Source: Olivibacter sp. XZL3
GTDB lineage: Bacteria > Bacteroidota > Bacteroidia > Sphingobacteriales > Sphingobacteriaceae
Direction of reading: 5' to 3'
Assembly (NCBI RefSeq): GCF_004368405.1
Contig: NZ_SBJH01000011.1
Location: 40,095-104,094 of the forward strand
DNA: 64,000 nucleotides
Both the position numbers and the translations under genes were made by a program. This document shows, one piece after another, positions 1 to 64,000 of the stretch. The notes beneath the pieces were generated by a model. The model saw only the letters and a list, made by a program, of their open reading frames with translations, ran no database searches and was not told the origin of the DNA. Each line of letters starts with the position of its first letter. Position 1 is the stretch's first letter.

Positions 1-76
1 TAACACAACCATGCTATTGTATTTGAATGCGGTTGCCTCTAGTTAGATATAATATCGGATAGTCATATTTTATTTT

Positions 77-84
77 TAGGTTTG
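77..84 (+). promoter_or_regulatory. Putative -7 element upstream of mtgA
   Basis: TAGGTTTG matches the Bacteroidota -7 consensus TAnnTTTG. It would place the transcript start near base 88, about 36 nt before the mtgA ATG. I find no TTG/TTTG -33 element at the usual 17-23 nt spacing, so support rests on the -7 box alone. The rest of bases 1-123 holds no gene I can see. Confidence 0.4.
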
Positions 85-123
85 CACCCTGATTACAGAT
101 AAAGTCAACACTACCTATTACTA

Positions 124-912
124 ATGGCAATAAAAAGAACGCCGAAAAAGAATCAATTTCGGAAGAAAAGTTCGTATAAAAATAAAAAGAGCAAGCGCGC
201 GTTTCCTGTCAAAGACCGATTATTAGCGTTTCTTCGAGAGCGAAAATTCGGCCCGTTTTTAGCCTATATAGCCTTATGTTTTATCATCGTTACCGGGGCT
301 TGGGTCTTTCTATTACGTTTTATTAATCCGCCGATCACTTGGCTTATGTTGCAGCGCGGCGTTGAACGCAAATTAGATGGAAAAGACTGGAAGCTCGAAA
401 AGCGTTGGGTGAGTTACGAGGATTTGTCTGACAACCTAAAGCGAGCAGCCATTGCAGGAGAGGACGCTCATTTTATGAATCATGTGGGATTTGACATCAA
501 GGCCATTCGAGAAGCTTACGAAAAGAATCAGGCGGGCAAAGCCATGCGCGGAGGCAGTACGATTAGTCAACAAACAGCAAAAAACGTTTTTCTATGGCCT
601 GGTCGTTCTTGGGTCCGAAAAGGATTTGAAAGCTACTTTACCATCCTCATTGAATTATTATGGGGCAAAAAGAGAATTCTGGAAGTCTATCTCAATGTCA
701 TCGAAACGGGAGATGGCCTCTACGGCGCATATGCGGCAACACAAAACTATTTTAAAAAAGGTCCCTCTTCGCTGACGAAAAAGCAAGCCGCCCTTATTAT
801 TGCGGTACTACCCAATCCAAGACGCTGGTCGCCCGCCAAACCAACGCCCTACATTAACAGAAAGGCCAACACGATCGTCCGCTATATGGGGCACAGTAAA
901 ATCCCTAACTAA
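124..912 (+). CDS. mtgA: Monofunctional biosynthetic peptidoglycan transglycosylase
   Basis: A GT51 glycosyltransferase that polymerises lipid II into glycan strands at the outer face of the inner membrane. The 262-aa protein has a basic N-terminus (about residues 1-42), one membrane anchor (about 45-66) and the GT51 domain. The catalytic motif is at 112-124 (GEDAHFMNHVGFD, catalytic Glu113), and GGSTISQQ is at 143-150, followed by TAKNVFLWPGRSW. There is no transpeptidase domain, and the length suits MtgA rather than a bifunctional PBP. The ATG at 124 is the only start that keeps the basic leader. Its stop codon overlaps the stop of the convergent neighbour (909-912). Confidence 0.95.
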   Translation: MAIKRTPKKNQFRKKSSYKNKKSKRAFPVKDRLLAFLRERKFGPFLAYIALCFIIVTGAWVFLLRFINPPITWLMLQRGVERKLDGKDWKLEKRWVSYEDLSDNLKRAAIAGEDAHFMNHVGFDIKAIREAYEKNQAGKAMRGGSTISQQTAKNVFLWPGRSWVRKGFESYFTILIELLWGKKRILEVYLNVIETGDGLYGAYAATQNYFKKGPSSLTKKQAALIIAVLPNPRRWSPAKPTPYINRKANTIVRYMGHSKIPN

Positions 913-1364
913 GCAAATACGCGAGCGTGCCAGCTATCTTTAAAAGGAACTTCCCACTTAGTTATCAAATCGTTTCGGTTATCAACCATATTATTAAAGA
1001 CCAACGTGTCTTCGTTAATTTGTCCTTCCGCCAACAGCCGCTCAAAGCTTGCACGAGGTACAACCCGAATCTCGTCTCCCTGACGATAGGCTATTTGCAT
1101 TCGATCAAAAAGCGAGATGTTTAACGTTTGTTCCAGTTCTTTTAATATATGAACCGATTTATCAATGGAGCAGCCACTCGGTAGGGCTACTGATTGGTCG
1201 ACACTGATGATGATAAACAAATGATATCTAATTTCTACTTTCGCAGCCAGTTGTTCCTTATGCGCTTTCCACTGGGACGTAAAAGCAGCTAATTTCTCGA
1301 GAATGAAGGCCTCCTCTTCATCAGAAAAAGGCTTTGCTCCCTGGTATATCCAAATTCGTTCCAT
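909..1364 (-). CDS. Conserved hypothetical protein (151 aa)
   Basis: A soluble 151-aa protein with no signal peptide, membrane segment or catalytic motif that I recognise. It starts MERIWIYQGAKPFSDEEE and ends in a Trp- and Arg-containing tail (ITKWEVPFKDSWHARVFA). From memory, similar short proteins are common in Bacteroidota and are sometimes labelled ABC transporter ATPase, but there is no Walker A motif here, so I would not use that name. The gene converges on mtgA and the stop codons overlap. Its start at 1364 is preceded on the minus strand by the T-rich tail of a composite intergenic repeat (1383-1631). Confidence 0.7.
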   Translation of the reverse strand: MERIWIYQGAKPFSDEEEAFILEKLAAFTSQWKAHKEQLAAKVEIRYHLFIIISVDQSVALPSGCSIDKSVHILKELEQTLNISLFDRMQIAYRQGDEIRVVPRASFERLLAEGQINEDTLVFNNMVDNRNDLITKWEVPFKDSWHARVFA

Positions 1365-1382
1365 GCTTTATAAAGTAAAAAT

Positions 1383-1631
1383 TCAAAAGTAAAAAGTCAA
1401 AAAGCCTGTCAGACGTGCCGGTTTTACATCTAATACCTAAACGCTAACTGTTAACGCCTACCAACACCTATTAACTAGTCCCTACTACAACTTCCCCATC
1501 AAAGTAAAAAGCTCGCCTCCCGAAGGGATGGTAAAAAGTCAAAACCCCGAAGAGCTCATTGATGCCTTATTAAAATAAGCAAGACATCAATAATTCAAAA
1601 GTCAAAAAGCTCGCCTCCCGAAGGGATGGTA
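1383..1631 (-). repeat. Composite intergenic repeat, copy 1 (modules C-A-C-B)
   Basis: Read on the minus strand, this spacer contains module C (1630-1609), module A (1595-1543), C again (1531-1511) and module B (1510-1404), ending in a T-rich tail just before the 151-aa gene. Module B is nearly identical to 21132-21241 and 19352-19452. Module A matches 21243-21303 and 11001-11055. A and C share the core CCCTTCGGG. Each module ends in a short G+C hairpin followed by CTTTTTnACTTTT, which looks like an intrinsic terminator or attenuator unit. Confidence 0.8.
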
Positions 1632-1650
1632 CAAGCTGAGCCCTAGTATA

Positions 1651-1707
1651 ACTACTTCACTACTCACTGTTCACTACTTCACTGCTCACTATTAACTACT
1701 CGCTACT
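1651..1707. repeat. Degenerate heptanucleotide tandem array (CACTACT type)
   Basis: About eight consecutive units of 7 bases (twice 8) with the consensus CACTACT: AACTACTT, CACTACT, CACTGTT, CACTACTT, CACTGCT, CACTATT, AACTACT, CGCTACT. It fills the gap between the end of the RluA-like gene and composite repeat copy 1. A 7-base period rules out a protein-coding origin for the repetition. Confidence 0.8.
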
Positions 1708-2411
1708 TAACTAAAAACCTCAAAACGTTCCCAAAAGCCATCCTTGGGCAAGCTTGCAAAGATCTGGACCTCTTCCTTTTTAACCGGATGTTCAAAAATC
1801 AATTTTCGGGCGTGCAAACAAATACTTCTTTTTAGGCTTCCGCGAGGATAACCATACTTATTGTCGCCTACTATCGGACAATTCAAGGATGCTAATTGCA
1901 CACGTATCTGATGAGGTCGACCGGTTACCGGATTCACTTCAATTAAATAATAGCCATTCAGTTCGCCGATCAACTTGTAATGCAACTCCGCACGCAGACT
2001 TCCTTTAACTTCCTGATCATAAGCTTTGGTTACATTCTTATTAGAATTTTTAACAAGCCAATGGATCAAAGTTCCCTCATCCTCCCGTGGCCTATTACGT
2101 ACTACCGCCCAATAGGTTTTATGCATATCCCGGCTTTTGAACATCTTATTAATACGATCTAAAGCCTTACTTGTTTTTGCAAATAGGATAACGCCACTTA
2201 CTGGCCGGTCCAAACGATGCACCACACCGAGAAAGGCGCCATTTGGCTTGTTATATTTTTTGGCAAGATATTGCTTTACCTTTTCATCAAGCGGTTCATC
2301 TCCTGTATCGTCCACCTGCACAATATCTCCGGCACGTTTATTAATAGCGATCAGGTGATTGTCCTCGTAAAGTACATCTCCATCTGTAATGGGTCGACTC
2401 ACATTGCTCAT
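1707..2411 (-). CDS. RluA-family RNA pseudouridine synthase
   Basis: Converts specific uridines of rRNA or tRNA to pseudouridine. The 234-aa protein is the catalytic domain alone, without the N-terminal S4 domain found in RluC/RluD. The signature HRLDRPVSG lies at residues 65-73, with catalytic Asp68, and the C-terminal GRPHQIRVQLA motif is present. The target position cannot be read from the sequence, so I give no symbol. A -7 box (TAACTTTG, 2427-2420) lies 8 nt before the ATG, which would give an extremely short 5' leader. Confidence 0.92.
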   Translation of the reverse strand: MSNVSRPITDGDVLYEDNHLIAINKRAGDIVQVDDTGDEPLDEKVKQYLAKKYNKPNGAFLGVVHRLDRPVSGVILFAKTSKALDRINKMFKSRDMHKTYWAVVRNRPREDEGTLIHWLVKNSNKNVTKAYDQEVKGSLRAELHYKLIGELNGYYLIEVNPVTGRPHQIRVQLASLNCPIVGDNKYGYPRGSLKRSICLHARKLIFEHPVKKEEVQIFASLPKDGFWERFEVFS

Positions 2412-2419
2412 ATAGTGGG

Positions 2420-2427
2420 CAAAGTTA
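2420..2427 (-). promoter_or_regulatory. Putative -7 element of the RluA-like gene
   Basis: On the minus strand TAACTTTG fits TAnnTTTG exactly. The predicted start of transcription is around 2416, about 5 nt before the ATG at 2411, so the mRNA would be almost leaderless. No clear -33 element is visible. Confidence 0.45.
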
Positions 2428-2501
2428 GGAAAAGGTTTTATTTATACGTAGTAAGTGCTGCGTTATAATACGCCCCCAAAGTTCATAATCAGAGGAGAAA
2501 T

Positions 2502-2516
2502 GGCCTACTATAGGCC
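2502..2516 (-). terminator. Small hairpin downstream of floA
   Basis: GGCCTA-cta-TAGGCC forms a 6-bp stem with a 3-nt loop, 22 bases beyond the floA stop. On the minus strand it is followed by ATTTCT, only a weak T-tract, so a terminator role is tentative. Confidence 0.3.
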
Positions 2517-2537
2517 GACTTTCGGCAGCTTAAGCTA

Positions 2538-3524
2538 TTACTTATTCTTCCCCTTATTTTCAGTACCCGGTTTAGCAATGGATTCGCGCATATCGGTATC
2601 CGCCTGTATATTTTGCATTTTATAGTAATCCATCACGCCTAAATTCCCACTTCGGAAAGCCTCGGCCATCGCTAGCGGGATCTGCGATTCCGCTTCGATC
2701 ACCTTAGCGCGCGCCTCCTGTGCTTTGGCACGCATTTCCTGCTCGGAGGCTACTGCCATCGCCCTTCTTTCTTCAGCTCGGGCATTAGCAACTTTTAAAT
2801 CGGCTTCCGCCTGATCGGTTTGCAATTTCGCTCCAACGTTCTCACCGATGTCAATATCAGCAATATCAATGGAAAGGATTTCGAAGGCTGTACCGCTATC
2901 CAATCCTTTTTCCAGCACCGTCTTAGATATTCTATCGGGATTCTCTAAAACCTCCTTATGATTACCCGCTGAGCCGATCGTCGTCACAATGCCTTCTCCT
3001 ACTCTGGCTAAAATGGTCTCCTCACCAGCCCCTCCAACCAGTTGATTAATATTCGCACGTACGGTCACCCGGGCTTTCGCGACCAGCTGTATCCCGTCTT
3101 TCGCAACTGCTGCAACCGGAGGGGTATTGATCACACGCGGATTTACCGACAGTTGAACCGCATCAAACACATCCCGCCCCGCCAAATCTATGGCCGTGGC
3201 CAACTTAAAATCTAAAGGAATGTTCGCTTTGTCTGCAGAAATTAATGCTTTTATCACATTATTCACATTGCCCCCTGCCAAATAATGTGTTTCGATATCA
3301 TTGGAAGTAATGTTTAATCCTGCTTTAGTGGAGGTGATCATGGCGTTAACCACCAAAGAAGGGGAAACCTTCCGTAACCGCATCAGTACCAAGCTTAAAA
3401 GGTTGATGCGTACCCCGGAAAGCTGCGCTGTAAACCATAAGTTCACCGGCAATACATATAACAATAAAAACAGCGCGATAACAGCGCCTACAATCAGTAA
3501 TATCGGAGATAAAGATGGATCCAT
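2538..3524 (-). CDS. floA: Flotillin-like membrane scaffold protein FloA
   Basis: A membrane-anchored scaffold protein of the UPF0365/YqfA family, which organises functional membrane microdomains. The 328-aa protein has an N-terminal hydrophobic hairpin (about residues 7-30), an SPFH/PHB-like domain containing the family stretch [18 protein letters not shown], and a long Ala/Glu-rich coiled-coil region (about 230-300) ending in a charged tail. The length matches the family. The NfeD-type protease often encoded beside floA is not adjacent here: the upstream neighbour is an RmlD-like reductase 161 bases away. Confidence 0.93.
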
Positions 3525-3685
3525 ACGTTTAAATAGTTTTGAGGTTAAAGGTTAAAGATAAGGTTTTACACCCTGATTGAGAAATTAATAACACAAAACT
3601 TAACGAGTCCGCTTTTAAGTGCCGAAAGCCGGCGAATTTAAAAAGTAAAACGCGGATCCAAACCCATGTAATCGATGCGGCAGTA

Positions 3686-4600
3686 TTAAGCTTGCAAAAG
3701 CTTTAACTGCTCATCCAGCAACTTCAAACCTTCTCCAAAACTGTGCGGCACATAATCAAGTCGTTCATAGGCCTTTTCGAGGATAAACCCTGTTCTTTTT
3801 GGCCTTCTGGCATCTTGACCTAGCGACGCTGACTGCTCTTTACATATAAAGGAAGCATCGAGGTGATAATGCTCCGCCACCGCTTCTACAATTTCACAGA
3901 TACTGAACATGTCTTTGCCCGATATATGGTAAAGGCCGGTAGCACTTCTTTCAGCGATGGTCAGACAGGCTTTTGCCAAATCCTCGGCCAAGGTCGGCAT
4001 ACGCCATTGATCATTTACTACACGGATTGACTGTCCGCTTTCCAAAGCATTCTTTGCCCATAACACGATATTGCTTCTACTTAAGTCGCGCACGATGCCA
4101 TAAACCAAAATCGTGCGTACAATTGACCATCGGCACGTAGACTGTTGGATCAACTTTTCAGCTGTAAGCTTGTGCTTGCCATAGGTATTCACCGGATTCG
4201 GAAGGTCGTCCTCTTCATAGGGTCCTTCTTCACCATCAAACACAAAATCGGTCGAGAGATGGATAAAATGGATGTTCTTTCGTTCACATATGCCGACCAA
4301 ATTCGATACCGCATTTACATTTACTTCATAGCTCTTTTCCGGATTCCGCTCACAGGCATCCACATTTGCCATCGCTGCTGTATTGATAATAACATCCGGC
4401 TGATGGCGGTCGATAGCTTCTGCCACTTGCTCATACTGGGTGATATCCAAATCGAGGTATAGATAGGCCGACTCCCCATATCGATCGACACCTCTTGAGC
4501 TGGCGATATATTCAAACGGCGGCTGTTCATACTTCAATATAGCCTCCGTTATTTTTTGCCCAAGTAAACCATTGCTTCCTGTAACTAATAGTTTTTTCAT
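3686..4600 (-). CDS. RmlD-like NAD(P)-dependent sugar-nucleotide reductase
   Basis: An extended short-chain dehydrogenase of the RmlD substrate-binding family. The N-terminal Rossmann motif TGSNGLLG is at residues 7-14, the STD segment at 116-118, and the catalytic YGKHK (Tyr140, Lys144) follows PNPVN. In the family this fold reduces dTDP-4-keto-rhamnose, but related proteins act on other sugars or serve as a methionine adenosyltransferase subunit. No other rml genes are nearby, so the substrate is open. The 304-aa length is normal. It stands alone, with a gap of over 600 bases to atpD upstream. Confidence 0.85.
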   Translation of the reverse strand: MKKLLVTGSNGLLGQKITEAILKYEQPPFEYIASSRGVDRYGESAYLYLDLDITQYEQVAEAIDRHQPDVIINTAAMANVDACERNPEKSYEVNVNAVSNLVGICERKNIHFIHLSTDFVFDGEEGPYEEDDLPNPVNTYGKHKLTAEKLIQQSTCRWSIVRTILVYGIVRDLSRSNIVLWAKNALESGQSIRVVNDQWRMPTLAEDLAKACLTIAERSATGLYHISGKDMFSICEIVEAVAEHYHLDASFICKEQSASLGQDARRPKRTGFILEKAYERLDYVPHSFGEGLKLLDEQLKLLQA

Positions 4601-6734
<2,134 letters not shown>

Positions 6735-6747
6735 AAATGATAGTATC

Positions 6748-6774
6748 GCGTATCGGGCCACAAGCCCGATACGC
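6748..6774 (+). other. Perfect intercistronic stem-loop between atpD and atpC
   Basis: GCGTATCGGGC (6748-6758) and GCCCGATACGC (6764-6774) form an uninterrupted 11-bp stem with a 5-nt loop. No T-tract follows, so it is not a standard terminator. Between genes whose products are needed at 3:1, it could mark an RNA processing or stability site (inference). Confidence 0.75.
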
Positions 6775-6788
6775 ATTACCTGATATAT

Positions 6789-7043
6789 ATGGAACTTAAT
6801 ATTATTACACCAGACCAATCAATATTCAGCGGACAGGCACAATCTGTAACCGTACCGGGAAGCGCTGGCTCTTTCGAGATTTTGAAAGATCACGCCCCCA
6901 TTATTTCTACCTTAGAAGACGGCCAGGTTATTATCCGTACGAACAAAGATATTGAGGTCATTATTATTAAAGGCGGGGTAGTCGAGGTACTCAACAATAA
7001 AATTACCGTGCTAGCTGAAGGTGTTGTAACAGCCGATAACTAA
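6789..7043 (+). CDS. atpC: F1F0 ATP synthase subunit epsilon (short form)
   Basis: Central-stalk subunit of F1. The 84 residues correspond to the N-terminal beta-sandwich domain only (MELNIITPDQSIFSGQ, then GSAGSFEILKDHAPIIS and VEVLNNKITVLAEG). The C-terminal inhibitory helix pair of the E. coli type is absent. Short epsilon subunits are usual in Bacteroidota, so this is not a truncation. The gene lies 54 nt after atpD and is closed by a strong terminator. Confidence 0.95.
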   Translation: MELNIITPDQSIFSGQAQSVTVPGSAGSFEILKDHAPIISTLEDGQVIIRTNKDIEVIIIKGGVVEVLNNKITVLAEGVVTADN

Positions 7044-7056
7044 AAGTGTCGCAAGC

Positions 7057-7100
7057 AAAAGAAGGCCCGGTAATCAAATGGTTACCGGGCCTTCTTTTTT
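7057..7100 (+). terminator. Rho-independent terminator of atpDC
   Basis: A perfect 17-bp stem (7057-7073 with 7082-7098, core GAAGGCCCGGTAA) around an 8-nt loop, running into a T-tract that continues to 7100. It lies 13 bases after the atpC stop. Confidence 0.95.
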
Positions 7101-7308
7101 ACAAGTTTTTTTACCCTTCGACTCATTTTAGGAAGAAAACCAGCAAAATTTACTATGCTTGCATAAATATGTACCGTATACCGAATTAGGTTTTAGTCTA
7201 TTTACTTACCATTTAAATAACAAAAAGGCTATATAAAGCAAAATAAAATTCGGAACAGGACAAAAATAAGGAAACAAAGTATCAAATTTAACAAATGCTA
7301 TATAGCTA

Positions 7309-7339
7309 TTGCCGTTGTAATTATAAGCTACTATTTTGG
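7309..7339 (+). promoter_or_regulatory. Possible ilvD promoter in the long 5' spacer
   Basis: TTG at 7309-7311 and TATTTTGG at 7332-7339 (one mismatch to TAnnTTTG), separated by 20 nt. This would give a leader of roughly 94 nt. The whole gap 7101-7436 is AT-rich and otherwise shows nothing I can name. A 21-codon reading frame near 7295 is not rich in Ile, Leu or Val, so it is no convincing attenuator peptide. Confidence 0.3.
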
Positions 7340-7436
7340 GAAATAATATGTGACACATAAAACCTGTAAAAAACAAGGCAAAGCCGATCAGTAATATTTA
7401 CAAGCAAATAACAGAGAACAATATATCAAAAGCGAC

Positions 7437-9131
7437 ATGCTAACTGAACAAAAAACTGAACTAAACAAATACAGCAAGGTATTTACACAAGACAAGACAC
7501 AACCTGCTGCCCAAGCCATGCTCTATGGCATCGGCCTTACCGACGAAGATATGAATAAGGCGCAAGTCGGGATCGCGAGCATGGGCTATGATGGCAATAC
7601 CTGTAACATGCATTTGAACGACCTGGCACAAGTAGTCAAAAAAGGCGTATGGGACAGTGACCTCGTTGGTTTAGTGTTTAACACCATTGGCGTGAGTGAC
7701 GGGATGAGCAACGGAACAGATGGTATGCGCTATTCGCTGGTAAGCCGCGATATTATTGCCGATAGTATCGAAGCTATCTGCGGGGGGCAATATTACGATG
7801 GCCTCATTACTATCCCAGGTTGCGATAAAAATATGCCGGGATCTATTATGGCCATGGGAAGACTTAACCGTCCATCGATCATGGTATACGGCGGAACGAT
7901 TGCCCCGGGGCATTATAAGGGAGAGGATTTAAACATTGTATCGGCTTTCGAAGCACTTGGAAAGAAAATAGCAGGAACCATTAGTGAGGAAGATTTTATA
8001 GGAGTCATCAAACATACCTGTCCCGGCGCGGGCGCCTGTGGTGGAATGTATACCGCGAATACCATGGCCTCTGCCATTGAGGCTTTGGGAATGAGTCTTC
8101 CCTACTCCTCTTCTAATCCTGCTGTAAGTGAAGAAAAAAGAAAAGAGTGCCTGGAAGCAGGTAAATATATCCGTATTCTTTTGGAAAAGGATATTAAGCC
8201 CTCCGATATTATGACCCGCAAGGCTTTTGAAAATGCATTACGTGTCATCATTATCCTGGGAGGCAGCACCAACGCGGTATTGCATTTTATTGCGATGGGT
8301 AAAAGCATAGGTGTTGAAATTACGCAGGACGACTTTCAACGGATGAGCGATACAACCCCCGTGTTAGCGGACTTCAAACCAAGCGGTAAATATCTGATGC
8401 AAGATCTTCATCAACACGGTGGCACGCCGGCCGTGATGAAATACTTATTAAATGAGGGTTTGCTTCATGGCGACTGCCTCACGGTTACCGGCAAAACCTT
8501 AGCGGAAAATCTGGAAAACGTGGAGCCCATCAACATGAAGAACCAGCATATCGTGCAAACCCTCGACAACCCGATCAAAGCTACCGGGCATTTACAGATT
8601 TTATATGGCAACTTGGCGGAAAAGGGAAGTGTTGCCAAAATATCCGGAAAAGAAGGAGAACGCTTTGAAGGGCCCGCACGGGTGTTTGACGGCGAAAAGA
8701 ATCTAGTAGCCGGCCTCGCCAATGGCAGAGTGAAAGCAGGTGATGTTGTGGTTATAAAAAACGAAGGCCCTAAAGGAGCTCCGGGAATGCCCGAAATGCT
8801 AAAACCGACTTCGGCTATTATAGGTGCCGGTTTGGGTAAATCGGTAGCGCTGATCACGGATGGACGCTTTAGCGGCGGTACACATGGTTTTGTAGTCGGA
8901 CATATCACACCGGAAGCCTACGAAGGAGGATTAATCGGTTTGGTGGAAGACGACGATATCATCGAGATTGATGCGGTCAATAATACCATTACGCTAAAGG
9001 TCTCAGAGGAAATCATCGCTGAAAGGAGACGTAACTGGAAACAACCCAGCTTGAAAGTCAGCAAAGGAGTACTGTATAAATATGCTAAGACCGTTTCTAA
9101 TGCCGCTGAAGGTTGCGTAACGGATGAATAA
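7437..9131 (+). CDS. ilvD: Dihydroxy-acid dehydratase
   Basis: Dehydrates 2,3-dihydroxy-3-methylbutanoate and -pentanoate to the 2-oxo acids, the third shared step of valine and isoleucine synthesis. The 564-aa protein has Fe-S/metal ligands in CDKNMPGS and [16 protein letters not shown], and the late motif [15 protein letters not shown]. Length and motifs fit the IlvD/Edd family; BCAA neighbours support IlvD rather than sugar-acid dehydratases. It opens the ilv/leu cluster and is followed after 98 nt of heptad-repeat spacer by ilvB. Confidence 0.97.
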
Positions 9132-9137
9132 AAGCAA

Positions 9138-9225
9138 TGTCAGCACGCGCAGGGCGGCTGACAAGCGACGACTGAAAGCTGACAACTAATAAAAATAACG
9201 AGTAACAAACAACCCATAACAAAAA
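9138..9225. repeat. Heptanucleotide-periodic spacer between ilvD and ilvB
   Basis: From 9157 four consecutive 7-base units read GCTGACA, AGCGACG, ACTGAAA, GCTGACA. From 9198 four more read ACGAGTA, ACAAACA, ACCCATA, ACAAAAA; their complement has the form GTTnnnn seen also at 21011. TGTCAGC at 9138-9144 can pair with GCTGACA at 9157-9163 (7-bp stem). The array ends 4 nt before the ilvB ATG. Confidence 0.65.
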
Positions 9226-9229
9226 GGAT

Positions 9230-10981
9230 ATGAATACGCTCGAAGTAACGAAAGACGCACCTCAAGCGACGCTAGAGGAAAAGGCAAAAACGAGAAAGAT
9301 TTCAGGCTCTCAAGCCGTATTGGAAGCACTTATTGCGGAGGGTGCAGACACTATATTTGGTTATCCAGGAGGCGCAATTATGCCTATTTATGATGCGCTT
9401 TATGATTACAACGATCGACTGAAACATATATTGGTGCGTCATGAGCAAGGTGGTATCCATGCCGCACAGGGCTATGCCCGCACATCCGGTAAAACAGGCG
9501 TAGTATTTGCAACCAGCGGCCCGGGCGCAACAAACTTGGTTACCGGTTTGGCTGATGCCATGATCGACAGCAACCCCCTTGTATGTGTTACAGGGCAAGT
9601 TTTTGCACATCTACTAGGTACCGATGCCTTTCAGGAGACCGATGTGATCAATATTACTACACCCGTAACAAAATGGAATTATCAGGTAACCGACGCCTGC
9701 GAAATTCCAGCGGCCATTGCAAAGGCATTCTATATAGCGAGCACCGGTCGTCCTGGCCCCGTTCTGATCGACATTACAAAAAACGCACAGTTACAATTAT
9801 TTGATTACGAGGGCTACACCTCTTGCAATCATGTAAGAAGCTACCGCCCTGCGCCCATCATTCGTAAAGAATATATCGCGCAAGCGGCCGAATTGATCAA
9901 CCAAGCAAAAAAGCCTTTTGTCCTTTTCGGTCAAGGCGTCATTCTCGGCAAAGCGGAACAGGAGTTTAAAGCTTTTATAGAAAAAACAGGGATTCCTGCT
10001 GCATGGACGATTATGGGCTTAAGCGCCTTACCAACAGAACATCCCTTAAATGTGGGAATGCTGGGGATGCACGGAAATTATGCTCCAAACGTTTTAACCA
10101 ACGAGTGCGATGTACTCATTGCCATCGGTATGCGTTTTGACGACCGGGTGACGGGGCGCTTAGATAAATATGCAAAACAAGCCAAAATCATTCATTTAGA
10201 TATCGATCCGGCTGAGATCGACAAAAATGTAAAAGCTACCGTACCGGTATGGGGCGATTGTAAAGAGACATTGCCTTTACTCACCGAGTTAGTTCAAGCC
10301 AATCAACACCAAGAATGGCTAGAAAAATTCCGCACGCTCGAACAAGAAGAGGTGAAAGAAGTCATCAACAGCGAGCTGCAACCAGAGGAAGGCGAGATGA
10401 CCATGGGCGAAGTGATCAATATACTGAACGAATTAACACATGACGACGCGGTCTTCGTAACCGATGTTGGCCAGCACCAAATGGTAGCATGCCGTTATGC
10501 ACGCTTTAAACAGTCGAAAAGCAATGTAACCTCTGGTGGCTTAGGCACTATGGGCTTCGGTCTTCCAGCGGCCATAGGCGCTTGGTATGGTGCGCCTGAA
10601 CGCAATGTGATTGCCATTATCGGTGACGGCGGCATACAAATGACGATTCAGGAATTGGGCACCATTATGCAATTCGGCGCGAAGGTTAAAATCCTGATTC
10701 TAAACAACCAATTCTTAGGTATGGTACGTCAATGGCAACAGCTGTTCCATGATAAACGTTACTCTTTTGTGAATATCACAAGCCCCGATTACGTAGCCGT
10801 AGCTAAGGGATACTACATTCCCGGAAAACGCGTCGATCAACGCGCCCAACTGCGCGAGGCCTTGCAGGAAATGCTAGACCACGACGGCGCTTACCTTTTA
10901 GAGGTCATGGTTGGCAAAGAAAACAATGTTTTCCCAATGGTACCGCAAGGAAGTAGTGTGAGTGAAATAAGACTAAAGTAA
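9230..10981 (+). CDS. ilvB: Acetolactate synthase, large (catalytic) subunit
   Basis: Thiamine-diphosphate enzyme joining pyruvate with pyruvate or 2-oxobutyrate, the first shared step of valine/leucine and isoleucine synthesis. The 583-aa protein shows the catalytic glutamate in VRHEQGGIHAAQGYAR, the FAD/middle domain (GMLGMHGNYAPN, GMRFDDRVTGRLD) and the TPP-binding motif GDGGIQMTIQELGT through LNNQFLGMVRQWQ. The partner subunit ilvN lies 375 nt downstream, an unusually long gap filled by a repeat and a gene remnant. Confidence 0.97.
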   Translation: MNTLEVTKDAPQATLEEKAKTRKISGSQAVLEALIAEGADTIFGYPGGAIMPIYDALYDYNDRLKHILVRHEQGGIHAAQGYARTSGKTGVVFATSGPGATNLVTGLADAMIDSNPLVCVTGQVFAHLLGTDAFQETDVINITTPVTKWNYQVTDACEIPAAIAKAFYIASTGRPGPVLIDITKNAQLQLFDYEGYTSCNHVRSYRPAPIIRKEYIAQAAELINQAKKPFVLFGQGVILGKAEQEFKAFIEKTGIPAAWTIMGLSALPTEHPLNVGMLGMHGNYAPNVLTNECDVLIAIGMRFDDRVTGRLDKYAKQAKIIHLDIDPAEIDKNVKATVPVWGDCKETLPLLTELVQANQHQEWLEKFRTLEQEEVKEVINSELQPEEGEMTMGEVINILNELTHDDAVFVTDVGQHQMVACRYARFKQSKSNVTSGGLGTMGFGLPAAIGAWYGAPERNVIAIIGDGGIQMTIQELGTIMQFGAKVKILILNNQFLGMVRQWQQLFHDKRYSFVNITSPDYVAVAKGYYIPGKRVDQRAQLREALQEMLDHDGAYLLEVMVGKENNVFPMVPQGSSVSEIRLK

Positions 10982-10983
10982 GT

Positions 10984-11082
10984 CAAAAATAAAAAGTAAA
11001 AACCCCGAAGGGCTCATTGATGCCTTATTAAAATAACCAAGACATCAATAATTCAAAAATAAAAAGTTCCCCTTAGGGATGG
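10984..11082 (-). repeat. Composite intergenic repeat, copy 2 (modules C-A, inverted)
   Basis: Module A on the minus strand at 11001-11055 is almost base-for-base the A module of copies 1 and 4, and a degenerate C module lies at 11066-11082. Unlike the other copies, its T-rich tail points back into the 3' end of ilvB instead of towards a start codon. Module A contains an internal palindromic stem (ATTGATG/CATCAAT with CTTATT/AATAAG). Confidence 0.75.
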
Positions 11083-11095
11083 TAAAAGTGAAAAA

Positions 11096-11319
11096 ATGTC
11101 TTTTGGAGTCAACAAAATATATGATATAAAGGAAAGGACATTTCTCTTTTCGAAACAGATTGTTTTGTTTGTAAAAGACACAAAATTTGATATGACTTTT
11201 TCTTCAATCTTTGACCAACATTAAACATAGATAAAAATAAAACAGATTCTTTGGTGGTAGAAGTTGAAGAGATAGCAAAGATCCTTGCAACCATTGTCTT
11301 AAAAAACAAAGCTGCCTAG
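11096..11319 (+). pseudogene. Remnant of a four-helix-bundle (S23-type) gene
   Basis: From ATG 11096 a 42-codon frame reads MSFGVNKIYDIKERTFLFSK and on to a TAA at 11222-11224. In another frame, up to a stop at 11317-11319, follows TDSLVVEVEEIAKILATIVL. These resemble the first and last helices of the four-helix-bundle/23S intervening-sequence protein family, with the middle deleted. This is recalled family resemblance, not a search result. The remnant sits in the ilvB-ilvN spacer beside a composite repeat. Confidence 0.5.
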
Positions 11320-11356
11320 TTTTTAACTTTTGAATTTTACCTTTTGAATTAAAAGA

Positions 11357-11947
11357 ATGGAAAAACAAGAATATACCATCACCGTTTACACAGAGAACAG
11401 CATCGGCATGATCACCAGAATTGCCATCATATTCTCTCGTCGTAAAATCAATATTGAGAGCTTAAACACGTCTCCCTCAGAGGTACATGGCATCCACCGT
11501 TTCACCATTGTAATTACCGAATCGGAGGAAGTGGTGCGCAAACTGTGCAGGCAAATTGAAAAACAAGTCGAGGTATTGAAAACCTATTACAATACCAACG
11601 ATGAGGTTATTTGGCAAGAACAGGCGCTGTACAAGGTTCCTACAAGTATCGTGACAGAAAAGGCCCCCATCGAACGTTTATTACGTGAATATGGCGCACA
11701 TGCGGTCGTAATCCGAAATGATTACACCGTTTTTGAAACCGCCGGACATCGGGAGGAAATTGACAAGCTTACAGAGGCTTTGGCGGAGTACAACTTAATT
11801 GAATTTGTGAGAAGTGCGCGCATTGCCATCATTAAGGACAGTGAAGGATTCCATAAAAAATTGAAGCAGTTTGAACAAGCTGAGCCAGCAGAAGAGGTGG
11901 TTGAAAATGAATACCTCAATAAACAGGATAAAGTATTTACCATGTAA
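11357..11947 (+). CDS. ilvN: Acetolactate synthase, small (regulatory) subunit
   Basis: Regulatory partner of IlvB, conferring valine feedback control in the family. The 196-aa protein has an N-terminal ACT domain (about residues 5-78; YTITVYTENSIGMITRI, IESLNTSPSEVHGIHRFTI) and the C-terminal small-subunit domain (LLREYGAHAVVIRNDYTVFE). Its length matches the longer IlvN/IlvH class. The ATG is preceded by the T-rich motif CTTTTGAATT, also seen before leuB-type starts in this cluster. DinB-fold gene 11953 follows after 5 nt, so the two are probably co-translated. Confidence 0.95.
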   Translation: MEKQEYTITVYTENSIGMITRIAIIFSRRKINIESLNTSPSEVHGIHRFTIVITESEEVVRKLCRQIEKQVEVLKTYYNTNDEVIWQEQALYKVPTSIVTEKAPIERLLREYGAHAVVIRNDYTVFETAGHREEIDKLTEALAEYNLIEFVRSARIAIIKDSEGFHKKLKQFEQAEPAEEVVENEYLNKQDKVFTM

Positions 11948-11952
11948 GCGCT

Positions 11953-12432
11953 ATGGAGACTGTATTTAAATTTATCATCGACGCCCGCAAGGCTTTCATC
12001 GAACTGCTAGATGGATTATCCATAGCCGAATTAAATCAGATTCCTGAAGGGTTTAACAACAACATCATATGGAACTTCGGACATATCGTAGTGAGTACCC
12101 AAACGCTGAGCTATGTGCGTACAGGCATTTGGACGGATAAATCCGGTGTAAAATTTGTCGGCACCTACGAAAAAGGTTCTAAGCCGACATATTTTGTGGA
12201 GGCGGCCGAAGTCGAAGCATTAAAAGAGCTGAGCTTAAGTACTATTCAGCAAATTGAGGACGACTATAAGGCAGGCGTATTTCAAAACGTTCAGGCTTAT
12301 CAGACCGCCACTTATGGTGCATTGCTGCAGGATATAGAATCCGTACTGGTGACATCCGTTGGCCACGACAATCTCCATTTCGGTTATGCACAGGCACAAC
12401 GAAGAGCAATAAAAAAACAACAAACACAATAG
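11953..12432 (+). CDS. DinB-fold protein embedded in the ilv operon
   Basis: A 159-aa four-helix DinB/YfiT-like protein. Histidines placed as in the family's metal site appear in NFGHIVVSTQ (first helix pair) and VGHDNLHFGYAQ (C-terminal HDNLH). Members are metal-dependent thiol transferases or of unknown role. It sits 5 nt after ilvN and 25 nt before ilvC, tightly inside the operon, so it is expressed with valine/isoleucine enzymes, but I see no mechanistic link. A second DinB-superfamily gene lies at 28284. Confidence 0.82.
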   Translation: METVFKFIIDARKAFIELLDGLSIAELNQIPEGFNNNIIWNFGHIVVSTQTLSYVRTGIWTDKSGVKFVGTYEKGSKPTYFVEAAEVEALKELSLSTIQQIEDDYKAGVFQNVQAYQTATYGALLQDIESVLVTSVGHDNLHFGYAQAQRRAIKKQQTQ

Positions 12433-12457
12433 AAGATAAACATTATTAGATAAAACA

Positions 12458-13939
12458 ATGGCAAATTATTTTAACACCCTACCACTGAGAGAGAAATTGA
12501 ATCAATTAGGCGTCGCCGAATTTATGGACATTAGCGAGTTTGCAGATGGAGTGAGCGCATTAAAAGGTAAAAAAATCGTCATCGTAGGTTGCGGTGCTCA
12601 AGGCTTAAATCAAGGGCTCAACTTAAGGGATAGCGGGCTGGATGTTTCCTACGCCCTCCGAAAAGAAGCGATTGATCAGAAGAGAGACTCATGGAAAAAT
12701 GCTACCAACAATAACTTCACGGTAGGCACCTATGAAGAACTTATTCCAACGGCTGATCTCGTGAGCAATTTAACGCCTGATAAACAACACTCTGCTGTCA
12801 TTGATGCCGTTATGCCTTTAATGAAAGAAGGTGCTACACTGTCTTATTCGCATGGTTTCAATATTGTTGAAGAAGGAAAACAGATCCGCAAAGACATCAC
12901 CGTGATTATGGTTGCACCGAAGTGCCCGGGCTCAGAAGTGAGAGCTGAATATTTACGTGGTTTCGGTGTACCTACCCTCATTGCGGTTCACCCCGAAAAC
13001 GATCCACAAGGTAAGGGGCTAGCGGAAGCCAAAGCCTATTGCGTAGGCACTGGTGGCCACAAAGCAGGCGTACTGCGTTCGTCTTTCGTGGCTGAAGTAA
13101 AATCGGACCTAATGGGCGAGCAAACGATCTTATGCGGACTTTTACAAACGGGTTCTATCCTATCATTCGACAAAATGGTAGAAAAAGGAATCGAACCAGG
13201 CTATGCCTCAAAACTTGTTCAATATGGTGTTGAAGTCATTACGGAAGCGTTAAAACAAGGAGGTATCACGGCAATGATGGATAGATTAAGCAATGTAGCC
13301 AAAATTAAGGCCTTTGAAGTTTCCGAAGAGCTTAAAACCATCATGCGTCCCCTATTCCAAAAACATCAAGATGATATCATGAGTGGCGAATTTAGCCGCA
13401 CCATGATGGAAGACTGGGCCAATGGCGACAAAAACTTATTGGCTTGGCGCGCCGCTACAGGTGAAACAGCCTTTGAAAAAACGCCTGCCGGCGATGTCAA
13501 GATTGGAGAACAAGAGTACTTTGATCATGCGGTATTTATGGTTTCTTATATTAAAGCCGGCGTGGAACTGGCCTTCGAAACCATGGTAGAAGCAGGCATT
13601 AAACCGGAGTCAGCTTATTATGAATCTTTACATGAAACACCGTTAATCGCTAATACCATCGCCCGTAAAAAGCTATTTGAAATGAATCGCGTCATTTCGG
13701 ATACGGCTGAATATGGCTGTTATTTATTCGATCACGCTTGTAAACCGCTATTAGCTGATTTCATGAAAACTGTGGATACCGATATCATCGGAAAAAACTA
13801 CAACGAAGGAAAAGATGGAGCGGTTGACAATCAGGAATTAATTGCGGTTAATGATGCCATCCGCAACCATCCTGTAGAAAAAGTAGGCGCAGTATTACGA
13901 AAAGCAATGACGGCGATGAAGGCCATTAAAACAGCATAA
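12458..13939 (+). CDS. ilvC: Ketol-acid reductoisomerase, class II
   Basis: Isomerises and reduces 2-acetolactate or 2-aceto-2-hydroxybutyrate, the second shared BCAA step, with NADPH and magnesium. The Rossmann motif [15 protein letters not shown] is near residues 44-58. At 493 aa it is the long class II form with a duplicated C-terminal knotted domain, as in E. coli, rather than the class I form of about 330 aa. It is the last ilv gene before a likely new promoter at 14036-14066. Confidence 0.97.
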
Positions 13940-14035
13940 AAAAGCATGACTTGGTCGTCTTTTGGCCGATATCGAGTAACAGCTTTTAAACTGTCCCATT
14001 TCAAATTGCGCTTTACAGTACTAAAAAAGGCTTGA

Positions 14036-14066
14036 TTGTATATAAAAAGCAATTTATATAAGTTTG
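14036..14066 (+). promoter_or_regulatory. Promoter upstream of the double-ABC ATPase gene
   Basis: TTG at 14036-14038 and a full-consensus -7 box TAAGTTTG at 14059-14066, spacer 20 nt. Transcription would start near 14070, 47 nt before the ATG at 14117, so the ABC/leu part of the cluster may be transcribed separately from ilvDBNC. Confidence 0.55.
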
Positions 14067-14116
14067 CATCACAGAACAAAGATATTACATTAAAAAGGCA
14101 CTCAGCCCAGTAGGCT

Positions 14117-15592
14117 ATGATTAATCCCGTCGTCCATATTACCCATTTGAGTCTTCAATATGCACATCATGTTGTATTGGATCAGCTAAATTGGCAAATC
14201 CTTCCGGGGGAGCATTGGCTTATTGGAGGAAAAAGCGGTTCCGGAAAAAGTTCACTGGGAAAGGCACTGGCTGGACTTGAAAAAACAAGCGGTGACATGC
14301 AGTTCTTTTTCAGTGAATCTTCCAGCCTCCCCGCAAGAGCCTTATATGTGTCTAACTGGTATCAGTTTACAAATCTGGAAGGCGACCGGAACTTTTATTA
14401 TCAACAGCGTTACAACAAGCAACAACGAAACGATACCTTAACGGTATATGCTGAGTTAATGCATTATTCCAAAGAGGAAAACCTAGCCTTCGAAGAAGTC
14501 GAAAAGTACTTAAGCCTTTTTGACTTTATCGATTTCAAGAACACGCAGCTTATTGAGCTGTCGAGCGGTGAGCATAAAAAGTTGCAATTGATAAGAGCGC
14601 TCTGGCTAAAACCACAACTGTTGATTATTGACGAGCCCTATACCGGACTGGATAAAGCGTCGCGCGACAAGCTGAATCGGTTTTTGGAGGAACTCGTCGA
14701 AGCAGGGGTACACTTGGTCCTCATCACAAATGATGAAAACATACCCCGCTGTATCAACCGGTTTGCGGAAATTGAAAACGGACAAATAAAACGTTTGCCA
14801 TCCATTCACCATCTATCCAAAGAGGAGATGCGTAAACAAAAGCCCTTGCCTTATTTCCTACAGCAAGAGGCAAAGGAAGCTGCCGACGTATTGGTTCACA
14901 TGGAAAATATCCATGTTCGCTATGGAGAAAAAGAAGTATTAAAGAATATCAGCTGGACTGTACGCAAAGGCGAAAAATGGCTTCTTCAGGGACATAACGG
15001 CTCGGGAAAATCCACCTTGTTAAGCCTTATAAACGGCGATCATCCGCAAGCTTATGCAAATGAAATTCATCTTTTTGGCAAAAAGCGGGGAAGTGGAGAA
15101 AGCATCTGGGATATTAAGGCACGCTTAGGCATCGTATCGCCCGAGTTACATTGGTACTTTGATAAAACGGCAAAGGTTTGGCAAGCAATCGCCTCCGGTA
15201 TTTACGACAGTATCGGCTTATTCCGACAATTGAGCTATGAGCAGCAACAGAAGGTGACGCAACTCCTGGATTTCTTTGAGCTTACAGCCGATAAAGACAG
15301 ACTGTTGACCTCGCTGCCATTAGGCAAACAGCGCCTCGTTTTATTGGCCAGAACTATTATTAAAAATCCATCACTCTTGATATTGGATGAACCCTGTCAA
15401 GGACTGGATCATGCGCAGACCGAACATTTCAATACGGTTGTCGATGAACTTTGTAGCTTTGGAAAAACATTGATTTATGTCGGTCACTATGAGACACAAT
15501 TACCTAGCTGTTTGGACAATAAAATAGTACTAGAGAAAGGTGCAGTAAAAACAATACAAAAGATAGTAGAACAGACAACCGCTATCCTATAA
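14117..15592 (+). CDS. Soluble protein with two ABC ATPase domains (ModF-like)
   Basis: Two ATP-binding cassettes in one 491-aa chain with no membrane segment. Domain 1 has Walker A GGKSGSGKSS, signature LSSGEHKK and Walker B LLIIDEPYTGLD. Domain 2 has GHNGSGKST, a degenerate signature (LPLGKQRL) and LLILDEPCQGLD. The layout matches ModF/PhrA-type proteins, whose role is poorly defined. No permease gene is nearby. The gene ends 28 nt before leuA and is probably co-transcribed with it, but a link to leucine synthesis is not evident. A transporter role is not supported by the context. Confidence 0.85.
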   Translation: MINPVVHITHLSLQYAHHVVLDQLNWQILPGEHWLIGGKSGSGKSSLGKALAGLEKTSGDMQFFFSESSSLPARALYVSNWYQFTNLEGDRNFYYQQRYNKQQRNDTLTVYAELMHYSKEENLAFEEVEKYLSLFDFIDFKNTQLIELSSGEHKKLQLIRALWLKPQLLIIDEPYTGLDKASRDKLNRFLEELVEAGVHLVLITNDENIPRCINRFAEIENGQIKRLPSIHHLSKEEMRKQKPLPYFLQQEAKEAADVLVHMENIHVRYGEKEVLKNISWTVRKGEKWLLQGHNGSGKSTLLSLINGDHPQAYANEIHLFGKKRGSGESIWDIKARLGIVSPELHWYFDKTAKVWQAIASGIYDSIGLFRQLSYEQQQKVTQLLDFFELTADKDRLLTSLPLGKQRLVLLARTIIKNPSLLILDEPCQGLDHAQTEHFNTVVDELCSFGKTLIYVGHYETQLPSCLDNKIVLEKGAVKTIQKIVEQTTAIL

Positions 15593-15620
15593 TACACAAG
15601 AGAAATAAAAAACACCCAGT

Positions 15621-17132
15621 ATGTTACATAACCCTAATCACTTATACATATTCGACACCACGCTGCGTGATGGAGAACAGGTTCCAGGCTCGCAACTTAC
15701 TACACCCGAAAAAATCATTATTGGCGAGGCACTGCAATCGTTGGGGGTAGATGTTATCGAAGCGGGCTTTCCTATATCCAGTCCAGGTGATTTCCAAAGT
15801 GTGGTTGAATTATCAAAGGCTGTCCGAGAACCCATCATTTGTGCGCTCACGCGTGCAAATAAAGGCGATATCGATTGTGCAGCAGAGGCTTTAAAATATG
15901 CGAAGCGCCCCCGTATCCACACGGGTATCGGTTCTTCGGACATGCACATAAAATACAAATTTAACAGTACCCGTGAGGCCATTCTCGAACGCGCTGTGGA
16001 AGCGGTGAAATATGCCAAACAATTTGTGGAGGATGTCGAATTTTATGCGGAAGATGCCGGAAGAGCAGACAATGAGTATTTGGCTCAAATGATTGAAGCA
16101 GTAATCGCTGCCGGCGCAACGGTTGTGAACATCCCTGATACTAACGGCTATTGCCTGCCCGAACAATACGGCGCTAAAATCCGCTTCCTAAAGGAAAATG
16201 TCAAGAATATTGATCAAGCGATTATCTCCGTTCATTGCCACAATGATTTAGGTCTTGCTACCGCTAACAGTCTTTCGGGAATTCAAAACGGCGCTCGGCA
16301 GGTAGAATGTACAATAAACGGCATCGGCGAACGCGCCGGCAATACCTCTTTAGAGGAGGTGGTAATGGCACTGAAAACGCATTACCAAACGCTCCAATTC
16401 CAGACGAATATTAATACCAAACAACTATATCCGCTTAGTGCCATGGTAAGCCGGATGATGCGTATGCCTGTGCAGCCCAATAAGGCTATTGTTGGACGTA
16501 ACGCCTTTGCACATAGCTCCGGCATTCATCAGGATGGTGTACTTAAACACCGCGAAAATTACGAAATTATCAATCCGGAAGATGTTGGTATAGATCAATC
16601 GGAAATTATCCTGACCGCCCGTAGTGGCCGGCATGCGCTTAAACATCACCTAGAACGACTGGGCTACGCGATTGAACGCATTGATTTGGATCAGACTTAC
16701 CAGCGTTTCCTCGTATTGGCCGATGAAAAGAAAGAAATTAAAGACGACGATTTGTTACGCCTGATGGGAGACGAAGCAGAAACGAACTTTAAAAACGGCG
16801 TTACAATCAGCTCGCTACAGGTTATCACCGGCGATCAAAGCGATCCTCAAGCGGTTATTAAACTAAACTACAAAGGTACAGAGCAGGAAGCAACGGCATC
16901 CGGTAACGGGCCTGTCAGCGCTACCATTAAAGCAATCGAAAGTATCATCGGAAGTCACAATGAAATCAAAGAATTCAATATCCATTCCATTCACGGAGGA
17001 AGTGATGATGTAAGCAAAGTGGATATGCGTGTCATTCACGACGATCAGTCGTACATGGGATACGGATTCAGTACAGATATCGTAAGAGCTTCTGCGAATG
17101 CTTACTTGGATGCATTGAATAAGTTTGTGTAA
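15621..17132 (+). CDS. leuA: 2-Isopropylmalate synthase
   Basis: Condenses acetyl-CoA with 2-oxoisovalerate, the committed leucine step. The 503-aa protein begins with the HMGL-like TIM barrel carrying [13 protein letters not shown], has the metal ligands of [15 protein letters not shown] and the motif [15 protein letters not shown], and ends in the LeuA dimer (leucine-sensing) domain from about residue 370. It shares the barrel with the paralogue at 19485 but carries the canonical LeuA signatures. It is followed, after a 118-nt spacer with a dispersed repeat, by leuC. Confidence 0.95.
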
Positions 17133-17147
17133 ATAAGACATCCTTAT

Positions 17148-17186
17148 CGTCATTTCGAGCGATATGTAATGGAGCGAGAAATCTGA
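17148..17186. repeat. Dispersed CGTCATTTCGAGCG-type repeat
   Basis: The leuA-leuC spacer contains CGTCATTTCGAGCG, a short variable middle, and GGAGCGAGAAATCTGA. From memory this resembles a short intergenic repeat (CATTTCGAGCG...GAGAAATCT) scattered through many Bacteroidota genomes. Only one copy is visible in this window. Confidence 0.5.
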
Positions 17187-17250
17187 TATGATGAATCGAA
17201 AAAAATTTGAGACACTAAACAACAAAAAAACAAAATCTAACTAAATAAAA

Positions 17251-18645
17251 ATGAGTAAGACGTTATTTGATAAAGTGTGGGATTCACATGTAGTACGGAA
17301 GATAGAGGGAGGTCCCGACGTGTTATTTATCGACCGTCATTTAATCCATGAGGTTACCAGTCCGGTAGCCTTTCTAGGTTTAAAAAACCGTGGCATTAAA
17401 GTGCTATATCCTGAACGTACCTTTGCTACGGCCGACCATAATACCCCTACCATCAACCAACACCTTCCGGTGGCGGATCCGCTTTCTGCCAATCAGTTAA
17501 AAGCGTTGGAAGAAAATGCCAATAACTACGGTATCCGACACTGGGGCCTCGGCCATCAGAAAAATGGGATTGTTCACGTTATCGGCCCCGAAAACGGCAT
17601 TACACAACCCGGTGCCACTATTGTCTGCGGCGATTCGCACACCTCTACTCATGGGGCCTTCGGCGCCATTGCTTTTGGTATCGGAACTTCAGAAGTCGAA
17701 ATGGTATTGGCCTCACAATGCATCATGCAGCCGAAGCCTAAAAAAATGCGCATCAATGTAACCGGATCGCTCAACAAAGGGGTTACTCCGAAAGATGTGG
17801 CCCTCTTTATCATCTCCCAGTTAACCACATCCGGTGCTACCGGCTATTTTGTGGAATATGCGGGCGAAGTCTTCGAAAAGATGAGCATGGAAGGCCGTAT
17901 GACCGTCTGCAACCTCAGTATTGAAATGGGTGCGCGCGGTGGAATGATCGCGCCCGATCAGACGACTTTTGAATACATCAAGGATAGGGAATTTACGCCT
18001 AAAGGCGAAGCTTGGGATAAAGCGATGGCCTATTGGAAAACCCTGAAAACGGACAGCGATGCGGTATTTGATAAAGAGTTTACCTTTGATGGAAGCAGCA
18101 TTGAACCCATGATTACCTATGGGACCAACCCAGGTATGGGAATCGGCATATCCAATCATATACCGAATGCTTCTGAAATCGAAGGTGGTGTGGCCACTTA
18201 CGAAAAATCGCTCGGCTATATGGGCTTTCACGAAGGTGAATCCATGATCGGTAAAAAAGTAGATTACGTTTTTGTAGGTAGCTGTACAAACGGACGTATT
18301 GAAGACTTCAGGGCCTTTACTTCTTTGGTTAAAGGAAAGAAAAAGGCAGAAGATGTTACCGTATGGCTCGTTCCAGGATCGCATATCGTAGAGGAGCAGA
18401 TTAAAAAAGAAGGCTTATTGGATGTTCTGACAGAAGCCGGCTTTACCTTACGCCAACCAGGATGCTCTGCATGTTTAGCCATGAACGACGATAAGGTACC
18501 GGCTGGCAAATATGCGGTCAGTACGTCGAATAGAAACTTCGAAGGACGCCAAGGGCCGGGCGCAAGAACCATGCTCGCCAGCCCCCTTGTTGCCGCAGCC
18601 GCAGCTGTTACCGGCGTTGTTACTGATCCAAGAACTTTAATTTAA
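17251..18645 (+). CDS. leuC: 3-Isopropylmalate dehydratase, large subunit
   Basis: Aconitase-family subunit that with LeuD isomerises 2- to 3-isopropylmalate. The 464-aa protein has the three 4Fe-4S cysteines in [10 protein letters not shown] and GCSACLAMN, the segment [13 protein letters not shown], and the substrate-binding ending [16 protein letters not shown]. The length is typical of bacterial LeuC. leuD starts 6 bases after the stop. Confidence 0.97.
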
Positions 18646-18651
18646 TTTTTT

Positions 18652-19248
18652 ATGGCTTACGATAAATTCAATATATTAACGAGTACAGCGGTGCCCCTTC
18701 CTATCGAGAATGTGGATACCGATCAAATTATACCGGCACGCTTTCTTAAAGCCACTAAACGAGAAGGTTTTGGCGACAATTTATTTCGCGATTGGCGATA
18801 TAATTCCGACAATACCCCTAAAAGCGATTTTGTGTTAAACAACCCAGTTTATGGCGGCAAAATTCTGGTAGGCGGAAAAAACTTCGGCTCCGGCTCTTCC
18901 CGTGAACATGCTGCTTGGGCCGTATACGACTACGGGTTTCGCTGCGTAGTGTCCAGCTTCTTTGCTGATATCTTCAAGAACAACTGCCTTAACATCGGGG
19001 TACTACCGGTGCAGGTAAGTCCGGAATTCCTGGAAAAGATTTTTAGCGCTGTCTTTGCCGATCCGCAAACGCAGTTAGAAGTGAACCTTCCAGAGCAAAG
19101 CATTACCCTTTTATCTACAGGCGAACGGGAATCATTTGATATCAGTCCCTATAAAAAGGACAACCTATCCAATGGCTTCGACGATATCGATTACTTGCAG
19201 AATATTAAAGGAGAGATTCAGACTTTCGCATCGACCTTGCCGTTTTAA
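18652..19248 (+). CDS. leuD: 3-Isopropylmalate dehydratase, small subunit
   Basis: Swivel-domain partner of LeuC. The 198-aa protein contains NVDTDQIIPARFLK, the loop GGKNFGSGSSREHAAWA that closes the active site, and FFADIFKNNCLNIGVLP. The start lies 6 nt after leuC, so the pair is almost certainly translated together to assemble the heterodimer. Downstream lies a spacer with heptad and composite repeats. Confidence 0.96.
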   Translation: MAYDKFNILTSTAVPLPIENVDTDQIIPARFLKATKREGFGDNLFRDWRYNSDNTPKSDFVLNNPVYGGKILVGGKNFGSGSSREHAAWAVYDYGFRCVVSSFFADIFKNNCLNIGVLPVQVSPEFLEKIFSAVFADPQTQLEVNLPEQSITLLSTGERESFDISPYKKDNLSNGFDDIDYLQNIKGEIQTFASTLPF

Positions 19249-19254
19249 TTTTCC

Positions 19255-19323
19255 AGTTGTGGGTTGTCAATTGCGAGCGATAAAATAGTAACGGTAGCCG
19301 TTGCCGTAGCGGCGACAGTTGCA
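19255..19323. repeat. Heptad and hexad tandem units after leuD
   Basis: Units AGTTGTG, GGTTGTC, AATTGCG (19255-19275) have a 7-base period. GTAACG, GTAGCC, GTTGCC, GTAGCG, GCGACA (19288-19317) have a 6-base period. They precede composite repeat copy 3 in the same order as at 21011/21104. Confidence 0.55.
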
Positions 19324-19333
19324 GAGGTAATGG

Positions 19334-19483
19334 CACCTCCGGGAGGCAAGCTTTTTTACTTTGACAGGGAAGTTTTAGTAGGTATTGATAGGCGTTAACA
19401 GTTGACATTTAGGTATTAGATGTAAAACCGGCACGCCTGACAGACTTTTTGAATTTTTACTTTTGAATTTTTAATTAAAAATA
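19334..19483 (+). repeat. Composite intergenic repeat, copy 3 (modules C-B)
   Basis: Module C with CCTCCGGGAGG (19337-19347) and the stretch AGCTTTTTTAC, then module B (about 19352-19452) nearly identical to 21132-21241. It ends in the tail TTTTTACTTTTGAATTTTTA directly before the ATG at 19485. The tail holds TACTTTTG, which fits the TAnnTTTG -7 box. Confidence 0.8.
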
Positions 19484-19484
19484 A

Positions 19485-20999
19485 ATGAAAAGGAAAATAG
19501 AAATAATGGACACAACGCTGCGCGACGGCGAACAAACGTCGGGTGTGTCTTTTTCTATTTCAGAGAAACTAACCATTGCCCAACTGCTCTTGGAAGAACT
19601 GCATGTGGACCGCGTTGAAATTGCCTCTGCGCGCGTATCGGAGGGCGAGTTCGAAGCAGTGAAAGCAATAAGCAGCTGGGCGCAGGCGAGCGGACATCTC
19701 AACGCTATTGAAATATTAACCTTTGTCGACAAAGGCGTTTCTATCGACTGGATGTTGAAGGCAGGCGTGAAAGTACAGAATTTGCTGACCAAAGGCTCCT
19801 TAAACCACCTTACGCATCAGCTAAAGAAAACGCCGGAACAACATTTCTCAGAGATCGCAACAATTATTGCTTCGGCAGACAAGGAAGGGATCGAAACGAA
19901 TGTTTACCTGGAGGACTGGAGTAATGGCATGAAAAATTCGCCGGAATACGTACATCAGTATCTCGCGTTCCTCTGTGAACAACCCATAAAACGAATTCTG
20001 CTTCCCGATACCTTAGGCGTGTTAACACCCGCTCAAACATTTCAATATATATCCGAATTAAAGGCAAAATATCCGGATCAACATATTGACTTCCATGCGC
20101 ACAACGACTACGACCTGGGCACGGCCAATGTGCTGGAAGCGGTAAAGGCCGGAGCAAATGGCTTGCACCTAACCGTCAATGGGATGGGGGAAAGAGCAGG
20201 TAATGCGCCTATGGCCAGTGTAGTAGCCGTCATAAACGATTTTCTTCCCGATGTTGAGGTTGCTGTGAAGGAGGCCGCCATTTATAAAGTAAGTAAGTTA
20301 GTCGAAACTTTTTCGGGGGTGAGAATTCCCGCCAACAAACCGATTGTCGGCGAAAACGTGTTTACGCAAACAGCGGGCATTCATGCCGATGGCGACAATA
20401 AAAACAATCTTTATTTCAATGATCTTCTCCCCGAGCGTTTTGGCAGAAAACGCCAATATGCCCTCGGAAAGACCTCGGGCAAAGCGAACATTGAAAAGAA
20501 CCTGCAAGAGCTCGGCTTAAAGCTCAACAACGAGGATCTCAAAAAGGTTACGCAGCGGGTTATCGAATTGGGCGACCGGAAAGAAACGGTTACCAAAGAC
20601 GATTTGCCTTACATTATTTCTGACGTACTCGACAGCAATTTGTACGAAGAGAAAGTAAAGGTAGAATCCTACGTTTTAACACATGCCAAAGGACTACGTC
20701 CATCGGCCACCATCGCGGTATGTATGAATGGCAAGATCATGGAAGAGCATGCGCAGGGCGACGGTCAGTTCGATGCTTTTATGAAAGCTTTGGCAAAAGT
20801 GTATCAAAAGAAGAACCTCAGGCTACCCAAATTGATTGACTATAACGTCCGAATCGCTCCTGGAAGTAGCTCGGACGCTTTGTGCGAAACCGTGATTACA
20901 TGGGAAGTGGGAAATCGCACCTTCGCTACCCGCGGCTTGGATTCCGATCAAACGGTTTGCGCGATTAAAGCAACACAAAAGATGTTGAATATTATTTAA
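19485..20999 (+). CDS. Citramalate synthase / 2-isopropylmalate synthase homologue
   Basis: Second HMGL-barrel Claisen condensing enzyme of the cluster, 504 aa, with [17 protein letters not shown] at the start, HAHNDYDLGTANVLEA, NGMGERAGNAPMASV, and a C-terminal LeuA-type regulatory domain (RPSATIAVCMNG onward). Family members include (R)-citramalate synthase CimA (acetyl-CoA plus pyruvate, giving 2-oxobutyrate for isoleucine via LeuCDB) and LeuA paralogues. Position between leuD and leuB and the presence of a bona fide leuA favour CimA, but I cannot settle specificity from sequence, so no symbol is given. Confidence 0.8.
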   Translation: MKRKIEIMDTTLRDGEQTSGVSFSISEKLTIAQLLLEELHVDRVEIASARVSEGEFEAVKAISSWAQASGHLNAIEILTFVDKGVSIDWMLKAGVKVQNLLTKGSLNHLTHQLKKTPEQHFSEIATIIASADKEGIETNVYLEDWSNGMKNSPEYVHQYLAFLCEQPIKRILLPDTLGVLTPAQTFQYISELKAKYPDQHIDFHAHNDYDLGTANVLEAVKAGANGLHLTVNGMGERAGNAPMASVVAVINDFLPDVEVAVKEAAIYKVSKLVETFSGVRIPANKPIVGENVFTQTAGIHADGDNKNNLYFNDLLPERFGRKRQYALGKTSGKANIEKNLQELGLKLNNEDLKKVTQRVIELGDRKETVTKDDLPYIISDVLDSNLYEEKVKVESYVLTHAKGLRPSATIAVCMNGKIMEEHAQGDGQFDAFMKALAKVYQKKNLRLPKLIDYNVRIAPGSSSDALCETVITWEVGNRTFATRGLDSDQTVCAIKATQKMLNII

Positions 21000-21010
21000 T
21001 GATATCAATA

Positions 21011-21091
21011 GTTGCCGGTTACGCGTTGTGCGTTGTGAGTACCTATATAGTTTACCAAATGCAGGCAACTGGCAACCGGCAACTCGCAACT
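21011..21091. repeat. Two facing heptad arrays between the cimA-like gene and leuB
   Basis: Array one: GTTGCCG, GTTACGC, GTTGTGC, GTTGTGA (21011-21038). Array two: GGCAACT, GGCAACC, GGCAACT, CGCAACT (21064-21091), close to the complement of the first type. AGTTGCCGGTT (21010-21020) and AACCGGCAACT (21074-21084) are perfect inverted copies, so the whole element could fold. The period is exactly 7 in both. Confidence 0.8.
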
Positions 21092-21103
21092 GTTGAATTG
21101 TTA

Positions 21104-21317
21104 TCGTCCCTACGGGAGGCAAGCTTTTTACTTTGATAGGAAAGTTTTGTAGGAGTGGTTAGTAGGTTTTGATAGGCGTTAACAGTTGGCGTTTAGGTAT
21201 TAGATGTAAAACCGGCACGCCTGACAGGCTTTTTTACTTTTTAATTATTGATGTCTTGCTTATTTTAATAAGGCATCAATGAGCCCTTCGGGGTTTTGAC
21301 TTTTTAATTTTTAATTA
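21104..21317 (+). repeat. Composite intergenic repeat, copy 4 (modules C-B-A)
   Basis: The fullest copy: module C (21106-21131), B (21132-21241) and A (21243-21303), then an AT-rich tail ending 5 nt before the leuB ATG. Each module ends in a small hairpin and T-tract: C has CCCTACGGGAGG then CTTTTTAC, B has GCCTGACAGGC then TTTTTTAC, A has GCCCTTCGGGG then TTTTGACTTTTT. Confidence 0.85.
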
Positions 21318-21322
21318 ACACT

Positions 21323-22384
21323 ATGAAATTGAATATCGCTCTTCTAGCAGGAGATGGAATCGGCCCCGAAGTTATCGATCAGGCCGTAAAGGTTGTAAAC
21401 GCAGTAGCCAATAAATTTAACCATGATATTAACTGGACAGCTGCTTTAACCGGAGCTGCGGCAATAGAGGCCGTGGGAGAACCTTATCCAGAGGAAACGC
21501 ACGAAGTCTGCATGGCAGCAGATGCCGTTTTATTCGGCGCCATCGGCCATCCGCGCTTTGACAACGATCCCAAAGCCACCGTGCGGCCTGAGCAAGGTTT
21601 GCTTAAAATGCGAAAAAAGCTGGGCCTATTTGCCAATGTTCGTCCGACTTTTACATTCCCGTCTTTGATCGACAACTCTCCGTTAAAGCGCGAGCGCATC
21701 GAGGGTACTGACTTAGTAATCCTGCGCGAATTGACCGGAGGAATCTATTTTGGTGAAAGAGGCCGCAAAGATAACGGCGATACTGCCTTCGATACCTGCA
21801 CCTATACCCGGGAGGAGATCAAGCGCCTCGCCAAACTAGGCTTTGAAATGGCTATGGGCCGCCGTAAAAAGCTGTGCTGTGTAGATAAGGCCAACGTGTT
21901 GGAAAGCTCCCGTTTGTGGAGAGAAACCGTACAGGATATGGAAAAAGATTTTCCGGAAGTAGAAGTGAGCTACGAATTTGTGGACGCAGTAGCTATGCGC
22001 CTGGTTCAATGGCCAAGCGCTTATGACGTGATCATCACAGAAAACCTATTCGGCGATATTTTGACAGACGAGGCCTCGGTTATTTCGGGATCAATGGGCT
22101 TAATGCCCTCATCCTCTATCGGTATTCACACCTCTCTTTTTGAACCGATCCATGGATCCTATCCACAAGCGGCGGGAAAAGACATTGCCAACCCACTGGC
22201 TACGGTGCTTTCTGCAGCCATGATGTTTGAAGATGCCTTTAATTTAAAAGAGGAGGCCGCCGCCATCCGTGCAGTCGTAAATAAATCGCTCGCGGAAGGA
22301 ATTGTGACAGAAGATTTAGCTGGCAAAAGCAATAAGGCCTATAAAACCAGCGAGGTTGGCGACTGGTTAGCCGCTAATATTTAA
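21323..22384 (+). CDS. leuB: 3-Isopropylmalate dehydrogenase
   Basis: NAD-dependent oxidative decarboxylation of 3-isopropylmalate to 2-oxoisocaproate. The 353-aa protein has LAGDGIGPEV at residues 8-17, the substrate arginines in RPEQGLLKMRK and RELTGGIYFG, the catalytic DKANVLESSRLWRE, and the signature ENLFGDILTDEASVISGSMG ending in the NAD site HGSYPQAAGKDIANP. Length and motifs are typical. It follows the longest composite repeat and is followed by a hairpin that may separate it from ilvA. Confidence 0.97.
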   Translation: MKLNIALLAGDGIGPEVIDQAVKVVNAVANKFNHDINWTAALTGAAAIEAVGEPYPEETHEVCMAADAVLFGAIGHPRFDNDPKATVRPEQGLLKMRKKLGLFANVRPTFTFPSLIDNSPLKRERIEGTDLVILRELTGGIYFGERGRKDNGDTAFDTCTYTREEIKRLAKLGFEMAMGRRKKLCCVDKANVLESSRLWRETVQDMEKDFPEVEVSYEFVDAVAMRLVQWPSAYDVIITENLFGDILTDEASVISGSMGLMPSSSIGIHTSLFEPIHGSYPQAAGKDIANPLATVLSAAMMFEDAFNLKEEAAAIRAVVNKSLAEGIVTEDLAGKSNKAYKTSEVGDWLAANI

Positions 22385-22396
22385 CTTTGAGACCGA

Positions 22397-22455
22397 GAAG
22401 ATATCAGCCCGTTGTCGCTTACCTGACTTCTTGCTGATATCTTCTTTTTATTTTT
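22397..22455 (+). terminator. Hairpin plus T-tract between leuB and ilvA
   Basis: GAAGATATCAGC (22397-22408) pairs perfectly with GCTGATATCTTC (22433-22444), a 12-bp stem around a 24-nt loop, followed by TTTTTATTTTT. It ends only about 11 nt before the ilvA ATG (22466), so it either ends the leuB transcript or attenuates ilvA expression. Confidence 0.7.
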
Positions 22456-22465
22456 ACCTTTCAAA

Positions 22466-23704
22466 ATGGACTTAGCATTGAATTATAAAGCAGCGGCCGA
22501 CCGTTTAAGCGGAGTAATCAACCGCACACCCTTGGTTTATCATCCCAGGTTATCAGAAAAATACGCCTGTGAGGTTTACCTTAAGCGAGAAGATCTACAA
22601 GTGGTACGGTCTTACAAACTCAGGGGAGCCTACAATATGGTGAGCTCACTCACCGATGATCAGCTCAAACGCGGCGTTGTTTGTGCCAGTGCAGGCAACC
22701 ATGCGCAAGGTTTCGCGTATTCCTGCAACAAGCTAGGCGTTAAGGGAGTTGTTTTTATGCCAGAAATCACCCCTAAACAGAAAGTAAGCCAAACCGCCAT
22801 GTTTGGGAACGGACAAATAGAGATTGTGCTCACCGGCGACACATTTGACGACTGCTTGCAAGAAGCTCTCTCCTATACAACCGCTAATAATATGACCTTC
22901 ATTCCTCCCTTTGATGATTACCGCATCATAGAAGGACAGGGCACCGTGGGCGCAGAAATACTGGAAGATCAACCGGACGTTAATCTGGTTATCATCCCTA
23001 TAGGCGGAGGTGGGATTGCCGCCGGTGTAGGAAACTATTTGAAAAGTCAAAACCGTGAAATCCAAATTTTGGGTGTCGAACCGGCAGGCGCTCCATCCAT
23101 GACCGAAGCCTTGAAAGTTAATAAACCGACCACCCTCGAAGAGATCAATCGTTTCGTAGACGGGGCGGCCGTCAAACGAATTGGCCAGCTCACCTTCCCT
23201 CTCTGCAAAGAGGTACTGGAAAAAGTAGTGTTGGTTCCCGAAGGAAAAGTGTGTACCACTATTTTGAAACTATACAACGAAGACGCAATTGTTGTTGAAC
23301 CCGCCGGCGCCTTGTCTGTAGCGGCCTTGGATTTTTGCAAAGAAGACATAAAAGGAAAGAAAGTGGTCTGCATCATCAGCGGAGGTAATAACGATATCGA
23401 TCGAATGGCCGAGATCAAGGAGCTTTCGCTGCTATACGAAGGCCTGAAGCATTATTTCATTATTCGCTTTCCGCAACGCCCGGGCGCACTAAAACTCTTT
23501 GTAAACGACGTGCTCGGAGCACATGACGATATCACCCGATTCGAGTTTATAAAGAAAACCGAACGTGAAAGAGGCCCAGCATTGGTGGGTATCGAACTAC
23601 AAAAAGCAGCAGATTACGAAGCGCTGTTAAACCGCATGCGTCAACACCGCTTCGATTTCAAAGAGGTCAATACCGATCAAACCCTATTCGAGTATTTGAT
23701 ATAA
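22466..23704 (+). CDS. ilvA: Threonine ammonia-lyase (biosynthetic threonine deaminase)
   Basis: PLP enzyme converting threonine to 2-oxobutyrate, the first dedicated isoleucine step. The 412-aa protein has the Schiff-base lysine in VRSYKLRGAYN, the phosphate-binding loop IPIGGGGIAAG, and VCIISGGNNDIDR. A single ACT-like domain follows (about residues 335-412; YFIIRFPQRPGALKLF), giving one regulatory domain where E. coli IlvA (about 514 aa) has two. The ACT domain and gene context favour the biosynthetic role over the catabolic enzyme. It closes the BCAA cluster. Confidence 0.95.
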   Translation: MDLALNYKAAADRLSGVINRTPLVYHPRLSEKYACEVYLKREDLQVVRSYKLRGAYNMVSSLTDDQLKRGVVCASAGNHAQGFAYSCNKLGVKGVVFMPEITPKQKVSQTAMFGNGQIEIVLTGDTFDDCLQEALSYTTANNMTFIPPFDDYRIIEGQGTVGAEILEDQPDVNLVIIPIGGGGIAAGVGNYLKSQNREIQILGVEPAGAPSMTEALKVNKPTTLEEINRFVDGAAVKRIGQLTFPLCKEVLEKVVLVPEGKVCTTILKLYNEDAIVVEPAGALSVAALDFCKEDIKGKKVVCIISGGNNDIDRMAEIKELSLLYEGLKHYFIIRFPQRPGALKLFVNDVLGAHDDITRFEFIKKTERERGPALVGIELQKAADYEALLNRMRQHRFDFKEVNTDQTLFEYLI

Positions 23705-23753
23705 GGTTATTAAACCATATACCTCGCCACTGCCGGTGCTACTGTTTACTATC

Positions 23754-24506
23754 TTATTGCCCCATTGCATACGCAATGCCTCCCAATAGGTGCTTTCGGA
23801 AGTCTGGCTCATCATAACTTTCTTTGGTATGCCCTAGCCCTGTATAAAAGGCTCTTCCGCCGTCAAAATCATGATACCAAGCAATGGGATGATTAGCCCC
23901 GTTTTCACCACCTGTATAGCTCGACTCGTCAAGCTTCATCAATAGCTGAACCTCTGGATTTATATCCTTATAATTGTACCATTCATCCCACCGGCGCCAC
24001 GAATCTGCTAAATGTTCGGTGGACGGATGGTTTTTGTCTAACACCATAATCGTTGCTTCCTGTTGCTTCGGGTGACTCAGAAACCACGCTCCCACTAATT
24101 TATTATACCAAGGCCAATCATACTCGGTATCGGCTGCTGCATGGATCCCAACAAATCCACCTCCTTGCTGTATATAATGCTCAAAAGCCGTTTGTTGTGC
24201 ATCATTTAAGATATCGCCTGTTGTACTTAAAAAAACAACTGCCTTATATTTTTTCAAATTATTTTCTGTAAAAACGGAAGCATCTTCTGTATGTTCTGTA
24301 GCAAAGCCATTCTCTTTGCCAAGTTCTTCGATGGTTTCCGCCCCCTTTTCAATGGAGTCATGTCTAAACCCGGTCGTTTTCGAGAAAACGAGCACCAACG
24401 GCTCAGCATCCGAAGTATGGGATTCCGACTCCGATTTACAAAAGGAAAAACAAGTAATTGACCCCCAAACGATGAGGTAGATCAATGCGTAACGTTTCAG
24501 TTTCAT
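23754..24506 (-). CDS. ThuA-domain secreted protein
   Basis: A 250-aa protein with a signal peptide (hydrophobic about residues 6-22, with Cys19 and Cys23 as possible lipidation sites, though neither lipobox is canonical) and a ThuA/trehalose-utilisation class-I amidotransferase-like fold. Family features visible are FSKTTGFRHDSIEKG, GGFVGIHAAADTEYDWPWY and DGGRAFYTGLGHTKESY. ThuA domains in Bacteroidota often accompany sugar metabolism and their reaction is poorly defined. The gene stands alone between ilvA and aroB. Confidence 0.88.
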   Translation of the reverse strand: MKLKRYALIYLIVWGSITCFSFCKSESESHTSDAEPLVLVFSKTTGFRHDSIEKGAETIEELGKENGFATEHTEDASVFTENNLKKYKAVVFLSTTGDILNDAQQTAFEHYIQQGGGFVGIHAAADTEYDWPWYNKLVGAWFLSHPKQQEATIMVLDKNHPSTEHLADSWRRWDEWYNYKDINPEVQLLMKLDESSYTGGENGANHPIAWYHDFDGGRAFYTGLGHTKESYDEPDFRKHLLGGIAYAMGQ

Positions 24507-24569
24507 AAGTGTATAGATTTATAGATCAGTTAATGTAAAGATATCCATTGAATTCTCTTGGCCGTTTTT

Positions 24570-24600
24570 ACCATCCCTACCGGAGGCTAGTTTTCATTTT
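24570..24600 (+). repeat. Solitary module C of the composite repeat, copy 5
   Basis: ACCATCCCTACCGGAGGC followed by TAGTTTTCATTTTTAAC matches module C plus its T-rich tail. It lies between the aroB stop and the ThuA gene, on the strand opposite to both. Confidence 0.55.
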
Positions 24601-25673
24601 TAACTCAACAACGATCGATAATAATCCAAGCTTTCGGTTATTTGTTCGCTTGAAAGATAAATATCAAAATCACAGGTTCCAATTTCCTTCAATAAAGCGA
24701 AGCCGATCTCACTCCCCGTATTTTTCTTATCATTCAGCATATAGGAATATAAATCCTCATAAATACCTTCGCCAAAAGAATAAGCTGGAAATACCTGCAT
24801 GATATAGGATACAACAGTATTTAAAGAGGCCAACGGCAATCCATTATAGCGATGAGACAAATAGGCCTCGCAAATCATTCCCACGGCAATGGCTTCGCCA
24901 TGAAGTAAGGGAAAAGAATCGTTTGCTAAAGAATAACTTTCAATAGCGTGTCCAACCGTATGCCCGAAATTTAAAATTTTACGAAGCCCTTTTTCCGTCG
25001 GATCCTTCGTAACCACCTCTTTTTTTATGGCAACAGACCGATAAATATAGTCGGGGTCCACGTGCGCTGGCTCGACTGCCTGCAATTCTTCAAAATAAGC
25101 ATTGCTGTAGATCAATCCATGTTTTATCATTTCAGCAAAACCGGAAACTAACTGCCTTTCATCCAGCGTAGCCAAGAAGCCACTATGAATCAGCACGGCT
25201 TTAGGTTGTGCGAAGGTGCCGATAATATTTTTCACCCCGTCCATATCGATTCCGGTCTTTCCCCCTACAGAAGCATCGACCTGTGCTAGCAAAGTGGTTG
25301 GAATCTGTATGAAATCGATCCCCCGTTTAAAAGTCGAGGCAGCAAACCCGCCGATATCCGTGATCACGCCCCCACCTAAGTTGATCAACAAGCTTTTCCG
25401 GTCTGCCCCAAAATCGAGCAACATCTTCCATATACCGATACAGAAATCGATGTTCTTGTTTTCTTCACCCGGGTCAATCTCAATCAAATCATAGTCCTTC
25501 AATTCTGACATCGCCGCAGTGAATATTGGCAGGCAATGCTCGCTTGTATTACGGTCGGTCAGAATAAAAACTTTCGTATAGGTATGCTTGGCTAAAAGCG
25601 CGCGCAGCGCATTAAATTCTTTATCAAAATATACAGAATAGGTATTACTTTTTAACTCTTTGATCATGCTCAT
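24600..25673 (-). CDS. aroB: 3-Dehydroquinate synthase
   Basis: NAD- and metal-dependent cyclisation of DAHP to 3-dehydroquinate, second step of the shikimate pathway. The 357-aa protein shows the NAD-binding LGGGVITDIGGFAA, the RGIDFIQIPTTLLAQVDASVGGKTG-type substrate region (split here as IQIPTTLLAQVDAS and GGKTGID), and zinc ligands including LNFGHTVGHAIE and HGEAIAVGM. The start at 25673 lies just downstream of the heptad arrays that fill the gap to the S4-domain gene. Confidence 0.96.
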   Translation of the reverse strand: MSMIKELKSNTYSVYFDKEFNALRALLAKHTYTKVFILTDRNTSEHCLPIFTAAMSELKDYDLIEIDPGEENKNIDFCIGIWKMLLDFGADRKSLLINLGGGVITDIGGFAASTFKRGIDFIQIPTTLLAQVDASVGGKTGIDMDGVKNIIGTFAQPKAVLIHSGFLATLDERQLVSGFAEMIKHGLIYSNAYFEELQAVEPAHVDPDYIYRSVAIKKEVVTKDPTEKGLRKILNFGHTVGHAIESYSLANDSFPLLHGEAIAVGMICEAYLSHRYNGLPLASLNTVVSYIMQVFPAYSFGEGIYEDLYSYMLNDKKNTGSEIGFALLKEIGTCDFDIYLSSEQITESLDYYRSLLS

Positions 25674-25674
25674 T

Positions 25675-25732
25675 AGCTCTCAGCTCTCAGCTTTCAGAAA
25701 TCAGCCGATATCCGATTTCCGATGGCCGATAG
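25675..25732. repeat. Two tandem heptad arrays (AGCTYTC and CCGATnn)
   Basis: AGCTCTC, AGCTCTC, AGCTTTC occupy 25675-25695; CCGATAT, CCGATTT, CCGATGG, CCGATAG occupy 25705-25732. Both have an exact 7-base period, with a 9-base link between them. The element fills the whole gap between the S4-domain gene and aroB. Confidence 0.85.
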
Positions 25733-25939
25733 CTAGTCTACCACTATTTTATATTGTAAAAACTCGATTATGTCGCCTTTTCTAACTTTATATCGCTTTC
25801 TAAGCTCCGTAAGCCCATTGCACTTTACCAGCCCGTCGCTCACCACGGCCTGTGCCTCCCCGCCGTTTTCTACTACATTGACAGCTTTTAACAACTGAAT
25901 AAGATGGATATATTCGCTATCAAGTTTAAAATTTATCAT
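25733..25939 (-). CDS. Small S4-domain RNA-binding protein
   Basis: A 68-aa free-standing S4 domain (IHLIQLLKAVNVVENGG, then AQAVVSDGLVKCNG and ELRKRYKVRKGDIIEF), of the YaaA/RlbA kind thought to bind rRNA or tRNA. It is the smallest S4 form, with no enzyme domain. It lies upstream of aroB on the same strand with only a heptad array between. A good promoter ends 4 nt before its ATG, suggesting a leaderless message. Confidence 0.88.
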   Translation of the reverse strand: MINFKLDSEYIHLIQLLKAVNVVENGGEAQAVVSDGLVKCNGLTELRKRYKVRKGDIIEFLQYKIVVD

Positions 25940-25943
25940 AAAC

Positions 25944-25976
25944 CAAACCTACATAAAATTCTTACACCAACACAAA
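25944..25976 (-). promoter_or_regulatory. Promoter of the S4-domain gene, abutting the ATG
   Basis: On the minus strand TTTG (25976-25973), a 21-nt spacer and TAGGTTTG (25951-25944) match both boxes. The predicted +1 at about 25940 is adjacent to the start codon (25939), implying a leaderless transcript. Confidence 0.6.
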
Positions 25977-26018
25977 CTAAAATGACATTTTCTCCTATTA
26001 TGCAATCGATTTTTTATC

Positions 26019-26026
26019 TAAGTTTG
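26019..26026 (+). promoter_or_regulatory. -7 element abutting the proline dehydrogenase ATG
   Basis: TAAGTTTG matches the -7 consensus and ends 4 nt before the ATG at 26031, giving a predicted leader of about 1 nt. No clear -33 box is visible. It faces the equally placed promoter of the S4 gene across a 91-nt divergent gap. Confidence 0.45.
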
Positions 26027-26030
26027 CTCC

Positions 26031-27245
26031 ATGATTTCATCATCCAAAGAACCGCCGTCTATTATCGAAACAAAGCTTACTTTCGATAATACCGAAATCG
26101 CTTTTCGCAGTAAAAGCACTGCTGAATTAAACAGAGCCTACTGGCTTTTTAAAATCATTTCCAGTAATTTTTTAACCAAAGTAGGGCCTCCCGTGACAAA
26201 TTTTGCCCTAAACATTGGTTTGCCTATCAAAGGCATCATAAAGAAAACGATATTTGATCATTTTTGTGGCGGGGAAACCATAGCCGGATGTGAACAGGCC
26301 ATTCAACAGCTGGCAGCCCAGCACGTCGGCACGATTCTGGACTATTCCGTTGAGGGGGAGGAAAGTGAACAGGCCTTTGATCATGTATTAGCAGAAACCC
26401 TCAGAACGATTGAGCGAGCAAAAAAGGATCAAAACATCCCTTTTTCGGTCTTTAAGGTAACGGGCTTGGGCCGTTTCGATCTATTGGCCAAGGTAAGCGC
26501 AAACGAAGCACTTACTGAAACAGAAACCGCTGAATTTAACAAAGTAAAAGACCGTGTAGACAAGATATGTCAAATTGCTAAGCAGGCGGACGTAGCAGTA
26601 TTGATCGATGCGGAACATTCTTGGATACAGGGCGTCATAGACGACTTGGCGAGAGACATGATGCGTAAGTACAATACGGAAAAGGCCATCGTATATAATA
26701 CCTATCAGCTTTACCGCCACGATGTATTAGCGGCATTAAAAGCAGACGTTTACTTAGCGCAGACGGATAACTTTCATATCGGAGCAAAATTGGTTCGCGG
26801 TGCTTATATGGAAATCGAAAGAGAAAGGGCCGAAAAAATGGGCTACCCCTCACCTATTCAACCCGATAAAGAGGCTTCCGACAACGATTATAACTTAGCC
26901 ATTCATTTCTGTCTCGACCATATCGAGCGTGTAGGTTTTATGGCCGGCACCCACAACGAAAACAGCAGCTACCTGCTGGCAACGGAATTGGATAAAAGAG
27001 GCATAGCCAGAAATGACCGCCGCGTTTATTTCGCACAGCTTTTGGGCATGAGTGATAACCTTAGCTTCAATTTATCGGCGGCAGGATATAATGTAGCCAA
27101 ATACATGCCTTATGGGCCCGTTAAAGCCGTGATGCCTTACCTCTTTAGAAGAGCGCAGGAAAACACCTCGGTTGCCGGACAAACGGGCCGTGAATTGAGC
27201 CTGCTTATAAAAGAAAAAAATCGCCGGAAAAAAGCGCGCTCCTAG
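26031..27245 (+). CDS. Proline dehydrogenase
   Basis: FAD-dependent oxidation of proline to pyrroline-5-carboxylate. The 404-aa protein is a stand-alone PRODH barrel without the P5C dehydrogenase domain of full-length PutA. Family motifs include FKVTGLGRFDLLAKVS, DAEHSWIQ, YNTYQLYRHDVL, KLVRGAYMEIERERA, GTHNENS and YMPYGPVKAVMPYLFRRAQEN. The ATG at 26031 is the only nearby methionine in frame. It is divergent from the S4 gene and convergent with the HAD gene. Confidence 0.93.
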   Translation: MISSSKEPPSIIETKLTFDNTEIAFRSKSTAELNRAYWLFKIISSNFLTKVGPPVTNFALNIGLPIKGIIKKTIFDHFCGGETIAGCEQAIQQLAAQHVGTILDYSVEGEESEQAFDHVLAETLRTIERAKKDQNIPFSVFKVTGLGRFDLLAKVSANEALTETETAEFNKVKDRVDKICQIAKQADVAVLIDAEHSWIQGVIDDLARDMMRKYNTEKAIVYNTYQLYRHDVLAALKADVYLAQTDNFHIGAKLVRGAYMEIERERAEKMGYPSPIQPDKEASDNDYNLAIHFCLDHIERVGFMAGTHNENSSYLLATELDKRGIARNDRRVYFAQLLGMSDNLSFNLSAAGYNVAKYMPYGPVKAVMPYLFRRAQENTSVAGQTGRELSLLIKEKNRRKKARS

Positions 27246-27281
27246 GAGCAAGCAGCCTTATACCGTCGCCTTAACTGGACC

Positions 27282-27316
27282 CAGCTATCTCTCTGCCGGC
27301 AGGCTGGAGATAGCTG
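27282..27316. terminator. Hairpin between convergent prodh and HAD genes
   Basis: CAGCTATCTC (27282-27291) pairs perfectly with GAGATAGCTG (27307-27316); the 15-nt loop includes the self-complementary CTGCCGGCAG. It lies between two convergent genes and could end transcription from both sides, but neither flank has a long T-tract. Confidence 0.45.
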
Positions 27317-27369
27317 TTAATAAATCCATTAACTAGTTCCGACCGAAACAACAGGACACCTTAGCCCTT

Positions 27370-28002
27370 TTAAAGAAGCTTCCTTCTTTCGATCAGTTGC
27401 TCCAACGTATCTGGCGCCGTCAGCAATTCAGTCTGTATTCCGAGCTTTTTTGCAGTTGCCAAGTGCTGCGGACTGTCATCAATAAACAATGTCTTTTCCG
27501 GTATTAGCTGATGCGCATGCAGGACGTACTCAAAAATGTCAATATTCGGCTTCCTCATTCCCAATAAATGGGAATAATAGTCTTTCACAAAGAATCCACT
27601 ATTGTCTTCCAAAGCAAATTCTTTTTTTAAGTAATCCATAATAAAACCATAATGAATTTCATTGTTATTACTTAGCAAAAAAGTATTGTAACGGCTTTTT
27701 ATTTGCAACAGGAGGTCATGCCTGCCTGCGGGCACCCCTATGAGCAATGCGTTCCAAGCAGCGTTAATCTGTTCATCCGTCAAATCAGACTTCCCAGTAA
27801 GCGCTCTGATACCGTTCCTGAATTCGTCGGCACTTATTTTCCCCATATCAAAGTCGTCAAACAAGGCGCTCTGCGCAGTATGAGCGAACACCTTTTCTAC
27901 CTCCTTGATGCCCAAATCGGTAAAAGCCTTATGCGCCCGCGCGAAGTCGATCATAAAAATCACGTTGCCGTAATCGAAGATAATATTTTCAATATTTTGC
28001 AT
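27370..28002 (-). CDS. HAD-superfamily phosphatase (subfamily IA)
   Basis: A 210-aa haloacid-dehalogenase-like hydrolase. Motif I is FDYGNVIF (nucleophile Asp10), motif II is LLSNNNEI, motif III is RKPNIDIFEY and motif IV is FIDDSPQHLA. The DxGNV form of motif I is typical of YihX/epoxide-hydrolase-N-like HADs that dephosphorylate sugar phosphates. One HAD characteristic, an acidic residue two after the nucleophile, is replaced by Gly-Asn; this occurs in the subgroup but makes the exact activity uncertain. Confidence 0.9.
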   Translation of the reverse strand: MQNIENIIFDYGNVIFMIDFARAHKAFTDLGIKEVEKVFAHTAQSALFDDFDMGKISADEFRNGIRALTGKSDLTDEQINAAWNALLIGVPAGRHDLLLQIKSRYNTFLLSNNNEIHYGFIMDYLKKEFALEDNSGFFVKDYYSHLLGMRKPNIDIFEYVLHAHQLIPEKTLFIDDSPQHLATAKKLGIQTELLTAPDTLEQLIERRKLL

Positions 28003-28065
28003 AATTAATTTTAAAATGTGCCTACAAATATGTAAAATTGCACTCGCAAATCAGCAATGGTTGCC

Positions 28066-28139
28066 GCTCCTATAGCTCAGTTGGTTAGAGTAGAAGACTC
28101 ATAATCTTTTGGTCCCTGGTTCGAGCCCAGGTGGGAGCA
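28066..28139 (+). tRNA. tRNA with CAU anticodon (Met elongator or Ile2)
   Basis: A complete 74-nt cloverleaf: acceptor GCTCCTA/TGGGAGC, D-arm GCTC/GAGT, anticodon stem GAAGA/TCTTT with loop CTCATAA (anticodon CAT), T-arm CCTGG/CCAGG around TTCGAGC. CCA is not encoded (CCT follows). G1-C72 pairing excludes the initiator. C4-G69 and C5-G68 in the acceptor are features recognised by TilS in tRNA-Ile2 of E. coli, so this could decode AUA after lysidine modification rather than AUG. Confidence 0.93.
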
Positions 28140-28143
28140 CCTG

Positions 28144-28186
28144 AAGGGCAAATCGCTTTCAAGAGCTTTTTGCCCTTTTTTATTTG
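28144..28186 (+). terminator. Terminator downstream of the tRNA
   Basis: AAGGGCAAA (28144-28152) and TTTGCCCTT (28169-28177) form a 9-bp stem with a 16-nt loop followed by TTTTTATTT, 5 nt past the tRNA. Confidence 0.85.
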
Positions 28187-28283
28187 TAGCCGAGGAACGA
28201 CAGATTACCCGGGAGATGACGCAATGCTGCGCCGCTTGAAGGACCAATTGAAAGAAAACAGAAAAAACCCAAATAGCCATAAC

Positions 28284-28817
28284 ATGTCGACAATGGATTT
28301 AAGATACCCCATCGGACAGTTCGAAAAGCCGAATCTTATCGGTAAACAAGAACTTTCCAGTTGGATGGAAACAATAGCGCTATTTCCGAAAGAAATTGCT
28401 CAGGAAGTTACAACGCTAACGGACGAACAATTAGATACACCCTACAGAGATGGCGGCTGGACGGTAAGACAAGTCGTCCATCATTGTGCGGACAGCCATA
28501 TGAATGCTTTCATACGTTTTAAGCTGGCGCTTACAGAAACTGACCCCATTATCAAGCCTTATCATGAAGCATTATGGGCAGAATTGCCGGACAGCAAAAT
28601 TCACTTGGAGCCCTCGTTAAACCTTTTAAAAGGGTTACATGAGAGGTGGAGTAAATTACTTGAAAGCCTTGACGACGAAGACCTAAAAAGGACGTACGTT
28701 CATCCTGAACAAGGGCGACCGATCCCACTGGATGAAGTTATTGGCATGTATGCATGGCATTGCAACCACCATTTGGCGCATATTATCGTGCTAAAGAAAA
28801 ACAATGGTTGGGAATAG
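28284..28817 (+). CDS. YfiT-type bacillithiol transferase / DinB-superfamily hydrolase
   Basis: A 177-aa metal-dependent four-helix protein. It opens DLRYPIGQFEKP as in YfiT, and the metal-binding histidines fit VRQVVHHCADSHMNAF and MYAWHCNHHLAHI. The family contains bacillithiol S-transferases, but whether this organism makes bacillithiol cannot be told here. The frame is open back to 28131, inside the tRNA and its terminator, so I place the start at ATG 28284 (an alternative ATG is at 28293). It stands alone. Confidence 0.87.
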   Translation: MSTMDLRYPIGQFEKPNLIGKQELSSWMETIALFPKEIAQEVTTLTDEQLDTPYRDGGWTVRQVVHHCADSHMNAFIRFKLALTETDPIIKPYHEALWAELPDSKIHLEPSLNLLKGLHERWSKLLESLDDEDLKRTYVHPEQGRPIPLDEVIGMYAWHCNHHLAHIIVLKKNNGWE

Positions 28818-28951
28818 CTTTCACAAAGCTTTATGGATAAATTCCCATTTTGAGATCCCGTTCTAATCGTTCGTTCCATAATAAACCGTAATCTAATCAA
28901 AGGCAATTTTTTGTATTGGTTTTGCAAATGCACATCTGCCCACCCACAGGC

Positions 28952-29096
28952 CTATACATCTCGCATTCTTAATCTCCAAACTGCTATCAACAAAAATATT
29001 AAACCTGCACCTGCTGTCGCAAAAATATATTGTCGAATTTTGTATAACTTAGGGCATTGCCATAATGTACGATAACCGTGCTTAAAAAGACTAATA
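28952..29096 (-). pseudogene. Possible remnant of a membrane protein C-terminus
   Basis: On the minus strand an open stretch without a start reads CPKLYKIRQY and then a hydrophobic segment (IFATAGAGLIFLLIAVW) ending RLRMRDV-stop at 28952. It looks like a last transmembrane helix with a positive cytoplasmic tail. I do not recognise the family. The gap 28818-29241 holds nothing else but the SDR fragment below. Confidence 0.25.
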
Positions 29097-29217
29097 ATGG
29101 AATCCTATAAGGAGCACATATTTATCGGTGGTTCAGGGGCTCTCGGCAAAGCGCTTACTGTTTTTCTTAAAATTGCCGGATAAAGTGACTGTAATCGGGG
29201 CTAACAATAAAGAGTAA
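29097..29217 (+). pseudogene. Frameshifted N-terminal fragment of an SDR-like gene
   Basis: From ATG 29097 the frame reads MESYKEHIFIGGSGALGKAL and stops at 29181-29183. One frame over, PDKVTVIGANNKE continues to a stop at 29215-29217. Joined, they form a beta-alpha-beta dinucleotide-binding start (GGSGALG glycine motif, then a second strand VTVIG). The remainder of the protein is missing. It lies directly upstream of an intact SDR gene. Confidence 0.55.
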
Positions 29218-29241
29218 ACCTGCAATAAATTAATAGATTAG

Positions 29242-29985
29242 ATGAAAACCATGCTGATAACAGGCGCAAGCCGGGGAATAGGTGCCGCAACAGCCCTCCT
29301 TGCCGCCCAAAATGGCTACGCAGTAGCGGTCAATTACCAAAAAAACAAAACAGCCGCCGATGGTGTAGTGAAGCAGATCCTTTCACAGGGAGGAAAAGCC
29401 TTTGCGATCCAAGCCGACGTTTCCAAAGAAAATGAGATTGTTCGCCTATTTTCTGCAGTGGATAACCACTTTGGAAGTCTCCATTGCCTGATTAATAATG
29501 CGGGAATACTGGAGCACCAAAAGAAATTCGTTGATTTAGATTATGACAGATTGCAACGGATGTTTAACACCAACGTTCTTGGTCCGTTTCTCTGCTGTAA
29601 AGAGGCCGTTAAACGCATGTCCACAAAGTTGGGTGGCGAAGGCGGGACCATTGTCAATGTTTCCTCCATTGCCTCTCGAACCGGAGCGCCTTTTGAATAC
29701 ACCGATTATGCAGCTACCAAAGGAGCGTTAGATACCTTGACGATCGGTTTGTCTAAAGAGGTAGCGGAAGAAGGTGTCCGCGTAAATGCCGTTCGTCCTG
29801 CATTTATTCATACCGATATCCATGCCGATGGTGGAGAACCAAACCGGATTGAGCGGATAAAAGAAAGTATTCCACTTAAACGAGGGGGATTGGCGGAAGA
29901 GGTTGCGGAAGCTATTCTCTGGCTGGCGTCAGAGAAATCATCCTATTCGACAGGTATTTTCATTGATGTGACAGGTGGTAAATAA
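29242..29985 (+). CDS. Short-chain dehydrogenase/reductase
   Basis: A classical 247-aa SDR: cofactor motif TGASRGIG at residues 7-14, NNAG segment (LINNAGILEHQ), catalytic Ser in VNVSSIAS and Tyr/Lys in YTDYAATKGALD, and the C-terminal GIFIDVTGGK. Such enzymes reduce carbonyls or oxidise alcohols with NAD(P)H; resemblance to glucose-1-dehydrogenase and FabG-like groups does not define the substrate. Complete and intact, unlike the two SDR fragments nearby (29097 and 30830). Confidence 0.92.
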   Translation: MKTMLITGASRGIGAATALLAAQNGYAVAVNYQKNKTAADGVVKQILSQGGKAFAIQADVSKENEIVRLFSAVDNHFGSLHCLINNAGILEHQKKFVDLDYDRLQRMFNTNVLGPFLCCKEAVKRMSTKLGGEGGTIVNVSSIASRTGAPFEYTDYAATKGALDTLTIGLSKEVAEEGVRVNAVRPAFIHTDIHADGGEPNRIERIKESIPLKRGGLAEEVAEAILWLASEKSSYSTGIFIDVTGGK

Positions 29986-30003
29986 TTAAAAGATAGGCAC
30001 GTA

Positions 30004-30188
30004 ATGACAGTCGTAAACAGACAGTTGGTTCATTTTCCTACCACATCGGACAAATCGTGTATATCGCGAAAATGATAAAAAACGAGGATTGGCAAACACT
30101 CTCCATCGCTCGGAACAAGTCTGCACAATACAATGAACGAAAGTTTGAACAAGATAGAGAAAGAAGGCATTTTACCAACGATTTTTAG
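30004..30188 (+). pseudogene. Frameshifted C-terminal remnant of a DUF1572/DinB-type gene
   Basis: From ATG 30004 a frame begins MTVVNRQLVHF; near base 30038 the likely reading shifts and continues YHIGQIVYIAKMIKNEDWQ, then SIARNKSAQYNERKF, to a stop at 30186-30188. The pattern NRQL-H-YHIGQIV-AKM is what I recall of the C-terminal half of DUF1572 proteins (DinB superfamily). The N-terminal half is absent. A search of the repaired 61-residue sequence would decide. Confidence 0.55.
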
Positions 30189-30204
30189 ACTATAACAATG
30201 AGAT

Positions 30205-30507
30205 ATGATTAAGATTCAGGAAAAACAAGCAATTGAAAAGCTGGCACAATCGGGAAAGGAATTTATTTCCTTGCTTGACGTAAACAATCTATCAGTCGAA
30301 ATTTACAAACCCGATCTGGTGGATAAGCAGAAGCCCCATGACCGGGATGAATTTTATGTCATCATCTCCGGCTCAGGTATTTTTGAATTGGACGGAAAAA
30401 CTACACCTTTTCAAAAAGGCGACTTTCTCTTCGTTCCAGCTTTTGTAGAACATCGGTTTATCGAATTTTCAGATGACTTTACGACCTGGGTCTTTTTTAT
30501 AAAATAG
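30205..30507 (+). CDS. Small cupin-domain protein
   Basis: A 100-aa single-domain cupin. Motif 1 is degenerate (KPHDRDEFYVIISGSGIFE, with His, Asp and Glu as likely metal ligands) and motif 2 is GDFLFVPAFVEHRF. Small cupins of this kind bind metals or small ligands; no specific function can be assigned. It follows the DUF1572 remnant by 16 nt and is followed by the 11-base repeat array. Confidence 0.85.
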   Translation: MIKIQEKQAIEKLAQSGKEFISLLDVNNLSVEIYKPDLVDKQKPHDRDEFYVIISGSGIFELDGKTTPFQKGDFLFVPAFVEHRFIEFSDDFTTWVFFIK

Positions 30508-30570
30508 CGGTGCACGCCTCGCCAGTTTTTCCAAAACCAGTGTGTACCTGCACGTTGTTTTCGTCGGCAT

Positions 30571-30683
30571 TTCTTCGACTGTTCTTCGAGTGCTCTTCGG
30601 GAAAGCTTCGGGAATGAGTCGAAGCCGACTCGAAGCGCTGTCGAAGCGGACCCGAACAAGTGTCGAAGCATTCCCGAAGAACG
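30571..30683. repeat. 11-base tandem array with a central orientation switch
   Basis: Ten units of 11 bases (two of them 12 and 13). Units 1-4 carry TTCG (TTCTTCGACTG, TTCTTCGAGTG, CTCTTCGGGAAAG, CTTCGGGAATGA). Units 5-10 carry the complement (GTCGAAGCCGA, CTCGAAGCGCT, GTCGAAGCGGA, CCCGAACAAGT, GTCGAAGCATT, CCCGAAGAACG). CTTCGGGAATG (30606-30616) and CATTCCCGAAG (30669-30679) are perfect inverted copies. The whole spacer 30508-30829 is otherwise empty. Confidence 0.8.
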
Positions 30684-30829
30684 AACGGGTATCAGAGAAG
30701 GCCAGATGTGCTGAACAGGAAAGGGCGCTTCTTTATAGCTAAAATCTATAAAGGTGCTCACTTAGTTATTGATGATATCGTTCCTCTTTTAAAAACCAAA
30801 ATCTATTAAAACACTAGAAATACTATCAT

Positions 30830-31219
30830 GTGCCCGAAATGAATGATGGCGGCAGTATCATCAACACGTCATCGGTAGCCGGCCTGACCGGCACGGCCTC
30901 TATGAGCGCTTATATCACCAGTAAACATGTCGTGATCGGCATTACGCGTACCATCGCCTTGGAAGCAGCGCCAAAAAAGATACGGGTAAATTCGGTTCAT
31001 CCTTCGCCGGTTGATAACCGGATGATGTGGTCATTGGAAGAAGGGTTCTCCCCCGGCGCCGGAGAGGATGTAAAAAAAGGCTTCGAAGCGGCAATCCCCT
31101 TGAACAGATACGCCACCAACGAAGATATCGCCAAAGGTGTACTTTTTCTCGCATCGGACGACAGTCAGTTTATAACAGGCACAAAATTGGTGATCGATGG
31201 TGGGATGACGATGACTTAG
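30830..31219 (+). pseudogene. N-terminally truncated SDR gene
   Basis: The frame (GTG at 30830) starts at what would be about residue 125 of a classical SDR (PEMNDGGSIINTSSVAG), retains catalytic Ser and YITSK (Tyr, Lys), and ends normally at FITGTKLVIDGGMTM. The whole nucleotide-binding half (TGxxxGxG, NNAG) is missing, and I find it in no frame immediately upstream. At 129 aa it cannot bind NAD(P) in the usual way, so I treat it as a relic, although its remaining frame is undamaged. Confidence 0.75.
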
Positions 31220-31356
31220 TTCCATTGAATGTTCGGCGGCTGTTAGGGTTTGTATTTAACTGTTTATGGATGACTGGTAGAAAAGGCCCTGTAGTCGTCC
31301 GGCCGCCGAATGACGTTATCTCACGCACAAAGGTGTTGCAGCTCAGTTTATATTTT

Positions 31357-31384
31357 TTTGCGAGATGGTAAAATTGTAGATTTG
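31357..31384 (+). promoter_or_regulatory. Promoter of the YoaK-family gene
   Basis: TTTG (31357-31360), 16-nt spacer, TAGATTTG (31377-31384), one base shorter than the usual spacing. Start of transcription near 31388, 16 nt before the ATG. An inverted pair TTCGGCGGC/GCCGCCGAA (31232-31240, 31302-31310) lies upstream in the same gap. Confidence 0.5.
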
Positions 31385-31403
31385 GGTCAAATGAAATCGA
31401 TCC

Positions 31404-32144
31404 ATGTTTAGGCACAAAGGAAAACGCCGCACCTATTCCCACAATATTAAATTAGCTTCCATCTTGTCCTGCGTCGCGGGCCTGGTCAACATTACAGGTG
31501 TATTAGGAATAAACACGTTAACTACCAACGTAACGGGACATTTTGCTTTTTTCTCTCAACAATTGTTTTTGAAAAATCACAGTATGTCTTTCACCTTTCT
31601 TGGCTATATACTATGCTTTTTGTTCGGTGCGTTTGTTTCCGGCTTGATTACCGAATGGGCATCAAAACAAAAATCACATATACCTTACGTCCTTCCGGTA
31701 TTTATAGAAATTGTCGTTTTATTGGCGGTCGCTCTTTCTGCTTCTTCTCTATCTTATCCCAATGTAATCGCATCCGCTTTATTGTTCGCTATGGGGCTTC
31801 AAAATGCTTTGGTAACGCGTATATCACAATCGGTTGTCAGAACTACACACCTGACTGGCCTTTTTACCGATTTGGGGACGGCATTATCGCAATTATTTTT
31901 CTTTAAACAGGAGGCAGATAAAATATCCTTACGTAAAAATATCTTCTTAAAACTTACGATTATAGCCTGCTTTTTCCTAGGAGGCATCATAGGTGCCTTC
32001 GTTTATCGATATATTGGAATCAGAACCTTGTTCTTGCCGATCAGCATGCTGGTAATCGCCCTTTGGTATGACCGTCTATTGTTCCGTTACTATCATTTGA
32101 AAAGAAAATTTATCCATACAGAGAAAATGCATCATAAAAACTGA
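31404..32144 (+). CDS. YoaK family (DUF1275) membrane protein
   Basis: A 246-aa integral membrane protein with about six hydrophobic segments (for example ILSCVAGLVNITGVLG, FLGYILCFLFGAFVSGL, YVLPVFIEIVVLLAVAL). Family-typical signatures are NVTGHFAFF near residue 45, GLQNALVTRIS, and VVRTTHLTGLFTDLG. DUF1275 proteins are widespread and their function is unknown; a transport role is assumed only from topology. Single gene with its own promoter and a hairpin terminator. Confidence 0.9.
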   Translation: MFRHKGKRRTYSHNIKLASILSCVAGLVNITGVLGINTLTTNVTGHFAFFSQQLFLKNHSMSFTFLGYILCFLFGAFVSGLITEWASKQKSHIPYVLPVFIEIVVLLAVALSASSLSYPNVIASALLFAMGLQNALVTRISQSVVRTTHLTGLFTDLGTALSQLFFFKQEADKISLRKNIFLKLTIIACFFLGGIIGAFVYRYIGIRTLFLPISMLVIALWYDRLLFRYYHLKRKFIHTEKMHHKN

Positions 32145-32157
32145 TGGCTATTTAAGG

Positions 32158-32205
32158 GATAATAAGTTATCTGCGCCGAATAAAAAGTAACCTATTATCT
32201 TTTAT
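32158..32205 (+). terminator. Hairpin terminator after the YoaK-family gene
   Basis: GATAATA-A-GTTA (32158-32169) pairs with TAAC-C-TATTATC (32188-32199), one mismatch, followed by TTTTATC. It lies between two convergent genes. Confidence 0.5.
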
Positions 32206-32301
32206 CTCCATACAAAGATACAACAAACGCCACATGGTTGTATATATTTTATTGCTATTTACATACAGCTAGATATGACCATATATTCTATGAGTGCCGA
32301 C

Positions 32302-33165
32302 TTACAGGGAAGCCTTACGCCCTAGGCCGCTATTCAGAAACTGTTGCCTGTATGTTTTCGGACTGATACCTTTCTGCCGTTTAAAGAACCTGTTTAAATG
32401 ACTTTCGTCTGTAAAACCAAACTCTACGACGAGCTCGTTAATGCGTCGGTCGCTATGCTCCAGGCGATGTGTTATCAGTGTGGTTTTATATTGGGCAATA
32501 TAGGATTGCATTGTTTCACCACAATGTTTTTTGAAATAGCGCCCAAGGTAATTCGCTGAAATGCCAAAACGACTGCAGATCGCTTCCGCCCGAATTCTGT
32601 CAGGTTCGTAGATATTGGACTGGATGTAATTCAGTATATCTACGATCTTTTCCTCCGACCCGCCATTTATTTTTTCGGGCATATACTTTGCTATATTCCT
32701 TGCCACCACCACAATCATCGTATTTACCAACTGCTGCGTGATTTCTCTGTCGTACAGGTCGCGATTTACCGCTTCCCTCACCAAGGCTTCGATTAGTGCA
32801 CCGACTAAGCTTCTATCCGTCTGGTTTTTCAGGATGCATCCGGGCCGGTGGTTGGCGTTTTGTAAAATAAACTCCAGCCGCTGGATATTTTCCGTTTGCA
32901 GGGCATTCGATTGGATATAAATGTTATTGAACTGCAAAAAGAAAAATTGCGTGGTCCTCTCCACTTCAAAAGAATGGCGAATCTGTGGGCTGATTAGAAA
33001 CAGATGTCCGGGCTGGTAAGGGAATTTATGCTCGCTGACACAGTGTTTTCCGTGACCTGAAAGGATATACACCAATTGAAAAAAGCTATGCGTATGTTCT
33101 ATTGGACATTCTTCCAAGGTTCTTACGCTGATCGAAAACGGCTCATACAGATTTTTTTCCCTCAT
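32302..33165 (-). CDS. AraC-family transcriptional regulator
   Basis: A 287-aa regulator with an N-terminal cupin-like sensor (EHTHSFFQLVYILSGHG, KFPYQPGHLFLISPQIRHSF) and a C-terminal double helix-turn-helix (ICSRFGISANYLGRYFKKHCG, then VVEFGFTDESHLNRFFKRQKG). I place the start at the ATG at 33165 (MREKNLYEPF); the open frame back to 33237 adds a hydrophobic leader unlikely in a DNA-binding protein. It is divergent from the quinone reductase gene, which it probably controls from the shared 93-nt gap. Confidence 0.9.
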   Translation of the reverse strand: MREKNLYEPFSISVRTLEECPIEHTHSFFQLVYILSGHGKHCVSEHKFPYQPGHLFLISPQIRHSFEVERTTQFFFLQFNNIYIQSNALQTENIQRLEFILQNANHRPGCILKNQTDRSLVGALIEALVREAVNRDLYDREITQQLVNTMIVVVARNIAKYMPEKINGGSEEKIVDILNYIQSNIYEPDRIRAEAICSRFGISANYLGRYFKKHCGETMQSYIAQYKTTLITHRLEHSDRRINELVVEFGFTDESHLNRFFKRQKGISPKTYRQQFLNSGLGRKASL

Positions 33166-33258
33166 TCCGTAAATATACCGATTTATAGAAAAAATATACA
33201 GACATAATAATGAAATTATGTAGAAATTTGCTTTCACAAAAGAATTAAAGATTGAAAC

Positions 33259-33930
33259 ATGAAGATATTAATTGTATTAGCACATCCCGAACCAGAAAGC
33301 TTCAATGGAGCACTCTTTCAGACGGCCATTGAAACGTTGAAAATGAAAGGCCATGAAATCAGGACTTCCGATCTGTATAGCATGCGATTCAATCCGATCT
33401 CAGATCGGCACAATTTCACTACGGTCAAGGATCCAAGTTTTCTGAAACTAGGCATGGAAGAAATTTATGCAACCGAGCACGATGGTTTCGCGCCTGATAT
33501 TAAAACTGAACAGGACAAGCTAGAATGGTGTGATCTGATGATTTGGCAATTCCCCTTGTGGTGGTTTTCCGTCCCTGCAATTTTAAAGGGCTGGACTGAT
33601 CGCGTTTTTGCTGCCGGAAAAGTTTATGGGGCCGGACGCATTCCTTATGTAAGCGGAAAATTTTCAGGGAAGAAAGCCCTGCTGTCCATCACCACCGGTA
33701 GCCCGGAAGGGCATTATTTAAAAGACGGCCCCTACGGCGATATCAACAATATTCTGAAGCCCATTCATCGCGGCATTTTCGAGTACACGGGTTTTTCAGT
33801 ATTACAACCGCAACTCAGCTATTCCGTTGCACACATTATGGAAGAAGAAAGACTTGCCTTGTTGAATAAATGGAGTAAAAGACTTGAAAAGGTGTTTCAA
33901 GAAGATACCCTGAATGTGGGCAAATATTAA
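33259..33930 (+). CDS. NAD(P)H-dependent flavodoxin-fold oxidoreductase
   Basis: A 223-aa protein of the NQO1/MdaB/KefF family: N-terminal flavodoxin-like motif ILIVLAHPEPESFNGALF, the FMN/FAD-loop segment WQFPLWWFSVPAILKGWTDRVF and TTGSPEGHY. These enzymes reduce quinones or electrophiles by two electrons and protect against electrophile stress. The divergent AraC gene is the likely regulator. The gene is followed by a 390-nt gap containing an AraC relic. Confidence 0.9.
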   Translation: MKILIVLAHPEPESFNGALFQTAIETLKMKGHEIRTSDLYSMRFNPISDRHNFTTVKDPSFLKLGMEEIYATEHDGFAPDIKTEQDKLEWCDLMIWQFPLWWFSVPAILKGWTDRVFAAGKVYGAGRIPYVSGKFSGKKALLSITTGSPEGHYLKDGPYGDINNILKPIHRGIFEYTGFSVLQPQLSYSVAHIMEEERLALLNKWSKRLEKVFQEDTLNVGKY

Positions 33931-34024
33931 ATGTAAATCAGGGGCTACAGAAGCCCCCCTGACCGTGGCCCGCAACAGCTCAGCCCCAAAATGTATTAAC
34001 GCAAGTTAAACTTTGTGAGCAAAA

Positions 34025-34130
34025 TCAATTAAACGACTGCCGAAATTCCAAGGGCGAAAAATCGGTTTTTATCTTAAAGAACTTACTGAACGGTTGTGGA
34101 AATGGAACTTTATCGACGTAACAGAAATCC
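34025..34130 (-). pseudogene. Remnant of an AraC-family C-terminus
   Basis: On the minus strand the end of an HTH domain reads FPQPFSKFFKIKTDFSPLEF and then RQSFN-stop (34025-34027), matching the second HTH of AraC-family proteins (FSKFFKKxTGxSPxEFR). Upstream codons are open for only a few more residues (to about 34130). No start or first HTH remains. The rest of gap 33931-34323 shows no gene; bases 34110-34208 on + read open without a start and are unrecognised. Confidence 0.55.
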
Positions 34131-34323
34131 ATGCCGAAAAATTAGAAATCAGAACGGAAAATTCTACATTCCTGAAGCCGGATATTTTGGAAAATATACC
34201 AGGGAATTGAACTTAAAATAGGAGACTTTTTTAAGTTCAATTCCAGCATCTAGTACAGATATAATACAAAGATAGCAGGAATGGAAAACGAATGAAATCT
34301 AAATTAAAAGCCATCATTCAATA

Positions 34324-35112
34324 CTAACGGAATTTCAGCTCCACGTATACCGGCAAGTGATCCGATGCGTATTGTTCATCAATAACTTCATGCCTTACGA
34401 CCTCAAACCGCCCTTTCGGTCTGAACATAATGAAATCGATTTCCCGGTTCGGTGATTCGACTGGTATGGTAAAACCCTTATTAATGGCGCTCCGCTGAAA
34501 ATGCGCGTCCAGCTGACGGACGGCCTCACTGTCGGGCTTCGCGTTAAAATCACCGCCCAATATCATGGGGTAGTCTAATTCAGCCGTCAAGTCGGCAATA
34601 TGCCGCACTTGCAACAATCTATTTTCGGCTTTCAGATCGAGATGCGTACAAGCAAAAATCACCCGTTTTCCGGCATGTGGCTCCACAACGGCCATGGCTA
34701 TGGTTCGCGGCTCCCCGCCTACCCCTTCAGCCATCGGTAGCGGATGCTTTTCAGTGCTGATAAACGGATGCTTGGAAAGAATGGCAACGCCGTATTCCCC
34801 ACCCTGGTGATCGATCGCCTTAGCAAAATAATGACGCATACCGGTAAGTCGGCCCAATTCCTCAGCCTGATCAGAGTCTGCGCCCGAGCGTTCGGTTCGC
34901 ACATCCACTTCTTGCAGTGCCACCAATTCCGCTCCGCTATCGCGAATAACGCGAGCGATAGCTTCCAGATCGATGTGATCCGCCTTGGATGGCGGATTTG
35001 CATGGTGGATGTTATAGGTAAGTGTTTTCAAAGACTGTGCATAGCCCGAAATTGCCGAAAAGAGCAACAGGACACAGATAAAAATCATACATTGATAGCG
35101 ATTGTTCTTCAT
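34324..35112 (-). CDS. Secreted endonuclease/exonuclease/phosphatase-family protein
   Basis: A 262-aa protein with a signal peptide (about residues 8-25, cleavage near GYAQ) and the EEP fold. Catalytic and metal residues appear in LTYNIHHANP, ALQEVDVRTERS, ACTHLDLKAENR, MILGGDFNAKPDS and the terminal YASDHLPVYVELKF. The fold includes nucleases, sphingomyelinases and inositol phosphatases; in Bacteroidota secreted forms the substrate is generally unknown. The gene stands alone. Confidence 0.92.
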   Translation of the reverse strand: MKNNRYQCMIFICVLLLFSAISGYAQSLKTLTYNIHHANPPSKADHIDLEAIARVIRDSGAELVALQEVDVRTERSGADSDQAEELGRLTGMRHYFAKAIDHQGGEYGVAILSKHPFISTEKHPLPMAEGVGGEPRTIAMAVVEPHAGKRVIFACTHLDLKAENRLLQVRHIADLTAELDYPMILGGDFNAKPDSEAVRQLDAHFQRSAINKGFTIPVESPNREIDFIMFRPKGRFEVVRHEVIDEQYASDHLPVYVELKFR

Positions 35113-35494
35113 CTTGTTTGTAATGAGCCGACCAGAACTGAAACGGATCCAGTCAGCAATAGTGAATATCCATGATTACTGATTTGTCCATAGTAGGCGG
35201 CTCAAGCCCAATAGCAAGCCTGCGTCGCGCTTTATTTGAGAACGCTTCAAAAATACAAGGTTAAAATTAACTGCATATTAATAAAGAGATGGCCCGTATA
35301 ATCCATCCATCCAATATAGTGATAATTCCTTCCTTTACAAAGGTCGCTGCTGGAACCGGTGCACCTTTAAGGAAGCAGGATACTAAGTTTTAAAACGCGA
35401 TATCCAAAAAAAGCGTATTCTTTGCGAGCAGCAGATAATAAAGTGGCTAAAGAAGAAGGGCAATTAAAGAATCTCTCAACTAAAGCACGTTCGT

Positions 35495-35525
35495 TTTGTT
35501 TTTTAAGAGGGCAAACTTATCTTTA
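35495..35525 (+). promoter_or_regulatory. Promoter of the small membrane-protein pair
   Basis: TTTG (35495-35498), 19-nt spacer, TATCTTTA (35518-35525, one mismatch to TAnnTTTG). Transcription would start near 35529, 10 nt before the ATG at 35539. The remaining gap 35113-35494 shows nothing I can name. Confidence 0.5.
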
Positions 35526-35538
35526 ATGAAGAAGCAAT

Positions 35539-35736
35539 ATGAAAGAAAAAACATACCAAGGAAAAAAGCTGGAACAAAAACCACTTTTGAAGCAGCTGCG
35601 TGAACAAGTACTTCCGATCCGTGAAGGAGACTCGTCGGGCAAGCGCGTGGCTAAACACATCGGATTCGTATTATTTATCATTTTTTTTGCCGCCCTTACC
35701 GCCGCACTTGGGGCTGCAGCCGTTATTTTCGCTTGA
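35539..35736 (+). CDS. Small single-span membrane protein, unknown
   Basis: A 65-aa protein with a charged N-terminus (KEKTYQGKKLEQKPLLKQ) and one C-terminal hydrophobic span (about residues 43-65, IGFVLFIIFFAALTAALGAA). I do not recognise a family. A promoter upstream and a 1-nt gap to the next membrane-protein gene argue that it is real and works with that neighbour. Confidence 0.6.
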   Translation: MKEKTYQGKKLEQKPLLKQLREQVLPIREGDSSGKRVAKHIGFVLFIIFFAALTAALGAAAVIFA

Positions 35737-35737
35737 T

Positions 35738-36172
35738 ATGCGTATACTATTACATCCTTTGTTCTTAACAGGCTGCTTTACCTGGCTTGCTGTCCGCAAA
35801 TTACGAACCGTCTGCGAACTTCCTGGATTTATAAACGATTACCTAACCGACATTTTCGCCATCCCGGTTATTGGCACAATGGTATTAACCTTTATGCGCC
35901 TACTCATCGTTCGCAACAACCTCTATATCTTTCCTGCGAGCTATGTATACGTTATGGTGATTTATACGACTTTAGTGTTTGAAGGAATTTTACCAAGAGT
36001 GGCTAACGCTTATACTGCAGACATTTTCGATGTCTTGGCCTATGCATTGGGCGGAGCGCTTTTCCACGTAAGCATTAACAAACCGCTAAATCCCAACACA
36101 GGCAACAATGATCGCGGCCCTGTTTCGTTTAGAAGTTACAAAAAAGCACAAGAAGCCGTCTCAAAAGCATAA
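35738..36172 (+). CDS. Conserved hypothetical membrane protein (144 aa)
   Basis: A 144-aa protein with three or four hydrophobic segments (for example LLHPLFLTGCFTWLAV, IFAIPVIGTMVLTFM, ASYVYVMVIYTTLVFEG). The frame is open further upstream, but the ATG at 35738 lies 1 nt after the previous stop and gives the natural start (MRILLHPLF). From memory similar Bacteroidota proteins are sometimes called magnesium citrate secondary transporter, which at this size I would not rely on. No motif gives a function. Confidence 0.7.
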   Translation: MRILLHPLFLTGCFTWLAVRKLRTVCELPGFINDYLTDIFAIPVIGTMVLTFMRLLIVRNNLYIFPASYVYVMVIYTTLVFEGILPRVANAYTADIFDVLAYALGGALFHVSINKPLNPNTGNNDRGPVSFRSYKKAQEAVSKA

Positions 36173-36191
36173 ATCACCTACCAGTTAACAG

Positions 36192-38495
36192 TTACACTTC
36201 CAGAAAATTTTCTTTATGGTTCTTCAAACATTCTTTTATCCTCTTGGTGTCCCCCACTAGCCAAACAATGTCACCAGCTAATATAACTTCAGACGATTTC
36301 GGGATGAGGATCCGTTCGCCATTTCTTTCGATTCCCACTACATGACTTCTGAGGTCGTTTCGAATACCGGATGTTTTTATTGTTTTACCACAATAAGGGT
36401 TTGCCTCTGTAACGCTGGCTTTGATCATTCCGATATCGTTGATATCGACATCTTCTTCCATATCCTCCTTGAAATCTGTTTGTTCAAAAACTGCCTTGAT
36501 TTGCGTTATCTGTTCATCTGTCCCCAATATGCCGACCTTGTCGCGTGGCAATATGCGTTGCTTTCCGCCAGGAAGGTGGGCAATTCGTTCATTTCTCCGG
36601 ATGTACACGATATCAATACCGTATTTTTCTTTCCAGTTTAACTCATACAGTGTCATCCCTGCAAAGGCAAAGGTATCGCTGGCCTCCAACTCTGTAACAT
36701 AGGCGTTCCATTCCTGCAGGTGCGCTCCTACCTCCTCGTTTTTATGTTGTAATTCGACACTTCCTTTATTCTGAAGATACTCAAGTCGTTCCCGTTCATT
36801 CAGGTTAAACATGAACTGCTGTTCTATTCTTTGGTAAATCCGCTGGATTCTTTCAGAGAAAAACCACAGCAACAGCACAATAAGCGGTACAGCTATGATA
36901 AGCGCATGTCGGGTAGTTGTGATCTGGTCGATAAAAAAGCCGATGACGAATATACCTAACAGGCATCGGACAGCATTGATTATGATACCGGTTGCTGAAT
37001 AATTTAAGTAATATGCATTGACGGTCTGGCTTCCCTTTTTTACATGGATCTTCTTAATCAGAATGGCCCAAAGGAAAGGTGACGCCAACAATGATGCCGA
37101 AGTTATCAACACGATATTACGCCATACGACCTGATCTATTCGTGCATCTATGAATGGAATGAAGACATATTTGAACAGCAAAGCGATTGCTATTAAGATA
37201 ATACTATTGATAAGCAAGATTCTGTTATATACGCTTAGCATTTTTTTCCAAAGCGGATCCCGTTGGTTCTTTTGCGCCTCAGAGGTGAAAGAATCCAGCC
37301 GGGCCAACCATTTCGCCGGAAATATTTTTAAAATAATATTGTATAAAGGTTCCGAAAACCTTATCAGGTAGGGTGTAGTAAACGTAGTAACGGCCGAAAC
37401 ACCAACAGCTATCGGAAATAGAAATTCGGAAATCACGCCGAGCGACAATCCTAAAGAGGCCACAATAAAGGCAAATTCGCCGATCTGGGCCATACTTGTG
37501 CCTATTTGTACAGCTTGCTTTAAGGGTTGTCCCGAAATTAAAGCCCCTAACGCGCTGAAGAAAAATTTTCCCGTGATGGTGAGTACGGTTACGGCAAAAA
37601 TGGGGCCCGCATAGGTATACATCGCCTGCGGATCAATCATCATGCCGACAGAGACAAAGAAGATGGTACCAAAAAACTGTTTAATCGGTTGTGTAAGGTG
37701 TTCTATTTTTTCTGCCAATACAGTTTCTGCAATCAACGAACCCATTACAAACGCACCTAGTTCAGCAGAAAAGCCAACTTGGGTGGCCAGTAATACCATT
37801 CCAAAGCAAAGACCGATGGAAAGGATCAGAATCGTCTCCTCATCCATCCACTTTTTAGTCTTTTTTATAAACACCGGCAGCAGATAGATACCGACGAGAA
37901 ACCACAACACCAAAAAGAAACCCAGCTTAAGTATGGTAAAAATAATTTCCAATCCTTCAACCTGTTCGGCAACAGCCACCGTGGACAGCAACACCATGAG
38001 TAAAATGACAATAATGTCCTCCACCACCAAAACACCAAAAACGACTTTGGCGAACTGCTTAGATTTCAGCCCCAATTCATCAAAGGCCCGTAGGATAATG
38101 GTAGTGGAAGAGCTAGCCAGCATACCGGCAAGAAAAAGGCTATCCATCTCGTTCCATCCCAATAAATGACCTGTAAGGTATCCACCTAATCCCACGAATA
38201 ATATTTCAATGGTAGCTGTAATGGATGCAGAACCACCCACTTTCATCAGTTTTTTAAAACTAAACTCTATGCCCAAACTGAACAGCAGCATGATGACACC
38301 GATTTCAGCAAAAGTGTCTATATTTTCGTGATCTACGATCGTAGGTAGGTAGCTAAAATGCGGCCCCACCAAAAAGCCGGCAATGATATAGCCCAATACC
38401 AGCGGCTGTTTAATTTTCTTAAAAAGAATCGTAACCAACGCTCCAACCAAGAGGATGAGCGCCATATCCCGTATCAGTTCTGGTAAATGCGCCAT
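36192..38495 (-). CDS. KefB/CPA2-type cation:proton antiporter
   Basis: A 767-aa potassium or sodium/proton antiporter. Residues about 8-400 form the Na/H-exchanger domain (LGYIIAGFLVGPH, VVFGVLVVEDIIVILLMVL, ELGAFVMGSLIAET), followed by further membrane segments (about 420-560) and two C-terminal RCK-C/TrkA-C-like modules (about 610-670 and 690-760). The NAD-binding TrkA-N domain of KefB/KefC is absent. It is convergent with the small membrane pair, 19 nt apart. Confidence 0.93.
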   Translation of the reverse strand: MAHLPELIRDMALILLVGALVTILFKKIKQPLVLGYIIAGFLVGPHFSYLPTIVDHENIDTFAEIGVIMLLFSLGIEFSFKKLMKVGGSASITATIEILFVGLGGYLTGHLLGWNEMDSLFLAGMLASSSTTIILRAFDELGLKSKQFAKVVFGVLVVEDIIVILLMVLLSTVAVAEQVEGLEIIFTILKLGFFLVLWFLVGIYLLPVFIKKTKKWMDEETILILSIGLCFGMVLLATQVGFSAELGAFVMGSLIAETVLAEKIEHLTQPIKQFFGTIFFVSVGMMIDPQAMYTYAGPIFAVTVLTITGKFFFSALGALISGQPLKQAVQIGTSMAQIGEFAFIVASLGLSLGVISEFLFPIAVGVSAVTTFTTPYLIRFSEPLYNIILKIFPAKWLARLDSFTSEAQKNQRDPLWKKMLSVYNRILLINSIILIAIALLFKYVFIPFIDARIDQVVWRNIVLITSASLLASPFLWAILIKKIHVKKGSQTVNAYYLNYSATGIIINAVRCLLGIFVIGFFIDQITTTRHALIIAVPLIVLLLWFFSERIQRIYQRIEQQFMFNLNERERLEYLQNKGSVELQHKNEEVGAHLQEWNAYVTELEASDTFAFAGMTLYELNWKEKYGIDIVYIRRNERIAHLPGGKQRILPRDKVGILGTDEQITQIKAVFEQTDFKEDMEEDVDINDIGMIKASVTEANPYCGKTIKTSGIRNDLRSHVVGIERNGERILIPKSSEVILAGDIVWLVGDTKRIKECLKNHKENFLEV

Positions 38496-38775
38496 ATCTA
38501 TAATTCGTTTCGTTTACTAAGTAGGCTTTTCCGACCATAAAAAATCACATATATTTATACGCCGTTTGCTTTTCGTTATTTTCTGCCGCCTATCCCACAA
38601 ATCCTTCTCGACTAGCGTCTCCTGCTCATCGCCGATTAATGCTCCATTTCCCACTGAATGGAAGTTATATACTCTCCCTCCCAATGATGCCAATACGGGT
38701 TTTTCCAATATATTTCATTGGGCTGTAATGACACATCACAATCTTAGTGCAATAAATAATCTCGGTGCCACCGTT
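38496..38775. other. Spacer with a possible tryptophan-rich coding relic
   Basis: No intact gene. On the minus strand 38743-38636 is an open stretch without a start, containing YWKNPYWHHWEGEY and ending QWEMEH-stop. Such Trp/His clustering is uncommon by chance, but I do not recognise the family. A 63-codon frame across it (38517-38708) uses a TTG start and looks incidental. Confidence 0.25.
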
Positions 38776-39123
38776 TCATATATGGATAAACAGCGAAGTG
38801 CGCTCCCGTTGCTCCAGATTTTTTGTTCTATGCCCTTTCCCTACCGTATCCTCTACAAGTAGGATTTCGCCTGTTTGGAATATACGCGTTTCCCCCATCG
38901 AATTCTCAATCTGTACCCCTCCGTCCAACAATACGATAAACTGCTTTTGTGGAGCACAGTGAAAATCATAGTCATAATCGGCCGATACTTTCCTGAATTG
39001 AACGACCTTAACCATAAAATGATCAGAGAGCCGACCGATTTCGCCATGATCCTTTAACGGAATTTCCATTTCGTCAAAAACGGAGTCTCCATTTGCATTA
39101 CTATAGATACGGGTTATTCTCAT
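38776..39123 (-). CDS. Cupin-fold hypothetical protein (116 aa)
   Basis: A 116-aa protein starting MRITRIYSNANGDSVFDE with a beta-barrel pattern (FHCAPQKQFIVLLDGGVQIE, then FQTGEILLVEDTVGKGHR). The His and Gln of the first motif and the final GKGHR resemble a cupin with incomplete metal ligands. It has no known function that I can assign. It lies downstream of the GNAT gene on the same strand (57-nt gap). Confidence 0.75.
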   Translation of the reverse strand: MRITRIYSNANGDSVFDEMEIPLKDHGEIGRLSDHFMVKVVQFRKVSADYDYDFHCAPQKQFIVLLDGGVQIENSMGETRIFQTGEILLVEDTVGKGHRTKNLEQRERTSLFIHI

Positions 39124-39180
39124 TTTTAAAAACTCATTATGTTATAGCCTAATAGAAGTCAGCGTCCGCTGGACTTGCTT

Positions 39181-39477
39181 TTAATCCGGAATAAGCCATA
39201 CATCATTGTAAACCTCAGGATGACGCTGGAACTGCGCGTACACGTACGGACATAACGGTACAATCTTCAGCCCGTTTTCACGGGCGTAGGACGCCAACTC
39301 TTCCAACAGTACTTTCGCAAAGCCCCTCCCTTCATATTCCGGATTTACCTCCGTATGGTAAACCGTCAACTTACCGTCGCCCACGGAAATTTCCATGATT
39401 CCGGCTTTGCTTTCGTTAGAAAACAACTGGACTTCTCCCTGATTACTGTCGCTTAATACTACTTCTGTTCTTTCCAT
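39181..39477 (-). CDS. Small GNAT-family N-acetyltransferase (YjdJ type)
   Basis: A 98-aa minimal GNAT: LTVYHTEVNPEYEGRGFAKVLLEEL carries the acetyl-CoA-binding Q/R-x-x-G-x-G/A variant (EGRGFAK), followed by ARENGLKIVPLCPYVYAQF. This short class transfers acetyl groups to unknown small molecules or peptides. Length and motifs are normal for the class. I see no promoter consensus directly upstream. Confidence 0.88.
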   Translation of the reverse strand: MERTEVVLSDSNQGEVQLFSNESKAGIMEISVGDGKLTVYHTEVNPEYEGRGFAKVLLEELASYARENGLKIVPLCPYVYAQFQRHPEVYNDVWLIPD

Positions 39478-40072
39478 TTTCCGATATGAGCAAGAAACCT
39501 TTCAGGCGTCTTTGTAAATTTTTATATATAATGCAATCCTAGTACCTTATCATCCATATCTTCTAATATTTTAAGCTAAGTTACTGTTAGGCAAATTGAT
39601 CTGCGTTAACCTAGATTAATAAATGAGGCTACGATATGGCTTTTTAATGATAAACCTCTAATAGACAAAAACAAGTATTCTCGGATTATCATGGCGAACA
39701 GCCCCCACCAATAAGACAAAAAGGTTATTTAATTTGTTTAAATATTTGATTGCAATTTAACACCTTTACCAGGTTCGGTTCATTTAATTAGTTTAAGAAA
39801 TAATGACAAGCAAAATTTGCTGTTAAAAATAGCTTTCAGGTAGCTGTCATTACACGATAGCAGCGATACCGCAATACTGATAGTCGAAAACTCGTATCTA
39901 AAGGTATTCTTAATATCACAAATCCTGCATATATGTACACCACGAACTAAAGAGTTAATAACATAGGGAAGATGACGCCAATATAGGCAATTGATATATC
40001 GTAAACATTCCTTTTTCGTTTACAAGTGATTTCCTAACAGCTGGATTAACTTACGACATTCCTTTGATAAAC
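39478..40072. other. Gene-free AT-rich gap
   Basis: About 600 bases between the GNAT gene and the cold-shock gene. I see no open frame, tRNA or repeat array. A weak hairpin GTAAAC/GTTTAC lies near 40001-40023. Nothing else can be supported. Confidence 0.5.
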
Positions 40073-40098
40073 AAAAAAGCTGCCTTTGGGGGCAGCTT
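40073..40098 (-). terminator. Terminator of the cold-shock gene
   Basis: On the minus strand AAGCTGCC/GGCAGCTT (8-bp stem, 6-nt loop) is followed by TTTTTT. It begins 28 nt after the csp stop codon. Confidence 0.85.
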
Positions 40099-40125
40099 CA
40101 ATGAACGGGTTCCCACGTTCTAATC

Positions 40126-40317
40126 TTAGATAAGTTTCACATTTACCGCACTAGGGCCTTTCTTTCCCTGTTCCACTTCGTATGATACGTCGTCATTTTC
40201 GCGGATACGGTCGATAAGACCCGATGAGTGGACAAATACGTCCTTACCACCACCAACGGGGGTAATGAATCCGAAACCCTTGGTTTCATTGAAGAATTTT
40301 ACTACTCCTTCTTGCAT
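40126..40317 (-). CDS. Cold-shock domain protein (CspA family)
   Basis: A 63-aa single cold-shock domain that binds single-stranded RNA and DNA and melts RNA secondary structure. RNP1 is KGFGFITP and RNP2 is DVFVHSSGL; the C-terminus reads KKGPSAVNVKLI. The message has a predicted leader of about 120 nt with a hairpin, as expected for cold-shock genes, and a strong terminator. Confidence 0.95.
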   Translation of the reverse strand: MQEGVVKFFNETKGFGFITPVGGGKDVFVHSSGLIDRIRENDDVSYEVEQGKKGPSAVNVKLI

Positions 40318-40396
40318 TGTTTTCTTAAATTAATAAATGAATTGGTTTTGAACTTTTTGCAGCCAAAACCTTCTACTGCGATTCGACCAAAAAAGA

Positions 40397-40455
40397 AAAA
40401 TCCGGCATGTGGGTTATTCCGGACTTCGCATATCAACCTAACCTGCACAAAGATA
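40397..40455 (-). promoter_or_regulatory. csp promoter and structured 5' leader
   Basis: On the minus strand TATCTTTG (40455-40448) is a full -7 match, giving +1 near 40444 and a leader of roughly 125 nt. Within it TCCGG...CCGGA then TTTTTC (minus strand, about 40424-40396) forms a 5-bp G+C stem with a T-tract, a possible attenuator or thermosensitive element. No -33 box is clear. Confidence 0.45.
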
Positions 40456-40833
40456 AAAATTTACACCATTATTTAAGGTAATATCCAGAAACTGGTTAGT
40501 TATTCCCGGAAAGTATACATCGACGCGCTTAGCGCATCGCAGACTGCACGTATTTCCCGGTTGGCGCTGAACCGGCTTAAAGCGTATATACCTTATACAA
40601 TTTCACCATTTAACCACCCTTTACTCACTATTAAAGCTACTGCTTATAGCTTAAAGCTAGGCCCTCCCTTCTCTCTTGAAGTATAGCCTCCTGCCGGACA
40701 CAATACAAATTACCTCAGAGGCACAAAATATAACATAAAAGTTAAAATATGGGTATTTTTTCTTCCTGTTTGATCAAAAATTCACAGGCAAAATGTGAAG
40801 AATACGTCCATATTTGTATATTAGCCACCGTTT
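40456..40833. other. Gap upstream of sigma factor 1
   Basis: No gene is visible. CATATTTG (40809-40816) is a one-mismatch -7 box 17 nt before the sigma-factor ATG. GCGCTTAGCGC near 40531 is a small palindrome. Nothing else stands out. Confidence 0.35.
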
Positions 40834-41424
40834 ATGTTGCAAAAAGGCCATATATCCGACGAGAAGTTGGTACAGCTTCTAAAAACAGGCAATAAGCTGG
40901 CCTTTACCATTATTTATGACCGATATTGGAAATCCTTACTGTCCATAGCCTACAACCATTTAAAAGATCCGGTCAAAGCCGAGGAATTGGTACAGGATAT
41001 TTTCTTGGATCTTTGGGCCAGACGGGAGCATTCGGCTATCGACAACCTCCGTTCTTACCTCGCCGGTGCTATCAAATTTTCCGTTTTCAAAACCATCTAC
41101 AGAGAAAAACGGCGCAAAGAGCTGCTAGATAATCACGAGCAACAAGTGGAGCACGTGTTTAACGAACAAAGAATAGACCTGCGAATTATTCAGGACACAC
41201 TTGAGGGTTTGGTTAATGAACTACCCAAACAATGCAAACTGGTATTCAAAAAAAGTAGGTATGAATACAAGCCCAATAAAGTAATCGCAAATGAGTTAAA
41301 TATTTCCGAAAAGTCAGTCGAGGCAAACCTAACCCGAGCGCTGAAGTCGCTACGATATAGCCTGGAGCGAGCCGGTATTTTATCGCTCCTCTCTTTTATG
41401 CTTAGTAATATTTTCGGCAAATAA
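40834..41424 (+). CDS. ECF sigma-70 factor (FecI-like), locus 1
   Basis: A 196-aa extracytoplasmic-function sigma factor. Region 2 spans about residues 15-90 (FTIIYDRYWKSLLSIAYNHL, AEELVQDIFLDLWARRE) and region 4 about 125-185 (PKQCKLVFKKSRYEYKPNKVIANELNISEKSVE, split across the HTH). It is followed by the FecR-type anti-sigma gene (143-nt gap) and SusC/SusD, the usual surface-signalling order. It should drive the downstream susCD-tlpA genes when the ligand is bound. Confidence 0.94.
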   Translation: MLQKGHISDEKLVQLLKTGNKLAFTIIYDRYWKSLLSIAYNHLKDPVKAEELVQDIFLDLWARREHSAIDNLRSYLAGAIKFSVFKTIYREKRRKELLDNHEQQVEHVFNEQRIDLRIIQDTLEGLVNELPKQCKLVFKKSRYEYKPNKVIANELNISEKSVEANLTRALKSLRYSLERAGILSLLSFMLSNIFGK

Positions 41425-41510
41425 TCCCTACCCCGGTACAGATTTCTCTGCATTTTAACCGTTAGCAAGGACAGGTTAATATCTCAAAAAAGAAAAAAAT
41501 CAATTTTATA

Positions 41511-41545
41511 TATAGGGGTGCCTATAATTTAGGGTACTATATTAA
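41511..41545 (+). promoter_or_regulatory. Direct-repeat element before fecR, locus 1
   Basis: AGGGGTGCCTATAATTT and AGGGTACTATATTA form an imperfect direct repeat between the sigma stop and the fecR ATG. TATAGG followed by TATAAT also occurs before fecR of locus 2 (minus strand, 57760-57743). It may be the promoter recognised by the cognate sigma factors (inference). Confidence 0.35.
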
Positions 41546-41567
41546 TAAATAGCTCTACGAAACGCTG

Positions 41568-42527
41568 ATGGAAGACAAATTGCTACGCGAACTGATCGAA
41601 AAATATATGAACGGAACGGCAACCCGAGAGGAAACGAAGCGGTTGCTGGACTGGTATCAAAAAGTCAATGCAGAAGAAAACATTTGGCACGAAGAAGAAA
41701 GTGAAGAGCATGTCCATGGGCGTATTTTGTCAGGCATTCAAAAACGTATGGGCGAAAAAACGATAATAAAGAAGAAGCGACTGTTGCAGATGGCGAGCGT
41801 GGCGTCTATTATCCTCGCATTGGGAATCGGACTGTTTGCCTATTTTCACTATGCTTCAATCGGCGCCGATATACGAGAGGACATTCCGTTAACCGCCACG
41901 GAAAACAGGTATGTTGTTTTACCTGACAGCAGTTTGGTGCTGTTGCGCCCCGGAAGTGAGATCCATTACAATAAAAAAGACTTCAATAACGTGGATAGGC
42001 AAGTCCGATTAATCGGCGAAGCATATTTTGATGTCCGGCAACGCGCAGGTAAGCCTTTCATTATCCTTACCGATCAAATGAAGGTACGTGTTCTGGGCAC
42101 TTCCTTCACTGTAAAGGCCTATCCCGAACAACAGAATATTGTTGTCAATGTGAAGGAGGGAAAGATACAAATGGAAAGTGATCAAAATGACCTAGCCATC
42201 CTTACTGCGGGACAGCAAGCCATTTATAGCAAGCGCGAAAAGTCGATCTTGAAAAACAAACTCGCAGCAGCAGCGCCTGAAAATTGGATTGCCAGAGACA
42301 TGATATTTGACGCTACACCTTTCCGGGAATTGGCTGACCGCCTTGAAAACCGATACAAGGTAAAGATTGCTTTTAAAAATCCGGCCTTGGAAAAGTGCCC
42401 TATAACGGGGAAGTTTACAGGTACTGAACCCCTGAGCTTAGTATTGAAAATCATTAACCAAACAAGAGGAACCGACTACACAATACGTGGACGAACGATC
42501 GAAATAGACGGCGAGGGATGTAACTAA
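41568..42527 (+). CDS. FecR-type anti-sigma regulator, locus 1
   Basis: A 319-aa inner-membrane sensor. The N-terminal cytoplasmic anti-sigma part (about residues 1-70) is followed by one membrane span (about 74-95), the periplasmic FecR domain (ENRYVVLPDSSLVLLRPGS, EAYFDVRQRAGKPFIILT, VLGTSFTVKAYPEQ) and a C-terminal DUF4974-like domain (FDATPFRELADRLENRYKV). It would hold the sigma factor until SusC's STN domain signals ligand binding. Typical length. Confidence 0.94.
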   Translation: MEDKLLRELIEKYMNGTATREETKRLLDWYQKVNAEENIWHEEESEEHVHGRILSGIQKRMGEKTIIKKKRLLQMASVASIILALGIGLFAYFHYASIGADIREDIPLTATENRYVVLPDSSLVLLRPGSEIHYNKKDFNNVDRQVRLIGEAYFDVRQRAGKPFIILTDQMKVRVLGTSFTVKAYPEQQNIVVNVKEGKIQMESDQNDLAILTAGQQAIYSKREKSILKNKLAAAAPENWIARDMIFDATPFRELADRLENRYKVKIAFKNPALEKCPITGKFTGTEPLSLVLKIINQTRGTDYTIRGRTIEIDGEGCN

Positions 42528-42673
42528 TATTTTTAATAATCTTAACCAAACTTGACGATGAAAAAGAAGACGGAAACACCCTAAATCGAAGCAAAAAAAA
42601 ACTCCCTAGCCGTGGAAAGCAATAGGGAGCGGAGTTAAAAAATCAGTCCTAATTTTAAAACCAACCAAATATA

Positions 42674-45600
42674 ATGCAAAAAATGCAATTTTTTGTAAAG
42701 GGTTTACTATACCTTTTACAAAAGGTCCGGATCAGATATAAATTCGGATACTTTATGAAGATCAACACCCTAACGCTATTTATACTTACGCTTGCGCTCC
42801 TTGTTTCGGCAGAAAACAAGTCGAACGCGCAGAGCATTTACGAGAAAAAGCTGTCCTATGCCGCGCCGATCACTTCCCTAAAAGAACTCTTTACACAGAT
42901 CGAAAAGGAAACCGGTCTTGTGGTGTTTTATCCGGCGGAAAAAGTGGCTCAGACCGGAAAATTAAATTTAAACGTGCAGAAGCTTACGGTATCAGAAGCC
43001 TTAGCACACGGACTTAAAAATACAGGTCTTACCTACCAACAACAAGACAAATTAATTATTGTATCCGCAAAAAGCCGGGAAACAACACAGGGTAACGATA
43101 TTGCCTTTAGCCAGCGTATTATTACCGGTACCGTAACCGACGAAAGAGGAAAACCGCTGCCAGGTGTTAATATACGATTAAAGACAGGATCTCATTCTGC
43201 CACGAGCGACAAAAATGGATTTTTCAGCATCAGGGCAGATGACGAGGACACTTCTTTAATTTTCAGCTTTATCGGTTATGTCAGACAGGAAATACCCTTG
43301 GGAGACCAACAGACGATCCATGTAGTGTTAAAAGAAAACACCTTTGAATTGGACGAGGTCGAACTGGTTTCTACTGGATATCAGGAGATCGCCAAAGAAC
43401 GTGCCACAGGCTCCTTTCAAAAAATCAATGAGCAAACGTTAAACACGAAGATCAGTCAAGATATAGCTTCCAAAATAGAAGGGGAGATTTCCGGTATCGT
43501 CTTCAACACTGGAGGCGAGTCTATGACCATACGTGGAACGAGCACGATTAACGCAAATAAAGCACCGTTAATAGTCGTTGATGGTTTTCCGATAACGCAA
43601 GATATAAATTCGATTAACCCAAGCAATGTAGAAAGCATTACCGTGTTAAAAGATGCTGCAGCGGCGTCTATTTGGGGCATCAGAGCGGCTAATGGCGTTA
43701 TTGTGATCACAACTAAAGCCGGAAAGAAAAACAGCAGACCGGTTATCGAATTTTCTACAAATTTCAACATCAAACCAAAACAAAATTACGATCATCTACC
43801 TTATGCCTCTACCGAAAGTTTTCTCGAATTCGAAAAAATAAGGGCCGGGAATATCTCCTGGGGAGTACAGCTGCCTACAGGGATTAGCAAACCACCCATG
43901 GGAAAGGCATTGGAAACGTATTTGTTGTTGAACAACGGCGACTTGACCGAGGCAGAGGCTGAGTCCATCACGGATGGACTGAAAAGGATCGACAGCCGGG
44001 AAGAATTTGACAGACTGTTCAGAAGAAACGAATACTGGCAACAGTATAACCTAGCGGTAAAAGGAGGAGGAGAACGCAACACTTACCGAACTTCCATCAC
44101 GTATAATAGAAACAGGAATCAGGGGTCTTATGTAGGAAATAAGAGAGATGAGCTCATTGGTACGTTGAACAACACAGTAGATATTACGCCTAAATTAAAA
44201 TTCTCGAATAATGTGAATTTTAATATGATCGCCAGTAAAAATAATGGGATGAGCCTTTCTGATTTAACTGTCCTGCCCCAACACCAGCGTATTCTGGATG
44301 AAAACGGAAATTATATTACACAACCCGCAACATTTACCCAATCCTATAAAGACGAATTGGTCGCTGCTGGATATCCTTATGATTGGAACTATAATTTAAA
44401 ACAGGAATTTGATAATAAAAACAATAAAAATAACCAGACCTTACTAAGGTTACAATCCGCACTTGAATACAAATTGACCGACTACCTTTCGGCATCGGGA
44501 ATGTATCAATATGAGTGGGGACAATACAACGGAAGCAACCTGTATAACGAAAATACGTATACAGTTCGGAATACCGTGAACCGGTATACGGTGATAGACG
44601 CCAACGGAAACCTAAGCAGCAGTATACCACAAGGGCATATTCTTTCTAAAAACAATAATACTACAAAATCGCACTCGGCAAGATTCCAACTAAATTTTGA
44701 CCAGTCGTTTAACGAAGGCCTACACCAGGTGACGGCCATAGGCGGATACGAAGTGCGCCAAGAATTAAGCGAAGGACATAACTTCACTCACTATGGCTAC
44801 GACCCACAAACGTTGCAATATGTAAACGCACCCTTTGGCCAAATACTTCCGGTAGTACCGGTAGGCACGAGTGTTTTCAGTAATCCGGCAGCATATTCTG
44901 AGGTAGAGAACCGCTTTATTTCCTATTATGGAAATGCCGCATACACCTACAACAACAAATATACGCTTTCTCTCAGCAGCCGCTTAGACGATGCTAATTT
45001 ATTCGGTGGAGATAGCAAGTACCGAAACATCCCCTTATACTCTGTGGGGGCTAAGTGGGATATGTACAAAGAGGACTTCCTGAAAAACAACGCTGATTTA
45101 AGCCAATTGGCACTTAGGGTTACAAGGGGAAGCAACGGTAATGTGCATACCGGAACCAGTCCCTATGTACAGGCATCAACGTCGCAAAATCCCTATACCA
45201 GTGTTCCATACGCCTATATTTCCAACGTAAAAAATCCGAGCCTACGCCTGGAGAAAACGTTTGTAACCAATGTAGGTCTTGATTTCGGTTTTTTCAACGA
45301 CAGACTGGGGGGTAGTATTGAATATTACAACCGGAACAGTCAGGATTTACTAGCTCCCGTAACCTTCAATTCTACGCTAGGCTTTACAAATGCACTGGTC
45401 AATTCCGGCAGAATGAAAAATAGCGGGTGGGATATCGGCTTAAACGCCCTGATCGTAAACAATAAAAACTTTAAGTACAACACCTCATTAAATTTCAGCC
45501 GTAACACCAACAAGCTAATCGAGGTCGAACACGCGCAAGAAACCCCGGCATTTTATATGTCCGGATTGAACCCTATAAAAGGAAACCCGCTGAACCATCT

Positions 45601-46255
45601 GTACAGTTATCGATTTGCGGGACTGGACAGCGATGGTTATCCGCAGATTTATAACGAGAACGATGAAATCATAAACACCTATGGCCAGAAGCTACAAAAC
45701 GGTAATTGGGTTGCAAGCACTATCGAAGACATACAAGCCCTGGAATACCACGGAAGCACCGTACCGAAGTACTATGGAGGCTGGGTGAATAATTTTTCCT
45801 ATAAAGGATTTTCGCTACGGGTATTAATCACTTATAAATTGGGCTATGTGTTCAGAAACACCAATATCTTAAATTATACAGATATGGTTTCTTCCTATTC
45901 GGTAGCCCATATCCACAGGGATTTCAACCAGCGCTGGAAACAACCCGGAGATGAAAACACCACGATTATTCCCCGAGAGCCCGAAAATATGAACACAGCA
46001 TACATCGGCTATTATTATTATGCCTTGGGTAACCAATATGTAGATAACGCTTCACACATTAGATTCAAAGAAATTATTTTAGGCTATAACGTTCATCCTA
46101 ACATAGCACATCGTTTCGGACTAAATAACCTACATATGGCTATTCAGGCTAATAACCTTGGCGTCATTACATTCAACAAATGGCGCATAGATCCAGAAAG
46201 CATGGTGTTGCCTATGCAGTCTGCAATAACATTTAACCTTACGGCCAGCTTTTAA
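42674..46255 (+). CDS. SusC/RagA TonB-dependent receptor with STN domain, locus 1
   Basis: A 1193-aa outer-membrane import channel. It has a signal sequence (about residues 28-52; an alternative start is the ATG at 42755, MKINTLTL), the STN signalling domain (about 60-131), a carboxypeptidase-like regulatory domain (149-225, ITGTVTDERGKPLPGVNI), the plug (TSTINANKAPLIVVDGFP, VLKDAAAASIWGIRAANGVI) and a C-terminal beta-barrel ending FNLTASF. The STN domain couples it to the FecR/sigma pair upstream. The substrate is unknown: no glycoside hydrolase is encoded beside it. Confidence 0.95.
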   Translation: MQKMQFFVKGLLYLLQKVRIRYKFGYFMKINTLTLFILTLALLVSAENKSNAQSIYEKKLSYAAPITSLKELFTQIEKETGLVVFYPAEKVAQTGKLNLNVQKLTVSEALAHGLKNTGLTYQQQDKLIIVSAKSRETTQGNDIAFSQRIITGTVTDERGKPLPGVNIRLKTGSHSATSDKNGFFSIRADDEDTSLIFSFIGYVRQEIPLGDQQTIHVVLKENTFELDEVELVSTGYQEIAKERATGSFQKINEQTLNTKISQDIASKIEGEISGIVFNTGGESMTIRGTSTINANKAPLIVVDGFPITQDINSINPSNVESITVLKDAAAASIWGIRAANGVIVITTKAGKKNSRPVIEFSTNFNIKPKQNYDHLPYASTESFLEFEKIRAGNISWGVQLPTGISKPPMGKALETYLLLNNGDLTEAEAESITDGLKRIDSREEFDRLFRRNEYWQQYNLAVKGGGERNTYRTSITYNRNRNQGSYVGNKRDELIGTLNNTVDITPKLKFSNNVNFNMIASKNNGMSLSDLTVLPQHQRILDENGNYITQPATFTQSYKDELVAAGYPYDWNYNLKQEFDNKNNKNNQTLLRLQSALEYKLTDYLSASGMYQYEWGQYNGSNLYNENTYTVRNTVNRYTVIDANGNLSSSIPQGHILSKNNNTTKSHSARFQLNFDQSFNEGLHQVTAIGGYEVRQELSEGHNFTHYGYDPQTLQYVNAPFGQILPVVPVGTSVFSNPAAYSEVENRFISYYGNAAYTYNNKYTLSLSSRLDDANLFGGDSKYRNIPLYSVGAKWDMYKEDFLKNNADLSQLALRVTRGSNGNVHTGTSPYVQASTSQNPYTSVPYAYISNVKNPSLRLEKTFVTNVGLDFGFFNDRLGGSIEYYNRNSQDLLAPVTFNSTLGFTNALVNSGRMKNSGWDIGLNALIVNNKNFKYNTSLNFSRNTNKLIEVEHAQETPAFYMSGLNPIKGNPLNHLYSYRFAGLDSDGYPQIYNENDEIINTYGQKLQNGNWVASTIEDIQALEYHGSTVPKYYGGWVNNFSYKGFSLRVLITYKLGYVFRNTNILNYTDMVSSYSVAHIHRDFNQRWKQPGDENTTIIPREPENMNTAYIGYYYYALGNQYVDNASHIRFKEIILGYNVHPNIAHRFGLNNLHMAIQANNLGVITFNKWRIDPESMVLPMQSAITFNLTASF

Positions 46256-46265
46256 CAATAAACAA

Positions 46266-47681
46266 ATGAAAAGAATATTAACGCTCTTAATATATATACT
46301 TTCCTTAAGTTCCTGTAGCAGGGACAAGTGGTTAGATATTCAACCCAAAGGCGTGGTGATACCTAACAAGACGCAAGACTACCGCTTGTTGTTGGACCAA
46401 GTGGACATAAGCGGTGCTGGATCCGGAACCAGAATTTCCACCGGATTCGGAGCTTCGCATTACAACTCATTTATGATGGACGATGATTTTGTAATCAAGG
46501 ACGAATTAATCGATTACTACTCATCAACCAATGTAAATCGTTACACCTGGAACGACAATATTTTTCTTTCGAATGAAGAAGACCCCGACTGGAAAAATCT
46601 GTACGCACAAATTTACGTATGTAATATCGTGATAGAAGAAGTGATGGATGCAGAGGGAGATATACGCGAAAAAGAAAGACTGCTGTCCGAGGCAAAAGCA
46701 CAACGCGCCTATGCTTATTTTATTTTGGTCAATCTGTATGCCCGGCATTACAACGAGCAAACCGCCGCAGCCACACCGGCCGTACCCCTCCGTTTAACAT
46801 CGGATATTGAAGGGGTTAACCTCACTAGAGCCAGTGTCAAAGAGGTGTATGATCAGATTATTGAGGACGCTACCGGTGCATTGGATCATTTACCTTCCGT
46901 TCCTGAGTCGAACAACTATTTACATCGACCTACTGCATCCGGCCTTTCTGCACTCTTAGCTCGGATATACTTATATCGGGCAGATTACGATAGAGCACGC
47001 AGCTATGCGGAACAGTCTTTATCATTAAAAAACAGCCTGATCAATTACAACGCCTTGGAAGACCGTTTTGGCTATGGGATCTTGTATTACCCGCAGTATT
47101 TTGAACCTCAGAACACTGAAATTCTATGGTTTAAAGAAGGCTGGCCCTATGCACTTATTGTAGCCTCTGACGAGTTGTACGATTTATTCGAGGGGGATGA
47201 TCTTCGGCCTTTAAAATACGCTCCGATCTCGTTTCTATATGGCCTCCCCTATGACGGATATACATTAGGAGCCCCCTTATTGACCAATGAATTCCCCGTG
47301 GGACCGTCAACCCCTGAAATGTATCTCACGCGAGCAGAATGTCATGCCAGAAATGGAAATATTGCCGCCGCCATGCAGGACGTGAATACCCTACTTGAGG
47401 CTAGGATAAAAACGGGTAGCTTCACGCCACGTATAGCATCAACACCAGAAGAAGCACTTCGTATCGTAAAAGAAGAAAGACGGAAAGAACTTGCCGGTGG
47501 CGGATTACGATATTTTGATTTAAAAAGGTATAATGAATTTGACAATGCCAATATCACCTTAACGAAAACGCTAGGGGGTACTACCTACACCTTACCGGCA
47601 GGCAGTAAAAACTGGGCGGTGCCTATTGCTCAAAAATATATACTGGCATCGCCAGAATTAGGAGAAAACGATAGAGATTAA
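46266..47681 (+). CDS. SusD/RagB lipoprotein, locus 1
   Basis: A 471-aa surface-exposed lipoprotein that forms the lid of the SusC channel. The signal peptide ends LSLSSCSRDKW (lipidated Cys17). SusD-like features are the TPR helices (SEAKAQRAYAYFILVNLYARHY, ALLARIYLYRADYDRARSYA) and the C-terminal YLTRAECHARNGN, EERRKELAGGGLRYFDLKRY. It starts 10 nt after susC. The pairing of SusC with SusD is obligatory in the family. Confidence 0.94.
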   Translation: MKRILTLLIYILSLSSCSRDKWLDIQPKGVVIPNKTQDYRLLLDQVDISGAGSGTRISTGFGASHYNSFMMDDDFVIKDELIDYYSSTNVNRYTWNDNIFLSNEEDPDWKNLYAQIYVCNIVIEEVMDAEGDIREKERLLSEAKAQRAYAYFILVNLYARHYNEQTAAATPAVPLRLTSDIEGVNLTRASVKEVYDQIIEDATGALDHLPSVPESNNYLHRPTASGLSALLARIYLYRADYDRARSYAEQSLSLKNSLINYNALEDRFGYGILYYPQYFEPQNTEILWFKEGWPYALIVASDELYDLFEGDDLRPLKYAPISFLYGLPYDGYTLGAPLLTNEFPVGPSTPEMYLTRAECHARNGNIAAAMQDVNTLLEARIKTGSFTPRIASTPEEALRIVKEERRKELAGGGLRYFDLKRYNEFDNANITLTKTLGGTTYTLPAGSKNWAVPIAQKYILASPELGENDRD

Positions 47682-47749
47682 CCAACATTTAAGGGGCCGA
47701 TATATTGGAGCCGCTTTTTGATAGAAAGGCCCTTTTTTAAAAAAACGCC

Positions 47750-49150
47750 ATGTCAATAAAAATAACCTACGGAGCCTTTGTACTCTTTTTAGCGCTGCTT
47801 TCTTATAACAAAAAAACAACCAACGAAACTTACGCGATCGTAAAAGGAACCATTAAACACCAACAGGAAAATCAAATACTGATCATCAAAGAGAGTTCGG
47901 TTATAGATAGTATAGCGATCGCTGAAGACGGTAGCTTTTTACATACGATGGATGTAAAATATCCCCAGCGATATACTTTCGTGAATGGAAAAGCGCAATG
48001 GAATGCCTATTTGGAAAATGGAAAAGAGCTTACGATACAGATAGACCTCGATGACGTCAAACATTCACTAACGTATACAGGAACTACTGCGACCGTTAAT
48101 AATTATTTGCTAGAGAAAGCCGACACCTTCAGATCGATGTATTCAGAAGCCGCTATTAAGGACTTGTATTTATTAGAGGAAGAATCCTTTAAAGCCGAGC
48201 AGCTTCGGCAGATGGAAATATTTGAAAGGTTTTTGTCGTCTTATAAAAACCTGCCTGAAGCCTTCGTAAAAAAGGAAAAAAGAGATATTTTTTATCAATA
48301 TTTAGAAAATCTCGAGCGCTATGAATCCTTTCATGGCTATTTTGCTGAGCTGAAAGACTTCAAAGTTTCGGAAAACTTCTTCGCCGATGTAGATACCCTA
48401 TCCCACTACAACAACGAGGAAGATTACTTCTATTCGGCAGCCTACAGAACGTTGGTAGAAAGGTACTGTGCCGCCAAAGCACAACAAATTGCAGACAGTT
48501 TACAGATAACAGATAAAAACATAAGCTATCTAAAGGCGGTAAGCACCTTATCCAATCCCGTTATAAAAAACGAAATAGCTTACAATGAAATTAAGCGGAA
48601 CATCACTTTTGTGAGAGATCCCGAGACATATTATACCTTGTACAAGGAACTTTCATTGGACGAAGCGCAAGAAAAAGAAATCACAAAGACGTACAAAGAG
48701 CTGATGAAACTCGCTAAAGGGAATCCTTCACCCCGATTTTCCGATTATGAAAACTATGCCGGGGGAACCACTTCACTGACCGATTTAAAAGGGAAATATG
48801 TCTATATAGACGTTTGGGCAACATGGTGTATGCCTTGCAGACAAGAGATACCGTATTTGCAGCAATTAGAAAAAGAATATGAACACAAAAACATCATGTT
48901 TGTCAGCATCTCTATTGATGTCGAAAAAGCGCGTGACGCCTGGAAAAAAATGATTGCAGAAAATAATATGGGTGGTATTCAACTTTTGGCGCCGAAGGCG
49001 GGAAAATCGGATTTTATAGAACAATATATGATCCGCGGCATTCCTCGTTTTATTTTGATCGATCCACAGGGAAATATTGTATCCGCAAATGCCCCTAGAC
49101 CCTCGGAAAAAGAAGCCGTTCAAAACTTATTCAACAGTTTAGCTCTTTAA
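47750..49150 (+). CDS. TlpA-type thioredoxin protein with DUF4369-like N-region, locus 1
   Basis: A 466-aa exported disulfide oxidoreductase. It has a short N-terminal hydrophobic segment, a beta-rich N-region (IVKGTIKHQQENQILIIKES), a helical middle (about residues 120-330) and a C-terminal TlpA/AhpC-like thioredoxin domain with the active site WATWCMPCRQEIP at about residue 357. In this lineage such proteins often accompany SusCD; they are thought to reduce periplasmic or surface disulfides. It follows susD by 68 nt and is followed by a second TlpA gene. Confidence 0.88.
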   Translation: MSIKITYGAFVLFLALLSYNKKTTNETYAIVKGTIKHQQENQILIIKESSVIDSIAIAEDGSFLHTMDVKYPQRYTFVNGKAQWNAYLENGKELTIQIDLDDVKHSLTYTGTTATVNNYLLEKADTFRSMYSEAAIKDLYLLEEESFKAEQLRQMEIFERFLSSYKNLPEAFVKKEKRDIFYQYLENLERYESFHGYFAELKDFKVSENFFADVDTLSHYNNEEDYFYSAAYRTLVERYCAAKAQQIADSLQITDKNISYLKAVSTLSNPVIKNEIAYNEIKRNITFVRDPETYYTLYKELSLDEAQEKEITKTYKELMKLAKGNPSPRFSDYENYAGGTTSLTDLKGKYVYIDVWATWCMPCRQEIPYLQQLEKEYEHKNIMFVSISIDVEKARDAWKKMIAENNMGGIQLLAPKAGKSDFIEQYMIRGIPRFILIDPQGNIVSANAPRPSEKEAVQNLFNSLAL

Positions 49151-49163
49151 CTCCTCGTAAATC

Positions 49164-50318
49164 ATGCAAACGACTATCATTTTTACCCTGATTTCTTTAT
49201 CCATCTTTCTTTTTACTTGGTGCACATCCCGTGTACCAAGCGACACATGCCGCATCATACTTAGTACCAAAAACTATCCTATCGACAGCATAAAAGTCGT
49301 ATGGTTCAAGGATAAAACAATAAAGGAAGAAATCATCCATCTAAAAGATGGCAGCGGCGAAATAGACATTAAAGTTCCTGAACTGACTTCACTCCATCTA
49401 ATGAGCTTCGATGACTCCAAATCGATAGCAGTGGGCTCAGGGGCTTTTCCTGCACCCGCTTTCCCTTTTTTCGCTGAAAACGGAAAGCAGGTAAGGATTT
49501 GCTTTGACAACGACCAGTGGCCAGAAGCTGCTATTTCAGGAGGTGAGGAAAACACCAAATACGGCAGCCTATGGAAGGAAGTTGGTCCTTTGGAACGCAG
49601 GCGGTTCGAATTGTTACGATCGGAAGTAAATGCTTTGGGCGACCAAGAAAAAATTACAAAAATTGCGAAGGACTACGCTGAAACCCAACAGAAAGTCCAG
49701 GCTTTGGAAGAGGCTTTTATTATAAACAACCCATCAAAAGGCGTATCCCTATGGCTTCTGGAGAAGCAATTTTTCGCCAGTCCCATAACCGAGTTTGAAA
49801 AGCGGTTTTTGAGTCTGGCAGACGCGGTAAGAGCATCCCCTAAGGGTAAGGAAATACAGCAACGTATCGCCGTAATGAAAAAGGCAGTACCCGGTCAGCC
49901 AGCCCCCGATTTTGTTAAAAAAGACAAGGATGGCAATACAATAAGCCTGTCTCAACTCAAAGGCAAGTACGTATTACTTGATTTCTGGGGAACTTGGTGT
50001 ATGCCCTGCCGGGAAGGCCACCCACACCTTGTTGAGTTGCACAAGAAATACAACGCGGATATCGAATTTATCAACGTGGCACAAGAGCGAATAGCCAATC
50101 CGCGTAAAGCTTGGCTAGCAGCGATAGAAAAAGACAAACTCACTTGGACACAAATACTGAACAATGAGAACGAAGCACAAAGCAATATTGTCGAATTATA
50201 TAACATCGAGGCCTTCCCCACAAAAATTTTGATCGACAAGGATGGCATTATTATCGGCAGATATACCGCAGACACCAAGAAACTGGATGAAAAATTAAAA
50301 ACGATTTTTAATAAATAA
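49164..50318 (+). CDS. Second TlpA-type thioredoxin protein, locus 1
   Basis: A 384-aa lipoprotein-like or secreted thioredoxin: signal peptide with Cys20 in FLFTWCTSRV, a beta-rich N-domain (about residues 30-120), a helical linker and a TlpA domain with WGTWCMPCREGHPHL at about residue 276 and the cis-proline loop IEAFPTKILID. It starts 13 nt after the preceding tlpA-type gene, so the two are co-translated. It is shorter than its neighbour and not a copy of it. Confidence 0.9.
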   Translation: MQTTIIFTLISLSIFLFTWCTSRVPSDTCRIILSTKNYPIDSIKVVWFKDKTIKEEIIHLKDGSGEIDIKVPELTSLHLMSFDDSKSIAVGSGAFPAPAFPFFAENGKQVRICFDNDQWPEAAISGGEENTKYGSLWKEVGPLERRRFELLRSEVNALGDQEKITKIAKDYAETQQKVQALEEAFIINNPSKGVSLWLLEKQFFASPITEFEKRFLSLADAVRASPKGKEIQQRIAVMKKAVPGQPAPDFVKKDKDGNTISLSQLKGKYVLLDFWGTWCMPCREGHPHLVELHKKYNADIEFINVAQERIANPRKAWLAAIEKDKLTWTQILNNENEAQSNIVELYNIEAFPTKILIDKDGIIIGRYTADTKKLDEKLKTIFNK

Positions 50319-50345
50319 ACCTGCTTCAATATAGCTGGTTGTTAT

Positions 50346-50374
50346 GCGGGATAACCTTTATCGAGTTATCCCGC
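50346..50374. terminator. Hairpin between the two convergent SusCD loci
   Basis: GCGGGATAAC (50346-50355) and GTTATCCCGC (50365-50374) form a perfect 10-bp stem with a 9-nt loop in the 71-nt gap between convergent genes. There is no T-tract on either strand, so termination is inferred from position only. Confidence 0.5.
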
Positions 50375-50389
50375 AAATTAGAAAACGCT

Positions 50390-51862
50390 TTACCCTTTAT
50401 GCGGTTTACGGGCAGATTCGATCAATTCGATCATTTCCATTTTCGTGTATTCGCTATTACCGTTCGAACCCATGAGAGAAAACCGGATCTTCCCCTCTTT
50501 ATCCAATATAAACTTGGCAGGTATTCCCTGTACACCAAATTTCGCAGCCAAATTTTCTCCTGTTTCTGAGTCTTTCTGATCGTCAAAGAGGACTTCAAAA
50601 GGATAGTTATTCTTTTCGATAAATGCGGCAACATTCGCCTTATAGCCCTTGGTCCGCTCCCAGGTATTCATAAAAAGAAACTGTACTTCGTTGTCGTCGG
50701 CATAATGTTCCTGAGCCGCTTTCATCCCGGGAAAAGAGCGGATACATGGCTGACACCATGTTGCCCAAAAATCAAGCACAACCACCTTCCCTCTCATATC
50801 TGCCAACGAAACCTTTTCTCCTCTTAGGTTCAGCAGTTCAAAATCAGGCGCATCTTTGTAAGTGGCCATTTTTGCGATATGTTCACGAATAGACTTGATA
50901 ACGTCTTCGTCCATGCGCGTCAAGTAGCCATCCAGCCCCTTACTACTGCCATTAAGGGACGTATAGAGCTCTTTAATTTTGTCTTTAAAGGTAAAGTCTC
51001 CCTGTTTATAAAGCATCTCCAGCTGCTGGAGCGCTTCAAGTTTACGCCCTGCCGCTTCCAATCCTGTATAATACGCCCGGCTGAACCGGGGGGCTTGATC
51101 AGGTGCTAATTGGAGCGCCTTTTCTACCAAGGCTAGCGATTCGGCCTGTTTACCTTGATGATCATATACAGACACCATTTGCGCTACATAGCCAGGATAC
51201 CCTACCGCGGCAAACCTAGTCTCGTTATTTTTCTGCTCTTCTGGTAAATTGATAAAATATTCGGCATCATCAATCGCTGTTTGAATCAACTTAACCGCAG
51301 TGGCTGTGTCTCCTTTTTCCAAAAGTATAGCGGCTACCGGTGAATAACCTTGCGCACGCCAAAAGCGCATCTGCATTTGATCTAGGTACTGAATTGCCTT
51401 ATCCGTCTGGCCTTGCTCGGCCAGCTTCCTACTTAGGGCAGCTATGGCATATTCATAGGCCATAGAGGTTTCTTTGAAGTTCTCTCGTGGCCATTTTCTT
51501 ATCAGTTCGGCATAGCATTTTTCCATGGCGGTAGCATCGTCCTGCTTGTGGAACACATTAGAAATGTACTGATCGCGTGCAACCTCTCCTTTTGGAAATC
51601 TCTTAGCAACAACCTGGATCAGTGAATCAGCGCTGTCTTCCTTACCGAGACCATTAAGATAGTTAATGCTCAACTGAAGCTCTTTCTCGCTCTTAGCTGT
51701 TCTCGCTGTTTGTAACAGTTTCCGAGAGAGCTCTTCCTTCTGCTCTTTAGTGCCCGATTGTATAATATCATAATAGGCTTTCGCACGGTCTTCCAGATTC
51801 CGTTGCTGAGCGCACGCTATACTCGCAGAAAAGAGTATAGCAACCGTTAACAAATTTTTCAT
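50390..51862 (-). CDS. TlpA-type thioredoxin protein with helical N-region, locus 2
   Basis: A 490-aa secreted protein: signal peptide MKNLLTVAILFSASIACAQ, a long helical, TPR-like middle (about residues 25-330; SINYLNGLGKEDSADSLIQV, KLAEQGQTDKAIQYLDQMQ) and a C-terminal TlpA thioredoxin with FWATWCQPCIRSFPGM at about residue 367 and GIPAKFILDKEG. I use the ATG at 51862; the frame runs back to 51949, but the extra 29 residues would precede the signal peptide and overlap susD. It is the last gene of locus 2. Confidence 0.9.
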   Translation of the reverse strand: MKNLLTVAILFSASIACAQQRNLEDRAKAYYDIIQSGTKEQKEELSRKLLQTARTAKSEKELQLSINYLNGLGKEDSADSLIQVVAKRFPKGEVARDQYISNVFHKQDDATAMEKCYAELIRKWPRENFKETSMAYEYAIAALSRKLAEQGQTDKAIQYLDQMQMRFWRAQGYSPVAAILLEKGDTATAVKLIQTAIDDAEYFINLPEEQKNNETRFAAVGYPGYVAQMVSVYDHQGKQAESLALVEKALQLAPDQAPRFSRAYYTGLEAAGRKLEALQQLEMLYKQGDFTFKDKIKELYTSLNGSSKGLDGYLTRMDEDVIKSIREHIAKMATYKDAPDFELLNLRGEKVSLADMRGKVVVLDFWATWCQPCIRSFPGMKAAQEHYADDNEVQFLFMNTWERTKGYKANVAAFIEKNNYPFEVLFDDQKDSETGENLAAKFGVQGIPAKFILDKEGKIRFSLMGSNGNSEYTKMEMIELIESARKPHKG

Positions 51863-51938
51863 ATAACGTTTTTGTTTAATAATGGAAACATAGTATTTAG
51901 CCTTCGGATCCTTTTCTATAGTCCTTCGGCGATTTAAG

Positions 51939-53327
51939 TTAGTCTTCATAACCCGGATTTTGCGTTAAGGAAGGATTGATAACGATCTGACCTTGCGGGA
52001 TTGGAAATAAAGCCGCCGTAGACCGCCAGTTTCCTTTGGTGGCGGATAGCACCTCGTCAGCCCGGCTAGTTCTTTTAAGGTCCATCCAGCGATGACCATA
52101 TTCACCGAAAAGCTCGTGGAGACGTTCTTGTTCTACAGCTCGAATCAATTGGGCCTGACTCAAATTATCCCCTAGGGCAGCCAAGCCGGCCCTGGCTCTC
52201 AAGGCGTCCAAATCGGCCTTGGCACCGGCCAGGTCACCCTGATGCGCCTTCGCTTCGGCGCGAATTAAATACTGTTCGGCCAAGCGTAATACCACATGGT
52301 ATTCATTACCCGTTCCCGAGGCTATTTTGTATTTTGTAATCGCATAATAAACCTGATCCGCCACGGTCTTTAACGAGGTCCAGTTGCTTCGCCTTAAATC
52401 TATCGTTGGCGCGCTTTCAAAACTGTTATACACAACCTCAGGAAGTGTATAAGCAGGCACCACTGTTGCTGACGTAATGTAGTTCGCACCAAAGGTGGTA
52501 ACCCCCGTCAGGTTCGCGATCTGAAAGATGATTTCCTGACTGTCGTTTTCAAAAGATACCGCTGGATCCGGAAGTTGATAGTCTGTTGCAGTCAGCACCT
52601 TGGTGGAGAAAAGCTCGGCATTTGCATAGTCCCCGCGGTATAGATAAACCCGTGCCAACAAGGCACTGGCGGCATGTTTGTTTACACGCGCCCTAAAAGT
52701 CCCCTGATAAACGGCGGCTAATTTCTCCTCGGCATCCCGTAGATCTTCAACAATCTGCGTATATACTTGTTCGACCGATGCTCTCGGTAACTGCGCATTT
52801 TCAAAAACCTCATTATCATTTTCAAGCGCTAAGGGAACATCGCCATATAAGTTAACTAGGTAAAAATACGTATAGGCACGTATGAACTTGGCTTCACCTA
52901 ACAGTTGATTTTTAACATTTGTCGTCAAACTCGTTGAAGCATCTAATCCGGCAATCGCATTGTTGGTATTCTTAATCAATTGATAAAGGTTCGACCATAG
53001 GTTGGAAACAGCACTATTCGTATTTAACAGGCTATTATTCGCAAATTCAAGCGTCGTAGCATCCGTTGCATTATACTGCAAGTCGTCGCCTGAAATACCG
53101 GGATAAAATGTGGTCATGCTTGACATATTTGCGTTATTTATATTTCCCGCCGCAGAAACGTATAAGCCCAGTACTACGCTTTGTGCAGAAGCATCGGTTG
53201 CGAAGGCGTCTTCATAAGACACCTGCGTGGGTGGTGCGCCCAATTCGACAAACTTTTCGCAGGCGCTTAATGAAAGGATTACGCCGGTAATACCTATCAG
53301 GACGAGTTCTTTATATGTTTTTTTCAT
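51939..53327 (-). CDS. SusD/RagB lipoprotein, locus 2
   Basis: A 462-aa surface lipoprotein with lipobox ILSLSACEKF near residue 23. SusD features include GEAKFIRAYTYFYLVNLYGDVPL, ARVYLYRGDYANAELFS, EQYLIRAEAKAHQGDLAGAKADL (in parts) and ELFGEYGHRWMDLKRT. Starts are possible at 53333 and 53327 (ATGATCATG); both follow the susC stop (53339) by under 12 nt. The frame also has a TTG at 53351 inside susC. It pairs with the SusC of locus 2. Confidence 0.94.
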   Translation of the reverse strand: MKKTYKELVLIGITGVILSLSACEKFVELGAPPTQVSYEDAFATDASAQSVVLGLYVSAAGNINNANMSSMTTFYPGISGDDLQYNATDATTLEFANNSLLNTNSAVSNLWSNLYQLIKNTNNAIAGLDASTSLTTNVKNQLLGEAKFIRAYTYFYLVNLYGDVPLALENDNEVFENAQLPRASVEQVYTQIVEDLRDAEEKLAAVYQGTFRARVNKHAASALLARVYLYRGDYANAELFSTKVLTATDYQLPDPAVSFENDSQEIIFQIANLTGVTTFGANYITSATVVPAYTLPEVVYNSFESAPTIDLRRSNWTSLKTVADQVYYAITKYKIASGTGNEYHVVLRLAEQYLIRAEAKAHQGDLAGAKADLDALRARAGLAALGDNLSQAQLIRAVEQERLHELFGEYGHRWMDLKRTSRADEVLSATKGNWRSTAALFPIPQGQIVINPSLTQNPGYED

Positions 53328-53338
53328 GATCATCTTGT

Positions 53339-56300
53339 TTAAAATTGACAATTAAAGCCAAATACAATTGTTCTCAATGGAGGAAGTACCTGACTGATAG
53401 TTCCTGTTCCCAAACCGGAAGGGCCGCCCTGCACGGTCGTTTCAGTATCGAGTACATACTTGTTCTTTGCCCAGGTAAACAAATTTTGTCCTTGTACAAA
53501 AACACGACAGTCCGACATCTTTAATCTGGAGATCCATTGCTTCGGCAAGCTATAAGAAAGATTAACCGACCGCAACTTGATATAAGAGGCATCCCCATAA
53601 ACAGCGTCCGAATTGGTATACAAATTATAGGACGCATAAATCGGACTCCCTGGCGTTGCACTGGCACCCGGAATAGACGAATCAGGGTTCTCTGGCGTCC
53701 ACCTTCCCAGCCAATAATCATTCTGGTTAACCATCGCTCCAGGACTCGTGTTCAGTATTTTGGTCACTCCAAAGCGATGCTGAAATTGAAAAAACACCCC
53801 TAACTCAAAACCTTTGTAGGCAAAGGTATTATTGAACCCACCGTAAAAAGGCGTTCCCAAGTCGGCAACGTAACGGTCGTCTATATTGATTAGCCCGTTT
53901 TGATCGCGATCTTCGTACTGGGCTTCCCCCGTCTCCGGATTTACCCCTTGATAACGGTAAAGCCGAATCAGGTTAATGGGTTCGCCAACCAGGTAGCTAC
54001 TCGCATAAAAAGACTGTTCTAAGCCTGGGAACTCCAGTAATTTATTTTTATAAAAGGTGAAGTTGGTGGATGTTTTCCACGTGAACTTCTCTGTTGCTAT
54101 GTTGGTGCTGTTCAGCTCCAGTTCCAAACCGGTGTTTTGAATCAATGCGGGCAAATTGGCAGTATAGCTGTTGTAACCCGACTGAGTGGCTACAGCGGCC
54201 GAGGTGATCTGATCGCCCGACCGGTTCCTGAAGTAGTTAGCCGTAAACAATAGACGGTCTTTCAAGAAGCCTAGATCAAGCGCAAATTCTAACTTCTTAG
54301 TCGTTTCCCACTGAATGGACTGGTTGGGAAGCGTCACTAAATTCATGGTGGCATTTCCGAGATAAGGAGTGGACGATGAATAAAGTGGTAGATAAATGTA
54401 ATTGGATATCTGGTCGTTCCCCGTAGTACCGAAACTACCGCGCAGCTTACCGAAACTCAGGAAAGGTACGTTGTCTGCCACAAAACGCTCATTGGAGAAG
54501 ATCCATCCAAGGCCGATTGCTCCAAAATTACCGAAGCGGTTATTCGGGCCAAACCTAGATGATCCATCTCTTCGGAAGGTTGCATTGATCAGGTATTTGT
54601 TTTCCCAATCGTAATTCAATTTTGCAAAAAAGGCGTTATATTTATAATATACCAGATTATTATTCAGGGTGCTATTTCCCGCGGCAGCCAGTGAGCCAAG
54701 TAACGATTCGTTGGCGTAGTTCGATGCAGATATATTTTTCGTATCGGAAGAATTCTGTTGAAAACTGGTTCCCACTAAAGCCGTCAAGGTCCCTCCGCCT
54801 AAGCGAGTCACATAGTCGAGCGTAGGCTCTATGATCCAGTTCTGTGCCTTCGTATTAGAAAAACTCGATGAACTGGTAGGATTGTTTGCCGGATTAAGCG
54901 TGGAGGCGGGGGTCCGGTTATTTTGGTCCATATTGGTGATCGTATACCCAAAATTCGCCTTTGCGGTCAATCCAGGCAGAATCTTATAGCTCAAGTTAGC
55001 ACTTGAAATTAAGTTATTGGTGGTGCCGATATACCTACGATTCAGTACCGCCAACGGGTTATTAATCCCAGACCCCGTCAGCCAGTAATATTGTCCTTCG
55101 TCGTCGTATAGCGGGTAGTTTGGCGGTAAATTATAGGAGGAGGTGATATCGGAAGTGGGCATGTCCGTGTTACCATTGGCATAACTTACGGAGAAGGCCG
55201 CATTAAACTTTCCATCCGCAGAGCGGTGATCCAGATTGAGACGCGAGGTAAACCGAACGTCTTTGTTATCACCATAGAAGACAGTGCTTTCTCTTCGATA
55301 GGCGGAATTGAAAAAGAAGCGGGTTTGATCGTTTCCACCCGATAAGTTGGCCTGCACTTCATTGATATGTCCGGTGTTGCCAATCAATAATTTTTGCCAA
55401 TCGGTCGATGCATCTTGATCCCATAGGGTGAGGTCTGGCGCATTGGTGGTATTGGGTGTAATCCCATCGTTGGCGAAAGCTTCTCTTCTTAAACTTAGGT
55501 ATTCGTCTAAATCCAACATAGGAATAAAACGATTCACTTCGCTAACGCCCGAGTTAAAGTTCACACCAATACGCGTACGGCCAGACTGGCCCTTTTTGGT
55601 GGTGATCAGCACCACACCATTTGCACCGCGACTTCCGTAGATGGCTGTTGCATCCGCATCTTTCAATACATCAATACGTTCAATATCAGCCGGATTAATC
55701 ATACTAAAAGGACTTATTCCCCCTGCCGAACCGGAAATCCCCATCGAGTTTAGGTTATCGGTGGCCGGTGCACCCCCATTAAAATTGGTAAAGGGAACGC
55801 CATCTATGACATATAAGGGGATGGACCCCGAAGTTGTGCCGCTCAATGAACTTTGGTTTCTGATCTGGATTTGAACGCTGCTACCCGGAACACCGTTGTT
55901 TTGCGCAATTAAGACCCCCGACATCCTACCCGAGAGCGCGGCTAACGGATTCCCTACAGGTTGACTGGTGATATCTTTCGCCGTGATAGAAGCCACAGAT
56001 CCGGTGTTAAGTCGCCGTGTGGTTGTGCCAAACCCTACAACAACAACTTCTTCCAAACTACCTTCATCAGGTCTTAACCGTAGTGGAGCCGAATTTTCAA
56101 GAAGCTGCCGTGCGGGAATTTCCTGTTTTTGATAGCCGATAAAAGAAAAAATAAGCGTGACGTCATGGCTAGGCAGAACTAAGGACCAATGTCCGTTAAC
56201 GTCTGTCGCTGTACTGCTTTGCAATCCGGCATTTAACTTTCCATAATCTTTGATCAGAACGGAAACTCCTGCCAACGGCTCGCCATCCTGGCTTACCACC

Positions 56301-56659
56301 TGCCCTGCTACCCTTTGCTGTATAGCAGGTTTTTCTTTAATGGCGATGATGTTATCCTCCATCAATTCATAAGTCAGGTTACTCCCTTGCAAAGAGCGAC
56401 TCAGCACCTCTTTTACCGAAAGCTGCTTGCCTTCCAGATTTATTTTAACGGCAGGAAGTGAACTTTTACTGAAAAACATTTTGTAAGTGCTCTTGTTGTT
56501 AATAACCTCAAAAACATCTTCTAACTTTCCGCCTTTTATAGATATATCTATCTTTTCTGTTTGGGAATAGGCGTAACCCTGAATGTTCATCATGCTGACA
56601 CAGGCTAACAGCAAGGTCAATCTGATCTTTTTGATCGGTTTGGGTATTACTTTTTTCAT
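53339..56659 (-). CDS. SusC/RagA TonB-dependent receptor with STN domain, locus 2
   Basis: A 1106-aa outer-membrane receptor: signal peptide (about residues 10-32), STN domain (about 37-108), carboxypeptidase-like domain (116-200, VAGQVVSQDGEPLAGVSVLI), the SusC box EEVVVVGFGTTTRRL, plug (GSIPLYVIDGVPF, VLKDADATAIYGSRGANGV) and a beta-barrel ending IVFGFNCQF. The STN domain implies signalling to the FecR next door. Sequence differs widely from locus 1 SusC, so this is not a recent duplication. Confidence 0.95.
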   Translation of the reverse strand: MKKVIPKPIKKIRLTLLLACVSMMNIQGYAYSQTEKIDISIKGGKLEDVFEVINNKSTYKMFFSKSSLPAVKINLEGKQLSVKEVLSRSLQGSNLTYELMEDNIIAIKEKPAIQQRVAGQVVSQDGEPLAGVSVLIKDYGKLNAGLQSSTATDVNGHWSLVLPSHDVTLIFSFIGYQKQEIPARQLLENSAPLRLRPDEGSLEEVVVVGFGTTTRRLNTGSVASITAKDITSQPVGNPLAALSGRMSGVLIAQNNGVPGSSVQIQIRNQSSLSGTTSGSIPLYVIDGVPFTNFNGGAPATDNLNSMGISGSAGGISPFSMINPADIERIDVLKDADATAIYGSRGANGVVLITTKKGQSGRTRIGVNFNSGVSEVNRFIPMLDLDEYLSLRREAFANDGITPNTTNAPDLTLWDQDASTDWQKLLIGNTGHINEVQANLSGGNDQTRFFFNSAYRRESTVFYGDNKDVRFTSRLNLDHRSADGKFNAAFSVSYANGNTDMPTSDITSSYNLPPNYPLYDDEGQYYWLTGSGINNPLAVLNRRYIGTTNNLISSANLSYKILPGLTAKANFGYTITNMDQNNRTPASTLNPANNPTSSSSFSNTKAQNWIIEPTLDYVTRLGGGTLTALVGTSFQQNSSDTKNISASNYANESLLGSLAAAGNSTLNNNLVYYKYNAFFAKLNYDWENKYLINATFRRDGSSRFGPNNRFGNFGAIGLGWIFSNERFVADNVPFLSFGKLRGSFGTTGNDQISNYIYLPLYSSSTPYLGNATMNLVTLPNQSIQWETTKKLEFALDLGFLKDRLLFTANYFRNRSGDQITSAAVATQSGYNSYTANLPALIQNTGLELELNSTNIATEKFTWKTSTNFTFYKNKLLEFPGLEQSFYASSYLVGEPINLIRLYRYQGVNPETGEAQYEDRDQNGLINIDDRYVADLGTPFYGGFNNTFAYKGFELGVFFQFQHRFGVTKILNTSPGAMVNQNDYWLGRWTPENPDSSIPGASATPGSPIYASYNLYTNSDAVYGDASYIKLRSVNLSYSLPKQWISRLKMSDCRVFVQGQNLFTWAKNKYVLDTETTVQGGPSGLGTGTISQVLPPLRTIVFGFNCQF

Positions 56660-56695
56660 TGATATGTTATTTAGATTGGTTGTGGTTTGGCTTTA

Positions 56696-57730
56696 CTAGT
56701 AGATCTCTATATTACCTTGGTCGTCCTTTTTGTACCGGAATGGCTTAACAACCTGTAATGCACCAATTACATTATCCAGATGCTCGTTTTCGAAAGTTGC
56801 AGAATAATGTTGCTTGGCTACTTCCGGATTTGAAATAACTATCTTTATTCCGTACATGCGCTCAAGCCTTTGGGCGATTTGGCTTAGGGATTCCTCTTCA
56901 ATTGTCATCCGCTTTAACAGCCATTCAGTCTCTAGCGTAGTGCCGTCTCCTTTGGAGATCGTAACCGGCTCTACCGTTGCATTCAACTGTTTCACGGGAT
57001 GCTTAGAGGCCATTTGATTATTGTTAACAGGCAGCTTTTCCGTTACAACGAATTTTTCCTTTGGTTTTAGGAGAAACCGGTCTGCTGCTTGCCCTGTCTT
57101 CCAAACCGCTACTTTTCCCTCGATCAGCGATGTTTCGGCGATTTTGTCCTCTTTGTAGTCTCGCACATTAAACGCCGTTCCCAGCACCTGTATTTCCATT
57201 CGTGGCGTATGGATCAGGAAGGGCTTGTCGCTTTTCTTAACAACGTCGAAAAACGCTTCACCAATAAGTGTGATCTCGCGCCGACTAGCGTCGTCGAAAG
57301 AGTTGGGATAAATTAATTTACTCGATGCATTGAGCCTCACTTTTGTACCATCCGGCAATATCACTTCTCGCTGTTCCCCACTTTTCAACGTTAATACTTG
57401 ATTTTTTTTAGACGTGCTGAAAGGTTGGTAGTGATAAACAGTAACAGCTAATGAAGCTAATAGAACGGCGGCCGCAGCGGCAATTTTCCGGAAATTTTTA
57501 ACGGTTGGATACAGCCTGATTGGCTTGCCGGAAAGGCGTCGATGCAGTTTTTCCTGCATACGCCGTTTAATAATGGCTCTTTCTTCCGGAGACATATTTT
57601 CGAGCACATTCGGTAGGGAGGAAAAAGAATCGAAATAATCTTCTACGATTTTATTTTCAGACGCGTTCGTCTCTTTCTGGATATATTTCTCAATCAGTTG
57701 GCTTAGTTTCCCGTCTTTTTTATGCTGCAT
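56696..57730 (-). CDS. FecR-type anti-sigma regulator, locus 2
   Basis: A 344-aa sensor with an N-terminal cytoplasmic region, one membrane span (about residues 83-100), a periplasmic FecR domain (EQREVILPDGTKVRLNASS, EAFFDVVKKSDKPFLIHT, VLGTAFNVRDYKEDK) and a C-terminal DUF4974-like domain (ERMYGIKIVISNPEVAKQHYS in parts). It lies between its sigma factor and susC. A long palindrome (57739-57756) sits 8 nt upstream of the ATG. Confidence 0.94.
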   Translation of the reverse strand: MQHKKDGKLSQLIEKYIQKETNASENKIVEDYFDSFSSLPNVLENMSPEERAIIKRRMQEKLHRRLSGKPIRLYPTVKNFRKIAAAAAVLLASLAVTVYHYQPFSTSKKNQVLTLKSGEQREVILPDGTKVRLNASSKLIYPNSFDDASRREITLIGEAFFDVVKKSDKPFLIHTPRMEIQVLGTAFNVRDYKEDKIAETSLIEGKVAVWKTGQAADRFLLKPKEKFVVTEKLPVNNNQMASKHPVKQLNATVEPVTISKGDGTTLETEWLLKRMTIEEESLSQIAQRLERMYGIKIVISNPEVAKQHYSATFENEHLDNVIGALQVVKPFRYKKDDQGNIEIY

Positions 57731-57731
57731 A

Positions 57732-57767
57732 CCACGCTGTATAATAATTATTATACCTATAGTGTGG
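57732..57767. promoter_or_regulatory. Palindrome upstream of fecR, locus 2
   Basis: GTATAATAATTATTATAC (57739-57756) is a perfect 18-base palindrome, flanked by CCAC (57732-57735) and GTGG (57764-57767) as an outer imperfect arm. It lies between the sigma stop and the fecR start and could be an operator or a promoter-overlapping dimer site. Confidence 0.5.
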
Positions 57768-57823
57768 AATGAGCGAAAAACGTACTAATAAAAAAATAAA
57801 AAAATTACCAAAACACTAAACCA

Positions 57824-58432
57824 TCAACGGAATAAAACTAAAAACAGAACCAAAAAGTACTTTTTCAGCAGAAAACGTATTTTAGCAAGCGACAATCCAA
57901 GGTGATTTTGAACGGTATTCGGAGAAACCCCCATTAACTCACTGATTTCTTTCACCGACAAGCCCTCCAAATACCGCAAATGAAAAATCTCACGCCTTTT
58001 TTTTGGCAGACTTCCAAGCCAATTCTTGATAAAAGAGACTAAGTCCTTTTCCAACATATATTCATCAGCACCATCATTTAAAAACTCCTTACTATCGAAC
58101 AGATCGGCGTGTGTAGCTTCCTGCTCCCTTGTTCTTTTATGATAGTGCGCAAAGACCTGAAACCTCATACAGGAAAATAAATATGCGCCCAGATCCTGAA
58201 TATTCCTTTGTGGACTAGTTTCCCATAAAGAAGCAAACACATCCTGAACAATTTCCTCGCACAGTTCCATATCATTGATCCGCTTATAAGCCTCATTGAA
58301 TAGTATAGACCAATAGCGTTCGTATACCGTATTAAAAGCCTTTGCGTCTCTTAATTGGATACGTTCAAATAACCTTTGGTCATCGCACTGATTATCGCCA
58401 AAAGTTTGAAGTCTTTTTACACGCTTATTCAA
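57824..58432 (-). CDS. ECF sigma-70 factor (FecI-like), locus 2
   Basis: A 202-aa ECF sigma factor: region 2 (FNTVYERYWSILFNEAYKRI, CEEIVQDVFASLWETSPQ) and region 4 (LPKKRREIFHLRYLEGLSVKE, MGVSPNTVQNHLGLSLAKIR in parts). It heads locus 2, which mirrors locus 1 in gene order. The 93-nt gap to fecR carries the palindrome. It probably transcribes fecR-susC-susD-tlpA on signal. Confidence 0.94.
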   Translation of the reverse strand: MNKRVKRLQTFGDNQCDDQRLFERIQLRDAKAFNTVYERYWSILFNEAYKRINDMELCEEIVQDVFASLWETSPQRNIQDLGAYLFSCMRFQVFAHYHKRTREQEATHADLFDSKEFLNDGADEYMLEKDLVSFIKNWLGSLPKKRREIFHLRYLEGLSVKEISELMGVSPNTVQNHLGLSLAKIRFLLKKYFLVLFLVLFR

Positions 58433-58580
58433 TTATTCTCGGATTTTAACGTTCTCTTCCATCTACGAGTCAAACGTTTGCTTCTTTCATCGCCGCTCAA
58501 ATACTTTTCGGTCTAGATAATAAAAGCGTACTAAGTTAAAGAAAGCAGTGGATATTTACAGCATGCTTCTCTGTCAAGTA

Positions 58581-59744
58581 TCAAACCGTCTGCCTGACGC
58601 ATTCCGCAGAATCAACAACACACAGCTCGCGCAGTTTGGCAACTACGAAATCTACTTCTTCTTTTGTATTACTATTACAGAACGAAAAACGTATACTCGG
58701 TCGACTGATATCGGCGCCAATTGCTTGTAAAACATGTGAACCTTTGCCGGAACCCGCACTGCATGCGCTGCCACCAGACGCATAGACACCGGCCATGTCC
58801 AAATGAAAAAGCACTTCCTCGCTTGACCCTGCAATCGGCAACGACACGTTCAATACCGTATAAAGACTGTTATGTGCATCTATCTCTCCATTAAACTGTA
58901 TACCGGGAATGTTTGCTGCCAGCTGCATCACCATATAATCCTTCAGGCTTTGGATGTACATACGATGCTCGTCCAATTGTGAATAACTCAATTCAAGCGC
59001 CTTGGCCAAACCTACAATACCGTAAATATTTTCTGTGCCTCCACGCATATCGCGCTCTTGCGCGCCCCCGTAAATGAAAGGTTTAACCCGGATACGCTTA
59101 TTGATGTAAAGGAACCCAGCTCCTTTCGGACCATGAAATTTGTGGGCTGCACCGGCTGCAAAATGCAAGCCTCCTTCACCGAAATTATGGAGAAAATGCC
59201 CCATTGTTTGCACCGTATCCGAATGGAAAACGCCGCCATACTCATTGATGATGGAGGAAACTTTATTGATATCAGTAAGCGTACCGATTTCGTTATTTGC
59301 ATGCATGAGTGAAACGAGCGATTTAGGATAACTGGCCAGGAGCTGCTCGAGCTGTGCATAATCAACATTACCTTTTCTATCCACCTCGACATACAAGATT
59401 TTTATCGCACCTTGACCAGCCAGGGCTTCCAAGCTGTGCAGCACCGCATGATGTTCCAAACGGGAGGTGATTACCTGCTTTATCCCTAAATCAGCCACAC
59501 TCCGACTAATCGCCATATTATCCGCTTCGGTACCGCCAGAAGTGAAGTATATTTCCAAGGGAGATACGTTCAATAAATCGGCCACCAATTTCCTCGACCG
59601 CTCAATCATTGCTTTGGCCTTTCTGCCCATGGCATGCGCAGAGGAGGGATTTCCAAAATTTTCTTCCATCGCTTCCAACATCACTTTTATCACTTCCGGA
59701 TGGAGCGCTGTGGTAGCGGCATTGTCTAAATATATCTGTTTCAT
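58581..59744 (-). CDS. Cysteine desulfurase (NifS/IscS class V aminotransferase)
   Basis: PLP enzyme that removes sulfur from cysteine as an enzyme-bound persulfide. The 387-aa protein has IYLDNAATTALHPEV at the N-terminus, the PLP lysine in AAGAAHKFHGPKGAGF, and the active-site cysteine in GGSACSAGSGKGSHVL. It has NifS-like length. Gene neighbours (persulfide dioxygenase/rhodanese and TauE exporter) suggest a role in sulfane-sulfur handling rather than, or beside, Fe-S cluster assembly; no iscU or iscA is nearby. Confidence 0.94.
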   Translation of the reverse strand: MKQIYLDNAATTALHPEVIKVMLEAMEENFGNPSSAHAMGRKAKAMIERSRKLVADLLNVSPLEIYFTSGGTEADNMAISRSVADLGIKQVITSRLEHHAVLHSLEALAGQGAIKILYVEVDRKGNVDYAQLEQLLASYPKSLVSLMHANNEIGTLTDINKVSSIINEYGGVFHSDTVQTMGHFLHNFGEGGLHFAAGAAHKFHGPKGAGFLYINKRIRVKPFIYGGAQERDMRGGTENIYGIVGLAKALELSYSQLDEHRMYIQSLKDYMVMQLAANIPGIQFNGEIDAHNSLYTVLNVSLPIAGSSEEVLFHLDMAGVYASGGSACSAGSGKGSHVLQAIGADISRPSIRFSFCNSNTKEEVDFVVAKLRELCVVDSAECVRQTV

Positions 59745-59809
59745 ATGTGTGTAATTAGTGGTAAGTGTACGAATACAATGGATAATGGGCTCCTTACACT
59801 CGTTTTTAT

Positions 59810-61201
59810 TTATACGTGTTTATTGTTAGAGAGCGCCTTCAGCGCGGCCATTCCCCCATTGACGTTCACCATGTTAGCGGTAACGCCGGCCTGTTTCATT
59901 AAGGAAATGAACATCATCGACCGATAGCCTCCTGCACAATACACATAGCAGTCCTGTTCTTCCTCCACCGCAGCAATAAACTGTTTATAACTGGCCAAAG
60001 GCATCGACTCCGCGCCGATTAAATGTTCCTTGTCGTACTCACCTTGGCTGCGCACATCCAACACCTTTACCTGTCCGTCAGCATAAGCCGACATAAAAGC
60101 TTCCCCTGATATTGATGCCACCGTATCGACGGCAAACCCGCGTGCTATCCAAGTCTGGAGGCCACCTGAAAGGTAGCCGAAACTATTATGGAAGCCCACA
60201 CGCGCTAAACGCAGCGCCACTTCCTGCTCCATACCAGCATCCGCTACGATGAGTAAAGGTTGGTGAATGTCTTCAATTAGCGCACCGACCCAAGGGGCAA
60301 AACTGCCCTTTATCCCTATATTGATCGAACCCGGAATGTGCGCTTCGGCGAACGAACCGGCTGCGCGCGTATCCAGCACGACATATTCGCCCGTATGCCG
60401 CATGCACTCAAAAGCGTCGGCATCAAGCGCTTTAAGCGCCCGCGCCAACACCTGATCCACCGGTTCATAACCTGCCCTATTCAGCTGCACGTTCTGTACA
60501 AAGTAGGCCGGAGCTGGCGGGAGCCCCTGTAATACGGCCTGTACAAAGGCGTTCTTCTCCATCGTTTGAAGCGCATAGTTAAGGCGCTTTTGATTTCCCA
60601 AGGTATCGAAAGTCTCCTTACTCATGTGCTTTCCACAGGCAGAACCTGCTCCATGGGCAGGATAAATCAACACGTCATCCGGTAAAGGCAAAATTTTCTG
60701 AACCAGCGATTCATACAACATACCCGCCAACAGCTCACTGCTTAAGGTTCCGTCATCACGCTGCGCTACATCTGGACGGCCCACATCTCCTATAAACAAG
60801 GTGTCTCCCGTAAAAAGCGCCAGCGCTTTACCTTTACTATCTTTTAGCAGGTAACATACACTCTCTAAGGTATGGCCCGGTGTATGAAGGACTTCTAAGG
60901 TCAATTCGCCAATCATGAATACTTCGCCATCGGCAGCAATATGTGCCGGATACGTTGTTTCGGCATTGGGACCAAAAACGATGTCGGCTCCGGTTGCATC
61001 AGCAAGCTCTAAATGACCGCTGACAAAATCGGCATGAAAATGCGTTTCGAAGATATATCGGATGCTGGCTCCATCCTGCGCCGCTTTTGTTAGATGGGCC
61101 TGCGTATCTCGCAAGGGATCGATCACCGCGGCCTCACCCTTGCTTTCAATATAGTACGCTGCCTGGGATAAACAGCCTGTATAGATTTGCTCAATTTTCA
61201 T
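59810..61201 (-). CDS. CstB-like persulfide dioxygenase with pseudo-rhodanese and rhodanese domains
   Basis: A 463-aa fusion. Residues about 1-245 are a metallo-beta-lactamase fold with ETHFHADFVSGH (His54, His56, Asp58), HTPGHT, FTGDTLFIGDVGRPD and YPAHGAGSACG, as in ETHE1-type persulfide dioxygenases. Residues about 255-350 are a rhodanese domain whose active loop reads VADAGMEQE, without cysteine, so inactive. Residues about 365-460 are a complete rhodanese with active cysteine in YCAGGYRSM. This order matches staphylococcal CstB. It lies 65 nt upstream of the cysteine desulfurase. Confidence 0.9.
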   Translation of the reverse strand: MKIEQIYTGCLSQAAYYIESKGEAAVIDPLRDTQAHLTKAAQDGASIRYIFETHFHADFVSGHLELADATGADIVFGPNAETTYPAHIAADGEVFMIGELTLEVLHTPGHTLESVCYLLKDSKGKALALFTGDTLFIGDVGRPDVAQRDDGTLSSELLAGMLYESLVQKILPLPDDVLIYPAHGAGSACGKHMSKETFDTLGNQKRLNYALQTMEKNAFVQAVLQGLPPAPAYFVQNVQLNRAGYEPVDQVLARALKALDADAFECMRHTGEYVVLDTRAAGSFAEAHIPGSINIGIKGSFAPWVGALIEDIHQPLLIVADAGMEQEVALRLARVGFHNSFGYLSGGLQTWIARGFAVDTVASISGEAFMSAYADGQVKVLDVRSQGEYDKEHLIGAESMPLASYKQFIAAVEEEQDCYVYCAGGYRSMMFISLMKQAGVTANMVNVNGGMAALKALSNNKHV

Positions 61202-61310
61202 CTGATTACTTGTTTTTAATAGTGATGAAGCTTAAACCTACCGCAGCAAGCATAAGCCATTTCTAATCATGTTTTTTTGAAAGATAGCTTCATGCGGGCT
61301 TCATTATAAA

Positions 61311-62111
61311 CTAGTTTATATATGACACGCCCTCCTTAAATAGAATAAAAACACTAACCGCCAACACGAAAAAGCCAAACGATTTCTTCAGTTTGACGCC
61401 TGTTATTTTTTTGCTCAAAAAAGCACCGATCAGGACGCCAACACTTGCCAGAGCGGTTATCCAGAGTAAATCAGGCCATGCTATTTCATAACGGTGCACA
61501 TCGCTCAAGAACCCGATAAGCGAATTCATCGTAATAATCAATAGCGAGGTACCGATGGCCTTTTGCATAGGAAAGGTCAAAAGTATAACGAAAGTCGGTA
61601 TAAGCAAAAAGCCTCCCCCTGCGCCCAGTAGTCCGGTGATTATTCCCACCCCTGCACCATACAGCAGGAGTCGTCCGACACGCGCATTTTTTTGTTTTAC
61701 GGCCTGCTGATGGATCGCTTTTTGATTAATCATTAAATAAGCAGACACCAGCATGACCAGTGCAAATAAAAACATCGTCGCACTGTTCCGACTGATAACC
61801 ATTCCTTGCGAACGATATAAAACAGACGGAATGGACGGCAGAACAAAGTACCGCATCAATAGTACCGTTGTAACTGATGCCAGTCCAATTGCCAACGCCG
61901 TTGAGTAGCAAACCTCTCTTTTCGCCATATAACCAAGAGTCCCCATTGCACTTGTGATGCCAACAATAAACAAAGAATACAGAGTAGCAATCAGCGGATC
62001 AAAACCAAAAAGATAAACCAAAACCGGCACGGTTAAAATAGAACCTCCCCCGCCAATTAAGCCAAGTGAAATTCCTATGCATGACGCTGCGATAAAGCCA
62101 ATTGTTAGCAT
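61311..62111 (-). CDS. TauE/SafE-family sulfite or organosulfonate exporter
   Basis: A 266-aa membrane protein with about eight spans and two internal half-repeats: GISLGLIGGGGSILTVPVLV near the start and GIITGLLGAGGGFLLIPTFV in the middle, the duplicated glycine-rich motif of the family. With the CstB-like and desulfurase genes on the same strand it fits a reactive-sulfur detoxification unit in which the exporter would remove sulfite or thiosulfate. Gap to the CstB-like gene: 109 nt. Confidence 0.92.
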   Translation of the reverse strand: MLTIGFIAASCIGISLGLIGGGGSILTVPVLVYLFGFDPLIATLYSLFIVGITSAMGTLGYMAKREVCYSTALAIGLASVTTVLLMRYFVLPSIPSVLYRSQGMVISRNSATMFLFALVMLVSAYLMINQKAIHQQAVKQKNARVGRLLLYGAGVGIITGLLGAGGGFLLIPTFVILLTFPMQKAIGTSLLIITMNSLIGFLSDVHRYEIAWPDLLWITALASVGVLIGAFLSKKITGVKLKKSFGFFVLAVSVFILFKEGVSYIN

Positions 62112-62151
62112 CTGTACCGACTCAAATTATCTGTTATGCCCCTTTAAACAG

Positions 62152-62186
62152 CGGGATATCCAGGTTAGCTTTACCTGAATATCCCG
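62152..62186 (-). terminator. Hairpin downstream of the M16 peptidase gene
   Basis: CGGGATAT-C-CAGGT (62152-62165) pairs with ACCTG-A-ATATCCCG (62173-62186), one mismatch, 7-nt loop. It lies 19 nt beyond the M16 stop on the minus strand. The T-tract is weak. Confidence 0.55.
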
Positions 62187-62204
62187 GAAGAGGGAAATAC
62201 TGTT

Positions 62205-64000
62205 TTAAATAATATTACCTTCTGCGTCCAGCTCAACAATCCGATAGCCCAGCTTTTGAAGGCCCGGCAAGATATGCTCCTTATCGCCCACTACAACAAT
62301 GGTCATTTTTTCCGTATCTAGGTACTGCCCCGCAAGCTCGTTCAGTTCGGTGGCCTCTATGCTGTCCAAAATACGGGCCTGCTCCCTTACAAACGAATCA
62401 TCCAATTTATATCGGTACATTCTCGACAGAAATGCTGCTTTTTGTTGATTGGTTTCGTAGCGCCTAGCCTCCGCTTGGCCGACCGACTTCCTCGTAAACG
62501 CGAGTTCCGTCTCATTGATCCCCTTCGTACGGTATAGGTTGATTTGGTTCACAAACTCCGTTACAGCACTGTCGGTGACAGATGCAATAACACCAGCTCC
62601 AGCAGTAAAGTTCCCGCCGAATTCACCGGAATTGAAACCCGAATATGCGCCGTAAGTCCAGCCTTTCTCCTCTCGCAGGGTCAGGTTAATGCGACTATTA
62701 AAAGCGCCTCCTAAGCTATAATTGACTAAGCCCAGCCGGTAATAGGTCCCCGTAGCATCAAAATTCACATCCGTCAGGTAACCAATACGGATTTCTGATT
62801 GCGCCGCCTTCGGAATGTTTACCAGATATAAAGTGTTTTTCTCAAGGGGCTGCCTTTCGGCCGAAAAACCCGGAACTTCCACACGGGTATTCTTCCAAGC
62901 ACTTAGAAAACCAAGCTTTTGAAGACTCGCCTCCTCTGTAATATCGCCAATAATCACGATAGAAGCCAGATTCGAAGAGATATATTGATCATAAAAATCC
63001 TGTACATCCTGTAAAGTAACAGCGGCAACTGTCTTTTCATTCCCCTTTAAGGCGTAAGTTCGGATATTGTCTTTGCCATATAACACTTTGCTATAGACAT
63101 CGGAGGCAATGGTAGCAGGCTGTGTTCGTGCAAGCTCAAAGCCTTGTATCATTTGCTTTTTAATACGGTCTAAACCCTCTTGGGTGAACTTCGGCCGGAA
63201 CAGGCGTTCCTCCAATAAAGAAAGCGTTTTGTCAACATGCTGTGATAAGGCCGACAAAGAGAAAACGATTTCATCGGACGCCGCAGATACGCCTAGCCCA
63301 CTTCCTGTTTTTTCGAGCTCAGAACTGATCTCCTCGGCCGTGTAGTTTTCGGTATCTTCGTTAAGCATGGCAGCCACTACCGATGCAAGCCCCGCCTTCT
63401 CGGGATTATTCACCGCGTGCAAAGCACCTCCCTTTACCGAAATAGCGAGGTATACAGTAGGAATTTCATTATTAAACGATCCCATTACCGGAATGCCCTT
63501 AGCAGTTTTTGCGGTCCAATACGGAGGTACTTTAACAGAGGGATTTGGACCGGCAGGCGGTGCTACACTTCGATCGAAAGCATCTTTCGCTTTACGATAG
63601 CTTGTTTTACCATAACCGTAATCCGGAGCCTGATAGGCCTGGTCAACTACAGCCTCATAGTTATCGGCAGCAACCGGCGCTACAGCGGCCCCTTTCGGCA
63701 GCACACTTAATACAACCGCACCTTTGTTCTTAATATATCGCTCATACACACGCATCACATCTTCCTTGCTTACTTTCCGGATAGCGGCAATTTCGGAGGC
63801 CAGCGAATTGGGGGTTCCGGTAAAGGTCTGGCTTGCAGCCAGCATAGAGACTTTTCCGGAAATACTGGCCAATGAGTTGATGACGCTCGCCTCTAACTGC
63901 GCCTTAAATCTTTGCAGATCTTCGTCCGTTACCCCTCTTTTTTCGAATTCGGTAAAACTCTCTTTAAGGATCTTATCCATCTCGGCAAGCGACTGACCGG
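62205..64000 (-). CDS. M16-family (insulinase-like) peptidase, C-terminal part, cut by window edge
   Basis: The frame stays open through base 64000, beyond the internal Met at 63980, so the 591+ residues here are the C-terminal portion. They include the end of one M16 unit and the inactive second unit (PEKAGLASVVAAMLNEDTEN, LREEKGWTYGAYSGFNSGEF, the family R/Y-containing motif). The zinc motif HxxEH expected in the N-terminal unit is outside the window. M16B proteins of about 900 aa in Bacteroidota are periplasmic zinc peptidases. Activity cannot be judged from this part. Confidence 0.88.
   Translation of the reverse strand, partial: GQSLAEMDKILKESFTEFEKRGVTDEDLQRFKAQLEASVINSLASISGKVSMLAASQTFTGTPNSLASEIAAIRKVSKEDVMRVYERYIKNKGAVVLSVLPKGAAVAPVAADNYEAVVDQAYQAPDYGYGKTSYRKAKDAFDRSVAPPAGPNPSVKVPPYWTAKTAKGIPVMGSFNNEIPTVYLAISVKGGALHAVNNPEKAGLASVVAAMLNEDTENYTAEEISSELEKTGSGLGVSAASDEIVFSLSALSQHVDKTLSLLEERLFRPKFTQEGLDRIKKQMIQGFELARTQPATIASDVYSKVLYGKDNIRTYALKGNEKTVAAVTLQDVQDFYDQYISSNLASIVIIGDITEEASLQKLGFLSAWKNTRVEVPGFSAERQPLEKNTLYLVNIPKAAQSEIRIGYLTDVNFDATGTYYRLGLVNYSLGGAFNSRINLTLREEKGWTYGAYSGFNSGEFGGNFTAGAGVIASVTDSAVTEFVNQINLYRTKGINETELAFTRKSVGQAEARRYETNQQKAAFLSRMYRYKLDDSFVREQARILDSIEATELNELAGQYLDTEKMTIVVVGDKEHILPGLQKLGYRIVELDAEGNII

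Follow-up and report, generated by a model that had tools for sequence, protein, structure and literature searches.

Degenerate seven-base arrays in intergenic spacers of Olivibacter sp. XZL3 and other Bacteroidia, a possible footprint of a mutational process

Between a gene of the CimA/LeuA family and leuB, Olivibacter sp. XZL3 carries two facing arrays of seven-base units whose letters vary from unit to unit while the step stays the same. The question raised by this locus is whether such arrays are a conserved signal or the trace of a DNA copying habit. The genome is a draft of 5.36 Mb in 122 contigs, and the stretch of 64,000 nucleotides analyzed here is referred to as the window. The following features of the window are used below.

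1369–1402, minus strand: start-proximal T-rich array, sense TTTTGACTTTTTACTTTTGAA..., 4 nt 5' of the ORF at 909–1364 (minus strand).
19447–19476, plus strand: start-proximal T-rich array TTTTGAA TTTTTAC TTTTGAA TTTTTAA, 8 nt 5' of the CimA/LeuA-like gene.
19485–20999, plus strand: CimA/LeuA-family gene, 5' of the array; best NCBIfam match NF042433 (CimA) with 688.8 bits, below the cut-off of 950.
21011–21038, plus strand: stop-proximal array GTTGCCG GTTACGC GTTGTGC GTTGTGA, 11 nt 3' of the CimA/LeuA-like stop.
21039–21063, plus strand: gap of 25 nt separating the facing arrays.
21064–21091, plus strand: facing array GGCAACT GGCAACC GGCAACT CGCAACT, the reverse complement of the first word.
21246–21297, plus strand: separate hairpins in the spacer of the facing arrays, ATTGATG...CATCAAT and then GAGCCCTTCGGGGTTTT, terminator-like.
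21294–21316, plus strand: start-proximal T-rich array TTTTGAC TTTTTAA TTTTTAA, 6 nt 5' of leuB.
21323–22384, plus strand: leuB, exceeding the cut-off of TIGR00169.
25675–25730, minus strand: eight degenerate units adjoining aroB (24600–25673, minus strand) on its 5' side, with a hairpin fold of z −3.2.

The nearest named matches of the CimA/LeuA-like protein are in a Sphingobacteriaceae MAG (84% identity), Pedobacter, Daejeonella, and Mucilaginibacter, a list from which very near records are possibly omitted. The units quoted in the original prediction for 21011–21038 and 21064–21091 are present letter for letter, and TRF reports a period of 7 at 21023–21037 and 21064–21092. The facing pair folds with a z of −2.1 on the sense strand (7 of 200 shuffles fold equally well) and of −2.8 on the antisense strand. 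Like an intrinsic terminator it would form a hairpin behind a stop codon but, unlike one, the facing array at 21064–21091 is not followed by a U-run, the next letters being GTTGAATTGTTATCG. A stretch similar to the terminator-like one at 21246–21297 is found in G001, a genome of the same genus. Rfam covariance models gave no match up to E 1 between 19200 and 21500. The same spacer also contains TCCCTACGGGAGGCA (21107–21121), which resembles the region of the universal 16S primer; a similar form lies in the orthologous spacer of G001, and the XZL3 genome has it at four places including the window copy.

The seven-base period was assessed with TRF and by scoring identity at each lag against dinucleotide shuffles, genes being called with a simple ORF rule and spacers longer than 1500 nt excluded. 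Across the 39 window spacers, identity at lag 7 is 0.301 versus 0.272 in the shuffles (z 6.5); lag 14 reaches z 4.1 and all remaining lags from 2 to 30 stay at or below 2.5. Outside the window, in 20 stretches covering 385 kb of the 5.36 Mb and 190 spacers, z is 11.3 at lag 7, 8.6 at lag 14, 9.0 at lag 21, and 5.2 at lag 28. The excess over shuffles on which the original prediction had staked its case is therefore found in the window and beyond it. The signal is confined to spacers: in 347 kb of XZL3 coding DNA, identity at lag 7 is 0.250, without any excess. In the XZL3 spacers outside the window, z also lies between about 4 and 7 at lags 3, 4, 6, and 10 (4.8 and 4.0 for lags 4 and 10); the excess at lags 3 and 6 may come from missed short genes.

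Individual arrays were then defined as segments above a score threshold. The 232 XZL3 spacers, window included, hold 29 segments scoring at least 12 at lag 7, 0–2 at each of the lags 4–6 and 8–13, and 0.3 in shuffles. The units in these spacers follow each other head to tail and measure exactly seven bases. At our site the second arm (21064–21091) scores 15, while shuffles yield 0.1 segments of at least 14 per 45 kb; the first arm (21011–21038) scores 11 and would be borderline if alone. Of the four further window spacers announced in the original prediction, three are recovered at the strict threshold (1369–1402, 19447–19476, and 25675–25730), and weaker TRF rows at 11321–11350 and 3542–3557 could make up the number. 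The segment at 21294–21316 shares its spacer with the quoted arrays. Elsewhere in XZL3, an 801-nt spacer of contig C90 (L095, 8828–9481) displays several similar heptamer blocks (AGCAATA AGCATTA..., GCAACCG...), which look like the product of a tandem duplication of higher order.

The arrays are not evenly distributed among spacer types. Among XZL3 spacers of 50–350 nt, we counted 17 arrays in 17.6 kb of co-directional, 4 in 3.6 kb of convergent, and none in 5.9 kb of divergent spacers, where 5.8 were expected. Relatives have, in this length range, 130 co-directional, 15 convergent, and 5 divergent arrays (28 expected for the last). Five XZL3 arrays, however, sit in two long divergent spacers of 670 and 961 nt, so the avoidance is limited to short divergent spacers.

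We then compared 80 related loci (L006–L085), whose counts are not independent because 58 of them appear to be from Flavobacteriia. They contain 110 lag-7 segments scoring at least 13. In several of them, one word behind the stop is answered by its reverse complement before the next start: ATTTTAG/AAAATCT (L018), ACGTTTT/AAACGTA (L009), GCTTTAA/AAAGCCT (L024), and AGAATCA/TCTTGAC (L011). The convergent spacer of L031 has GTTTCAG/TGAAACC arrays facing each other. Inverted repeats were searched in spacers of 50–350 nt, with 30 shuffles each. Those scoring at least 15 occur in 42 of the 97 co-directional spacers of relatives with a lag-7 array versus 86 of 445 without, and in 8 of 11 versus 35 of 94 convergent spacers. 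Overall, they number 128 of 542 co-directional (9 in shuffles), 43 of 105 convergent (1), and 9 of 92 divergent spacers (8). As 86 of the 128 strong co-directional inverted repeats lack a lag-7 array, hairpin and period overlap and are partly separate things. Within these 128 hairpins, arm complementarity is 0.81 in the nested register, a value raised by construction since the hairpins were selected for complementarity, 0.42 at shift 7, 0.39–0.40 at shift 14, and 0.24–0.37 elsewhere. The drop from register 0 to shift 7 indicates more than a shared word, which alone would give similar values at both. A G/T-rich first arm is not a general rule in relatives (99 vs. 85). By eye, the leuC–leuD spacer of L025 (around 9116–9272) shows three facing arrays in which a variant unit GCAATA is mirrored in the other arms; whole arms seem to have been copied along with their variants.

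The facing arrangement described in the original prediction thus recurs in relatives, with arms complementary unit by unit, but it is not the rule in XZL3 itself. Lag-7 arrays occur in 13 co-directional and 3 convergent XZL3 spacers, and in none of these is there an inverted repeat scoring at least 15 (at least 12: three and none, respectively). In this genome one-armed arrays are the rule, and the two-armed window spacer is an exception.

Orthologous spacers show how quickly the arrays change. The CimA/LeuA-like gene and leuB are both present in 11 of the 12 stretches of relatives opened for this spacer. In the same-genus genomes G001 and G004, whose LeuB proteins are 97 and 96% identical to that of the window, the spacer measures 207 and 123 nt and has no GTTGCCG array; heptamer-like AAGACAT/AAGTATC stretches are visible there by eye only, the best stop-side scores, 5 and 9, being below threshold. 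In a third genome of the genus, G003 (LeuB 92% identical), the orthologous place is a bare spacer of 23 nt. The length of this spacer within the genus thus ranges from 23 to 323 nt. Similarly, the leuC–leuD spacer of Flavobacterium, identified by gene order and length, contains words of the AAAATCT, AAATCAA, or GCTTTAA/AAAGCCT type depending on the genome. In L007 and L016 the leuC–leuD spacer has a common element, CCCTCTCCTTNGGAGAGGGATTTAGGGTGAGGC, unrelated to the heptamers.

Close relatives differ by whole units. Among 84 close spacer pairs, indels of at least 4 bases are exactly 7 bases long in 8 of 11 cases in periodic context versus 2 of 50 elsewhere, 3 intermediate cases being excluded. 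These eight correspond to three independent unit differences, which are unpolarised (L017 vs. L027, L033, and L036; L023 vs. L020 and L021; L023 vs. L025), and to two gaps that stem from an inversion. In a less stringent indel count, length 7 did not stand out in periodic context (86 gaps of 7, 217 of 6, and 118 of 8); this count was set aside because it accepted gap-ridden alignments judged too poor. The inversion concerns two close Flavobacterium genomes: the 39-base core of a palindrome in L020 is present in L023 solely as its exact reverse complement (around 12725–12860). Judging from the two sequences, it would be a natural record of inversion mediated by the arms. In both genomes an ordinary terminator-like hairpin comes after the inverted palindrome. 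Words and copies change fast between species, which is easier to reconcile with a habit of DNA copying than with a conserved signal.

We hold with moderate confidence that a mutational process at the DNA level, slippage together with fold-back copying, has left these arrays in the transcribed but untranslated spacers of Bacteroidia, where its products are tolerated. Slippage would gain or drop whole units of seven bases, or of eight at some loci. Fold-back template switching would copy one arm onto the other, seemingly with more activity in relatives than in XZL3. Spacers would in this way grow into quasi-palindromes with arms made of chains of degenerate heptamers. The length of the unit may reflect that of the duplex gripped by the polymerase, and selection would remove arrays only from places where they harm promoters or coding sequence. 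That slippage and template switching are at work is our inference. Several observations run against this reading: the XZL3 arrays are unlinked to hairpins, the facing pair in the window folds only modestly, most hairpins of relatives have no array, long divergent spacers do contain arrays, the GTTG word has a strand bias, and the looser indel count found no excess.

The alternative of selection at the RNA level deserves attention, although we consider it improbable. The facing arrays would be maintained as hairpins in operon mRNAs, stabilising or processing the message or coupling translation, and their repeated units would permit several pairing registers. Folding and position are what one would expect. 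In the length range of 50–350 nt, a folding z below −3 is reached by 33% of the 542 co-directional, 62% of the 105 convergent (ordinary terminators included), and 4% of the 92 divergent spacers of relatives, and by 9% of 117, 23% of 26, and 3% of 33, respectively, in XZL3. The median distance from stop to arm is 8 nt. Pairs also change on both sides: in 162 spacer pairs, which are not independent, both partners changed 49 times versus 17.7 expected, 27 of the 49 giving another Watson–Crick pair.

Selection on an RNA pair should tolerate G.U above A.C on the sense strand. We paired arms by Watson–Crick scoring only and then counted mismatches on this strand. The 130 co-directional hairpins scoring at least 15, of which 128 are from relatives, have 137 G.U versus 168 A.C, and the 59 hairpins with periodic arms have 53 and 62, respectively; no preference for G.U is seen. 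Conversely, 46 terminator-like hairpins show 22 G.U versus 9 A.C, only 31 mismatches in what is the sole positive control, since tRNAs yielded no usable stems. The difference is significant against hairpins scoring at least 15 (Fisher's test, P = 0.0075) and against periodic arms scoring at least 12 (P = 0.018). New single changes in the 162 non-independent spacer pairs likewise lead to G.U 87 times and to A.C 101 times. The arms evolve jointly, and the wobble signature of RNA selection is missing. Selection for RNA hairpins thus accounts for position and folding, not for the missing wobble excess, and the bare 23-nt spacer of a same-genus relative at this very place also speaks against it.

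Octamers occur as well. The co-directional spacers of relatives contain 59 lag-8 segments scoring at least 11, of which 55 do not overlap a lag-7 segment; about six of the lag-8 segments are possibly due to chance, gauged from 5.6 shuffled segments at lag 7. None of the 55 lies in a spacer holding a lag-7 array. The statement of the original prediction that the seven-base phase never slips is hence true of the site and does not extend to the class. Lags 6 and 9 are near background, with 8 and 2 segments. Of the 18 lag-8 segments with the best scores, 16 are from Flavobacteriia and lie in the spacer immediately 3' of the CimA/LeuA-like gene; this spacer reaches LeuB within 50–200 nt and is the place of the heptamers in the window.

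Arrays are patchy across genomes. XZL3 is rich in them; elsewhere in the class, sampled with one or two stretches per genome, several genomes have arrays and others show none. For other classes of the phylum, nine stretches with 17.4 kb of spacers contain a single array, and for Escherichia coli K-12 there is none in the 15.9 kb of spacers within 150 kb. Within the genus we found 11 arrays in 6.3 kb of spacers in G001, 4 in 5.0 kb in G004, and 1 in 8.3 kb in G003. G003 (L142–L144, L154, and L155) is almost free of arrays despite the 92% LeuB identity to the window; the two genomes are a good pair to find the responsible gene. Loss of SbcD was considered as a cause and rejected: XZL3 has SbcD, and arrays occur in 3 of 8 class genomes with and 9 of 18 without SbcD above the cut-off, a weak comparison over 20–40 kb each. 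No polymerase or repair gene could be linked to the arrays, and the presence of SbcD did not track the trait.

The choice of words in XZL3 is not entirely free. The original prediction had proposed a changing word for each locus; words do differ between loci, yet two families recur. GTTGYCRGTTGYCRGTT has 52 matches in the genome and TTTTKAM ×3 has 70, reversed controls giving 0 for both; counted by hand among the matches listed, they form about 25–27 and 32 clusters. For the first 30 of the 52 GTTG-word matches, in 13 spacers, 8 cases have the array 3' of the upstream gene and on its coding strand, 3 have it on the opposite strand, 1 has it in a divergent spacer, and 1 within a called ORF. For the first 30 of the 70 T-rich matches, also in 13 spacers, the array is in sense orientation before a start in 8 cases (3 to 160 nt, pooled), opposite in 2, convergent in 1, and undecided in 2. 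XZL3 words are partly shared among loci and partly positioned. The 8 to 3 preference of the GTTG word suggests selection or a transcription-linked bias.

The T-rich arrays may be a separate matter, as they keep word and strand: the start-side word is conserved in the window, in G001 and, less cleanly, in G004. This start-proximal subclass (TTTTGAA/TTTTTAC) may be maintained by translation or promoter needs. TAnnTTTG, which we take to be a promoter motif, occurs in 218 upstream regions 49 times in sense versus 26 in antisense orientation, and 17 versus 8 times with TTG spacing; a promoter role of the T-rich arrays is suggestive only. It is to these arrays that a further explanation chiefly applies, binding sites for a protein of the cold-shock or S1 type reading single-stranded RNA or DNA in seven-base steps. 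The mostly sense orientation before starts and the number of units before leuB, three in the window and five in G001, would suit it, and CspB was proposed for the TAACTGA repeats by MacGregor in the accessible text of PMC4679880. Words, however, vary by locus and by species, and the stop-side words listed have no visible cross-genus consensus, so that we regard this explanation as unlikely.

Recurrence of two word families at many XZL3 places, and a spacer length of 23 to 323 nt at one place within a genus, might also be expected if a dispersed mobile or copied element, MITE- or REP-like, seeded the arrays. By eye, the listed arrays share neither constant ends nor a constant core apart from their degenerate words, and orthologous Flavobacterium spacers differ in their words, which makes such an element very improbable. 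Least credible is a word consisting of a self-complementary hexamer plus one base, counting sense G.U pairs, that would let a single array fold on itself and explain unit and strand preference: AAGCTT and CAGTTG look so by eye, but column-permuted arrays fold about equally well. The fraction of permuted copies that equal or surpass the real array in folding averages 0.66 over 14 stop-side arrays and 0.45 over 15 start-side ones in XZL3, and 0.46 over 28 and 0.69 over 38, respectively, in relatives.

Heptamer repeats are known from several bacteria. The STRR of filamentous cyanobacteria are tandem heptamers outside genes with few fixed words, and the comparison with them made in the original prediction is apt. 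XZL3 does not have one or a few near-perfect words per genome; its units are degenerate and its words many, although the two families recur. Closest in layout are the GGGAATC/GGGANTN heptamers of Xanthomonas (Rehm et al. 2015, PMC4692102), a report which, in its accessible text, also mentions three Calothrix heptamers. The Xanthomonas repeats lie on average 28 nt from the upstream and 160 nt from the downstream gene; 70 and 75 facing pairs were counted, and 8 and 7% are between divergent genes. They share with our arrays degenerate heptamers in spacers, the facing orientation, the greater proximity to the upstream gene, and rarity in divergent spacers, and the arrays at 21011–21038 and 21064–21091 do face each other at short distance. 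They differ by a single G-rich word with quadruplex potential, whereas here words are many, relatives have octamer loci, and the units at 21011–21091 contain no GGG run, so that G-tracts of the quadruplex type are lacking.

MacGregor (2015, PMC4679880) described TAACTGA repeats from Beggiatoaceae, from cyanobacteria, and from five Bacteroidetes, three of the latter, Gramella, Aequorivita, and Elizabethkingia, having other heptamer repeats beside them. They resemble the present arrays in unit length, in location in spacers, and in lying often directly before start codons; they differ in that their word is always the same and is repeated directly, apart from one indirect repeat in the main genome, and the accessible text does not describe paired arms. 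No TAACTGA direct repeat exists at our site, where the words are GTTGCCG/GGCAACT; the related AACTGAC and AACTGAT occur elsewhere in the XZL3 genome. A genome survey found repeats of the 7n3 class over-represented in Bacteroidetes (median 0.75, 34 genera), with 6n3 and 8n3 at 0 (Huang and Mrazek 2014, PMC4060949, Table 2). As far as its accessible text goes, it counts perfect tandem repeats and does not cover a link to gene ends or turnover at orthologous places; the arrays described here are degenerate. From the survey and the TAACTGA reports, the class is not wholly new to the phylum. In the literature outside subscription papers and supplements, we found no account of facing heptamers whose word is free and which turn over from one sister species to the next. 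The idea of a step length set by the duplex that the polymerase grips is attributed to Mrazek in PMC4679880; we found no test of it in the accessible heptamer-repeat literature.

A broader form of the mutational reading can be put forward tentatively, as a possibility we think rather improbable. Fold-back and slippage, locked into steps of seven or eight bases, would constitute a spacer-writing engine throughout the Bacteroidia; quasi-palindromes would be built, inverted, rewritten, and deleted again, at a constant step and without constraint on the word. If so, the spacers would be a genome-wide recording of the step length of the polymerase, and a fast-evolving class of DNA of which we found no description as such in the accessible literature. 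A word of caution applies to annotation, as hairpins between operon genes in Bacteroidia may be mistaken for regulatory RNA. In L020, L023, and L031, a separate hairpin flanked by A/T follows the heptamer hairpin. Heptamer repeats have so far mostly been noted one word at a time and in distant bacteria. In the Bacteroidia, many loci reveal word, step, arm complementarity, and the history of orthologous spacers at once, making a mutational origin directly testable.
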